This document shows, piece after piece, positions 1 through 43,572 of a DNA stretch of 43,572 nucleotides. Positions within the stretch are counted from its first letter, which is position 1. Each line of letters opens with the position of its first letter. The notes under the pieces were generated by a model. It did not search any database. It saw only the letters and a list, made by a program, of their open reading frames with translations, and was not told the DNA's origin. The stretch comes from Methanoculleus formosensis (GTDB lineage Archaea; Halobacteriota; Methanomicrobia; Methanomicrobiales; Methanoculleaceae). A program made the position numbers and the translations under genes. The stretch covers positions 1-43,572 of the forward strand of contig NZ_VHLL01000013.1 of assembly GCF_025384765.1 (NCBI RefSeq). Reading direction: 5' to 3'.

Positions 1-16
1 CCCACCCCCCTCCATG

Positions 17-60
17 GCGATAGCCACCACGGTCCAGTGCACGGGGATTTTTTATCGCCC
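17..60 (+). repeat. Partial copy of the GC-rich dispersed repeat at the left window edge
   Basis: This copy begins with the core gcgatagccaccacggtcc, which recurs at 6210 and 6431 and in a variant form at 13819 and 14023. It lies directly at the left end of the window. No gene covers positions 1-126. The rest of that stretch shows nothing recognisable. Confidence 0.7.
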
Positions 61-126
61 CAACTTGTTCTGCCATCCTCAGTCAAAACCCCGCACTCCG
101 CAAACCCAGCACTTGAGATTCTTCTG

Positions 127-690
127 TCATATCCCCCCGACCCCCAGCCCTGCCAGCACCACACACGCCCCCACCTGGACCGCCACGTTGTCGTCGAGCG
201 GGAAGAAGGCTTCGATGATCCCGCCGACCGCCGCGACGATCGCGGCCGCCCACCAGGGGATCAGGAAGGCGAGCGCGAGAGCGGCCGCGACGACCCCGGC
301 AACCGTCCCCTCGAGCGATTTGCTGCCGACGAGGGTATGCCGCCCAAAGCGCAGCCCGACAACGGTCGCGACGCTGTCGAGCACCCCGACCGTGACGAGG
401 CCGACCGCGGTATACTCCCTCCCGAAGACCGCGAGGCAGAAGAGCGCCCCGGCGGCGTAGGCGATCCCGCCCTTGAGCGGCACCTTCCCGGTGCGTTCCG
501 ACTCGTCCATCACCCGCGAGAGGACCGGGACGTCGTAGCCGCGGGTGAAGGCGTCGCAGGCGAGGAACTGGGCGACGAGAGCGGCGCTCACGAATATTAA
601 CGCCCCCAGGTCGTCCAGACTGAGAATTATCGCGGCGCCGAGGACCCCCATGAGCAGGTGGACCGTCTGGCGGAACGTCTCGCCCATCAC
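127..690 (-). CDS. Polyprenol/diacylglycerol kinase-like (SEC59/DGK1-type) membrane protein
   Basis: The 187-residue protein is almost wholly hydrophobic, with about five or six predicted membrane segments. The stretch GSKSLEGTVAG near residue 120 resembles the conserved motif of CTP-dependent dolichol, phytol and diacylglycerol kinases and of CdsA-like cytidylyltransferases. In this family the enzyme phosphorylates a lipid alcohol inside the membrane, so a role in isoprenoid lipid recycling is the best guess; the substrate cannot be read from sequence. Two start codons are adjacent (690 and 687). The gene is divergent from the TIGR04255-family gene at 793, leaving about 100 bp for both promoters. 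The family call is moderately firm and the function is inferred. Confidence 0.7.
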   Translation of the reverse strand: MMGETFRQTVHLLMGVLGAAIILSLDDLGALIFVSAALVAQFLACDAFTRGYDVPVLSRVMDESERTGKVPLKGGIAYAAGALFCLAVFGREYTAVGLVTVGVLDSVATVVGLRFGRHTLVGSKSLEGTVAGVVAAALALAFLIPWWAAAIVAAVGGIIEAFFPLDDNVAVQVGACVVLAGLGVGGI

Positions 691-792
691 ACCCGGATAG
701 CGGCCGCGGCAGATAAAGCATCGTGCGGGTGCCGGGCAGCAGTCACCTTAAAATAGTCTCCTCCCATCCAACACCCCCTGAGGGAGAAGAAG

Positions 793-1561
793 ATGGCAGA
801 AGTACGGAAGTACATCAACCCCCCCGCCGCCGAAGTGATATGCGAGTTCCGGTTCCCCGAGGATACCCCCTGGGACCTGACCTACCCCGGCATACTCTAC
901 AACCACCTGAAAGAGACCTACCCGAAGAGAGACCAGCGCTACGTCCGCGAAGTGGTGATGCTCCTCGGGCCCGGAGGGGCTCCGCGAGGAACTCCTGGTT
1001 GGGGAACGGTCGATCTTTCTCGCCGAGGACGAGGGCTGCGCCGTCCAGGTCGGGCCCCGCCTGCTGTCGGTGAGCTGCCAGAAACCCTACGTCCACTGGG
1101 AGGCCTTCTCGGCGCAGATCCGCGGGGCGTTCGACCGGTTCCGTGAGGTCGTCAGCGCTGACGCCATCGGCACGATGAACCTCCGGTACGTCAACCTCAT
1201 CGAGATCCCGGAGCGGGAGGTGACGCTCTCGGACTACTTCGCCTTCTACCCCACCCTCCCGCCTGAACTCCCGCGGGTGCCGGCGGGGTTCATCACCGGG
1301 TGCGAGTTCGCGTTCCACAACAACCGCGACAACTGCCGGGTGGAACTCACCGACGCCGTCCCCGGATCGACGGAGAACAACGCGTTCCTCCTCAACATCG
1401 ATTACTACCTGACGGAAGGCCAGCAGATCCCGCCGGACGGAGTGGCAGACTGGCTCGAGATCGCCCACACCCACGTCCGGGATATCTTCGAGGCCTGCAT
1501 CAAGGACACCCTCCGCGACCGCTTCACCATCCGGGAGGAGGTGCCGGTGGCGGCACGGTGA
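793..1561 (+). pseudogene. TIGR04255-family protein, interrupted by a frameshift
   Basis: The start at 793 follows a clear GAGGGAGAAGAAG ribosome site. The first about 57 residues (NPPAAEVICEFRF, then TPWDLTYPGILY) match the N-terminus I know for the TIGR04255 family, a sporadically distributed family of unknown function. Around 955-980 the match leaves this frame and continues one frame over (GPEGLREELL, then KPYVHWEAF onward) to the stop at 1561. Joined, the product is about 256 residues, normal for the family. The shift lies in a run of G and C (gggcccggagggg), so a sequencing error is as likely as a real mutation. No function is known. It converges on the DUF2795 gene. Confidence 0.7.
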
Positions 1562-1573
1562 TATCCCGGACCC

Positions 1574-1777
1574 TCACACCAGCATCCCGATGGTCCTGGT
1601 CACGGCGTCCGGGCTCGCATACCCCCTCTCCGGCAGCCGTTCGAGCGTTCGCAGGACGTCGTCCGGTGCACCGGTCTTTCGGGCATAGGCGACCAGGCTC
1701 CGGCGGGTCGCCGGGTACGGGGCGTCGCAGAGACATGCGTGAATGCGGGACGTGGTCATGGCAGTCGGTAAACCCAT
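1574..1777 (-). CDS. DUF2795-family small protein
   Basis: This 67-residue protein has the typical DUF2795 layout: YPATRRSLVAYARKTGA, then a helix with LERLPERGYASPDAV. Such proteins are small, helical and of unknown function. The start at 1777 was chosen over the longer frame opening at 1864 because a strong Shine-Dalgarno sequence GGAGGTGATT lies six bases before this ATG. The gene ends 12 bp from the stop of the convergent TIGR04255-family gene, so the two probably share terminator space. Its upstream region faces the malQ promoter. Confidence 0.75.
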   Translation of the reverse strand: MGLPTAMTTSRIHACLCDAPYPATRRSLVAYARKTGAPDDVLRTLERLPERGYASPDAVTRTIGMLV

Positions 1778-1849
1778 CTCAATCACCTCCTCTCCGGCCC
1801 CTCTGTGGGTGGGATCTATTTGACCGTACCCCTCTCCGGCCGGGATAAG

Positions 1850-1870
1850 ACTATATGGGGGCACTGCCCC
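1850..1870 (+). promoter_or_regulatory. Putative malQ promoter: TATA-like box followed by a palindrome
   Basis: The sequence actatat (1850-1856) could be the TATA box. It is followed directly by the palindrome GGGGCA-C-TGCCCC (1858-1870), where a repressor would block initiation. The malQ start codon at 1899 has GGAGAAGGCGT before it. No regulator is identified. Confidence 0.4.
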
Positions 1871-1898
1871 AGAAGAGCGAGTTATCGGGAGAAGGCGT

Positions 1899-3398
1899 AT
1901 GATTCAGGCGCGAGGGAGCGGCATACTCCTGCATATCACGTCCCTGCCGTCGCCGTACGGCATCGGGGACTTCGGCCCGGCGGCATACCGGTTCGTCGAT
2001 GCGCTCGAGGGAGCCCGGCAACACTACTGGCAGATCCTGCCGCTCAACCCGACAGAGGCGGCGTACGCCCACTCCCCCTACTCGAGCCCGTCGGCGTTTG
2101 CCCTGAATACCCTCCTCATCAGCCCGGAGATGCTCGTCCGGGAAGGCTACCTCAGGAAGAGCGAACTGGAGCCGGCGCCCGGTTTTCCGGAGGAGCGGGC
2201 GGCCTACGAGGCGGCCGTGTGGTACCACGAGCGGCTGTTTGCGGTTGCCTATGAGCGGTTCCGCTACTCCGGGCCGGATCGCAGGTTCGAAGCGTTCTGC
2301 GACGGGGCGGGGTGGTGGCTCGACGACCACGCGCTCTTCGTCGCGCTCAAGGACCACTTCCGCGGGCAGGCGTGGACCCGGTGGCCGGAGGAGATCCGGG
2401 CCCGGGAGCCGGGGGCGCTCAAAGAGATGCGCGAACTGCTCGACGACCAAATACGAAAGGAGAAGTTCCTCCAGTACATCGCCGCCCGGCAGTGGTCGGC
2501 CCTCCGGCGCTACTGCACGGAGCGGGGCATCCAGGTCATCGGCGACATCCCGATCTACGTCGCCTACGAGAGCGTCGACGTCTGGGCGCACCCCGGGATC
2601 TTCAAACTCGACGAAGACCTCCGCCCGACCGTGGTCGCCGGGGTGCCGCCCGATATCTTCAGCAAGACGGGGCAGCTCTGGGGGAACCCGGTCTATGACT
2701 GGGCTGCACTCCGGGAACGGGGATACGACTGGTGGGCGGGCCGGATTGCCCGGTCCGGCGAACTCTACGACCTCTTCCGGATCGACCACTTCCGGGCGTT
2801 CGCGGACTACTACGAGGTTCCGGCGGGAGATGCGACCGCCGAGCACGGCACCTGGGTCGACGGGCCGGGGGCTGAGTTCTTCGAGACGCTCGCCCGACGG
2901 TTCCCCTGCTTTGCCATCGTCGCCGAGGATCTGGGGGCGAACACCCCGGCCGTCCAGGCCCTCCTCGACCGGTTCGCCTTCCCGGGGATGAAGATCCTCC
3001 TCTTCGCGTTCGGCGAGGGGATCGAGAAGAGCGCCCACATCCCGCACAACTACGTCCATAACCTCATCTGCTACACGGGGACGCACGACAACAACACGGC
3101 GCGGGGGTGGTTCGAGGAGGAGGCGACGGATGAGGACAGGGAGCGGTTCTTCGCCTACGTCGGGCGGGAGGTGGGGGCGGATGTGGTTCACCGGGAACTC
3201 ATCCGGCTCGGGATGACATCGGTCGCGCGGGCGTGCATCGTCCCGATGCAGGACATCCTCGGTCTCGGCGCCGCGGCACGGATGAACTACCCCTCGACCA
3301 CCATGGGGAACTGGGTGTGGCGGATGACCCCCGCGGAGTTCGATGAAGCCCCGTTTGAGTGGCTCAGGGGGCTTACGGTGTTGTCGGGGCGGGGGTGA
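1899..3398 (+). CDS. malQ: 4-alpha-glucanotransferase (amylomaltase, GH77)
   Basis: The enzyme moves maltooligosaccharide units between glucan chains and releases glucose; in glycogen breakdown it works beside the phosphorylase. The 499-residue protein is normal length for GH77. Visible landmarks are the N-terminal SGILLHITSLPSPYGIGDFG, the nucleophile region RIDHFRAFADYYEVP, the acid/base region AEDLGANTP and the third carboxylate in YTGTHDNNTARGW. It has no signal peptide and is cytosolic. The start at 1899 has GGAGAAGG upstream. An alpha-glucan phosphorylase lies about 600 bp downstream on the other strand, which supports a shared role in storage glucan use. Confidence 0.95.
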   Translation: MIQARGSGILLHITSLPSPYGIGDFGPAAYRFVDALEGARQHYWQILPLNPTEAAYAHSPYSSPSAFALNTLLISPEMLVREGYLRKSELEPAPGFPEERAAYEAAVWYHERLFAVAYERFRYSGPDRRFEAFCDGAGWWLDDHALFVALKDHFRGQAWTRWPEEIRAREPGALKEMRELLDDQIRKEKFLQYIAARQWSALRRYCTERGIQVIGDIPIYVAYESVDVWAHPGIFKLDEDLRPTVVAGVPPDIFSKTGQLWGNPVYDWAALRERGYDWWAGRIARSGELYDLFRIDHFRAFADYYEVPAGDATAEHGTWVDGPGAEFFETLARRFPCFAIVAEDLGANTPAVQALLDRFAFPGMKILLFAFGEGIEKSAHIPHNYVHNLICYTGTHDNNTARGWFEEEATDEDRERFFAYVGREVGADVVHRELIRLGMTSVARACIVPMQDILGLGAAARMNYPSTTMGNWVWRMTPAEFDEAPFEWLRGLTVLSGRG

Positions 3399-3481
3399 GC
3401 GGAGAAGAACGCAGAGCGGGGGGGAAGTTCTCACAACCCTCACGATTTCATGCAGGGCCATATCGCTATCTGCACCCGTAT

Positions 3482-3561
3482 CTCACGCGAAAGACGCGAA
3501 GGCGCGAAGGGGAGTTCCTATCAGATAGCCAATCTTCGCGTTCTTCGCGCCTTCGCGTGAG
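3482..3561. repeat. Long imperfect inverted repeat rich in TTCGCG/CGCGAA
   Basis: Left arm ctcacgcgaaagacgcgaag and right arm cttcgcgccttcgcgtgag face each other across about 20 bp. The outer ten bases (CTCACGCGAA/TTCGCGTGAG) pair perfectly and the inner parts repeat CGCGAAG. This CGCGAAG-type palindrome is, from memory, scattered through many bacterial and archaeal genomes. It sits between malQ and the small 64-residue gene, and may also act as a terminator. Confidence 0.7.
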
Positions 3562-3642
3562 CTAACGGTTTATACGCGATGATTACAGCAAGGTTGCAGT
3601 CTGCAAACGTCTGGAACGTCTTTGAGGGCGTTGCTAGCCCGT

Positions 3643-3837
3643 TCAGTACCGGCTCAGGGCCTCAAGCTCCTCGCGGATCGTCCGCCGGACCATCTCCTCG
3701 ATGGCCGTGTAGTCGCGCCGTGCCTTCTCCTGCTTCTTGATCATCTCCTCCATCTTCATGATCCCGGCTGAGAGGTTCTTCCCGTACTGCAGGGCGACCT
3801 CCAGCGCCTCCTCGTCAACCCGGACGACCCTGGACAT
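3643..3837 (-). CDS. Small RHH-like (ribbon-helix-helix) hypothetical protein
   Basis: This 64-residue protein begins SRVVRVDEEALEVALQYGK, which resembles the strand-helix opening of a ribbon-helix-helix repressor. A long charged helix (about residues 26-60, rich in K, E, R) follows and probably forms a coiled coil. I do not recognise the exact family. Upstream lie several TGTTAC half-sites in ordered spacing (3868-3946), next to a TATA-like CATAAAT about 26 bp before the start, so the transcript may be leaderless and autoregulated. No toxin partner is adjacent, so an orphan antitoxin is possible but unproven. Confidence 0.6.
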   Translation of the reverse strand: MSRVVRVDEEALEVALQYGKNLSAGIMKMEEMIKKQEKARRDYTAIEEMVRRTIREELEALSRY

Positions 3838-3867
3838 GAAGAAAAGGTTTTGCGGCCGGGGATTTAT

Positions 3868-3946
3868 GTGTTACAGTTTTGTTACGGTATGGGCGATAGT
3901 GTTGCGGTTTTGTTACACCCGCGAGGGATCTGTAACAATATGTTAC
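3868..3946 (-). promoter_or_regulatory. Operator array of TGTTAC half-sites upstream of the small RHH-like gene
   Basis: TGTTAC occurs at 3869, 3880, 3911 and 3941, with TGTTGC at 3900 and the inverse GTAACA at 3932. The block GTGTTRCRGTTTTGTTAC is repeated with a 31-bp period (3868-3885 and 3899-3916), and GTAACA-ATA-TGTTAC (3932-3946) is a perfect palindrome. Spacings are near multiples of a helical turn. The first site abuts the likely TATA element of the minus-strand gene starting at 3837. Confidence 0.55.
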
Positions 3947-4005
3947 GCGAAGCGATCAGGTAAAAATTGCCGGGAGAATTGCCTCGTTCTTCGGCCCCGG
4001 CCTCT

Positions 4006-5778
4006 CTAGAGATACGCCTCCGTCGCGTATCTCCGCATCATCCGGTGGGTGTTGAAGTAGTAGGCTATCTTCGCGATCGAGCTCCGCATGATCGTCGCCC
4101 ACTCGTCCTTCCGGTGGTAGTAGGTGGGGATGATCAGGTACTCCAGTTTGCTGTAGAGGTCCTGGATCTCCTGCCTCCGCCGCTCGGCCTCGCTCACCGA
4201 CGCATCGGGTCCGGGACCGATCGCCCACCCCGTCGTCCCCTCGATCCAGCCCTCGATCCACCAGCCGTCGAGGACGCTGAAGTTGATCACGCCATTCAGG
4301 GCGGCCTTCATCCCGCTCGTCCCGCTCGCTTCATAAGGTGGGAGGGGCGTGTTCAGCCAGACGTCCACCCCGGCGGTCATCAGGCCCGCGACATCCATCG
4401 TGTAGTTCTCGAGGTAGACCCCCGTCACCTCCCCCTCAAGGTCGCGCAGGGCACCGTGGACCTCGCGGATCTCCTGCTTGCCGATAGCGTCCGCCGGATG
4501 GGCCTTCCCGGCGAAGACGAGCTGGATCGCCCCCTGCTTGCCGGCCTCCCGAAGTTTATCGAGATCCGAGAAGAGCAGAGTTGCCCGCTTGTAGGCCGCC
4601 GCCCGCCGGGCGAACCCGATCGTGAGGGCTTCGGGGTCCAGGTCGACACCGTTCTCCTCCCTGACGTAGTCCACCAGGGCCTGCTTTGCCTGCCGGTGAG
4701 CGTGCCTGATATCCTCGTGCGGGATCGCATCGACCCTGACGAGCAGTTCCGGCTCCTGCGCCCAGCCCGCGATGTAGCGGTCGTAGAGGCCCCGGAACGG
4801 CATCGATGTCCACGTGTGCGGGTGGACGCCGTTCGTCACCGCCCGGATATGGAACCCTGGAAAGAGCCGCCTGGAGAAGTTCATGTGCGCCGTCGTCACG
4901 CCGTTGACGTACCTGCTCAGGCGGAACGCGAGGGTTGCGAGGGCAAGCCCGTCTTCGCCGATGTACTCGTCGAGCAGGGTCGGCGAGATCTCGGCGCTGA
5001 GCAGGCGGATTACCGTATCCCGGGGGAACGTCTCGAACGCCGTCGCCACCGGGGTATGGGTGGTGAAGATGCAGTGCATCTGCACCTTCTCCTCGTCCAT
5101 CCCCGGCCGCCTGAGGAGTTCGAGGGTGAGGAGGCTTGAGTGGCTCTCGTTGATGTGGTACTTGCCGACCCTGATGTCCAGCGCGGCAAGCATCCGGGCC
5201 CCGCCGATCCCGAGCACGATTGCCTGCTTCAGGCGGTACTCCTGGTCGCCCCCGTAGAGGTGGTCGGTTATCCCCCGGTCATCCGGTGCGTTCTCCGGGA
5301 GGTCGGTGTCGAGGAAGAGCACCGGCACGAGGCCGCCGACGGGGCTCCAGTAGTCGTAGAGCCAGGCCCGGATCGCAACGTTGGCATCTCCTATCCGCAC
5401 GGTCACCCGCCGGGGAAGTTCCCGCATGTGCTTCTCCGGGTCCCACTCATCCGCAGAATCGATCTGGTCGCCTTCCGGGGTCAGCCGCTGCCGCACGTAG
5501 CCTTTCCGGTTGACGAGCGTCACCGCGACCATCGGGATGAGGAGATCCGCGCTCGACCGGATGACGTCCCCGGCAAGCACGCCGAGACCACCGCTGTAGG
5601 TCGGAATCTCGCTCTCGATGCCGATCTCCATCGAGAAGTAGGCGATCTTCTCGCCCCGGATGAACGTATCCCTGCAGAGTTCGCTCGAGAAATGGTAGGT
5701 CTCGCCCCGGACCTCCACCGAGTATGCCGCCTTCGCCGGATCCACCGGCATCCCGCAGACCGGGTCCCTCGCCGCCAT
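4006..5778 (-). CDS. Alpha-glucan phosphorylase with N-terminal YHS domain
   Basis: The enzyme removes glucose from glycogen-like glucan as glucose-1-phosphate using phosphate and PLP. Residues from about 44 match the short TIGR02094-type phosphorylases: AYFSMEIGIESEIPTYSGGLGVLAGD is split here as AYFSMEIGIES then EIPTYSGGLGVL. NGVHPHTW follows mid-protein, and near the C-terminus EASGTSGMKAALNG holds the lysine expected to bind PLP. The first 42 residues are a separate YHS-type domain (DPVCGMPVDP, then YHFSSELCRDTF), with Cys8 and Cys35 as possible metal ligands. The 590-residue product is otherwise typical. I chose the ATG at 5778 (GGGGGA upstream); an in-frame ATG at 5802 is possible. It pairs functionally with malQ. 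Confidence 0.88.
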   Translation of the reverse strand: MAARDPVCGMPVDPAKAAYSVEVRGETYHFSSELCRDTFIRGEKIAYFSMEIGIESEIPTYSGGLGVLAGDVIRSSADLLIPMVAVTLVNRKGYVRQRLTPEGDQIDSADEWDPEKHMRELPRRVTVRIGDANVAIRAWLYDYWSPVGGLVPVLFLDTDLPENAPDDRGITDHLYGGDQEYRLKQAIVLGIGGARMLAALDIRVGKYHINESHSSLLTLELLRRPGMDEEKVQMHCIFTTHTPVATAFETFPRDTVIRLLSAEISPTLLDEYIGEDGLALATLAFRLSRYVNGVTTAHMNFSRRLFPGFHIRAVTNGVHPHTWTSMPFRGLYDRYIAGWAQEPELLVRVDAIPHEDIRHAHRQAKQALVDYVREENGVDLDPEALTIGFARRAAAYKRATLLFSDLDKLREAGKQGAIQLVFAGKAHPADAIGKQEIREVHGALRDLEGEVTGVYLENYTMDVAGLMTAGVDVWLNTPLPPYEASGTSGMKAALNGVINFSVLDGWWIEGWIEGTTGWAIGPGPDASVSEAERRRQEIQDLYSKLEYLIIPTYYHRKDEWATIMRSSIAKIAYYFNTHRMMRRYATEAYL

Positions 5779-6597
5779 GGCCCTGCATCCCCCGGATATC
5801 ATATGAACCTGCCGACAGACCGGGTTTTGGGGGTGGGTTATGTAGCGCTACTCGCATACACCCATGGCCCGGTTGCCACCGGGTATTCTCATGCACGGCC
5901 CCCCGGAGGGGCTTACGGGTATGATTTTGTGCGGGGAGCCCGCCCCCTCCCCCGGATGCGATAAGGGACTGGCCGAAGGGCAGGAGCTCGAACATCGAAG
6001 GTGCGCAAGCCACTTACGGTCCAGTGCATCGGGACATACCCGGGGAAGAACCGGGTCCAGAGCCACTCCAGACACGGATTTCCACTGGATATCGCCACGC
6101 ACTGCCCCCGCCCCGGGGGCGGGGGAGGAGGCCGAAGGCCGGGAGGGGTGGGGGATTCGGGTACCGCCTTGCGAGAGACAGGGAGAGGGGGTTTCCCCCT
6201 CCCCCAATGGCGATAGCCACCACGGTCCACTACATCGGGACAGGCCCGGGGAGGAACCGGATCTAGAGCCACACACGGACACGGCTTCCCACCGGGTATC
6301 CTCAAGCACTGCCCCCGCCCCGGGCGGGGGAGGAGGCCGAAGGCGCGGACGGGGTGGGGGCTTACAGGTATCGCTACCCGGTGAGACAGAGGAGGGGGCG
6401 CCCCCTCCCCGTCGGCCCCATCCCCAGGGGGCGATAGCCACCACGGTCCGGTGTATGGGGACAAGTCCGGAGAAGAACCGGGTAAAACCACACCCGGAAA
6501 CGATTTTTCCCCGGCTATCGCCACAGACACACACACCCCGGGGGCCAGCAGGCGGCACCTATATACGATCCCATCAAGAGGGGCGAGCGGGAGAACC
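5779..6597. repeat. 819-bp gene-free gap filled with dispersed GC-rich repeat units
   Basis: Three partly diverged units are visible: about 6010-6209, 6210-6430 and 6431-6545. Each carries the core gcgatagccaccacggtcc (the first one degenerate), a CCGGGGAAGAACCGGG-type block, a tttccaccgggtatcgcca-type block, the strong hairpin GCCCCCGCCCC/GGGGCGGGGG and a ggaggggg/ccccctcc hairpin. The period is about 200-220 bp. Open frames on both strands here are GC artefacts with low-complexity Pro/Gly/Arg translations. The same units occur at 1-60, 13735-14177 and, reversed, 26180-26328. Confidence 0.7.
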
Positions 6598-9045
6598 ATG
6601 GAGCACGAGGCGATCAGCACCGATGAGGCCCGGGGCATGGCCGTCGACGACCTCTACCGGGCCCTCTCCTCCCGGCGGGACGGCCTGTCCGGGTCCGAGG
6701 CAGGGGACCGGATCCGAAAGTACGGCTACAACGAGATCCCCGAAAAGGAGGAGAGCGCGGTCCTGAAGTTTTTACGCTACTTCTGGGGCCCCATCCCCTG
6801 GATGATCGAGGCGGCGCTCATCATATCCGCCGTCATCGGGCGCTGGGAGGACTTCGCGATCATACTCGCCCTCCTTCTCATCAACGCGGTCGTCGGTTTC
6901 TGGCAGGAGCGCCAGGCCGGCAACGCCATCGCCATGCTGAAGAAGAGGCTCGCACTCGAGGCGAGGGTGCTTCGCGACGGCAAGTGGCAGAAGATCTCTG
7001 CACGAGACCTCGTTCCCGGGGATATCGTCCGGGTCAGGAACGGGGATGTCATACCCGCCGACATCAAACTCGTCGAGGGAGACTTCCTCTCGGCCGACGA
7101 GTCCGCCCTCACCGGAGAGTCGATGCCGGTCGAGAAGCACGTATCGGACACGGCCTATTCCGGCTCCACCGTCAAACAGGGCGAGATGACCGCGCTCGTC
7201 GTGGCTACGGGTGAAAAAACCTTCTTCGGCAAAACCGCCCGGCTCGCCGGGGAGGCGGCGACGGCAAGCCACTTCCAGAAGGCCGTCGTCAGGATCGGCG
7301 ATTACCTGATCGTGCTCGCGGTCGCCCTCGTCACCGTGGTCTTCATCGTCTCGCTCATCCGGCAGGAGAGTCTCCTCGAAACCCTCCAGTTCGCGCTCGT
7401 CCTGATCGTGGCGGCAATCCCCGCGGCGATGCCGGCCGTCCTCTCGATCACCATGGCCGTAGGGGCGACGGCGCTTGCCCGGAAGGAGGCCATCGTCAGC
7501 AGACTCGTCGCCATCGAAGAGATGGCCGGGGTGGACGTTCTCTGCACCGACAAGACCGGGACGATCACCGAGAACAGGCTCACCCTCGCCGAGGTCGTCC
7601 CGTTTGAGGGGTTCGGGAAGGACGACGTAATCCTCGCCGCCATCCTCGCTTCCCGCGAAGAGGACCGGGATCCCATCGATGTCGCGATCATCGAGTCGAA
7701 GGAGGCGCAGGGTCTCAATGATCGGCTCCACACTTATACCGTCACCGGCTTCAAGCCCTTCGATGCGGTGATTAAGCGCACCGAGGCCACGGTCCAGGAA
7801 GGCGACGGCCGGGAGTTCTCGGTCGCAAAGGGTGCGCCGCAGGTGATCCTCGCCCTCGCCGGCGGGGGAGAGGATCTTCGAGAGGCGGTCGACCGCCTCT
7901 CCGGGACCTTCGCGAAGAAAGGCTACCGGATGCTCGGCGTCGCACGGAGCGACGCCCCCAATACCTGGACCTACGCCGGCGTCCTCGGCCTCCACGACCC
8001 GCCCCGCGACGACTCCGCGGCGACCATCAAGACGGCGGCGGATATGGGGCTCGACGTCAAGATGGTCACCGGCGACCACACCGCGATCGCCCGGGAGGTC
8101 GCGCGGGAGGTGAACCTCAGGACCGAGATCGCCACCGCCGATGCCTTCGTAAAGGAGAGCGACCCGAAAGCCGCGGAGATCGTCGAGGAGGCTGCCGGGT
8201 TCGCCGAGGTCTTCCCGGAGCACAAATACCGGATCGTCTCCCTCCTCCAGTCGCGGGGGCATATCGTCGGCATGACCGGAGACGGCGTGAACGACGCCCC
8301 CGCTCTCAAAAAGGCCGACGTCGGGATCGCGGTCGCCGGAGCCACGGATGCAGCGAAGTCGGCGGCCGCGATCGTCCTCACGAAACCGGGCCTCTCGGTG
8401 ATCATCGATGCGATCAAAGAGAGCCGGATGATCTTCCAGCGCATGAGCCACTACGTCACCTACCGGATCGCCGAGACCATCCGCCTCCTCTTCTTCATCA
8501 CCCTCTCGATCCTGCTGTTTGGGTTCTTCCCGATAACCGCCCTGATGATCGTCCTCCTTGCGCTCCTAAACGACATCCCGATCATGACCATCGCCTGGGA
8601 CAACGTCCTCTACTCCCGGTCCCCTGAACGGTGGAAGATGCGCGAGATCCTCACGCTCGCGACGATCATCGGGTTCGTGGGCGTCGTATCCTCATTTATC
8701 CTGCTCGCCATCGCACAGGGCCCGCTCAACCTCCCCCTGGACACCATCCGGTCGCTCATCTTCCTCAAACTCGCGGTCGCCGGCCATCTCACCGTCTTCG
8801 TCGCCCGTACCCGGGGGCCGTTCTGGTCCGTCCGGCCCGCCCCGGTCCTGCTCGGGGCGGTGATCGTCACGCAGACCGTCGCGACCCTGATCACCGTCTA
8901 CGGGATATTTATAGCGCCCATCGGCTGGCCGCTTGCGATCTTCGTCTGGATCTATGCGCTCGTCTGGGCGCTCGTGATCACAGATCCGATAAAGGTCTAC
9001 GCCTACCGCCTCATCGACCGCGGCAGCATACCGTTTGTCCGGTGA
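6598..9045 (+). CDS. Plasma-membrane H+-translocating P-type ATPase (type IIIA)
   Basis: The 815-residue protein pumps protons outward at the cost of ATP, or possibly works as a homeostatic proton pump. It has the N-terminal cation-ATPase domain, actuator motif ALTGESMPVEK, phosphorylation site CTDKTGT (Asp318) and hinge MTGDGVNDAPALKKADVGIA, with about ten membrane helices. The order and length fit plant/fungal/archaeal type IIIA ATPases. The frame is open from 6451 but that part is repeat sequence; ATG at 6598 is preceded by GCGGGAGAACC and starts the conserved part. It converges with ppsA, and both stop codons lie in one hairpin. Its role in a methanogen with an A-type ATP synthase is unclear; pH homeostasis is a guess. 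Confidence 0.92.
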   Translation: MEHEAISTDEARGMAVDDLYRALSSRRDGLSGSEAGDRIRKYGYNEIPEKEESAVLKFLRYFWGPIPWMIEAALIISAVIGRWEDFAIILALLLINAVVGFWQERQAGNAIAMLKKRLALEARVLRDGKWQKISARDLVPGDIVRVRNGDVIPADIKLVEGDFLSADESALTGESMPVEKHVSDTAYSGSTVKQGEMTALVVATGEKTFFGKTARLAGEAATASHFQKAVVRIGDYLIVLAVALVTVVFIVSLIRQESLLETLQFALVLIVAAIPAAMPAVLSITMAVGATALARKEAIVSRLVAIEEMAGVDVLCTDKTGTITENRLTLAEVVPFEGFGKDDVILAAILASREEDRDPIDVAIIESKEAQGLNDRLHTYTVTGFKPFDAVIKRTEATVQEGDGREFSVAKGAPQVILALAGGGEDLREAVDRLSGTFAKKGYRMLGVARSDAPNTWTYAGVLGLHDPPRDDSAATIKTAADMGLDVKMVTGDHTAIAREVAREVNLRTEIATADAFVKESDPKAAEIVEEAAGFAEVFPEHKYRIVSLLQSRGHIVGMTGDGVNDAPALKKADVGIAVAGATDAAKSAAAIVLTKPGLSVIIDAIKESRMIFQRMSHYVTYRIAETIRLLFFITLSILLFGFFPITALMIVLLALLNDIPIMTIAWDNVLYSRSPERWKMREILTLATIIGFVGVVSSFILLAIAQGPLNLPLDTIRSLIFLKLAVAGHLTVFVARTRGPFWSVRPAPVLLGAVIVTQTVATLITVYGIFIAPIGWPLAIFVWIYALVWALVITDPIKVYAYRLIDRGSIPFVR

Positions 9046-9061
9046 GGGAATCCCTCACCGG
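9039..9061. terminator. Perfect hairpin between convergent ATPase and ppsA stops
   Basis: CCGGTGAGGG-AAT-CCCTCACCGG is a perfect 10-bp inverted repeat with a 3-bp loop. The TGA of the ATPase (9043-9045) and the TGA of ppsA (9055-9057 on the minus strand) both lie inside it, so it can fold in either transcript as a shared bidirectional stop signal. Confidence 0.65.
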
Positions 9062-11493
9062 GGCACCGGGGCCGCCTTCTTCGCGCCCCGAAGGCGTTCC
9101 TCGACCTCGGCAACCCGGAGGGTGATCGCCAGGAGCGCATCGGGCTCGACCGATATCGAGTCGATCCCCTGCTCCACCAGGAAGTCGGCGAACTCCGGGT
9201 AGGTACTCGGCGCCTCGCCGCAGAGCCCGCTGTGCCGATGGTTCCGCCGGCATCCCTCAACGGCCATCGCGACCATCCGTTTGACGGCCGGATCGCGCTC
9301 ATCGAACGCCCCGCCCACCACCGCCGAGTCGCGGTCGATGCCGAGAACGAGCTGGGTCAGGTCGTTCGAGCCTATCGAGAACCCGTCGAAGTACTCGCTG
9401 AACGCATCGAGTTCGACGACGTTGCTCGGGATCTCGCACATCTGGTAGATCTCAAGACCGTTCTCGCCGCGCGAAAGACCATTCTTCCCGAGCTCCTCGA
9501 TGACCTGCTTTGCCTCCTCCACCCGGCGGCAGAAGGGGATCATGATGATAAGGTTCGCAAGGCCCATCTCTTCGCGGACCCGCTTCAGCGCCCGGCACTC
9601 GAGAGCGAATCCCTCCCGGTAGCGCTCGTCGTAGTAGCGGGAGGCGCCGCGGAACCCGAGCATCGGGTTTGCCTCGCCGGGCTCGAAGCCGGCGCCGCCG
9701 AGGAGGCTCGCATACTCGTTCGTCTTGAAGTCGCTCGTCCGGACGACGACCGGGTTCGGGTAGAACGCCGCGGCGATCGTCCCGACGCCCTCCGCGAGCC
9801 TCTCGACGAAGTACTCCTCCCCGTCCGGGTAGCCGTAGGTGAGGCCCGCGATCGATTGCCGGACGGACTCGTCCTCGACCCGCTCGGGGTGAACGAGCGC
9901 CATCGGGTGGACTTTTATGTAACTGCTGATGATGAACTCCATCCGGGCAAGCCCGATACCGTCATTCGGGACCATCGCAAGCCCGAAAGCCGCATCGGGG
10001 TTACCCAGGTTCATCATCACCTCGGTCTTCGGCCGCCGCAGGTCCGAGAGCCGGGTCTTCTCGACGTGGAACGGGAGGGCCCGGTCGTAGATGAACCCCT
10101 CCTCCCCCTCGGCACAGCTGACCGTCACCTCCCGTCCTGTCGGGACCTTCTCGGTCGCGTCGCCCGTGCCGACGACGGCAGGGATGCCGAGTTCCCGACT
10201 GACGATCGCGGCGTGGGAGGTCCGACCGCCCCGGTTCGTCACGATGGCGGCGGCCGTCTTCATGACGGGCTCCCAGTCGGGGGTCGTGGTGTCGGAGACC
10301 AGGACCTCCCCCGGCCTGAACTCGGAGAGGCGGCCGACATCGGTGACGGTCCGGGCCTTCCCGGCGGCGATCTTATTCCCGATGCTCTTTCCGGCGGCGA
10401 GCACCGTCCCGCGCTCGTCGAGGCGGTAGGTCTCGAGGACGTCTCCCGCCTTCTGCGACTGCACCGTCTCGGGCCGGGCCTGGACGATGAAGAGCTCATT
10501 GGTCTCGCCGTCCTTTGCCCACTCGATATCCATCGGCACCGGTCTTCCGGCCTTTGCCGAGTAGTGGTCCTCGATCGTGAGCGCATACCCGGCAAGCGTC
10601 AGGATATCGTCGTCGGTGATGCAGAACCGTCTCCGGTCGGCATCCGGGACATCGACCCTCCGGGTGACCTCTTTCTCTCCCCCGTGGCCGTAGACGAGCT
10701 TCACCTTTTTTTCGCCGCGATTCTTCCTGACGATGGCCCGGCGTCCCTTCCGGAAGGTCGGTTTGAAGACGTAGAACTCGTCGGGGTTGACGGCGCCCTG
10801 GACGATCATCTCGCCGAGGCCGTAGGAGCCGGTGACGAGGACGACGTCCCGGAACCCGGTGTCGGTGTCGAGCGTGAAGATGACCCCGCTCGATGCCAGG
10901 TCGGAGCGGACCATCTTCATGACCCCGACCGAGAGGGCGACCTTGAAGTGGTCGAAGCCGTTGTCCACCCGGTAGGCGATAGCCCGGTCGGTGAAGAGGG
11001 AGGCGAGACACCGGACGTAGGCATCCCGCAGGGCCTGGTAGCCCCGCACGTTCAGGTAAGTCTCCTGCTGCCCCGCGAACGAGACCGTCGGGAGGTCTTC
11101 GGCGGTGGCGCTCGACCGGACGGCGACATCGGCATCCGGCCCGTACTCGTCGGAGAGCATATCGTAGGCCGCCCGGATCTCGCCCCAGAGGTCGTCGGGG
11201 ATCCCGGCCGAGAGGATGAGATCGCGGGCCCGCCTCCCCCGCTTTGCGATGTCGGCGACGTTGTTCCGGTCGAGCCCGGCAAGCGTCTCTTTGAGGTCGT
11301 CGAAGATCCTCGCGGATGTAAGGACATGCCGGTAGCCTTCGGCGGTCACGGCAAACCCGTCGGGGATCTTCACGCCCTTCGGGGTCAGTTCACTGTACAT
11401 CTCGCCGAGCGATGCGTTCTTCCCACCGACAAGGCCGACGTCCTCGTTTCTGACGTCGATAAACCAACGAATATACTTCGCGTCCTGCTTCAT
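9055..11493 (-). CDS. ppsA: Phosphoenolpyruvate synthase
   Basis: The enzyme makes PEP, AMP and phosphate from pyruvate and ATP, the entry step of gluconeogenesis. The 812-residue protein has the N-terminal ATP-binding domain (GLVGGKNASLGEMY near residue 20), the swivelling phosphohistidine domain (TNRGGRTSHAAIVSRELGIP, with the catalytic His) and the C-terminal PEP-binding barrel (GSNDLTQLVLGIDRD, and the active-site region HSGLCGEAPS). The ATG overlaps the stop of the upstream dehydrogenase gene by four bases (ATGA), so translation is probably coupled. It is the last gene of the gap-dehydrogenase-ppsA operon. Confidence 0.96.
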   Translation of the reverse strand: MKQDAKYIRWFIDVRNEDVGLVGGKNASLGEMYSELTPKGVKIPDGFAVTAEGYRHVLTSARIFDDLKETLAGLDRNNVADIAKRGRRARDLILSAGIPDDLWGEIRAAYDMLSDEYGPDADVAVRSSATAEDLPTVSFAGQQETYLNVRGYQALRDAYVRCLASLFTDRAIAYRVDNGFDHFKVALSVGVMKMVRSDLASSGVIFTLDTDTGFRDVVLVTGSYGLGEMIVQGAVNPDEFYVFKPTFRKGRRAIVRKNRGEKKVKLVYGHGGEKEVTRRVDVPDADRRRFCITDDDILTLAGYALTIEDHYSAKAGRPVPMDIEWAKDGETNELFIVQARPETVQSQKAGDVLETYRLDERGTVLAAGKSIGNKIAAGKARTVTDVGRLSEFRPGEVLVSDTTTPDWEPVMKTAAAIVTNRGGRTSHAAIVSRELGIPAVVGTGDATEKVPTGREVTVSCAEGEEGFIYDRALPFHVEKTRLSDLRRPKTEVMMNLGNPDAAFGLAMVPNDGIGLARMEFIISSYIKVHPMALVHPERVEDESVRQSIAGLTYGYPDGEEYFVERLAEGVGTIAAAFYPNPVVVRTSDFKTNEYASLLGGAGFEPGEANPMLGFRGASRYYDERYREGFALECRALKRVREEMGLANLIIMIPFCRRVEEAKQVIEELGKNGLSRGENGLEIYQMCEIPSNVVELDAFSEYFDGFSIGSNDLTQLVLGIDRDSAVVGGAFDERDPAVKRMVAMAVEGCRRNHRHSGLCGEAPSTYPEFADFLVEQGIDSISVEPDALLAITLRVAEVEERLRGAKKAAPVPR

Positions 11494-12545
11494 GCTCCCC
11501 CTCCTGCCGGCGCCTCCGCCGGCACCCGGTAGGTTCCGGCGACGACGTTCTGCGGGTTCCCGACGAAGAACGCCCTGATGTTCTCGATGCTTGCATCGAG
11601 GATCCGGTCGACCGCCTCCCGCGTATTGAAGGCGTTATGGGGGGTGAGGATCGCCTTATCGGAGTGCAGCAGGCCGAAACTCGCGAGCGCATCCCGCAGT
11701 TCCTCCGCCGACGCCTCGTCCGCCCCGGCAAACTCCTCCTCGATCCAGACCTCCTCCCCCTCGAAGGTGTCGAGCGCGACGCCGCCGAGGCGGCCTTCGC
11801 GGAGGGCTTCTGCGACCGCCCGGATGTCCACCACGCCGCCCCGGGCTGTGTTGACGAGGAGCGCGGAGCTCTTGACCAGCCGGAGCCGTTCTGCGTCGAT
11901 AAGGTGATGCGTGGCCTTCGTGTGGGGGACGTGCAGGCTGATGACGTCCGCTTCCCGCAGGAGTTCGTCGAGGTCCATGTAGCGGACGCCGTAGTCTTTT
12001 GTGAGAGCCGGGTTCGGCCTCAGGTCGTAGGCGATCACCTCCATCCCCGCCGCGTGGGCGATGCGAGCGAGGTGCGACCCGATGCGCCCGGTCCCGATCA
12101 GGCCGAGGGTCTTACCGGCGAGGTCCATCCCGGCAAGTCCGGCCCGCGAGAAGTCGCCCCGGTCGGTCCGCGCAAACGTCGCCCGGAACCGCCGGGCGAG
12201 GGCCAGGATGAGCCCGAAGGCGAACTCCGCCACCGTGGTTTCTCCGTAATGCGGCACGTTGCAGACGGCGATGTTCTTCTCCCGGCAGGCGGCGAAGTCG
12301 ATGTGGTCGAACCCCGTGGACATGGCGGCGATCACCTTGAGGTCCGGCAGCCGGTCGAGGACCTCGCGGGTGACACGGGACATGACGAAGACCCCGATGC
12401 CTTCGGCGCCATGGGCAAGCGATACGTTCTCGATAGTGAGCGGTTCGGCGTGCAGGGCGAGATCATAACCGCTCGGGCCGGCGAACCCCCTCCCGATCAC
12501 ATCCTGTTCGTGCTCATCGAGGCCGAAGAAGACTAATTTGGTCAT
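11490..12545 (-). CDS. D-2-hydroxyacid dehydrogenase (D-lactate dehydrogenase-like)
   Basis: This is a 351-residue NAD-dependent dehydrogenase of the D-isomer-specific family. It shows the Rossmann motif GLIGTGRIGSHLAR, the substrate-binding region NTARGGVVD and the catalytic His in LTPHNAF. The pattern of an N-terminal half with STGFDHIDFAACREKNIAVCNVP is closest to D-lactate dehydrogenases, so pyruvate to D-lactate is the best guess. The start at 12545 (MTKLVFFGLDEHE) lies four bases after the gap stop; its own stop overlaps the ppsA start. Sitting between GAPDH and PEP synthase suggests it acts on pyruvate as a redox outlet, which is inference. Confidence 0.85.
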   Translation of the reverse strand: MTKLVFFGLDEHEQDVIGRGFAGPSGYDLALHAEPLTIENVSLAHGAEGIGVFVMSRVTREVLDRLPDLKVIAAMSTGFDHIDFAACREKNIAVCNVPHYGETTVAEFAFGLILALARRFRATFARTDRGDFSRAGLAGMDLAGKTLGLIGTGRIGSHLARIAHAAGMEVIAYDLRPNPALTKDYGVRYMDLDELLREADVISLHVPHTKATHHLIDAERLRLVKSSALLVNTARGGVVDIRAVAEALREGRLGGVALDTFEGEEVWIEEEFAGADEASAEELRDALASFGLLHSDKAILTPHNAFNTREAVDRILDASIENIRAFFVGNPQNVVAGTYRVPAEAPAGGGA

Positions 12546-12549
12546 CCCC

Positions 12550-13557
12550 TCACTCCCGGGAGGCCATGTAGGCGGCGATATCGACCATCCTCTTCGCATA
12601 CCCGAACTCGTTGTCGTACCAGACCAGGACCTTGACCATCCGCCCGCCGACGACGCTCGTGGAGAGCCCGTCGACGACCCCGGAGTGCGGGTCGCCGACG
12701 ATATCGGCCGACACGATCGGATCCTCGGTATACGCGAGGTATCCCTTCATCCTTCCTTCCGCCGCCGTCTTCATCGCGGCGTTCACCTGGTCCGCCGTTG
12801 TATCGCGGTTCAGTTCCGCGACGATATCGATGACCGACCCGTCGGGGATGGGAGCCCGGATCGCTATCGCGTCCATCTTCCCGGTGAGTTCGGGCAGAAC
12901 CCGGGTGGTGGCGACGGCGGCACCGGTCGTCGTCGGGATCAGCGAGACGGCTGCGGCCCGTCCCCGGCGCGGTTTCTTTGCGGCCCGATCAACCAGTGCC
13001 TGGGTGGCGGTGTAGGCGTGGATCGCCGTTGCCATCAGGCGTTCGACGCCGAACGCATCGTTCAAGACCTTCGCCGCCGGCGCGAGCGCGTTGGTCGTGC
13101 AGGAGGCGTTCGAGACGACGGTATGCTTTGCAGGGTCATACGTCTCCTCGTTGACCCCGAGGACGACCGTATGGTCGGCGTCGGGCGAGGGTGCGCTGAT
13201 GACGACCCGTGATGCCCCGGCGTCCAGGTGCTTCGCGGCGCCCGCCCGCTCCGTGAAGTGCCCCGTGCACTCGAGCACCATATCCACGCCGAGGTCCTTC
13301 CACGGGAGGCGGGTCGGGTCCCTCTCGTGCAGCACCCGCACCTCCTTCGGCCCGAACCGGATATGGTCCTTCCCGGCCTCGACCGGGAACGGCGCCCGCC
13401 CGTGGACCGAGTCGTACTGCATCAGGTAGGCGAGTTCTTCTGTCGGGTTTGGGTCGTTCACCGCGACGATCTCGATCTTCTCCGGCGGATCGGTCAGGTA
13501 ATTGGAGAGAACCTTCCGCCCGATCCGCCCGAATCCGTTGATGGCAACCTTCTTCAT
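12550..13557 (-). CDS. gap: Glyceraldehyde-3-phosphate dehydrogenase, bacterial type (type I)
   Basis: The enzyme oxidises glyceraldehyde-3-phosphate to 1,3-bisphosphoglycerate. The protein (335 residues) has NGFGRIGR at residues 7-14, the catalytic Cys153 in SNASCTTNALAP and His180 in TAIHAYTATQ, all of the bacterial/eukaryal class. Archaea typically carry a different class II enzyme, so this points to an acquired gene. Asp35 (VNDP) fits NAD binding, but the positions matching Leu187-Pro188 of the Bacillus enzyme are Arg191-Ala192, so NADP use is possible. The start at 13557 has GGGGGAAG upstream. It heads the operon with the D-hydroxyacid dehydrogenase and ppsA. Confidence 0.95.
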   Translation of the reverse strand: MKKVAINGFGRIGRKVLSNYLTDPPEKIEIVAVNDPNPTEELAYLMQYDSVHGRAPFPVEAGKDHIRFGPKEVRVLHERDPTRLPWKDLGVDMVLECTGHFTERAGAAKHLDAGASRVVISAPSPDADHTVVLGVNEETYDPAKHTVVSNASCTTNALAPAAKVLNDAFGVERLMATAIHAYTATQALVDRAAKKPRRGRAAAVSLIPTTTGAAVATTRVLPELTGKMDAIAIRAPIPDGSVIDIVAELNRDTTADQVNAAMKTAAEGRMKGYLAYTEDPIVSADIVGDPHSGVVDGLSTSVVGGRMVKVLVWYDNEFGYAKRMVDIAAYMASRE

Positions 13558-14424
13558 GACACTTCCCCCTGTTGGAGAGGTGGCCCTCTGCGGGATGGTA
13601 TATATGATCTTTCCCACCGCGGAGAGGGGGTGACATACGCGATCCCTATCAGGACGCCGGCGTCAGTGCTGCTCCCCCGGGGCACGGCTTCCCACCGGGT
13701 ATACGCCTGGGCATTGCCCCTGCCCCCGGGAAGGGTGGAAGGTCCGGATAATAGCCCTATGGGGTAGAGACAGGGGAGGGGGGATGCTCCCCCCTCCCCG
13801 TCGGCCCCTCCCCCGGTCGCGATATCCACCACGGTCCCCTGTATGGGGATATGGTCAGAAAAGAACCGGCGCCAAGCGCTGCTCCCCGGGCACGGCCTTC
13901 CCCGGGTATCGCCATGACAGTCCCTGCCGGTGGGCGAGGTGGAAGGTCCGGAGAATAGCCCTATGGGGTAGAGACAGGGGAGGGGGGATGCTCCCCCCTC
14001 CCCGTCGGCCCCTCCCCCAGTCGCGATATCCACCACGGTCCCCTGTATGGGGATATGGTCAGAAAAGAACCGGCGCCAAGCGCTGCTCCCCGGGCACGGC
14101 CTTCCCCGGGTATCGCAAGCACTGCCCCTGCCCCCGGGAGGGGGCGGGGGAGGAGCGCGAAGCGCGGGCGGAGTGGGGATGCCGGAGAAAGCGTATGCGT
14201 ACCCTCCCAGGGAAACGCCGGGCGGGGTGGGGGATGCGGAGAAGTATAGGCGTACCCTCCCAGGGAAACGCCGGGCGGGGTTGGGGATGCCGGAGAAAGC
14301 GTATGCGTACCCTCCCAGGGAAACGCCGGGCGGGGTGGGGGTTGCCGGAGAAAGCGTATGCGTACCCTCCCAGGGAAAAGCCGGCATACGCGATCCCCGG
14401 CCAGCCGCCCGTGCATTCCTTCGT
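13558..14424. repeat. 867-bp gene-free gap: duplicated repeat unit plus tandem array
   Basis: The gap upstream of gap and downstream of gpmA contains two nearly identical copies of the dispersed unit, 13735-13912 and 13939-14116 (offset 204 bp, only a few differing bases), the GC hairpin of a third unit (14117-14177) and a 55-bp tandem array (14172-14393). I see no gene in it. The promoter of the gap operon should lie near 13560-13640, where ggtatatatgat provides a TATA-like element. Confidence 0.75.
14172..14393. repeat. Tandem array of about four 55-bp units
   Basis: The block gcgtaccctcccagggaaac starts at 14197, 14250 and 14305, and the last copy (14360) ends in gggaaaag. Spacings are 53, 55 and 55 bp. 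Between blocks each unit carries gccgggcggggtgggg and then gatgccggagaaagcgtat. The second unit has a small deletion. It is not CRISPR: units are adjoining and have no variable spacers. Confidence 0.75.
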
Positions 14425-15171
14425 CTATCCCGGCCCTGCCTGCCGGGCCACGCCCCGGGCGGCCGCTGCAATCTCCTCCGGGTCGCCGAGGTAGTGGTGC
14501 CGGACGGCCTTCAGGTCTCCGTCCAGTTCGTAGACGAGCGGGTAGCCGGTCGGGATGTTCAGCCCCGCGATCTCGTCGTCGGGAACATTGTCCAGGTGCT
14601 TGACCAGGGCACGGAGGCTGTTGCCGTGGGCGGCGACCAGGACGGGTCTCCCCGCCGCAAGGTCCTGGGTGATATGGCTCTCCCAGCAGGGGAGCACCCG
14701 CTTGAGCGTGTCGCGGAGGGCCTCGGTCGCAGGCAGGGTCTCCGGGTCGAGGTCTGCATAGCGGGGGTCGAACCGCGGGTGCCGCGGATCGTCCCACGGG
14801 AGCGGCGGCGGCCGGACGTCGTATGCCCGGCGCCAGAGATGCACCTGATCCGCACCGTACCTCTCCGCGGTCTCCTGCTTGTTCAAACCCTGCAGGGCGC
14901 CGTAACTCTTCTCGTTCAGCCGCCACGACCGGTGCACCGGGACGTACATGAGGTCGAGGTCGTCCATCACGATCCAGAGCGTCCGGATAGCCCGCTTCAG
15001 GACGGAGGTGTAGGCGACGCGGAACGTATACCCGCCGTCCCCGAGGAGTTCCGCCGCCTTATGGGCCTCTTCGATACCCTGTGGCGAGAGGTCGACGTCG
15101 GTCCAGCCCGTGAACCGGTTCTCCCGATTCCAGACGCTTTCGCCGTGCCTCAGAAGGATCAACGTTACCAT
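14425..15171 (-). CDS. gpmA: 2,3-bisphosphoglycerate-dependent phosphoglycerate mutase
   Basis: The enzyme interconverts 3- and 2-phosphoglycerate through a phosphohistidine. The 248-residue protein has [20 protein letters not shown] with the catalytic His9, the [17 protein letters not shown] region and a second active His in [12 protein letters not shown]. Length and motifs match bacterial dPGM; many methanogens rely on the cofactor-independent type, so this again looks bacterial in origin. The start at 15171 follows GGGAGAAGAACGCT. It lies on the same strand as the gap-dehydrogenase-ppsA operon but separated by 867 bp of repeats, so it is probably transcribed separately. Confidence 0.93.
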
Positions 15172-15339
15172 AGCGTTCTTCTCCCGCACCCGGTATGGGA
15201 CGCTCCCCGATAAAACCCCTGCACATGCAGAAAGATACCCGCCGAACGATACCGGAACGCCCAAATACGGCGGGACAGCCCACTCCTCGCTATTAGGCGG
15301 CATAAAATAACAGAACCCGGATAAACCATATAATCGTCA

Positions 15340-15352
15340 GGTTTGACAAACC
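15340..15352 (+). promoter_or_regulatory. Palindrome upstream of the META lipoprotein gene
   Basis: GGTTTG-A-CAAACC is a perfect 13-bp palindrome, about 75 bp before the start of the META-domain gene. An AT-rich stretch near 15385-15400 (attcatttatcac) is the likely TATA region, which would give a nearly leaderless transcript. No Shine-Dalgarno sequence is visible before the start. Confidence 0.35.
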
Positions 15353-15425
15353 GACCACGTATAGGTTCGATTTATTTCGTAGCTTACAATTCATTTATCA
15401 CTCATTCCCGCCCATATGCTGTTGT

Positions 15426-16991
15426 ATGGCACCGAACAGAAGAAGGAACAGAAACTACATCCTCACGACGGCGTCGCTCCTGGTCATCGTCGTGGCAGCC
15501 ATCATCGCCGCGGGGTGCATGGGGGGCACGTCGACGCCGGGGGCGTCTGTGGCGCTTTCCGGAACGTCCTGGAAACTTGATTCATACCTCGCCGGGAACG
15601 GAACCCTCGTTCCGGTCTTGCCGGGAACAGAGGTCACGGCGGTCTTCGGCGCTGACGGGAACGTCGGCGGGGATGCCGGGTGCAACCACTACGGCGGCGA
15701 CTACCGCCTCGACGGCACGACCCTCTCGGTCTCCTCGCTCATCCAGACGCTGATGTACTGCGAGACGCCGGGCGTCATGGAGCAGGAGGCACGGTTCATC
15801 GACCTCCTCGGCTCGGCGGCCGGATGCCGGATCGAGAACGATCGGCTCGTCGTCACCGATGCGGAGGGAGCAACGACGCTCGTCTTCGTGAAGGGAGACG
15901 CGCCCGCTGAACTCGCCGGGACGTCCTGGACGCTCGCGAGCCTCGCCGAAAACGGCACCATGATCCCGGTCCTTGACGGCACAACCGTCACGGCGCTCTT
16001 CAACGCCGACGGGAACGTCGGCGGCAACGCCGGGTGCAACTCCTACGGGGCCGGCTACACCGTGGACGCCGCGAACCTCACCATTGAGCCGGCCATACGG
16101 ACCGAGATGTACTGCAACGAGCCGCCCGGCCTCATGGACCAGGAGGACCGCTACCTTGCGCTCCTCGCGGACGTCGCCTCCTACCGGATGGAAGACGGCC
16201 GGCTGATCCTCACGGACGGCGAGGGCGCCGACCTCCTGGTCTTCGAGAAGGCCGTCCCGAAGTCCGACCTCCCGCTCGTCGGGACGGACTGGGTGCTTGA
16301 CAGCTACAGCACCGGAGGGGACGCAATCTCCTCGGTGATTGCGGGGGCGACGGTCACCGCGAAGTTCTCGGCGGACGGGAACGTCACCGGCAACGCCGGG
16401 TGCAACCTCTACGGCGGCCAGTACAGCCTTGAAGGCGAAAACCTCTCGGTCTCCTCGCTCTTCAGCACCCTGATGTACTGCGGGACGCCCGGCGTCATGG
16501 AGCAGGAGAGCGCCTACCTTGCCCTCCTCGGAAATGCCTCGTCCTACCGAATCGAAGGCGACCGCCTGACCCTCGCGGACGCGGCGGGGACGGACTTCCT
16601 CTTCTTCGTGCAGGCCGAGGAGGTCCCGCCGGCGCCGCTCGCCGGGACGGAGTGGACGCTTGAGTCCTATAGCCTGAGCAGCGAAGCCGTCTCCTCGGTG
16701 ATCGCCGGGACGACGGTCACCGCGGTCTTCTCGGCCGACGGGAACGTCGGCGGCAACGCCGGGTGCAACTCCTACGGGGCCGGCTACACCGTGGACGGCG
16801 CAAACCTCACCGTCGAAGCGCCGATCAGCACGAAGATGTACTGCGGCGAGCCGGAAGGCGTCATGGAGCAGGAGAACCGCTACCTCACCCTCCTCGAGTC
16901 GGTCGCAGGCTACCGGATCGACGGAACCCGGCTCGTTCTCACCGATGAAGCCGGAGCGACCCTGCTCACGTTCAGCGCGGGCCAGCCCTGA
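15426..16991 (+). CDS. Lipoprotein with four tandem META domains (HslJ-like)
   Basis: The 521-residue protein starts with a signal peptide (about residues 10-30) ending in the lipobox-like AAGC, with Cys31 as the lipidation site. Four META domains follow, roughly 42-160, 165-280, 285-397 and 402-518. Each repeats the same pattern: GTSW or GTDW opening, FSADGNV with GG or TG, AGCN-YGG or YGA, then MYC followed by GVMEQE or LMDQE and a closing DRL-LTD strand. Each domain keeps one Cys in AGCN and one in MYC, perhaps a disulfide. META domains occur in HslJ and other envelope proteins, sometimes linked to stress or drug resistance. The function here is unknown; it should sit outside the membrane. 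Confidence 0.88.
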   Translation: MAPNRRRNRNYILTTASLLVIVVAAIIAAGCMGGTSTPGASVALSGTSWKLDSYLAGNGTLVPVLPGTEVTAVFGADGNVGGDAGCNHYGGDYRLDGTTLSVSSLIQTLMYCETPGVMEQEARFIDLLGSAAGCRIENDRLVVTDAEGATTLVFVKGDAPAELAGTSWTLASLAENGTMIPVLDGTTVTALFNADGNVGGNAGCNSYGAGYTVDAANLTIEPAIRTEMYCNEPPGLMDQEDRYLALLADVASYRMEDGRLILTDGEGADLLVFEKAVPKSDLPLVGTDWVLDSYSTGGDAISSVIAGATVTAKFSADGNVTGNAGCNLYGGQYSLEGENLSVSSLFSTLMYCGTPGVMEQESAYLALLGNASSYRIEGDRLTLADAAGTDFLFFVQAEEVPPAPLAGTEWTLESYSLSSEAVSSVIAGTTVTAVFSADGNVGGNAGCNSYGAGYTVDGANLTVEAPISTKMYCGEPEGVMEQENRYLTLLESVAGYRIDGTRLVLTDEAGATLLTFSAGQP

Positions 16992-17019
16992 TCCGGCTCG
17001 CCGCTCCCACCCTTTTTTC

Positions 17020-17030
17020 CCGCTTTCGGC
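17020..17030 (+). terminator. Oligo-T terminator after the META gene
   Basis: A run of six T (17023-17028) follows the stop at 16991 by about 30 bp. Archaeal RNA polymerase commonly stops at such tracts. No strong stem lies before it. Confidence 0.4.
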
Positions 17031-17093
17031 GGTATAAGACAACTCTCAAAAATAGTGGTGATCGAACTGTTTCTGCAGACGGCGCGGGGAGGG

Positions 17094-17519
17094 TTACGCC
17101 GGATACGACCGGCCCGCTTCCTGGCCCTCTGCCGGGATTGAGTAGTGCATCTGGGCAAAGACCCACGCATGGCCGGTCCCCCGGAGTACCGCCGTCATCC
17201 GCCCGTTCAGGTCCTGCGGGGCGCCGCCCGCGACAACGTGGTAGGTCAGATCGGCCATCACCCAGGCGACCGTCCCCTCGGCGCCGATACGGACGTCGGA
17301 GAGGTCGAGCGAGATCGTCTCCGCCTGCGCAAAGTCGCGCTCGAGATGACGGCGATACTCCTCCCTCCCGATCGCCTTCTCGTCGGCGCCGGTCCCGAAG
17401 CCGCGGAACTCGGGGTCGGTGAACGCCATGATACCCTCGACATCCTTCCTGCTCATGGCATCCGTCATCCGCCGGAGCACCGCCATGATCTGCTCCCGGG
17501 TCTGCTCGCTGACTCGCAT
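17094..17519 (-). CDS. NTF2-like/SnoaL-fold protein
   Basis: The 141-residue protein fits the SnoaL/DUF4440 group of the NTF2-like fold. The opening helix (EQIMAVLRRMTDAMSRKDVEGIMAF) leads to FTDPEFRGFGTG, then IGREEYRRHLERDF and the strands VAWVMADLTYHV and GHAWVFAQMHYS. Such proteins bind small hydrophobic ligands or act as isomerases or hydrolases; no catalytic set can be assigned here. It lies alone, facing the META gene, with a short gap to the moeA stop at 17571. A role in molybdenum or formate metabolism should not be inferred from position alone. Confidence 0.75.
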   Translation of the reverse strand: MRVSEQTREQIMAVLRRMTDAMSRKDVEGIMAFTDPEFRGFGTGADEKAIGREEYRRHLERDFAQAETISLDLSDVRIGAEGTVAWVMADLTYHVVAGGAPQDLNGRMTAVLRGTGHAWVFAQMHYSIPAEGQEAGRSYPA

Positions 17520-17570
17520 GAGGAGTGGTCATACCAAAAATGGATATTCGTTTCGAGCAGGGGCAGCGGC

Positions 17571-19361
17571 TCAGGCCGAAGATACGTCGTCCGCGGCTCC
17601 GTCCCCGGGATCTCTCCCGACAGCCCGGAGGTACGCGCAGAACCCCGGCGACCGTGCGGCCTCGATGAGGGCTGCGACGCCCTCGTCCGCGGCAAACTCC
17701 TCTCGTATCACCAGATCGCACGACTCGTAGCCGATCGACGTGAACCGGAGCCCCGACTCCCGCGCTTCAAGGGCCGAACAGACCCGGACGTCCCCGGGAA
17801 CGCCCGACGGGGAGAGAGCGATCCCCTCCCGGTCAAGCCACGCATCGAGGAGGAACTGCGCCACCGGGCGGTTCACGACCCGCAGCGACGCAAGGCTCCC
17901 GGCATCGAGGTCGCCGGCCGACGCAACCCCGAACTCCGTCCGGGCCACCGGAACCCGGAGGAGACGCACGTCGGGCAGGTAGCGGAGCACCTGGTCGCTC
18001 CACGCCGACGCGGTCTCGGGGAGAGCAACCGTCGCCGCGTGGCAGGTCTTCGCCCGCAGAGCGAGCACCGCTCCGATCGTCGATGCGTTGCAGCAGTGGA
18101 GGTGGTAGCCAGCCTCCGCGAGGAGGTTGCCGAGTTCGCCGAGGACAGGGTCACGCCTCCCGACGCAGACGAGCGTCCGGGCGACGGAAGCGGGCGGGAC
18201 GGTGAGCCGGACGCGCACCTCCTCGCCCGCCTCGATCCCCTCCCGTGCGGCCGGGATGTGGAGATAGCCGTTTGCCCGGACGACCGCCATCTGGATGCCG
18301 CCGCCCCGGGGATGGGGCGTCGCCCAGCAGGTGCCGTCGACCCGCCCGATCGAGACCGGGACGAACTCGTCGAACCCGAGATCGGACGCCAGCCGTCGCG
18401 AGAGCCGGACATCCAGTTCTTCGCCCGGGAGCGGCTCGAGTCCCCACCCCGCGAGGAGCGCCCCGGCAACCTCGCGGAGAACCGTCTGGGCGGCGACGGG
18501 ATACCCCGGCATCCCGAGAACCGGTCTGCCGCCGACGTTCGCGAGCAGCACCGGCTTCCCCGGCCGGACGGCGATCCCGTGGAAGACGATCTCACCGAGG
18601 ACCTCGACGACGTCCCGGGAGAAGTCGCGGGTGCCGGCCGACGAACCCGCCGAGAGGATGACGAGATCGTTCTCGGCGACCGCCGCCTCCACCGCCTCCC
18701 GGATGAGATCGGGTTCGTCGGGAACGATCCCGTAACGGCGACAGGTCGCCCCGAACCCGGCGAGGTAGGCCTCCGCCATGAGGGTGTTCGTCTCGATAGT
18801 CTGACCGGGCCCGGGCGCCGTGCCGAGCGGGACAAGGTCGCTCCCCGTCGGGACGATCCCGACCCGGACCGACCGGACGGCGAGCCGGTCTATCCCGTAG
18901 GTCGCGAGCGCACCGATGTCGAACGGCCTGATGCGGTGGCCTTTCGGGAGGACGAGTTCCCCCGCCCGGACATCCTCGCCGGCACGGCGGATGTTCTGCC
19001 CGGGCGCGGCGGACTTCCGGATCCGGGGGACGCCGCCCTCGTTCCAGGTATCCTCGATCATGACGACAGCGTCGAACGGTCGCGGGAGCACCTCGCCGGT
19101 GTTGACGCGGGCATACCCGGCAAGGGGCAGCGGCTGTTGGTCCTGCGCTCCACGGGTCTCGCCGCTCTTCACCGCGTATCCATCAAACTTCGCGATATCG
19201 GCTACGGGGACGGAATACCCCGCATACAGGGGTTCGGCCGTCACCCTGCCGACAGCCTCTGCGAGCGGCACGGTCTCGGCGCGGCCCGGCGAGGGAAACT
19301 CCCGTCGCATCATCGCGAGCGCCTCCGAGAGCGCGGTAAGGTTCAGGTATCTGCGTGACAT
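17571..19361 (-). CDS. moeA: MoeA-type molybdopterin molybdenumtransferase fused to a PBP-like domain
   Basis: MoeA inserts molybdate (or tungstate) into adenylylated molybdopterin. Residues 1 to about 400 are MoeA: DIAKFDGYAVKS, the MPT-binding stretch IVPTGSDLVP and SAGSSAGTRDF, and the C-terminal LGMPGYPVAAQTV. Residues about 410-590 form a periplasmic-binding-protein-like (LysR-substrate type) domain including VVNRPVAQFLLDAWL. This MoeA-PBP fusion is known in archaea; the second domain may sense molybdate or the cofactor. The gene is about 24 bp from the TrmO-FmdE gene on the same strand and near fdhAB, whose enzyme needs the cofactor. The start at 19361 is the first ATG. Confidence 0.9.
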   Translation of the reverse strand: MSRRYLNLTALSEALAMMRREFPSPGRAETVPLAEAVGRVTAEPLYAGYSVPVADIAKFDGYAVKSGETRGAQDQQPLPLAGYARVNTGEVLPRPFDAVVMIEDTWNEGGVPRIRKSAAPGQNIRRAGEDVRAGELVLPKGHRIRPFDIGALATYGIDRLAVRSVRVGIVPTGSDLVPLGTAPGPGQTIETNTLMAEAYLAGFGATCRRYGIVPDEPDLIREAVEAAVAENDLVILSAGSSAGTRDFSRDVVEVLGEIVFHGIAVRPGKPVLLANVGGRPVLGMPGYPVAAQTVLREVAGALLAGWGLEPLPGEELDVRLSRRLASDLGFDEFVPVSIGRVDGTCWATPHPRGGGIQMAVVRANGYLHIPAAREGIEAGEEVRVRLTVPPASVARTLVCVGRRDPVLGELGNLLAEAGYHLHCCNASTIGAVLALRAKTCHAATVALPETASAWSDQVLRYLPDVRLLRVPVARTEFGVASAGDLDAGSLASLRVVNRPVAQFLLDAWLDREGIALSPSGVPGDVRVCSALEARESGLRFTSIGYESCDLVIREEFAADEGVAALIEAARSPGFCAYLRAVGRDPGDGAADDVSSA

Positions 19362-19385
19362 ATTCGTCCTGGATTATTGTAACTC

Positions 19386-20198
19386 TCAGTGCTGCGCCCG
19401 AAGGCGCACGGTGCAGTCGAAGAGCGACGCCTCGTCGGCCGCGAGGATCGCATCGACGCTCTCCGGCACCTCCCGGAGGAGAAAGACCGCCTCCTTTCCC
19501 GCGCAGGAGAGAACGCACCGGTCTCTCCCTGAAGATCCCAGCCGACGGTTTCCGGGGCGCGCGCCGGTGATCCCGATGAGCGCGTCGGCGATGCAGGGGT
19601 CGGAGCCGGGGGCGACCGAGACCTCGGGGGACGCGAGGTCGCGCTCGAAGATGCGCGTCGCCGCCTCCGCAAGCCGCACCGCGACCGCCACGCCGGGGCA
19701 GAGTTCACCGTGATAGTTCACCGCCTCCCGGATGAGGCCGGCCCGGTACTCGCCGGGGCCCATCTTCCGGATCTTCTCCGTCCGGTCGTGGCCGGTCGCG
19801 GAGAAGACGCAGTCCCACCCCGTCTGGTAGGGTTTGATATCGATCACCGGCGTTCCGTCGATCACGTCGACGTTTGCGAGCAGAAGGAACCGTCCGTCCC
19901 GTATCCCGCGCAGCCGGACCACCGAGACGGAGAGAGGATTCGGCCGCGCCGGAGAGCGGAGAGAGAAGACGCCCTTCTCCGGCAGATCCCCCGAGACCTT
20001 CCGGGGAACCGCTCGGAGGACGTCCCGGCCGGCCTCATGCAGCCAGCAGACGAGGATCAGGTGCGAGTTCGCCTCGATGCCGAAGAGTCCCCCGGCGTAC
20101 GAGGGGTGGATCTCGATCTCGGCATCGACGCCCTGGACCGGCATATCGCTCCTGGAGCGGACGGCGGAATGCACGAGTCCTATCGGAGAGAACTCCAT
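19386..20198 (-). CDS. TrmO-like tRNA m6t6A methyltransferase fused to an FmdE-family domain
   Basis: Residues 1 to about 145 match the TsaA/TrmO family, which methylates N6 of t6A37 in tRNA using SAM: the opening MEFSPIGLVHSAV, the motif FSLRSPARPNPLSVSVV (79-95) and DGTPVIDIKPY (115-124). Residues about 155-260 resemble FmdE, with NYHGELCPGVAVAV holding His163 and Cys167, and Cys residues in DRCVLSCAGK. FmdE proteins are encoded beside molybdenum formylmethanofuran dehydrogenase and may bind a metal. The gene is followed closely by moeA, with an FmdE/zinc-ribbon gene just upstream (34 bp). A combined tRNA and molybdenum role would be speculation; the fusion itself is clear. Confidence 0.85.
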   Translation of the reverse strand: MEFSPIGLVHSAVRSRSDMPVQGVDAEIEIHPSYAGGLFGIEANSHLILVCWLHEAGRDVLRAVPRKVSGDLPEKGVFSLRSPARPNPLSVSVVRLRGIRDGRFLLLANVDVIDGTPVIDIKPYQTGWDCVFSATGHDRTEKIRKMGPGEYRAGLIREAVNYHGELCPGVAVAVRLAEAATRIFERDLASPEVSVAPGSDPCIADALIGITGARPGNRRLGSSGRDRCVLSCAGKEAVFLLREVPESVDAILAADEASLFDCTVRLRAQH

Positions 20199-20231
20199 AC
20201 GGTATATGCCTCCCGCGAGAGGGAGGTCTCC

Positions 20232-20873
20232 TCAGTAGGCTATCTTCTCGTAGTAAGACTGTGACCGGCAGTCGGAGCAGGCACCGTCGACGAGCAGGTT
20301 GTCGGGAACCATCTCGCCGCAGATGGAGCAGACCGCGGACTTCCACGGCCATTTCTGGGGCACTTTCACCCGCACCCGTTCCCAGGAGAGCATATCGCGC
20401 TCTGCATCGATGATCTCGTCGATCAGATCGAGACCCCGGGTTCTCGGGTCGAAGAGCGGGTCCTTCGTATACCAGAGAGCAAACGTCGGATACCGCTCGA
20501 TCTTATCGCCGTCGACGAAGACACGGAACCCGTTCACGTGGGGGGCATCGGCCGGCCCATTCATGGTGATGGCGAACTTCCCGATCGGGAGCACCCGGAG
20601 GCGGTGGTTGCCGGTCGTGCAGTGGGCGATCACCTGCAGGGGGTCGGGCAGACACTTCGTCGTCTCGCAGACGGCATAGATCTTCTGGCCCCGGGGAGAG
20701 TTCAGAAGTTCCAGGGCATAGTCCACCATATAGACCCCGACCAGAAGCCCGGGGGCCGCAAAGGTGTGGAAATCGATGCAGCGTTTGAAGTCCTCGATCA
20801 ATTCCGGCGAGGTGCCTCTGGACTTGAGTCGGGCCTCGATATCTTCCCATGTATGATTCAGTCTCGGTTGCAC
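20232..20873 (-). CDS. FmdE-family protein with C-terminal zinc ribbon
   Basis: The 213-residue protein has an FmdE domain (about 15-150; RCIDFHTFAAPGLLVGVYMVDYAL and VCETTKCLPDPLQVIAHCTTGN) and a C-terminal zinc finger CSIC...CSDC (about residues 190-207). FmdE proteins accompany formylmethanofuran dehydrogenase genes and have a proposed metal or cofactor-handling role. The start at 20873 is a GTG; no better upstream ATG or ribosome site is visible. Divergent from fdhAB across 323 bp and in line with the TrmO-FmdE and moeA genes, it probably belongs to the molybdopterin supply for formate dehydrogenase, though this is inferred from position. Confidence 0.87.
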   Translation of the reverse strand: MQPRLNHTWEDIEARLKSRGTSPELIEDFKRCIDFHTFAAPGLLVGVYMVDYALELLNSPRGQKIYAVCETTKCLPDPLQVIAHCTTGNHRLRVLPIGKFAITMNGPADAPHVNGFRVFVDGDKIERYPTFALWYTKDPLFDPRTRGLDLIDEIIDAERDMLSWERVRVKVPQKWPWKSAVCSICGEMVPDNLLVDGACSDCRSQSYYEKIAY

Positions 20874-21196
20874 GGAGATGTAGTTGGTCAGGGTAGGTTG
20901 TAAACATTTTGGATCGGTAAATAAGGTTTAATTGACCTGGATCGGGTTGCTGCGACGTATCGCCGGGAAGGTGCCGCCTAATCGCGGAATCATCGATATC
21001 AGCGGCCTATACCCCGGGTGACAAAAAATATGTCGAGGAAGCGATCAACTATATAGCATAAAAAGCCGGCCGAAGTTAAAAGAGTAAGTTTAAATTTATA
21101 TACTACTTAGTAGAGTAAAGCCACTATTAACATGCCCGGATCATCTGGACATGCATGGCAAAACCGACGTTGAATGCAACTATCGGGAGAATTCAC
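20874..21196. other. Divergent promoter region between fmdE-like gene and fdhA
   Basis: This 323-bp region holds no gene. On the minus side, aaacctta-type AT-rich sequence near 20912-20930 may serve the FmdE gene. On the plus side a long A/T-rich block with the fdh promoter (21089-21113) lies about 85-108 bp before the start at 21197. Otherwise I see nothing. Confidence 0.6.
21089..21113 (+). promoter_or_regulatory. fdhAB promoter: strong TATA box overlapped by a palindrome
   Basis: The AT-rich sequence tttaaatttatata (21089-21102) is an archaeal TATA box. Immediately after it, CTACT-T-AGTAG (21103-21113) is a perfect 11-bp palindrome, framed by AGAGTAA repeats on both sides (21081 and 21113). 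A repressor or activator bound here would cover the transcription initiation region. The fdhA transcript would start near 21125 and carry a leader of about 70 bases. Confidence 0.55.
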
Positions 21197-23266
21197 ATGG
21201 CTGACATTAATGGCAAATTACGTTACGTTCCCACAACCTGCCCCTACTGCGGCGTAGGGTGCGGACTCAACCTTGTGGTGAACGATGGCAAACTCGTGGG
21301 TGTCGAACCCTACAAGAGGAGCCCGATCAACGAGGGCAAACTCTGCCCCAAGGGAGCAACCTGCTGGGAGTTCGTCCAGAGCCCCGACCGTCTGACAAAG
21401 CCCCTCATCAAGAAGAACGGCGAGTTCGTCGAGGCTTCCTGGGACGAGGCTTATGATCTCATCGCCTCGAAGTTCACGGAGATCAGCGACAAGTACGGGC
21501 CGGACGCCCTCGGCTTCCAGGTCTCGTGCCGGACTCCGAACGAAGAGTGCTACATCATGCAGAAACTCGCGCGCGTCGCCTTCAAGACCAACAACATCGA
21601 CAACTGCGCGCGTATCTGCCACGGGCCGTCCGTCGCGGGGCTCTCGCTCTCGTTCGGCTCCGGCGCCGCGACGAACCCCTTCGAGGACGTCAAGAACGCC
21701 GACGTCATCTTCATGATCGGCGCGAACAGCGTCGAGGCGCACCCGCTCGCAGCACGCCGGGTCCTCCAGGCGAAGAAGGCCGGCAAGAAGGTCATCGTCT
21801 GCGACCCGCGCTACACGCCCACGGCGCGTCTGGCCGACGAGTACGTCCGCTACAACCCCTCGACGAACATCGCCCTGATCAACTCGATCATGTACTGGAT
21901 CATCCAGGAGAACCTCCACGACAAGGAGTTCATCGAGAAGAGGACGAGCGGGTTCGACGAACTGAAGAAGACCGTGGAGAACTACGCCGAGGTCGAGTCG
22001 ATCACCGGTGTGCCGACCGAGCGGGTCAAGGAGATCGCGCGGGCCTACGCCACCGCAGATAACGCGGTGATCATCTACTGTCTCGGCATCACGGAACTTT
22101 CCACCGGCACGGACAACGTCCGGTCGCTCGGAAACCTCGCGATGCTCACCGGCAACGTCGGGAGACCCGGTGTCGGTGTCAACCCGCTCCGTGGCCAGAA
22201 CAACGTCCAGGGCGCCTGCGACATGGGTGCGTACCCGAACGTCTTCTCCGGCTACCAGAAGTGCGAGGATGACGCCACCCGGAAGCGCATGGAAGAACTC
22301 TGGGGCGTCACCGGGCTTGCCAGCAACTACGGCGTGACCCTGACCGAACAGATCACCCAGTGCGGCGACCCGATCAAGGCGATGTACATCTTCGCGCTGA
22401 ACCCGGTCGTCTCCTACCCCGACTCGAACCACGTCATGCGGTCGCTTGAGAAGCTCGACTTCCTGGTCGTGCAGGACCTCTTCATGACCGAGACGGCGAA
22501 ATACGCCGACGTTATCCTGCCCGGCGCATCTTTCGCCGAGAAGGACGGGACGTTCACCAGCGGCGAGCGGCGTGTCAACCGTATCAGGAAGGCCGTCGAT
22601 ACCCCCGGAGACGCGAAGGAAGACTGGCAGATCTTCGTCGACCTCGCCCACAAACTCAATCTCAACGGGTTCGACTTCAACTCGCCCGAGGATATCTGGA
22701 ACGACATGCGCCGGGTCACCCCGTCGATGGCCGGTATCTCCTACGAGAGGATGGAGAAGCCCGAGTCCGTCCACTGGCCCTGCCCGACCCTCGAGCACCC
22801 CGGAACGCCGATCCTGCACCGCGAGAAGTTCTCGTCGGCCGATGGTCTCGGACACTTCTTCGGTATCGAGCACCGGCCGCCCGCGGAGGTCGCCGACGCC
22901 GAGTATCCGTTCACCCTGATGACCGGACGTCTGATCTTCCACTACCACACCCGGACCCAGACCGGCCGGGCGAAGATCCTCCACCAGGAGGTGCCGGAAG
23001 CCTACGTGCAGATCAACAACGAAGATGCAGCACGGCTGAGCATCCAGAACGGTGAGAAGATCCGGCTCAAGGGCAGGCGCGGGCAGGCAGAGGCTCTTGC
23101 CCGGGTGACCGACGAAGTCGCACCCGGCGTGCTGATGATGACGATGCACTTCGGCGGAGTCGGGTCTGTAAACCAGCTGACGAACACCGCTCTCGACCCG
23201 CTCTCCAAGATGCCGGAGTTGAAGCACAGTGCTGTTGCCGTCGAGAAGATCACGGGGGTGCAGTAA
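21197..23266 (+). CDS. fdhA: Formate dehydrogenase alpha (catalytic, molybdopterin) subunit
   Basis: FdhA oxidises formate to CO2 at a molybdenum or tungsten bis-MGD centre and passes electrons through a 4Fe-4S cluster to FdhB. The protein has 689 residues from the ATG at 21197, which follows GGGAGAATTCAC; an in-frame ATG at 21155 has no site. Cluster ligands are Cys15, Cys18, Cys22 and Cys50 (TTCPYCGVGCG, then LCPKG). The metal ligand is Cys137 in DNCARICHG and is encoded by TGC, not by a selenocysteine UGA. No twin-arginine signal is present, so it is cytoplasmic. It is immediately followed by fdhB and served by FdhD and MoeA nearby. Confidence 0.97.
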   Translation: MADINGKLRYVPTTCPYCGVGCGLNLVVNDGKLVGVEPYKRSPINEGKLCPKGATCWEFVQSPDRLTKPLIKKNGEFVEASWDEAYDLIASKFTEISDKYGPDALGFQVSCRTPNEECYIMQKLARVAFKTNNIDNCARICHGPSVAGLSLSFGSGAATNPFEDVKNADVIFMIGANSVEAHPLAARRVLQAKKAGKKVIVCDPRYTPTARLADEYVRYNPSTNIALINSIMYWIIQENLHDKEFIEKRTSGFDELKKTVENYAEVESITGVPTERVKEIARAYATADNAVIIYCLGITELSTGTDNVRSLGNLAMLTGNVGRPGVGVNPLRGQNNVQGACDMGAYPNVFSGYQKCEDDATRKRMEELWGVTGLASNYGVTLTEQITQCGDPIKAMYIFALNPVVSYPDSNHVMRSLEKLDFLVVQDLFMTETAKYADVILPGASFAEKDGTFTSGERRVNRIRKAVDTPGDAKEDWQIFVDLAHKLNLNGFDFNSPEDIWNDMRRVTPSMAGISYERMEKPESVHWPCPTLEHPGTPILHREKFSSADGLGHFFGIEHRPPAEVADAEYPFTLMTGRLIFHYHTRTQTGRAKILHQEVPEAYVQINNEDAARLSIQNGEKIRLKGRRGQAEALARVTDEVAPGVLMMTMHFGGVGSVNQLTNTALDPLSKMPELKHSAVAVEKITGVQ

Positions 23267-24505
23267 ATGGCAGCAAAGGGAGATATGGTATACGCCTGGA
23301 CGACGAACGCCGACCTCGCCAAAGTGGCGGAATGCGGCGGTGCGGTGACCGGGCTCCTTAAGTACGCCCTCGAGAACAACATCGTCGACGCCGTGCTGGC
23401 GGTGAAGAAGGGCGTGGACCTCTACGACGCGGTTCCCACGATCATCACCGACCCCGCGGAGATCGGACAGACGGCAGGCTCGCTCCACTGCGGAACGCTT
23501 CTGCTCTCGAAACTGATCAAGAAGTACCTGGACGGTGCCGAGGACACGCGCCTTGCCGTGACGGTGAAGGGTTGCGACGCGATGGGTATCTACGAACTCG
23601 CGAAGCGCAACCAGATCAACCTGGACAACCTCCTGATGATCGGCGTCAACTGCGGCGGATCGGTCAGCCCGGTGACCGCCCGGAAGATGATCACCGAGAA
23701 GTTCGGGGTCGACCCGAACGACGTCGTCAAGGAAGAGATCGACAAGGGTCAGTTCATCATCGTCACGAAGGATGGCGAGCACAAGGGCATCTCGATGGAC
23801 GAACTCGAGGAGGCGGGCTTCGGCCGCCGCGGCAACTGCCGCCGGTGCAAGATGAAGATCCCCCGCCAGGCGGACCTCGCCTGCGGAAACTGGGGCGTCA
23901 TTGGCGATAAGGCCGGCAAGGCCACGTTCGTCGAGGTCTGCTCCGAGAAGGGCGCAAACCTCCTTGATGCGGCTGTCAGGTCCGGGGCGATCGCCACCGA
24001 GGCCGCGAACCCGAAAGGTATCGAGATCCGCGGCAAGGTCGAGAACTCGATGCTGAAACTCGGCGACAAGTGGCGGGCGCGCTACTTCGAGGGGCTCGGC
24101 GAAGGCAAGGAGCGTCTCCAGACGATCATGGAGGACTCGAGCCGGTGCACCAAGTGCTACGCCTGCATCGAGAACTGCCCGATCTGCTACTGTGTCGAGT
24201 GCAGCACGAAGAAGCCCTACCTGGTAGCGCCGGGTGTGCTCCCCGTGCCGTTCATGTTCCACCTGATCCGCTACGCTCACGTGGCAGACTCCTGTGTCAA
24301 CTGCGGCCAGTGCGAGGAGAACTGCCCGATGGAGATCGCGAACTCGCTCTACATGCACGCCCTGCAGACGGATATGGAGAAGATGTTCGGCCACACCCCG
24401 GGTGTGAACATGGATCTCCCGGTCCTCGCGCTCGTCGAGGAGCAGGCGGAACGCCAGCGGCTCTTCGCAACCGGCAGCGACCAGATCTTCGACGTATTCA
24501 AATAA
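23267..24505 (+). CDS. fdhB: Formate dehydrogenase beta (F420-reducing) subunit
   Basis: FdhB takes electrons from FdhA and reduces coenzyme F420, using FAD and iron-sulfur clusters. The 412-residue protein shares the FrhB-type F420-binding domain in the first about 280 residues (CDAMGIYELAK, then VNCGGS) and two 4Fe-4S motifs near residues 294 and 344 (SRCTKCYACIENCPICYC and DSCVNCGQCEENCPM). The ATG follows the fdhA stop without a gap, so the two are co-translated. Reduced F420 would feed methanogenesis or hydrogen production. A hairpin after the stop (24519-24545) may end the operon. Confidence 0.97.
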   Translation: MAAKGDMVYAWTTNADLAKVAECGGAVTGLLKYALENNIVDAVLAVKKGVDLYDAVPTIITDPAEIGQTAGSLHCGTLLLSKLIKKYLDGAEDTRLAVTVKGCDAMGIYELAKRNQINLDNLLMIGVNCGGSVSPVTARKMITEKFGVDPNDVVKEEIDKGQFIIVTKDGEHKGISMDELEEAGFGRRGNCRRCKMKIPRQADLACGNWGVIGDKAGKATFVEVCSEKGANLLDAAVRSGAIATEAANPKGIEIRGKVENSMLKLGDKWRARYFEGLGEGKERLQTIMEDSSRCTKCYACIENCPICYCVECSTKKPYLVAPGVLPVPFMFHLIRYAHVADSCVNCGQCEENCPMEIANSLYMHALQTDMEKMFGHTPGVNMDLPVLALVEEQAERQRLFATGSDQIFDVFK

Positions 24506-24518
24506 CCCCGTATCATGG

Positions 24519-24545
24519 CAGGTTCCGGGCTATGCCCGGAGCCTG
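24519..24545 (+). terminator. Hairpin downstream of fdhB
   Basis: CAGGTTCCGGGC-TAT-GCCCGGAGCCTG has 12-bp arms with a single wobble pair. It starts 14 bp after the fdhB stop and should fold strongly in the transcript. No long T tract follows. Confidence 0.5.
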
Positions 24546-24777
24546 CCGGGGCCCGGGCGTTCGACCGGAGCAATACTTGAGTTCCATAAAAACCTCGATG
24601 CGCCCGTGCCGGGGCGCAGAAGGTGTGTCTGGCAATACCCGGCGGCGTGGAGGATTCCCCTGTCATCTCCCCGCGCCGCCGGGCAGCCGTAATAACCTCT
24701 CTTGTGTAGAACGTTCGGAGAGCAGGGGAGCAGCCGAACAAAAGGCATAACTACCTCGAATTCTTACGAAACCCTGT

Positions 24778-25248
24778 ATGCGATTTGCAGGTCCGCTTAT
24801 TGTTGTTCACGACATCGGGATATCCAGAGCCTTCTACGAAGAGGTACTCGGCCAGAAGGTCGGCTACGATCTCGGTGAGAACGTAGCGTTCGAGGGCGGT
24901 TTTGCGATCCACCTCCGGTCGCATTTTGCCGATCTGATCGGCGTCGACGCAGACGATATCATCCGGGGATCGAACAACGCCGAACTCTACTTCGAAGAGG
25001 ACGACCTGGATGCCTTTCTCGAAAGGCTCAACGGGATGGACTCCGTGAAGTACGTGCACGGCATGATCGAGCAGCCCTGGGGGCAGCGGGTGATCAGGCT
25101 GTATGATCCCGATCTGCACATCGTCGAGGTCGGCGAGCCCATGGAGAGCGTGGTGAAGAGGCTTCTTCGGAGCGGGCTCTCGGTCGAAGAGACCGCACGG
25201 CGCACCTCGATGCCCGAAGAGTTCGTCCGGCAGTGTGTAGGGCCATAA
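24778..25248 (+). CDS. VOC-family (glyoxalase/bleomycin resistance fold) protein
   Basis: The 156-residue protein has the VOC fold pattern: PLIVVHDIGISRAFYEEVLGQKV at the N-terminus, a central NAELYFEEDDLDAFLERL and a metal-ligand-like PDLHIVEVGEPM near residue 115. The final about 30 residues (LSVEETARRTSMPEEFVRQCV) look like a helix-turn-helix-type addition not usual for simple VOC enzymes. The substrate is unknown. It sits between fdhB and fdhD on the same strand but with 272 bp and 109 bp gaps, so membership in the formate operon is uncertain. Confidence 0.8.
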   Translation: MRFAGPLIVVHDIGISRAFYEEVLGQKVGYDLGENVAFEGGFAIHLRSHFADLIGVDADDIIRGSNNAELYFEEDDLDAFLERLNGMDSVKYVHGMIEQPWGQRVIRLYDPDLHIVEVGEPMESVVKRLLRSGLSVEETARRTSMPEEFVRQCVGP

Positions 25249-25357
25249 GACCGGTATGATATAGTCCTCTCCCGTGCATCTCTTGTACCAGGATCGGTTC
25301 TGCCGGGTAACGCCCGGCATGATCCGGGACGCCGCAGGTATCCTGAAGTGAGGAAAC

Positions 25358-26083
25358 ATGTTCAAGAAAATTGCCTGTATCCGTATCGGTGGGGGGAGCG
25401 TCACCCACGACGCCGCCGAAGAGAAACCGGTTGCGATCTTCGTCAACGGCCGGCACCTGACGACCGTCATCCTGAGCCCCGGCGGTTTTGAGGATTTCAT
25501 CACCGGCTATCTCTACACCGAGGAGATCATCCGGAGCGCTGACGAGATCGAGTCGATCAGGATCGAGGAGAACCGGATCAGCGTCATCACGAAGAACATC
25601 TTCAAGCGGGTCAGCGTAAAAAAGACCATCCTCTCCGGCTGCGGGGGGGCGGTCTCCTACATCGACACCCAGAAACTGCCCGCGATCGAGTCAGGTATCG
25701 TGGTTGCCGTGCCCGAGATCGAGGCCGCCGCTGCCGCCCTCACCGGCCCGCTCGATTCGGTTGTTCTTGCATCGGAAGGCCGTGTCGTCGCCCGCGCAGA
25801 AGATCTCGACCGGCACAACGCCCTTGACCGCGTGATCGGGAGGGGGCTCCTTGACCGTCTCGACCTCTCCCGGACGGTTGCGGTCTGCACCGGCACGGTC
25901 ACCTCCGAGATGGTCAGGAAGTGCCTCATGGCAAACATCCCGTTGCTCGCCTCCACCGGCGCCCCGACCGCGCTTGCCGTGGAGGTTGCGGAGGAGACCG
26001 AACTCTGTATCGTCGGGGCCGCGGGGACGCCGGAGATGGCGGTGTATACGCATCCGGAGAGGATAGAGGGGATGGAGGGGTGA
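25358..26083 (+). CDS. fdhD: Formate dehydrogenase accessory sulfurtransferase FdhD
   Basis: FdhD passes sulfur from a cysteine desulfurase to the molybdopterin cofactor of formate dehydrogenase, which is required for activity. The 241-residue protein starts after GTGAGGAAAC, contains ILSPGGFEDFITGYLYTEEII (about residues 45-65), the loop SGCGGAVSY with the single active-loop Cys, and GTVTSEMVRKCLMANIPLLASTGAPTALAVEVA. Its location near fdhAB fits the role. A cysteine desulfurase-containing fusion lies nearby (26440-29079) in convergent orientation and could supply the sulfur, which is inference. Confidence 0.93.
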   Translation: MFKKIACIRIGGGSVTHDAAEEKPVAIFVNGRHLTTVILSPGGFEDFITGYLYTEEIIRSADEIESIRIEENRISVITKNIFKRVSVKKTILSGCGGAVSYIDTQKLPAIESGIVVAVPEIEAAAAALTGPLDSVVLASEGRVVARAEDLDRHNALDRVIGRGLLDRLDLSRTVAVCTGTVTSEMVRKCLMANIPLLASTGAPTALAVEVAEETELCIVGAAGTPEMAVYTHPERIEGMEG

Positions 26084-26439
26084 AGGGGTTCGTAACTCCG
26101 GTGCTCACGTTTTTACCCGGGGCCTGATGGCTTATCAAGCCCTGGATGTTAGCCTTCGGTTCCCCCCTTTCTCTCAGGGCGGGGATAGCGCCATTGGGGG
26201 TGAGGCCGACGGGGAGGAGGGTGCAGCCCCCACCCCGCCCGCGCTTCGCGCTCCTCCCCCGCCCGCGAGGGGCGGGGGCAGTGCGTGGTGATAGCCAGTG
26301 GAAAGCCGTTTAAGGTTCTTCTCCGGGGATTAAGACCTTCGGGAGACTTTGAAGGCAGAAACTAAAGAGCAGGAAGCAGGCCGGGGGTATGAAGACTCAA
26401 AACCAGACGCCGAGATCCGGGCGGGGTGGGGGTTACCCT
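26084..26439. repeat. Gene-free gap with an inverted copy of the dispersed repeat
   Basis: Positions 26180-26328 carry one repeat unit on the minus strand: read in reverse it runs ccggagaagaacc, tttccactggctatcacca, the GC hairpin with gcgcgaagcgcgggcgg, and the gtcggcc block. The remaining bases of this 356-bp gap between convergent fdhD and the sulfur fusion gene show no coding sequence. Confidence 0.7.
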
Positions 26440-29079
26440 TCACCGTCCCCGGCTGATCTCGTCGACGGCCGCAACCAGGAGGTCGATCTCGTGCTCCGTC
26501 GTGAAGGCCGCCATGCTCGCCCGCACCGTCCCTTCCGGGAGGTTCAGGTGCTCCATCAGCGGCTGGCAGCAGTGGTGCCCCGACCGCACCAGGATCTCTG
26601 CATCCTCGTCGAGCATCTGCGCGGCCTCCTGCGGGTGGACGCCGTCGATGGTGAACGAAACGACGCCTATCCGGGCCCCGGACTTCTTTCCGGCATAGAC
26701 CGTGACCCCGTCGATCCCGGAGAGCCCCGCGATCAGCCGGGCGGTCAGGCGTTCCTCATGTTGGTGGATCCGCTCCATCCCGACCGCCGAGAGGTAGTCC
26801 ACGGCGACGCCGAGCGCGATCCCGCCGCCGACGTTCGGCGTCCCGGCCTCGTAGCGCTGGTAGCCCTCCGCGGGGACGTAGCCTTCGGCGGTCACGCTCG
26901 CGACCATCCCCCCGCCGAGGACCGGCGGCTCAAGGAGCGCCTCGCGCATCCAGAGCACCCCCGTCCCCATCGGCCCGAACATCTTGTGCCCCGCAAAGCA
27001 GAGGAAGTCGCAGCCGAGTTCCGCGACGTTCACCGGCATGTGCGGCAGCGTCTGCGCCCCGTCCACGAGGAGGAGCGCGTCGTGCTCCCGGCAGAGCCGG
27101 GCTATCTCGGGGACCGGCGTCGTCACGCCGAGGACGTTTGAAGCGTGGGTGACGCTGACGAGCCGGACGCCGCCGCCGGCAAGGCTCTCCTCGAACGCGG
27201 CAAGGTCGAGCGCGTAGTCGGCATCGATCCCGACCACGTCGAGCGCGACCCCCTGTTTCGCAAGCGCCCACCAGGGGAGGAAGTTTGAGTGGTGTTCGAG
27301 GATGGTGGTCACCACGCGGTCGCCCGGCTTCCAGGAGAGGCCCTGCGCGACCATGTTGATCGCGTCCGTGGCGTTCTTCGTGAAGACCGTTACCCCCGCC
27401 TCCCCGCCGATGAACCGGGCCACCTTCTCGTGGGCGTGCCAGTAGCGCTGCGTCGCGATCCGGGTCAGGCGGTGGACGCCACGGCCGACGTTCGCCCGGT
27501 AGCGGTGCTCGAACTCGACCGCCGCCTCAACCACCGGCTCCGGCGAGAAGGTCGTCGCTGCGTTGTCGAGATAGATGATGTCGCCGAGGATCGGGAAGTC
27601 CTTCCTGATCTCGTCCGGGACGGACTCGATCTCTGCCGGCGGTGCCGGCTTCTGGGTATCCATACTCTTCATGCTTGCCGCCCGGGCCTCCTTCTTCACC
27701 GGGCCCTCCTTCAGGGTGAAGTCCGCGTTCACGGCGATCCCTCGCTCCCGGCAGACCTCGCGCATCTTCGGGGGCAGCGCCCGCCACCGCCAGAGCCCCC
27801 ACTGGTGGTAGGCGTCCGGCAACCCGTTCTTCTCCGCCCAACGGACAAGGAACTCGTCCCAGCGATCCGTCAGGTCGGGGTGCATCTCCCGGAGCCCCTC
27901 GTACTCGCTCTCGAGCGCCGCCGGGCAGAGGTAGCAGCCTATCCGCTCAAGACCCTTCTCGTAGAGCGGGTTCATGGGAACCTCCTGCCACCAGAGGTAA
28001 AGGAAGACCTCGAGCGCCCGCCAGTTCCGGATCGGCGAGATGTTCAACTGCAGGGGATTTGCCGGGTTCTGGCTCGTCTCGTCGAGGTCGGCCCGGTTCC
28101 AGGACTCGTACCAACGGTTCCCCTGGATGGTGACGCAGGCGCCGGTATCGGCGAGGTAGATCTTCAAGGGGTGGAGTTTCAGGAGTTTGCAGCACCAACG
28201 GTGGTCCTTCCCCGGCGGCCCTGCCTTCTCGACCGCCTGGAAGAAATCGCCGCCCTTCCGGACGATCTCGACGCCCTGCGACGCCACGAACTCCACCGTC
28301 TCGGGGAGTTCGATCCCGGTATCGATGAAGAACGCCTTCTCCACCCCTGCCTTGCGGGCGAGGTGGAGGACGGCGGTGCTGTCCTTGCCGCCGGAGAACG
28401 AGACGTTCGCGCACGGCCGGTCGTTCATATGCTTTTTGATGGTGCGGACGGCGTTGCGCTCAAGGTTCTTTAAGTGGTAGCGGTTCCTCTCGATCACCAC
28501 GTCCCAGCCCGGGTCGGGCCGGGTGCGGGGGGTGACGGAGACGAGTTCTTTCACCCGGACCTGGCCGTCCTTGACGACGCCGGTCCCGAACCGGTTCTTA
28601 TAGGCGACGATGGCCGTTCCATCGGGAACGGCGGTTGCGAGGGCGAACCGTTTCCCGCCGACGCGGCCCTTATGCGCGCGCACCGCGGGCTCGGCATCGA
28701 GGTCGATGATGCCCCGCGTTGCGTGCCCCAGGATGTACGGGAGCGCTTCGGGGGCGATATCGAGGCTGAACTTCCGGGTGACCGGGTCGAACGCGAGCCA
28801 GCCGAACCGGTCGCCGTGGACGATCACGAGGTCGGCCCGGTCGGCGCCGCCGGTCTTGTTCAGGAGCACGACCCGGGGCAGGGGGACATCGCCGAACCGT
28901 TCGGTAAGAAGACGCTGTATGAGGGCCGTATCCGCTGCGAGGGCCGGGCGGACGTCGTGCGGCTGCAGGAGCTCGATCTCCCGGACCCTCGTCTTGCAGG
29001 AGCAGGTGCGCCCGATGAGGGGGACGTTGCACTCGTCGCACCAGTAGAGAACTTTTTTTACTGCCGGTTCGCGGTTCAC
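26440..29079 (-). CDS. PAPS-reductase-like ATP pyrophosphatase fused to a cysteine desulfurase
   Basis: Taking the GTG at 29079, the 879-residue protein has an N-terminal zinc-finger-like CDEC/CSC pair (14-28), a PUA-like stretch (about 100-185), a PAPS reductase/ATP pyrophosphatase domain with FSGGKDSTAV (228-237), HRWCCK and GCYLCPA (381-387), then a SufS-type cysteine desulfurase from about 495. The latter has the PLP lysine in CFAGHKMFGPMG and the catalytic Cys in SGHHCCQP. One polypeptide thus joins sulfur release from cysteine with ATP-dependent activation of a target. PUA-like and zinc domains suggest RNA thiolation, but this is inference. The frame is open further upstream without ATG homology. 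No stop or frameshift separates the halves. Confidence 0.85.
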   Translation of the reverse strand: MNREPAVKKVLYWCDECNVPLIGRTCSCKTRVREIELLQPHDVRPALAADTALIQRLLTERFGDVPLPRVVLLNKTGGADRADLVIVHGDRFGWLAFDPVTRKFSLDIAPEALPYILGHATRGIIDLDAEPAVRAHKGRVGGKRFALATAVPDGTAIVAYKNRFGTGVVKDGQVRVKELVSVTPRTRPDPGWDVVIERNRYHLKNLERNAVRTIKKHMNDRPCANVSFSGGKDSTAVLHLARKAGVEKAFFIDTGIELPETVEFVASQGVEIVRKGGDFFQAVEKAGPPGKDHRWCCKLLKLHPLKIYLADTGACVTIQGNRWYESWNRADLDETSQNPANPLQLNISPIRNWRALEVFLYLWWQEVPMNPLYEKGLERIGCYLCPAALESEYEGLREMHPDLTDRWDEFLVRWAEKNGLPDAYHQWGLWRWRALPPKMREVCRERGIAVNADFTLKEGPVKKEARAASMKSMDTQKPAPPAEIESVPDEIRKDFPILGDIIYLDNAATTFSPEPVVEAAVEFEHRYRANVGRGVHRLTRIATQRYWHAHEKVARFIGGEAGVTVFTKNATDAINMVAQGLSWKPGDRVVTTILEHHSNFLPWWALAKQGVALDVVGIDADYALDLAAFEESLAGGGVRLVSVTHASNVLGVTTPVPEIARLCREHDALLLVDGAQTLPHMPVNVAELGCDFLCFAGHKMFGPMGTGVLWMREALLEPPVLGGGMVASVTAEGYVPAEGYQRYEAGTPNVGGGIALGVAVDYLSAVGMERIHQHEERLTARLIAGLSGIDGVTVYAGKKSGARIGVVSFTIDGVHPQEAAQMLDEDAEILVRSGHHCCQPLMEHLNLPEGTVRASMAAFTTEHEIDLLVAAVDEISRGR

Positions 29080-29119
29080 TTGATGAATAGTTGGTTGCTT
29101 GCAGACATTAAGTGAACCG
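29072..29119 (-). promoter_or_regulatory. 10-bp inverted repeat flanking the start of the sulfur fusion gene
   Basis: CGGTTCACTT (29072-29081) and AAGTGAACCG (29110-29119) form perfect arms 28 bp apart. The left arm covers the proposed GTG start at 29079. The arrangement suits an operator or an RNA fold controlling translation. No ribosome site is clear. Confidence 0.35.
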
Positions 29120-29146
29120 GTGGTGCAACGTCGTCGCGATACGGGC

Positions 29147-29701
29147 TCACGGGTGCCGCAAGAGCAGGGCGAGAGCAGCAACGAGGACGGCCAGCAGGAC
29201 CCCCGCAACCGCGAAGAAGGCGGTCTCGGCGTATCGCTTCGCCTGGGCGGCGGGGTAATCCGGACCCGGTTCGGTGACGTCGATCAGGGCGCGGGCTTCG
29301 GCGCCGGAGACCGGGTCGGTGACGACGAGCAGGAGTCTCCCCTCCGGCAACTCCGAGGAGGGCACCGTCCCGCGGAAATGCCGGGCGGTATCGTCGGCGG
29401 CCGTAGGATCGTCGCCGGGGATGGTGTAGCCTGCAACGAGCGATCCGGAAGAGACGCTGTAGATCAGCACGTCGATGCTTCGCGGGGGGCGGTAGAAACT
29501 CGCGTCCCTGCTCCAGGCGGCGGAGACAACAAGGTCTTCGTCCCCGGAGAGGGTGGCGTTCGATATCGAGAGCGCAAGAGAAGGGAGCGGCGGGGGCGTC
29601 GCGCCCGAGACGGAGCAGGGCATGATGAGGAGGGCAGAGAAGGCCACCAGAAGGAAGAGACCGGTCCGGGGCGAGCGGGCCGGCATTCCATACGGCTTCA
29701 T
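29147..29701 (-). CDS. Exported membrane-anchored protein of unknown function
   Basis: The 184-residue protein has a signal peptide or signal anchor at about residues 12-32 (GLFLLVAFSALLIMPCSVSG), an Ig-like or beta-rich extracellular domain (SLALSISNATLSGDEDLVVSA, then IPGDDPTAADDTARHF and RLLLVVTDPVSG), and a C-terminal membrane helix (FFAVAGVLLAVLVAALALLL). I do not recognise the family. The start at 29701 is chosen because residues upstream in the frame are low-complexity. It is divergent from the 102-residue gene at 29838. Confidence 0.65.
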   Translation of the reverse strand: MKPYGMPARSPRTGLFLLVAFSALLIMPCSVSGATPPPLPSLALSISNATLSGDEDLVVSAAWSRDASFYRPPRSIDVLIYSVSSGSLVAGYTIPGDDPTAADDTARHFRGTVPSSELPEGRLLLVVTDPVSGAEARALIDVTEPGPDYPAAQAKRYAETAFFAVAGVLLAVLVAALALLLRHP

Positions 29702-29808
29702 ACCGGGGTATCGGCCCGGCAGAAGATAACCTTTCCCCACCGGCAAAGGGCGGCCGTTCTTGCGAGCGGATCGGCGCAATCCTCCGGGGCCGGGGGTCAC
29801 GCAAAGAT

Positions 29809-29830
29809 TTATTCGTTCAAATGCGAATAA
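29809..29830. promoter_or_regulatory. Palindromic AT-rich site between divergent genes
   Basis: TTATTCG (29809-29815) and CGAATAA (29824-29830) are perfect arms with an 8-bp spacer, just before the ATG at 29838. agatttattcg may be the TATA element, which would give a nearly leaderless transcript. A regulator here could control both the plus-strand 102-residue gene and the exported protein gene. Confidence 0.4.
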
Positions 29831-29837
29831 TTTATAG

Positions 29838-30146
29838 ATGGCGTCGCGCTGCGTAAACAACCTGGGTGGACTGGTGCTCCTCAAGGACGTGACACCCGAA
29901 CAGGTGAATGAATACGTGCGAAAACACAGCAAAGAATACTACGAGATGACCCCCGAGTTCGTCTTCAAGGACATCCGGGTGCTCTTAAAAGAGCCCATGC
30001 TCGTCGGCCTCCAGCTCCGGAAGAAGAAGGTTCTGCTGCCGTTTACGAAGCCCTGCCCCGGTTACGGGACTATGCTCTTCGAGATCGCGGCAAAGGACGC
30101 GGACATCGAGTTCATCCGTAGCAACCTCGTGAAGGTCTCGGAGTGA
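29838..30146 (+). CDS. Conserved-looking hypothetical protein (102 aa)
   Basis: I do not recognise this protein. It is a mixed alpha/beta domain without membrane segments: VTPEQVNEYVRKHSKEYYEM, then FVFKDIRVLLKEP, LVGLQLRKKKVLLPFTKPCPGYGTMLFEI and an ending helix ADIEFIRSNLVKVSE. The motif KPCPGYGT with one Cys may be functional. Codon use is like its neighbours. A palindrome overlaps its promoter region. No operon partner is close on the same strand (the next gene starts about 200 bp on). Confidence 0.6.
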   Translation: MASRCVNNLGGLVLLKDVTPEQVNEYVRKHSKEYYEMTPEFVFKDIRVLLKEPMLVGLQLRKKKVLLPFTKPCPGYGTMLFEIAAKDADIEFIRSNLVKVSE

Positions 30147-30343
30147 GGCACGGGGCGGGAGTCGCCCTGCACCGTATCGCGCCGGCATACCGCCGGGCGG
30201 GCCGCTCCCGACAGCCGGTTTATGCGCTCACCCGGCGACCTTGCACTTATTCTCTCCCCATTTTGCCGTCTCCCTCCGCCCTTTCCGGGCAGCATGACCG
30301 ATCGGTATATAGCCCCTGATGGGAGAAACTTATAGCGATCATC

Positions 30344-30973
30344 GTGGGCATTAAGGAGTGGGTAGTCCCCCAGGACAAGGCATTCTTCGACCTTTTTGAC
30401 GAGATGGCCGGGACAGTCGTCGCCGCAGCCGATCTCCTCGTCGACTTCGTCGAAAATTTCGAGAACGTGAAAGAGAAGTGCCGTCAGGTGAAACAGCTCG
30501 AGCACCGGGGAGACGACATCACACACCAGATCTACGAGCAGCTGAACCGGACGTTCATCACGCCGCTTGAGCCCGAAGAGATCTCCCGCCTCGCTTCAGC
30601 GCTGGACGACATCCTCGACTACATCGACGGCACCGCACAGCAGATGTACAGTTACGGCATCACCGAGACCGACGACTCGATGGTCCAGCTGGCAAAGTTG
30701 ATCCAGCTCAGCGTCGTCGAGATCGAGAAGGCCGTCACCGGCATACGGTCGATCAAGGACCCGGGCCTGATCGAAGAGCGATGCATCGAGGTGAACCGCC
30801 TGGAGAACATCGCGGACAACGTCCTCGGCCATGCCATCATGGACATCTTCAAGACGAAGGATGCGATCACCATCATCAAGCTCAAGGACATCTACGAGAA
30901 CCTGGAGATGGCGACCGACAAGTGTGAAGACGTCGCCAACGTCTTGAGCGACATAGCCATCAGACATTCCTGA
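30344..30973 (+). CDS. DUF47-family (PhoU-like) phosphate transport regulator
   Basis: The 209-residue all-helical protein belongs to DUF47, a PhoU-like family that regularly pairs with Pit transporters and probably tunes phosphate uptake. Signatures are FDLFDEMAGTVVAAADLL at the N-terminus, LEHRGDDITHQIYEQLNRTFITPLE and LENIADNVLG with the acidic metal-binding positions. The start is GTG at 30344. A TATA-like cttatag precedes by 10-20 bp, and another tatata-like box lies near 30305. The Pit gene follows after five bases, so they form a two-gene operon. Confidence 0.9.
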   Translation: MGIKEWVVPQDKAFFDLFDEMAGTVVAAADLLVDFVENFENVKEKCRQVKQLEHRGDDITHQIYEQLNRTFITPLEPEEISRLASALDDILDYIDGTAQQMYSYGITETDDSMVQLAKLIQLSVVEIEKAVTGIRSIKDPGLIEERCIEVNRLENIADNVLGHAIMDIFKTKDAITIIKLKDIYENLEMATDKCEDVANVLSDIAIRHS

Positions 30974-30978
30974 GCGCT

Positions 30979-32163
30979 ATGGACCCGATCGTCATCCTCG
31001 GCATTCTTCTAGCCCTCCTCTTTAATTTTGCAAACGGCTTGAACGATGCCGCCAACTCGATCGCCACCATCATCGCGACAAAAGCCCTGACCCCCCTGCA
31101 GGCGGTCCTCCTCGCGGGGGTCTTCAACCTCCTCGGCCCTCTCCTCTTCACTACGGCAATTGCAGCAACCATTGGAAGAGGGATCGTCGACCCCTCCTTC
31201 CTTACGCCGACGCTGATCCTGGTGGCCCTGGTCGGTGCGGTCCTCTGGGTCCTCGTGACATCGTTCCTCGGGATCCCGGTATCGAGCAGCCACGCCCTGA
31301 TCGGGGGCCTCCTCGGCACGGGAATCGCTGCGGCGGGGACGGGGGCGGTGCTCTGGCCGTCGCTTGATATGGTCGAGCAGGTCCTCTTCTACGGGCTCAC
31401 CGGCGCGGTCCTCGGTGCGGTCGTCACGGGTGTGGTTGCGTATCATCGGGGTGACTTCAAGCCGTGGAACCTCCTCCTCGGCGGACTCATCGGGGTGACG
31501 GCGGTCATCCCGCTCGCCATGGCAACCGGATTTTTGAAGATCAGCGGCATCCTCGGGATCCTGATCTTCATCGTCGTCTCCCCGATGCTCGGGTTCATCG
31601 TGGCGTTCGCCCTCAGCACCCTCGTCGTCAATGTCTTCCGCAACTATCATCCGCGGCGCCTCTCAGGCCTTTTTCGGAACCTCCAGATCTTCTCGGGGTC
31701 GTTTCAGGCGATCGGCCACGGCGCGAACGATGCCCAGAACGCGATGGGCATCATCACCGCCATGCTCCTTGCCGGCGGGCTGATTGCCGAGTTCTCGGTC
31801 CCGCTCTGGGTCATACTGGCCTCTTCGCTCGCCATGTCGGTCGGGACGCTCCTCGGGGGCTGGCGGGTCATCGACAAGATGGCCAACCGGATTACGAAGA
31901 TCCGGCCCTACCAGGGATTTTCGGCATCGGCCACTGCCGGCGGCGTCCTCTCGCTGATGACGATCTTCGGTATCTCCGTCTCGACGACCCATGCGACGAC
32001 CGGCGCGATCATGGGTGTCGGCGCAACCCGCGGCTACTCGGCGGTCAAGTGGGGCGTGGTCCGCGAGATCGTCGCCGCGTGGGTCCTGACCATCCCGGCG
32101 GCGGCGATCGTGGCCGGGCTCTGCTACGTTGTCGGCCAGGCGGCGTTTGGTGGGAGTGTCTGA
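30979..32163 (+). CDS. pitA: Inorganic phosphate transporter, PiT family
   Basis: PiT transporters move phosphate with protons or sodium across the membrane. The 394-residue protein has about ten membrane helices and the two signature repeats: FNFANGLNDAANSIATIIATKAL at the N-terminus (split as ANGLNDAANS) and GHGANDAQNAMGI in the second half, plus VSSSHALIGGLLG and VSTTHATTGAIMG. It follows the DUF47 gene with a five-base gap. A hairpin (32306-32325) lies about 145 bp downstream. The PHO4 family call is firm; the ion coupling is not decided by sequence. Confidence 0.94.
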   Translation: MDPIVILGILLALLFNFANGLNDAANSIATIIATKALTPLQAVLLAGVFNLLGPLLFTTAIAATIGRGIVDPSFLTPTLILVALVGAVLWVLVTSFLGIPVSSSHALIGGLLGTGIAAAGTGAVLWPSLDMVEQVLFYGLTGAVLGAVVTGVVAYHRGDFKPWNLLLGGLIGVTAVIPLAMATGFLKISGILGILIFIVVSPMLGFIVAFALSTLVVNVFRNYHPRRLSGLFRNLQIFSGSFQAIGHGANDAQNAMGIITAMLLAGGLIAEFSVPLWVILASSLAMSVGTLLGGWRVIDKMANRITKIRPYQGFSASATAGGVLSLMTIFGISVSTTHATTGAIMGVGATRGYSAVKWGVVREIVAAWVLTIPAAAIVAGLCYVVGQAAFGGSV

Positions 32164-32305
32164 GGGGGGCGCCCGCGCTCCCCATACCCGTGGGGACGAA
32201 CCGGTACTGTGCCCCAATTGTCATAGGAGATCATGCGCTCAATGAGCGGTTATCAATCGGAGAGAATAGCCTCTCTGTCTTCTCAGATATCTTCCTCAGC
32301 CTCTG

Positions 32306-32325
32306 GAGAGAGGGGTTTCCCCCTC
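32306..32325. terminator. GC-rich hairpin between pitA and the 168-residue hypothetical gene
   Basis: AGAGGGG (32307-32313), loop TTT and CCCCCTCT (32317-32324) pair well. It lies just beyond the stop of the minus-strand gene (32327) and downstream of pitA, so may stop transcripts from both sides. Confidence 0.4.
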
Positions 32326-32326
32326 T

Positions 32327-32833
32327 TCACTCCAGCGTCCCGACGGTGTCGGCCCAGGTCTCGACCTTGCCCCGGATCGCTTCGTCCTGGTAGGACGAGA
32401 GCCGGACGGTCTTCCGGGTGAAGGTGACGTAGTAGTCGTCACCCGAGGGGTCGTGGCACTTGAGCTGCGCGTAGTAGGTCTCTCCCGGGCCGTTCCGGAC
32501 GGCCTCGCCGCCCATCGCGGCCGCGAGGGCCGCGTTGTCCATGACCTCGGCGGCGTTCGCGTTGAACGCGGCGATCGTCGGGGACTGGAGCGAGACGGTC
32601 CCGACGCGCTTGCCCTCACCGTCGAGGAAGTTCACCTTCGCGGTGTAGTGCTCGCGGTTCCGGACGACTCCATCGACGGTCTCGCCGCCTTTGGTCGTAT
32701 ACCCGACGCACCCGAAGGGGTTGTCGTCGATGACGGACTGGACGAGGGTGTTAAACGACGTTACGCTGGCGATCGGGACGGCGAGGTCCCGGACCGCCGT
32801 TCTGTTCACGGTAGTCGGCACAAAGTCTGCCAT
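32327..32833 (-). CDS. Hypothetical protein (168 aa)
   Basis: I cannot assign a family. The protein has no signal peptide or membrane segment and is rich in beta-strand-like stretches (VGYTTKGGETVDGVV, YTAKVNFLDGEGKRVGTVSLQSP, TYYAQLKCHDPSGDDYYVTFTRKTVRL). The N-terminus (MADFVPTTVNRTAVRDLAVPIASVTSFNTLVQSVI) is helical in character. ATG at 32833 is preceded by GGAGAACCAACC, a plausible ribosome site. It stands alone between pitA and the toxin-antitoxin pair. Confidence 0.65.
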   Translation of the reverse strand: MADFVPTTVNRTAVRDLAVPIASVTSFNTLVQSVIDDNPFGCVGYTTKGGETVDGVVRNREHYTAKVNFLDGEGKRVGTVSLQSPTIAAFNANAAEVMDNAALAAAMGGEAVRNGPGETYYAQLKCHDPSGDDYYVTFTRKTVRLSSYQDEAIRGKVETWADTVGTLE

Positions 32834-33039
32834 GGTTGGTTCTCCATGCCTGCCAGGCTTCCCGGGAATGTGACAGACGATTATAGGGTTGGCTCGTAAG
32901 GGTATCAGTCTGACTTTATCGGGGAGTGCCGGGCGACTGTTTCTGTCGTGAGGGCTGCCATACAGGCGCTTTTTTGATGACGCAGTTGCCAGGGGGCAAA
33001 TTTATATCTCCAACCTTCGATAAGACTGATTGAACAGCC

Positions 33040-33333
33040 ATGTCCGTCACGCGGGATCTGATCCGGGAGAAGCGTTCCAGGATTCTCGCAATAGCCGGAC
33101 GGCACGGGGCCACGAACCTGCGGGTCTTCGGGTCGGTCGCCCGCGGCGAGGCGGGGCCGGAGAGCGACCTGGATCTCCTGGTGGACCTGGAGCCGGGCAG
33201 GAGCCTCCTCGATCATATCGCGCTCATCCAGGATCTGGAGGAGGCTCTCGGGTGCCGGGTGGACGTGGTGACGGAGACAGCGCTCAAGGAACGATACAAA
33301 AAGAGGGTCCTCAAAGAGGCAGTGCCGTTATGA
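33040..33333 (+). CDS. MNT-type nucleotidyltransferase antitoxin (MntA-like)
   Basis: The 97-residue minimal nucleotidyltransferase has the motif GSVARG (31-36) followed by the metal-binding pair Asp43/Asp45 in [10 protein letters not shown]. In the HEPN-MNT systems this enzyme adds AMP to the HEPN toxin near its active site and so blocks it. The start at 33040 follows an AT-rich region (aaatttatatctcc, about 33000) that probably contains the promoter, making the transcript short-leadered. Its stop overlaps the HEPN start by ATGA, a classic coupled pair. Confidence 0.92.
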
Positions 33334-33683
33334 GGGACGGGAACGAGCGGCTCCTCGACATTCTGGAAGCGATCGAAGAGATCGAGCGGTATGCAGTCCA
33401 GGGCAGGGAGGCGTTTTTGCAGGACGAGCTGGTGCAGGTCTGGATGCTTCACCACCTTCAGATCATCGGGGAAGCAGCCGCACGCCTTCCTTTTGACCTG
33501 CGAACCGCTTCTCCCGACGTTCCCTGGAAACAGGTAATCGGCCTTCGGAACATCCTGGTTCACGCATACTTCCGCGTGGACCCTGACGAGATCTGGGTGG
33601 TCGTGGACCACGATATCCCCGCACTCAGGGAGGAGGTCGTGAGGCTCCTCACTACACTCCCTGGCGCTGAAGGCGCAGAATAA
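33330..33683 (+). CDS. HEPN-domain (DUF86/HepT-like) toxin
   Basis: The 117-residue all-helical protein carries the active motif R73-NILV-H78-A-Y80 (R-x4-H-x-Y), the RNase signature of HepT toxins. The start at 33330 overlaps the MNT stop by four bases. HepT proteins are known to cleave RNA and to be kept inactive by the MntA partner; the cleaved target here is unknown. The pair lies at the left edge of the restriction/defence region. Confidence 0.92.
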
Positions 33684-33794
33684 CGTCCCGTTTTGGATTC
33701 TCCTCAACGATAAGTCGCGATTTCTCCTTTGATAACCGTTACGATCAGGCTTTTTCTCTTCCCCGTCCTACTGTTCTCCGGGAGGGTTACCAGG

Positions 33795-34039
33795 ATGACC
33801 GAGGAGAAGACCACCCGGGAGCTCGGTTTTACGAGACGAACCGGGACGTGAAGTGGATCTGCCGGGCGCTCGCGCGGATGGAGGCGCAGGACGAGGAGTT
33901 CGAGGCCCGGATCCGGGCGCTGGAGGGCTGGCGAGCCGAGAAGGCCGGGGAGGAACGAAGAGTTTCCACGATCGGCACCGGGGCGGGCGGGGTCGTCGGC
34001 GGGGTGGTGGCGGTGATTGTGCGGGTGCTCGGCGGATGA
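33795..34039 (+). pseudogene. Small coiled-coil/membrane protein gene with frameshift
   Basis: The start at 33795 gives MTEEKTTRELGF, then soon stops. A single -1 step at the run GGTTTT (33825-33830) continues as YETNRDVKWICRALARMEAQDEEFEARIRALEG and ends at 34039 with a C-terminal hydrophobic helix (TGAGGVVGGVVAVIVRVL). Together this gives about 81 residues: a short acidic head, a coiled coil and a membrane anchor. An XhlA-like role is only a resemblance. Real frameshift, sequencing error and programmed slippage remain possible. Confidence 0.5.
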
Positions 34040-34072
34040 TCAGCCACATTGAACTCTCGCAAACAATGCCTC

Positions 34073-34086
34073 TGTTGGACCCAACA
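34073..34086. promoter_or_regulatory. Palindrome upstream of orc1/cdc6
   Basis: TGTTGG-AC-CCAACA is a perfect 14-bp palindrome about 100 bp before the Orc1/Cdc6 start. It might be a regulator or initiator binding site. It does not match the haloarchaeal or Sulfolobus ORB consensus I know, and I saw no repeated origin boxes. Confidence 0.3.
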
Positions 34087-34186
34087 ACGGCAGTATGAGC
34101 GCAGAAGTCCTCCCGGCATAATCCCTTTTTCACTTTCACTATGCGCACGGCCGCCGCTTAAGTAACGGTCTCTCGACGATCCCTGT

Positions 34187-35335
34187 ATGAGAAAGCGACT
34201 CCTCATGTCCGACCAGACACTCTTTCGGAGTATCGATGTCTTCGAGATCGACTATGTTCCAGAGCTCTTCAACTACCGCGAAAGCCAGCTCAACGACCTT
34301 GCCTACCAGGTCCGCCCCGCACTCGAAGGCGGGCGGGCTCTCTCCGCCATCTGCAGGGGTCTGCCCGGGACCGGGAAGACGACCAGCGTGCTCCGGATCT
34401 TTGCCGAACTCGAGCAGATCACAAAGAAGATCCTGCCGGTCTACGTGAACTGCCAGAACGACCGGACGAAGTACATGGTCTTCTCCCGGATTTACGCAGC
34501 GATCGTCGGCCACGCTCCGGCGCGGACCGGGATCTCGATCAAGTCGGTGATGGACGCGATCGGCGGCGCCCTGCAGCGGCGAGAGATAAGCCTGATCGTC
34601 TGCCTGGACGACGCAAACCTGCTCCACTACAACAACACCCTCGGCGATGTCGTCAACTCCCTGCTCCGGCTGCACCAGGACTATCCCGGCGCCCGGGCCG
34701 CGGTCTTTGCGACGGTGAGCGACATGGACATAGACCTCGCGAGCGACCTGAGCAGGTGGGTCCTTTCGCCGTTCCGCCCCTCCGATATCTACTTCCCGCC
34801 CTACGACGCCGGGGAGATCCGGGGCATCCTCCAGGAGCGGATCCGGGTCGGGCTCTATCCCGGCGCCTTCTCGGCACCGATGCTGGACCGCATCGTTGAG
34901 CAGACGATGGAGTCGGGCGACGTGCGGGTGGGACTGGACCTGGTGAAGCGGGCGGTGCTGAACGCGGAGTGCGCCGCCCGCACCGAGGTCATCGAGGAGG
35001 ATATCACGGCCGCCTATGAGCAGGCGAAGCACATCCATCTCGCCTGCACCGTCCGGGCGCTCTCCGCAGACGAGCGGCTGCTGCTCCGGCGGATCGCTGA
35101 GTTGTCGCAGGAACAATCAGGCCCGCTGGTCTCCGGCGCGATCTACGGCCGGGTCGAGGAGACGCCGAAGGTCGGCTACACGGTCTTCTCCCGGCAACTG
35201 CGAAAGCTTGACTCGCTGCGCTTGGTTGATCTGATCCGGGTGCAGGCCGGCGGGAGGACGAGCGAGGTTGCGCTGCGGTACGAGCCGGAGAAGGTGGTGC
35301 AGGTCTGCGGGAAGCGGGGTACCGCCGGGGAGTGA
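34187..35335 (+). CDS. Orc1/Cdc6-family replication initiator ATPase
   Basis: The 382-residue AAA+ protein has Walker A RGLPGTGKTT (58-66), Walker B IVCLDDANLL, sensor-like FATVSDMDIDLA and a C-terminal winged-helix domain (about 295-375). Archaeal Orc1/Cdc6 proteins bind origin repeats and load MCM. Methanogens usually have more than one copy, and this may be an accessory one, as it sits in a defence-like region. Start codons at 34187 and 34205 are both possible; no strong ribosome site is visible. An oligo-T run (35372-35377) lies downstream of its stop. Confidence 0.9.
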   Translation: MRKRLLMSDQTLFRSIDVFEIDYVPELFNYRESQLNDLAYQVRPALEGGRALSAICRGLPGTGKTTSVLRIFAELEQITKKILPVYVNCQNDRTKYMVFSRIYAAIVGHAPARTGISIKSVMDAIGGALQRREISLIVCLDDANLLHYNNTLGDVVNSLLRLHQDYPGARAAVFATVSDMDIDLASDLSRWVLSPFRPSDIYFPPYDAGEIRGILQERIRVGLYPGAFSAPMLDRIVEQTMESGDVRVGLDLVKRAVLNAECAARTEVIEEDITAAYEQAKHIHLACTVRALSADERLLLRRIAELSQEQSGPLVSGAIYGRVEETPKVGYTVFSRQLRKLDSLRLVDLIRVQAGGRTSEVALRYEPEKVVQVCGKRGTAGE

Positions 35336-35514
35336 GGGGGGCGGGATCTGTTCGTGGTGCAGGAGATTCAATCTTTTTTGGTACAGGGGCGGCCGGCGGG
35401 GTCGGGGTTTGAATCGTTTATAGCAGACGAGATGGCCGGCGGATCCGTCGGTTAGGAACCCATGCGATCGCAAATAATCACTCTTAATACACTTTCTCGC
35501 CATCGAATAGTTAT

Positions 35515-37557
35515 ATGGCAGATTTCCAGCACATCACCAGTTTTATATGGACGGTCGCAGATGATGTCCTTCGCGACGATTTTAAGCGCTCGAAATATCC
35601 CGATGTGATCCTGCCGTTCACAGTCCTCGCCCGCATCGACTGTGTGCTCGCGCCGACCAAAGAGAATGTGCTGAAAAAATACACTGAATTAAAAGACGAG
35701 ATCCAGAACCTTGACGGTGTTCTCAAACACGAATCCGGCTACGCCTTTTACAATGTTTCAAAATATGATTTCAAACGCCTCCTCGACGACCCGGCGAATA
35801 TCCATAAGAATCTGATCGACTACATCAACGGCTTCTCCGAGAACGTCAGGGATATCCTGGACCGGTTCAAGATCCGCAACTCCATCCAGGCCCTGCATGA
35901 GAAAGGATCGCTCTATCTGCTCATCCAGAAGTTTGCCTCCGATACGGTGAACCTTCACCCCGACCGCGTGAGCAGCCACCAGATGGGCTACATCTTTGAG
36001 GAACTCATCCGGAAGTTCAACGAACAGAACAACGAGAATCCCGGTGAACACTTCACGCCCCGTGAGGTGATCAAACTGATGGTGAACCTCATGCTCGCGG
36101 GCGACGCGGATATGCTCGCCCACAACCATATCATCAAGACGGTCCTCGATCCGGCCTGCGGGACTGGAGGGATGCTCTCGGTCACCAAGGAGCACATTAT
36201 CTCCGAGATCAACCCGAACGCTGATATCCGGCTCTTCGGACAGGAGACGAACGACGAGACTTACGCAGTCTGCAAGAGCGATATGCTGATCAAGGGCGAC
36301 GACCGTGATGCGGACAATATCAAGCCCGACTCCTCGTTCTCAAGAGACGGACATCCGGGGATGAAGTTCGACTACATGATCTGCAACCCGCCCTACGGGA
36401 AGTCCTGGAAGAAGGAGGAAGACTTCATCAAGGCCGAGTTTGAGCGCGGAACGGCTGGACGGTTCGAGGCGGGCCTCCCCCGGATCAGCGACGGGCAACT
36501 CCTCTTCCTGCAGCACATGCTCGCCAAGCGCAAGGCGACGGAGGACGGCGGGAGCAGGATCGCGATCGTCATGAACGGTTCGCCGCTCTTTACCGGCGAT
36601 GCTGGTTCGGGTGAGAGCGAGATCCGGCGCTGGGTCCTGGAGAACGACTGGCTTGAGGCGATCGTGGCGCTGCCGGGCCAGCTCTTCTACAACACCGGGA
36701 TCAGCACCTACATCTGGGTGCTCTCGAACCGGAAGGAGGAACGGCGGAAGGGGAAGGTGCAGCTCATCGATGCGACCAATTGCTACGTGAAGATGCGCAA
36801 GAGTCTCGGGGACAAGCGCCACGAGATCGCGGATGAGCAGATCCGGGAGATCACGGGGCTCTTCCAGACCTTTGAGGAGTCGAAGATCGTGAAGATCTTT
36901 GATGCCACGGAGTTCGGGTACCGGAAGATCACCGTCGAGCGGCCGCTCCGCCTCAATTTCCGGATATCCCCGGAGCGGATCGAACGCCTGAGCGGTGAGG
37001 GTGCGTTTGAGAGGCTTTCCGCGAGCAAGAAGAAAGGCAACGCCGGGGCTGCCGAGGTCGCCGAGGGGAGGCGGCAGCAGGACCTGGTGCTCTCCGTGCT
37101 CCGCGAGATGGCTGGCGATGAGGTGTATATCGACCGGCAGAAGTTCGAGAAAGTTCTGACCGCCGGGTTCAAGAAACGCGGCGTGAAACTCGATACTGCG
37201 GTGAAGAAGGCGATCCTCTCGGCGCTCTCCGAGCGCGACGAGACGGCGCCCGCCTGCCTCGACGCGAAAGGCATGCCGGAGGCCGATCCCGCGCTCCGCG
37301 ACACCGAGAACGTCCCGCTCGCGGAGTCCGTCTACGAGTACTTCGAGCGTGAGGTGCTGCCCCACGTTCCGGATGCCTGGATCAACGAGTCGGTGACGGA
37401 CCCAAAAGACGGCCAGGTCGGGAAGGTTGGCTACGAGATCAACTTCAACCGTTACTTCTACACCTACACGCCGCCCCGGCCGCTCGAGGAGATCGAGGCG
37501 GAGATTAAGAGCCTTGAGGTGGAGATCCTTGGTATGGTGAGGGAGATGATGGAGTGA
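35515..37557 (+). CDS. hsdM: Type I restriction-modification DNA methyltransferase subunit
   Basis: HsdM methylates adenine N6 within the target site read by HsdS. The 680-residue protein contains an N-terminal helical domain, the SAM motif VLDPACGTGGML (Asp212) and the catalytic motif NPPYG (291-295). It ends with a long helical region (EEIEAEIKSLEVEILGMVREMM), which in this family contacts HsdS. The start at 35515 lacks a clear Shine-Dalgarno, and AT-rich sequence near 35475-35495 suggests the promoter. The fic gene overlaps its stop by GTGA. No intact hsdS follows. The first 500 bases are less GC-rich than the flanks, a hint of transfer. Confidence 0.95.
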   Translation: MADFQHITSFIWTVADDVLRDDFKRSKYPDVILPFTVLARIDCVLAPTKENVLKKYTELKDEIQNLDGVLKHESGYAFYNVSKYDFKRLLDDPANIHKNLIDYINGFSENVRDILDRFKIRNSIQALHEKGSLYLLIQKFASDTVNLHPDRVSSHQMGYIFEELIRKFNEQNNENPGEHFTPREVIKLMVNLMLAGDADMLAHNHIIKTVLDPACGTGGMLSVTKEHIISEINPNADIRLFGQETNDETYAVCKSDMLIKGDDRDADNIKPDSSFSRDGHPGMKFDYMICNPPYGKSWKKEEDFIKAEFERGTAGRFEAGLPRISDGQLLFLQHMLAKRKATEDGGSRIAIVMNGSPLFTGDAGSGESEIRRWVLENDWLEAIVALPGQLFYNTGISTYIWVLSNRKEERRKGKVQLIDATNCYVKMRKSLGDKRHEIADEQIREITGLFQTFEESKIVKIFDATEFGYRKITVERPLRLNFRISPERIERLSGEGAFERLSASKKKGNAGAAEVAEGRRQQDLVLSVLREMAGDEVYIDRQKFEKVLTAGFKKRGVKLDTAVKKAILSALSERDETAPACLDAKGMPEADPALRDTENVPLAESVYEYFEREVLPHVPDAWINESVTDPKDGQVGKVGYEINFNRYFYTYTPPRPLEEIEAEIKSLEVEILGMVREMME

Positions 37558-38666
37558 GCGTCCATCCGTATGAGCCGGAGACCCTGCCGCTGGATAGGAT
37601 TGACTGGGTGTCGCATATCCCCTCTATTGGTGAGGCAAACCGAAAGATCGCACGGTACGATGGCATTTTGCGGAGCGTTGTCAATCCACGAGTGCTCCTC
37701 GCGCCGATTATGACTCAAGAGGCAGTAGTGTCGTCCCGTATCGAGGGGACACAGGCCTCTCTTGAGGACGTGTTGCACTACGAGGCCGACCCAAAAGAGG
37801 AGATTTCGCAGACCAAGAGAGATGATATTCAGGAGATCCTGAATTATCGTAAGGCAATGATGACTGCAGTGGGGTTGATGGGTGAGCGGCCTCTCTGTAT
37901 CAATACGATTCGAGAACTCCACCGGACGCTGCTTTTCAGTGTACGGGGTCAGGATAAGGAGCCCGGAGAGATCAGGAGAATCCAGAACTATATCGCGCCA
38001 TATGGGAGGAGTATAGAGGAGGCAACGTTTGTGCCGCCAGCACCACCGATGGTGTGGGATGCCCTCACCAACTGGGAAAACTACCTGCACAGCAAGGAGA
38101 AGGATGCTCTGGTGCAGGTGGCCATTCTCAAGGCGCAGTTTGAATTGATTCATCCTTTCCGTGACGGCAATGGTCGGATTGGGAGAATGCTCGTCCCTTT
38201 GACGCTCTTCTCCAAGGGGGTTATCTCCACACCGATGTTCTATATCAGTGCGTACCTTGAGAGACATCGAGAGGTATATTATGCACGATTGAGAGCCGTA
38301 TCGGAAGATGGTGACTGGGACGGCTGGATTGCGTTCTTCTTGCGTGCTATCTGCGAACAAGCAGATGAGAACGGAAGGAGAGCGCTTGACATCATCTCCC
38401 TTTATAACGAAATGAAGCAGGTTGTCCCCGAGATTACCCATTCGCAGTATTCTATCCAGGCGATCGATGCGATCTTCTCCCATACGATCTTCAGTACGTC
38501 GCTCTTCATCCGTGATTCAGGTATCCAGAGGGAGAGTGGGGCAAAAATCCTCAGGGAACTGGAGGAGAATGACGTTATCCAGTTGTTGCAGCGAGGTAAA
38601 GGGAGTAAACCAAACATCTACGCCTTTTCGCGTCTGATTGCTATCACAGAGGGGAACCGGTTGTGA
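37554..38666 (+). CDS. Fic-domain protein in the restriction operon
   Basis: Fic proteins transfer AMP or other groups to hydroxyls of target proteins. This 370-residue protein has the catalytic motif HPFRDGNGRIGR (200-211) and an N-terminal inhibitory motif SSRIEG (60-65), the S-x-x-x-E-[G/N] type that self-blocks the enzyme. Its N-terminal Fic_N-like part and C-terminal winged-helix-like tail follow the common Fic-HTH layout. The GTG start at 37554 overlaps the hsdM stop (GTGA). Codon usage is visibly more AT-rich than in the carbon genes. Its target is unknown; regulation of the restriction complex is inference from position. Confidence 0.92.
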   Translation: MSVHPYEPETLPLDRIDWVSHIPSIGEANRKIARYDGILRSVVNPRVLLAPIMTQEAVVSSRIEGTQASLEDVLHYEADPKEEISQTKRDDIQEILNYRKAMMTAVGLMGERPLCINTIRELHRTLLFSVRGQDKEPGEIRRIQNYIAPYGRSIEEATFVPPAPPMVWDALTNWENYLHSKEKDALVQVAILKAQFELIHPFRDGNGRIGRMLVPLTLFSKGVISTPMFYISAYLERHREVYYARLRAVSEDGDWDGWIAFFLRAICEQADENGRRALDIISLYNEMKQVVPEITHSQYSIQAIDAIFSHTIFSTSLFIRDSGIQRESGAKILRELEENDVIQLLQRGKGSKPNIYAFSRLIAITEGNRL

Positions 38667-38865
38667 GTATTCTGATACTGACAAATCTTTTTGTAGGTAT
38701 CCAAACCCCGATCCAATACCAACAAAATATTTTGTGGGTATCAGGATACCTACAGGCTATATGGGAATGGGTTGTGGGCCATATACGATCCACAACAGAG
38801 TTCGTAGGTCACAAAACGCAATATGCGACCCACAAAAATGTTTGTGGGACATGGGTGACCCACAA
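38661..38865. repeat. Array of six inverted repeats built of twelve TTGTgGGt half-sites, helically phased
   Basis: Forward half-sites like TTGTGGGTAT begin at 38661, 38691, 38732, 38772, 38802 and 38842. Reverse partners begin at 38675, 38716, 38746, 38786, 38826 and 38856. The forward steps are 30, 41, 40, 30 and 40 bp, close to whole helical turns, and pair spacers are 4 bp (1st, 3rd, 4th, 6th) or about 15 bp (2nd, 5th). The first unit overlaps the fic stop codon. It looks like a multi-site binding region. The translation of the span is not credible as a protein. Confidence 0.7.
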
Positions 38866-38919
38866 CGATCGGACCCGGCCGGCCGCCGGGCCTCTGGAGC
38901 GCGGCGCAGGGGTGGCGGC

Positions 38920-39093
38920 ATGAGCGCGGGAGACATCGAGGGGTTCGCGATCGACCCGGGAAAGGTGCGAAAGTGGAAGCGGTATCCGGCGTATAAGGAC
39001 TCCGGGGTGATGGTGATTGTGCGGGTGCCCGGAGGGGTGAGCCGGACTGGCTGTTCCTCCTTCCGGTGCGGTCGTCGGCCGGCAGGAAGTTGA
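38920..39093 (+). pseudogene. Possible hsdS N-terminal relic
   Basis: A 57-codon frame starts at 38920 and contains RYPAYKDSGV, which matches the typical N-terminal start of many HsdS specificity subunits (YPAYKDSGVEWLG). After this motif the similarity ends (VMVIVRVPGG), and a stop follows. No target-recognition domain can be found in the next 370 bp on either strand. It may be a broken hsdS gene; the match is only about ten residues, so chance or a small unrelated protein is possible. Confidence 0.35.
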
Positions 39094-39465
39094 GTGCCGA
39101 AGGTATGTTGAGGAGACGCACAGCGCCGGGTGGTGGGGGTCGTTTGAGGGGTGGCCTTGCGCCACCCCTCCGTGCGAGGAGCGCGGTGCCGCAGCACGGC
39201 GCGACGAGCACTTCCAGCAGACGATGACCGGCGAGTTCCGAGCCGGTCATGGTCGTCAGAGGTCCCGGACAGGAAGAGAAGATCAGGCAGACGCCACGAC
39301 TGGAGGGAGGTGAGGCTCGCGAAGTGGAGCGGAACGGAGCGAAGCGCCGGAGGCGCGGGCCTCGGCCGACCGGAGGGAGTGTGGTCTGCCGGTTGAGGAA
39401 CCCTGTCAACGGACTTTCCTCGGCGACAGGCTCAATCAGGTATCGTCAGGTATCGGGGCCGCTTT
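39094..39465. other. Gene-free stretch between the relic and the metallopeptidase gene
   Basis: This stretch is GC-rich and without a credible gene. It includes one strong hairpin (39146-39170) and a repetitive run gcgaagtggagcggaacg (near 39319), of a type I associate with degenerate repeat DNA. aggtatcg occurs twice near 39437-39455. Confidence 0.5.
39146..39170. terminator. Perfect 10-bp hairpin
   Basis: GAGGGGTGGC-CTTGC-GCCACCCCTC forms a perfect stem of ten base pairs. It lies downstream of the fic/relic region and could terminate transcripts coming from hsdM-fic. No T-tract follows. Confidence 0.4.
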
Positions 39466-40179
39466 TCAGTAACTCCAGGTCTCGTAGCTTAGCGGTGCCT
39501 GATTTAGCACATCTCGATAATGTCGCCACTGTGGCATGAACTGATCCATTAATTCCCTGAACCGGTCGGTGTGATTTCGCTCCAGCAGGTGCACCATCTC
39601 GTGGACGACAACATATTCGAGGCACTGAACCGGTTTCTTCGCGAGTTCCAGATTCAACCAGATCCGTCGGGCATCGGTGTTGCAACTGCCCCATTTGGTC
39701 TTCATCTTTTTAATTCCCCAGTCGTCTACCGTCACCCCGAGCGTCTCCTGCCACGTATCGACCAGTGGTGGGATCAGGGCCTTGAGCTCCTTTCGATACC
39801 ATTTGAGCATGACCTGTTCGCGTCTGGCGGCATCGCTTCCCACCGGAACGTAGAGGTCTATCCTTGCCTTGTTAACCTCAACCCGGGACGGGCCTGCATC
39901 CTCGATAACGTTTAGCAGATAGCGTCTGCCGAGATAGTAGTGCGTCTCGCGGTAGGTGTACTCTCGCGGGCTCTGGCGTTCCTGGGTCCTGAATCGGGTC
40001 TGCTGCCGTTTGATCCACGGCAGTTTTGTGATCACCGCCAGCCGCACCGCTTCATCATCCACGCATAACGGCGCCGCCACCCGGACCCGGCCTTCAGGAG
40101 GGTATACCCCGAGATGCAGGTTCCGGATGTCCTTTCGGATCACGTCGACCTGCATGCCATTCACGGAGATCCGGTGCAT
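39466..40179 (-). CDS. YgjP-like (DUF45) zinc metallopeptidase
   Basis: The 237-residue protein has the HExxH zinc motif VVHEMVHLLE (His193, Glu194, His197), with RNHTDRF supplying a third histidine (His203), and the upstream KTKWGSC element typical of the YgjP-like/DUF45 family. Proteins of this family often accompany type I restriction genes, with unknown duty. The ATG at 40179 touches the hsdR stop without a gap, so it is the last gene of the hsdR operon. Confidence 0.9.
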   Translation of the reverse strand: MHRISVNGMQVDVIRKDIRNLHLGVYPPEGRVRVAAPLCVDDEAVRLAVITKLPWIKRQQTRFRTQERQSPREYTYRETHYYLGRRYLLNVIEDAGPSRVEVNKARIDLYVPVGSDAARREQVMLKWYRKELKALIPPLVDTWQETLGVTVDDWGIKKMKTKWGSCNTDARRIWLNLELAKKPVQCLEYVVVHEMVHLLERNHTDRFRELMDQFMPQWRHYRDVLNQAPLSYETWSY

Positions 40180-43100
40180 TCAGGTGTACTCCTGCTGGTT
40201 TTTGACCAGTTCAAGGATCTTGTCGAGTTTATCGTCGTCCTGAACGACCTTCTTGATGGCGATACGGACCATCTTCGTCTTGATGGGGTTGTGCGCCCAG
40301 TCGTCCTGTTTGGTCAAGGTTACCACTTCATGAACCGCGAGTGCGATCGCTTCATCCTCGCCGAGGTTGTCGTAGAGAGCCTGTTTTGCAGGGCTGTTTA
40401 GGGTCTTCGGATACCGTGCGCCATCACCGGGGCGCTTGATCTGCTTTGTCAGTTCGACGATCTTTTTTAAGTATTCCAGGTACCCGAGTGCCTGCGCCCG
40501 GCGTTCTTTGATCAGCGCATCCAGCAGTTCGGACATCTTTTCGTAATATTTCGGGTTGATCGGCGTCTCGTCGATGATCAGCTTCCGGACGTTATTCTCG
40601 ATGGTCTCCGCAACTGCTTCGCGATCACGCCGTATACCGGGCGGGAGCGTTTCAACGGCATCGACACCGCGTTCGAGGAGGAGCTGTACCAGTGGCATAT
40701 CGTCGAATGCCGATATCTTCACGCTTTCTTCGGCCCTGATGTAGGTGTCGAGGAGATGTCGCATGGCCGGTTCGTAGAGTTTCAGGTCGATATAGTCGCC
40801 GCTTGCCAGCATGACCTCTTTACGGACGTTGTCATAGTGGGTGACCTCGGCCCTGATCTCTGCGGCCTCGGCTTCGGCATATCCGGCATCAAGCATCTCG
40901 TTCGCGAGGCCTGCGTACGCCCGGAGGAGTGCGGCGGTCAGTTTGTAGAGGGTGACGCGCTTACGTTCGTTCTCCTTGAGTGCCCCGGGATCTGTGGTAT
41001 CGGCTGCACAGAAGAAATGCTGATACGCAAGAGTATCCCGGGGAGGAACGACAGGTTCGCATAACGTTCTGATCGCCTCAAGGGCGTCGTCAAGTCGCTC
41101 ACGTCCTTTCTCCAGACGGTCTTTCAACAGTCCGGAGACGTCCTCTTTGTCGAAGCCGCCGAAGGCTTCGCCGGTGTAATCCTTGAGCGACTTCTCAAGC
41201 GACCGGAACAGATCTTTGTAATCGATGATGTAGCCGTACTCCTTGTCCTCGCCATCAAGGCGGTTCACGCGGCAGATCGCCTGGAAGAGGCCGTGATCGC
41301 GCATCTGTTTGTCGATGTAGAGGTAGGTCGCGGGCGGGGCGTCAAAGCCGGTCAGGAGTTTGTCGACAACGATCAGGAGTTTCATCTGCCCGGGCTCGTT
41401 GATGAACCGCTTCTTCACCTCTTTCTCGAACTGCTCGACCTTGTACATCGCCGTGTCCTCCGGTTCGTCGAAGTGTTCGGCGAGCATCTTGCGGTAGATG
41501 TCGTACTGCCGCAGCCTCTCGGTCAACCCCTCGCCGGTCTCTTCGCCCTTGATGTCTGCAGGCGACGGTGTGTAGGAGGTGATGATCGCACATCTGCCCG
41601 CAAGGTCGGTCTTCTGGAACATCTCGAAGAACCGGCAGGCCGAGTAGATGCTGCTGGTGACAAGGAGCGCGTTTCCGCGGCCGCTTCTGAGCCGGTCGCG
41701 CAGTTCCATGTCGAGCAGGATATCGGCGACGATCTTCTCCAGCCGGTCCTGTGCGCTGAGCACTTTCTGCATGGTTCCCCAGCGCTTCTTGAGTTGGGCT
41801 CTCGCGGCGTCGGTCAGGCCCCGGGTCTTGATCTCGAACCACTGGTCGATCTTCTCCTGCGAGATGAGGTTCTGGTCGATGTCGCGGGCCTCGTACTGGA
41901 GGTCCAGGACAACGCCGTCACTCACGGCCTCGTCGTATTTGTAGGTGTGGATGTAGGGGCCGAAGACTTCGATGCTCTTCTGTTTGTCCTGTTTCAGCAG
42001 CGGGGTGCCGGTGAACCCAATCAGCATCGCCCCGGGGAGGAGCGCCTTCATCGCCTGGTGCAGTTTGCCGGACTGGGTGCGGTGGCATTCGTCGACGAAG
42101 ACGAAGAACTCGCCTTTGGGGGAGAATCCTCTAGGCAGGTGGCTTTTGATATCTTCGATGTATGTCTCAAGATCGGCGTCGCTGAGGTCGTCGCCACGGC
42201 CGAACTTGTGGACGAGCGAGCAGACCAGCCATTCGGTGTCGGTGTTGAGAACGCGGACGAGGTCGGCGCCGCTCCGGGTGCGGTAGATGTCCTCGCTGAC
42301 GCCTAAAAAGACCTTCTCGATCTGCTCGTCGAGTTCGGTGCGGTCGGTGACGAGCAGGACGCGGGCGGCCGGCACGTGTTCGCGGATCCATTTGGCGAGC
42401 CAGACCATGATCAGGCTCTTCCCGCTGCCCTGGGTGTGCCAGATGATCCCGCCCTCGCGCCGCTTCACGCGCTCCTGTGCCGCTTTGACCCCGAAATACT
42501 GGTTGTGCCGGCAGGTCTTCTTGGTCCCGGCATCGAAGACGATGAAGTCGTGGACGATCTCAAGCAGGCGATCTTTGCGGCAGAGCTGGAAGAGTTCGCG
42601 GAGGAGCGGGTTTTCTCCGGCGGCAGGCGGGGCGTCGGCCTCTTTCCACCGCAGGTAGTACTTCTCCGGCGTCTCGATCACGCCGTAGCGGAGCCCTTCG
42701 GTCTCGCTGCCGGCCATCACGAGCTGGACGGTGGAAAAGAAGGGGCGGATGAAGATCTTCTTCTGGTTGTCGAGGTTTTGGCGGATGCCTTCGGATACCG
42801 AGACGATCGACCGTTTCAGTTCCAGCACCCCGAGAGCGATGCCGTTGACGTAGAGCACGATGTCGGGGCGCTTGCTGTTCTCGCCGGCGATGGTGACCTC
42901 CTCGGCGACGGCGAAGTTGTTGTTTTTGGGGTTCTCCCAGTCGATCAGCCAGACGGTGACGTGCTGCTCGCCGACGTCGGGCCGGACCTTCACGCCGTAG
43001 CGGAGCAGCCCGTAGACCTCGCGGTTGGCGTCGTAGAGGGTCTTGCTCCCGCTGACCGCCTTCGCTTTGTTGAGTTCATAGAGTACTTTGTCGAAGATCT

Positions 43101-43269
43101 GCTTGCTATGGCCCTGGCGCGCGAGACAGTCGGCGAGCAGCGCCTCCTCGATGTTGCTGTTGCCGTCACGGTACTCCCGGTTCCCGAGGTAGCGGTACTT
43201 GAGGGTGTCACGGAAGTAGGCGACGACACGCTCCTGCGTGAGGCGCTCACGCTCGCCGACGGTGCTCAT
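40180..43269 (-). CDS. hsdR: Type I restriction endonuclease subunit R
   Basis: HsdR gives the ATP-driven translocation and cleavage of type I systems. The 1029-residue protein has the nuclease core with Asp136, Glu150 and Lys152 (RPDIVLYVNG, then GVLELK), Walker A TQGSGKS (279-285), the DECH box (393-396) and further SF2 helicase motifs (FTGTPLL and FDAPPATYLYID), then a helical C-terminus. The start at 43269 lies inside the end of the upstream HTH gene. It transcribes towards hsdM from the opposite strand, so hsdR and hsdM are convergent, an unusual layout for a type I locus. Confidence 0.95.
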   Translation of the reverse strand: MSTVGERERLTQERVVAYFRDTLKYRYLGNREYRDGNSNIEEALLADCLARQGHSKQIFDKVLYELNKAKAVSGSKTLYDANREVYGLLRYGVKVRPDVGEQHVTVWLIDWENPKNNNFAVAEEVTIAGENSKRPDIVLYVNGIALGVLELKRSIVSVSEGIRQNLDNQKKIFIRPFFSTVQLVMAGSETEGLRYGVIETPEKYYLRWKEADAPPAAGENPLLRELFQLCRKDRLLEIVHDFIVFDAGTKKTCRHNQYFGVKAAQERVKRREGGIIWHTQGSGKSLIMVWLAKWIREHVPAARVLLVTDRTELDEQIEKVFLGVSEDIYRTRSGADLVRVLNTDTEWLVCSLVHKFGRGDDLSDADLETYIEDIKSHLPRGFSPKGEFFVFVDECHRTQSGKLHQAMKALLPGAMLIGFTGTPLLKQDKQKSIEVFGPYIHTYKYDEAVSDGVVLDLQYEARDIDQNLISQEKIDQWFEIKTRGLTDAARAQLKKRWGTMQKVLSAQDRLEKIVADILLDMELRDRLRSGRGNALLVTSSIYSACRFFEMFQKTDLAGRCAIITSYTPSPADIKGEETGEGLTERLRQYDIYRKMLAEHFDEPEDTAMYKVEQFEKEVKKRFINEPGQMKLLIVVDKLLTGFDAPPATYLYIDKQMRDHGLFQAICRVNRLDGEDKEYGYIIDYKDLFRSLEKSLKDYTGEAFGGFDKEDVSGLLKDRLEKGRERLDDALEAIRTLCEPVVPPRDTLAYQHFFCAADTTDPGALKENERKRVTLYKLTAALLRAYAGLANEMLDAGYAEAEAAEIRAEVTHYDNVRKEVMLASGDYIDLKLYEPAMRHLLDTYIRAEESVKISAFDDMPLVQLLLERGVDAVETLPPGIRRDREAVAETIENNVRKLIIDETPINPKYYEKMSELLDALIKERRAQALGYLEYLKKIVELTKQIKRPGDGARYPKTLNSPAKQALYDNLGEDEAIALAVHEVVTLTKQDDWAHNPIKTKMVRIAIKKVVQDDDKLDKILELVKNQQEYT

Positions 43270-43572
43270 CTTCGTCTCCGATAATCTCCCAACGGCCGCC
43301 TTTCGTTGGACCCACCCGTCTGAGCCGGCCAGCCTCTCTCAATCGCCGGATCTGCCACTCAATCCCTTTCGGCGTGATGCCGATCTGCTCTGCGAGTTCG
43401 TTCATGGTGATGGTTGGGTCGGCTGCGATCAGGGCCAGGACTTTGTCCCTAGTTTCTTCCCTAGTTTCTTCCCTAGTTTCTTCCCTAGTTTCTTCCCTAG
43501 TTTCTTCCCTAGTTTCTTCCCTAGTTTCTTCCCTAGTTTCTTCCCTAGTTTCTTCCCTAGTTTCTTCCCTAG
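43247..43572 (-). CDS. C-terminus of an AlbA_2/winged-helix regulator (cut by the window edge)
   Basis: The visible part reads, in the minus direction, repeated EETR, then TRDKVLALIAADPTITMNEL, GITPKGIEWQIRRLREAGR and VGPTKGGRWEIIG, ending at 43247. This is the typical C-terminal winged helix of AlbA_2-type (formerly RecG-like) transcriptional regulators. It overlaps the hsdR start by 23 bases, so the regulator and hsdR are probably co-transcribed. The ten in-frame 12-bp repeats (43450-43569) code for a charged linker of the same kind as the TREKTREK stretches known in the family. The N-terminus is outside the window. Confidence 0.75.
   Translation of the reverse strand, partial: REETREETREETREETREETREETREETREETREETREETRDKVLALIAADPTITMNELAEQIGITPKGIEWQIRRLREAGRLRRVGPTKGGRWEIIGDEDEHRRRA
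43450..43572. repeat. 12-bp tandem repeat (ten copies plus a partial) at the right edge
   Basis: tagtttcttccc repeats exactly from 43450, every 12 bp, to the end at 43572. In the minus-strand gene the unit keeps the frame and codes for EETR. A contig end inside such a repeat suggests that the true copy number is not resolved. Confidence 0.9.

Follow-up and report, generated by a model that had tools for sequence, protein, structure and literature searches.

A fusion of a PAPS-reductase-fold module with a SufS-type cysteine desulfurase in Methanomicrobiales and its association with FdhD

Where does the sulfur go in a methanogen protein that joins a PAPS-reductase-like domain to a cysteine desulfurase? 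The question is raised by the window analysed here, a stretch of 43,572 nucleotides from Methanoculleus formosensis (contig NZ_VHLL01000013.1), in which a single open reading frame filled the fusion gene exactly (Table 1), beginning with a GTG at position 29079 and encoding 879 amino acids; an alternative TTG start upstream would give a fusion protein of 922 amino acids. From the N to the C terminus the protein comprised a zinc ribbon, a PUA-derived region, a PP-loop domain, a disordered linker and a SufS desulfurase. Pfam matched PAPS_reduct (3.5e-36) and Aminotran_5 at residues 502-868 (3.8e-117), and the NCBIfam models of PRK13795 type (residues 8-453, 2.6e-119) and SufS (490-876, 9.6e-121) both matched under their curated cut-offs. 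As approximately 119 full-length, single-frame copies were present across 199 genomes of the order Methanomicrobiales, the fusion is not an assembly artefact: it is a real gene conserved across the order, and the combination of PUA-like, PAPS-reductase-like and desulfurase modules in one protein, proposed in an initial annotation made from the letters of the window, was confirmed. The N-terminal module of M. chikugoensis shared 94-95% identity with that of the window protein.

Table 1. Features of the fusion gene and the neighbouring formate dehydrogenase locus, in positions of the window
Feature	Position	Strand	Evidence
Fusion gene P0001 (PRK13795-type N-terminal module and SufS)	26440..29079	-	Open reading frame and domain scans; order-wide conservation
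Zinc ribbon (C14, C17, C26, C28) and PUA-derived barrel, residues 1-186	28522..29079	-	Near-invariant Cys; PF01472 in relatives, without a match here; AF2 pLDDT mostly >90
PAPS_reduct/PP-loop domain, residues 225-387; SGGKDS 229-234; Cys pairs 296-297 and 382/385	27919..28407	-	Pfam; 53/53 aligned relatives; APS reductase-like fold
Linker, residues 456-501, predicted disordered	27577..27714	-	pLDDT <50 at 462-510
SufS-type cysteine desulfurase, residues 502-868; H596, K699 (PLP Lys), catalytic C837	26476..27576	-	Domain scans, motifs, VIA Z about 45
fdhD, conserved neighbour; relay Cys95 at 25640-25642	25358..26083	+	Matches FdhD structures 2pw9 and 4pde; synteny; Cys test
fdhA (21155-23266) and fdhB (23267-24505), likely FdhD client	21155..24505	+	Open reading frame translations; fdhA homologs across the order

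The desulfurase half appeared catalytically competent. H596, K699 and C837 were all present in the window protein, the last within the SGHHCC motif (residues 833-838) that had been read as the active site of a SufS-type enzyme, and the PLP lysine, conserved histidine and catalytic cysteine (RxGHHC loop) were kept in 25-26 of the 26 SufS rows aligned. Against TIGR01979 this half scored 403.4 bits, below the curated NCBIfam cut-off of 475.1, and we therefore term it SufS-type and not a member of the family model; the full-length model returned SufS structures with a VIA Z of about 45. A SufS tree, built by a quick method with SH-aLRT support, placed all fused domains, including two later splits, in one clade (99) nested inside a group of fdhD-linked SufS proteins (100) and apart from other SufS genes. 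Two separate IscS-type genes were also found in the M. formosensis genome.

That fdhD lies next door had been pointed out in the initial annotation, and the link proved far stronger than was claimed. In the window fdhD and the fusion gene are convergent, and comparison of neighbourhoods and coordinates found the two no more than 1.5 kb apart at 55 loci, covering 18 of 25 genera and four relative orientations; in genomes of Methanoregula type (g16) and Methanocorpusculum type (g20) the fused gene and fdhD were not neighbours. Standalone sufS genes of the same clade ended 0-2 nt (stop to start) upstream of fdhD in G015, G033, G175, G025, G121 and G168 (coupled pairs at loci L119, L120, L123, L124, L262 and L263) and adjoined it in G031 and G136. 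G163 and G167 carried a Cys-type FdhD, with no SufS of the fdhD-linked clade seen nearby in the neighbourhood view. The loop (relay) cysteine was kept in 34/34 distinct FdhDs of the SufS-linked type, compared with one of 15 alignable FdhDs of the distant type at the aligned column (three had a cysteine within four columns). Profile alignment to 4pde equated this residue with the first cysteine of the CGxCG motif of Escherichia coli FdhD, which we take to be Cys121, an assumption drawn from PMC10609526 together with general knowledge. In E. coli the cysteine desulfurase IscS feeds a Cys-bearing FdhD, and M. maripaludis lacks a desulfurase and has an FdhD without the loop cysteine (PMC10609526). 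The fusion and Cys-type FdhD also co-occurred across genomes (93/1/7/31; raw Fisher p 3e-22). An underpowered independent-pairs test found only three pairs, which nearly always pointed the expected way (p 0.25), so the raw value was rejected as proof and the co-occurrence is kept as consistent with a link.

Other features of the locus and genome were recorded alongside. The genes at 21155-24505 were named fdhA and fdhB on the basis of established family motifs, and the true start of fdhA is probably about 14 codons further in (21155-21199), as an in-frame stop in relatives just precedes the second methionine. Selenocysteine at apparent TGA codons in the fdhA genes of relatives was considered and rejected, since the stop preceded the true start in the two relatives read. 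Between fdhB and fdhD, positions 24778-25248 held a small ORF of 156 amino acids resembling VOC/glyoxalase proteins, and on the side of the fused gene facing away from fdhD the genus carried DUF47 and PitA-type phosphate transporter genes (30344-32163). A second, distant FdhD was encoded in the same genome (G000:C2:242694-243356), about 1.2 kb from an IscS-type gene (G000:C2:244573-245361); the distant FdhDs of relatives mostly lacked the loop cysteine.

The reading that we favour, with moderate confidence, is that the SufS domain passes persulfide to FdhD in trans and that the N-terminal half acts as a sulfurtransferase using ATP and an Fe-S cluster. Judging by its conserved catalytic residues, the SufS domain would load cysteine sulfur onto C837 as a persulfide; gene order, phylogeny and retention of the FdhD cysteine suggest that this persulfide could then be transferred in trans to loop Cys95 of FdhD, which would in turn sulfurate the Mo/W-bisPGD cofactor of formate dehydrogenase by the mechanism known for E. 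coli IscS-FdhD. The N-terminal module would be an ATP pyrophosphatase of the PAPS-reductase fold, using ATP and likely a 4Fe-4S cluster, and would most likely sulfurate an adenylated substrate, possibly RNA, without reducing PAPS. A bolder formulation, which we hold only tentatively and think somewhat doubtful, is that one polypeptide serves two unrelated sulfur destinations, FdhD and an ATP-dependent 4Fe-4S nucleic-acid sulfurtransferase of an orphan BrxP-related family that occurs in two classes of methanogens and is annotated as PAPS reductase.

The conserved motifs of the N-terminal module were intact. C14, C17, C26 and C28 of the zinc ribbon were invariant or almost so among 53 aligned sequences, in agreement with the zinc finger noted earlier, and SGGKDS with C296, C297, C382 and C385 was present in 53/53 aligned relatives, so that the ATP pyrophosphatase core first recognised in the window is an intact ATP-type PP-loop accompanied by conserved Fe-S-type cysteines. 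These form a CC...CxxC set of APS-reductase type that aligned to 2goy, and a 4Fe-4S cluster is predicted. As SufS filled the fold search with the full model, the module was modelled alone (AF2 pLDDT 93.1, pTM 0.92); its nearest folds were APS reductases (Z about 15), FAD synthase (14.6) and CysD (13.3), and likeness to the tRNA thiolases TtuA and NcsA was lower (Z about 10), although families missing from these lists may still be related. Its profile best matched CysD in the PDB, followed by APS reductase with the cysteines aligned. Pfam PUA (PF01472) matched 13 of 50 aligned relatives (best 1.1e-24); the window protein itself had no match, and a PDB profile search for PUA structures with the alignment of the N-terminal 186 residues gave nothing significant. 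The PUA-like assignment thus stands by homology, the region being homologous to the true PUA of relatives and, on its sequence, degenerate here. Against the PRK13795-family models NF010366-NF010369 the module was homologous yet scored below cut-off (best 399 bits against 745). In a defence library its best PAPS-reductase match was BrxP (6.2e-38), and no DNA-modification, restriction or defence genes were recognised near fused genes when the neighbour clusters of the compared loci were read. The BrxP match, which in a Methanosarcinia homolog runs through the tail, makes nucleic-acid sulfur transfer by the module a reasonable proposal; RNA thiolation by this half is plausible, the putative RNA substrate being suggested by the degenerate PUA region. 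A second PUA-PAPS_reduct paralog without a desulfurase was found in the same genome beside a hisH-like gene (G000:C4:93692-95047; L002, L118), in a branch where the PUA is well recognised. Two Methanosarcinia proteins (L241, L244) combined PAPS_reduct with an alpha-beta region and a ferredoxin tail and matched type-4 BREX BrxP, L241 along 197-616; their surroundings showed no recognisable defence locus. A literature search for MJ0066 found nothing.

The N-terminal module occurred alone and unfused in many Methanomicrobiales, and a search for the pair as separate genes, also proposed in the initial annotation, found occasional adjacent split genes (G157, G188 and G029). Methanosarcinia usually carried two copies per genome, with a ferredoxin-type tail in place of SufS. 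Unfused modules often lay between purH and grpE-dnaK-dnaJ (L101, L103, L105-L110, L114, L117). In two trees of the module the fused proteins fell mostly in one group (SH-aLRT 97 and 90), and later losses of SufS were seen in G001, G043, G047, G077 and G117, all without a Cys-type FdhD. The module probably originated in the dnaK-purH region as a gene of its own, with fusion to an fdhD-linked sufS following later.

The purpose first ascribed to the fusion differs from the trans reading: SufS would supply the PP-loop module with persulfide in cis, making the protein a substrate-channelling thiolase of RNA. The ATP-type SGGKDS, zinc ribbon, Fe-S-type cysteines and the PUA of paralogs are what such an enzyme might carry, the fold resembles TtuA and NcsA, and DNA phosphorothioation systems repeatedly pair an enzyme of the PAPS-reductase fold with a cysteine desulfurase, BrxP being the best PAPS-reductase match of the module in the defence library. 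Against it, many relatives have the module unfused or ferredoxin-tailed, the PUA signature is undetectable in the window protein, and the full-length AF2 model (pTM 0.57) combined a long disordered linker with no predicted SufS/PP-loop interface. In all three species of genus g33 (L039 = G175, L260 = G121, L261 = G168), moreover, the catalytic cysteine of the fused SufS was replaced by glycine, and G175 had also lost the PLP lysine (K699), whereas the PP-loop was intact throughout, as were the Fe-S-type cysteines in G175; each of these genomes also carried a separate, intact sufS-fdhD operon. Since the neighbouring cysteine (838) remains, residual activity of the fused SufS may persist. The g33 pattern fits retention of SufS catalysis for FdhD and suggests that the module needs no active SufS in cis. 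The initial interpretation is partly supported: the domain architecture, the active-looking SufS, the ATP-type PP-loop with its cysteines and the FdhD link agree with it. Obligate channelling in cis is not supported, and we consider this thiolase unlikely. Less probable still, indeed hardly credible, is that gene order produced the fusion by accident, with SufS supplying general Fe-S or tRNA sulfur and the halves having no joint or FdhD-specific role: the additional IscS-type genes and the distance between fused gene and fdhD in some genera would agree with it, but same-clade sufS-fdhD operons are directly coupled and adjacency to fdhD recurs in several orientations.

By its annotation the protein would be an assimilatory APS/PAPS reductase extended by a desulfurase. 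This assignment draws on the PAPS_reduct match, on APS reductases as nearest folds with CC/CxxC cysteines in common, on the name given in PMC6286981 and PMC11237513, and on the in vitro APS/PAPS reduction reported for M. jannaschii relatives (cited in PMC6286981 and PMC10322725). The order is nearly devoid of sulfate activation genes: Sat was found in 1/135 genomes, CysD over cut-off in 3/135 and a clear APS kinase in 6/135, the APS kinase tally of 124 over cut-off being made up mostly of short, near-cut-off matches. In M. formosensis itself Sat and CysD were not found and APS kinase gave just 3e-4 over fragments. The C-terminal ECGxH cysteine was absent from every aligned Methanomicrobiales member, no cysteine being conserved after C385, and the intact ATP-type PP-loop and best PDB profile match to ATP-binding CysD also argue against this function. 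With the ECGxH cysteine absent and sulfate activation genes nearly so, PAPS reduction appears unlikely, and we regard a reductase as improbable.

If transfer from SufS to FdhD in trans is correct, formate-using methanogens would mature formate dehydrogenase with a cysteine desulfurase reserved for this task, which has been investigated chiefly for IscS of E. coli, and the FdhD loop cysteine with a linked SufS would be a simple marker for archaeal FdhDs that use cysteine sulfur. The evidence also argues for a function other than PAPS reduction in a widespread methanogen family named "PAPS reductase".

Fusions of the same kind have been described as a putative APS/PAPS reductase that carries a cysteine desulfurase at its C terminus (PMC6286981, 2018) and as CysH-SufS fusion cluster 536, restricted to Methanomicrobiales (PMC11237513, 2024). 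Both studies place the fusion in sulfate assimilation, against which the missing ATP sulfurylase and APS kinase argue, and their main texts do not mention FdhD; the suggestion that the SufS half goes with FdhD is new here. Proteins of the PRK13795 family (NF010366-NF010369), with zinc ribbon, PUA, PAPS_reduct and ferredoxin as in Methanosarcinia, are homologous along the whole N-terminal module, but the window protein has SufS instead of the ferredoxin tail and scores below their cut-offs. The phosphorothioation systems of BrxP, SspD and DndC with DndA likewise pair a PAPS-reductase-fold enzyme with a cysteine desulfurase, and the tail through which the Methanosarcinia homolog matches BrxP is of a kind described for BrxP (PMC12839542); unlike them, the window protein is fused, its desulfurase is SufS-type and not DndA/IscS-type, and no modification or defence genes are among its recognised neighbours. 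The E. coli IscS-FdhD pair is likewise a desulfurase feeding a Cys-bearing FdhD (PMC10609526), whereas here a SufS-type enzyme is the donor, either as part of a fusion with an unrelated module or from a gene directly coupled to fdhD. The tRNA thiolases TtuA and NcsA share with the fusion a PP-loop, zinc motifs and an Fe-S cluster (predicted in the fusion). They differ from it in PP-loop subfamily, sulfur donor and cysteine arrangement.
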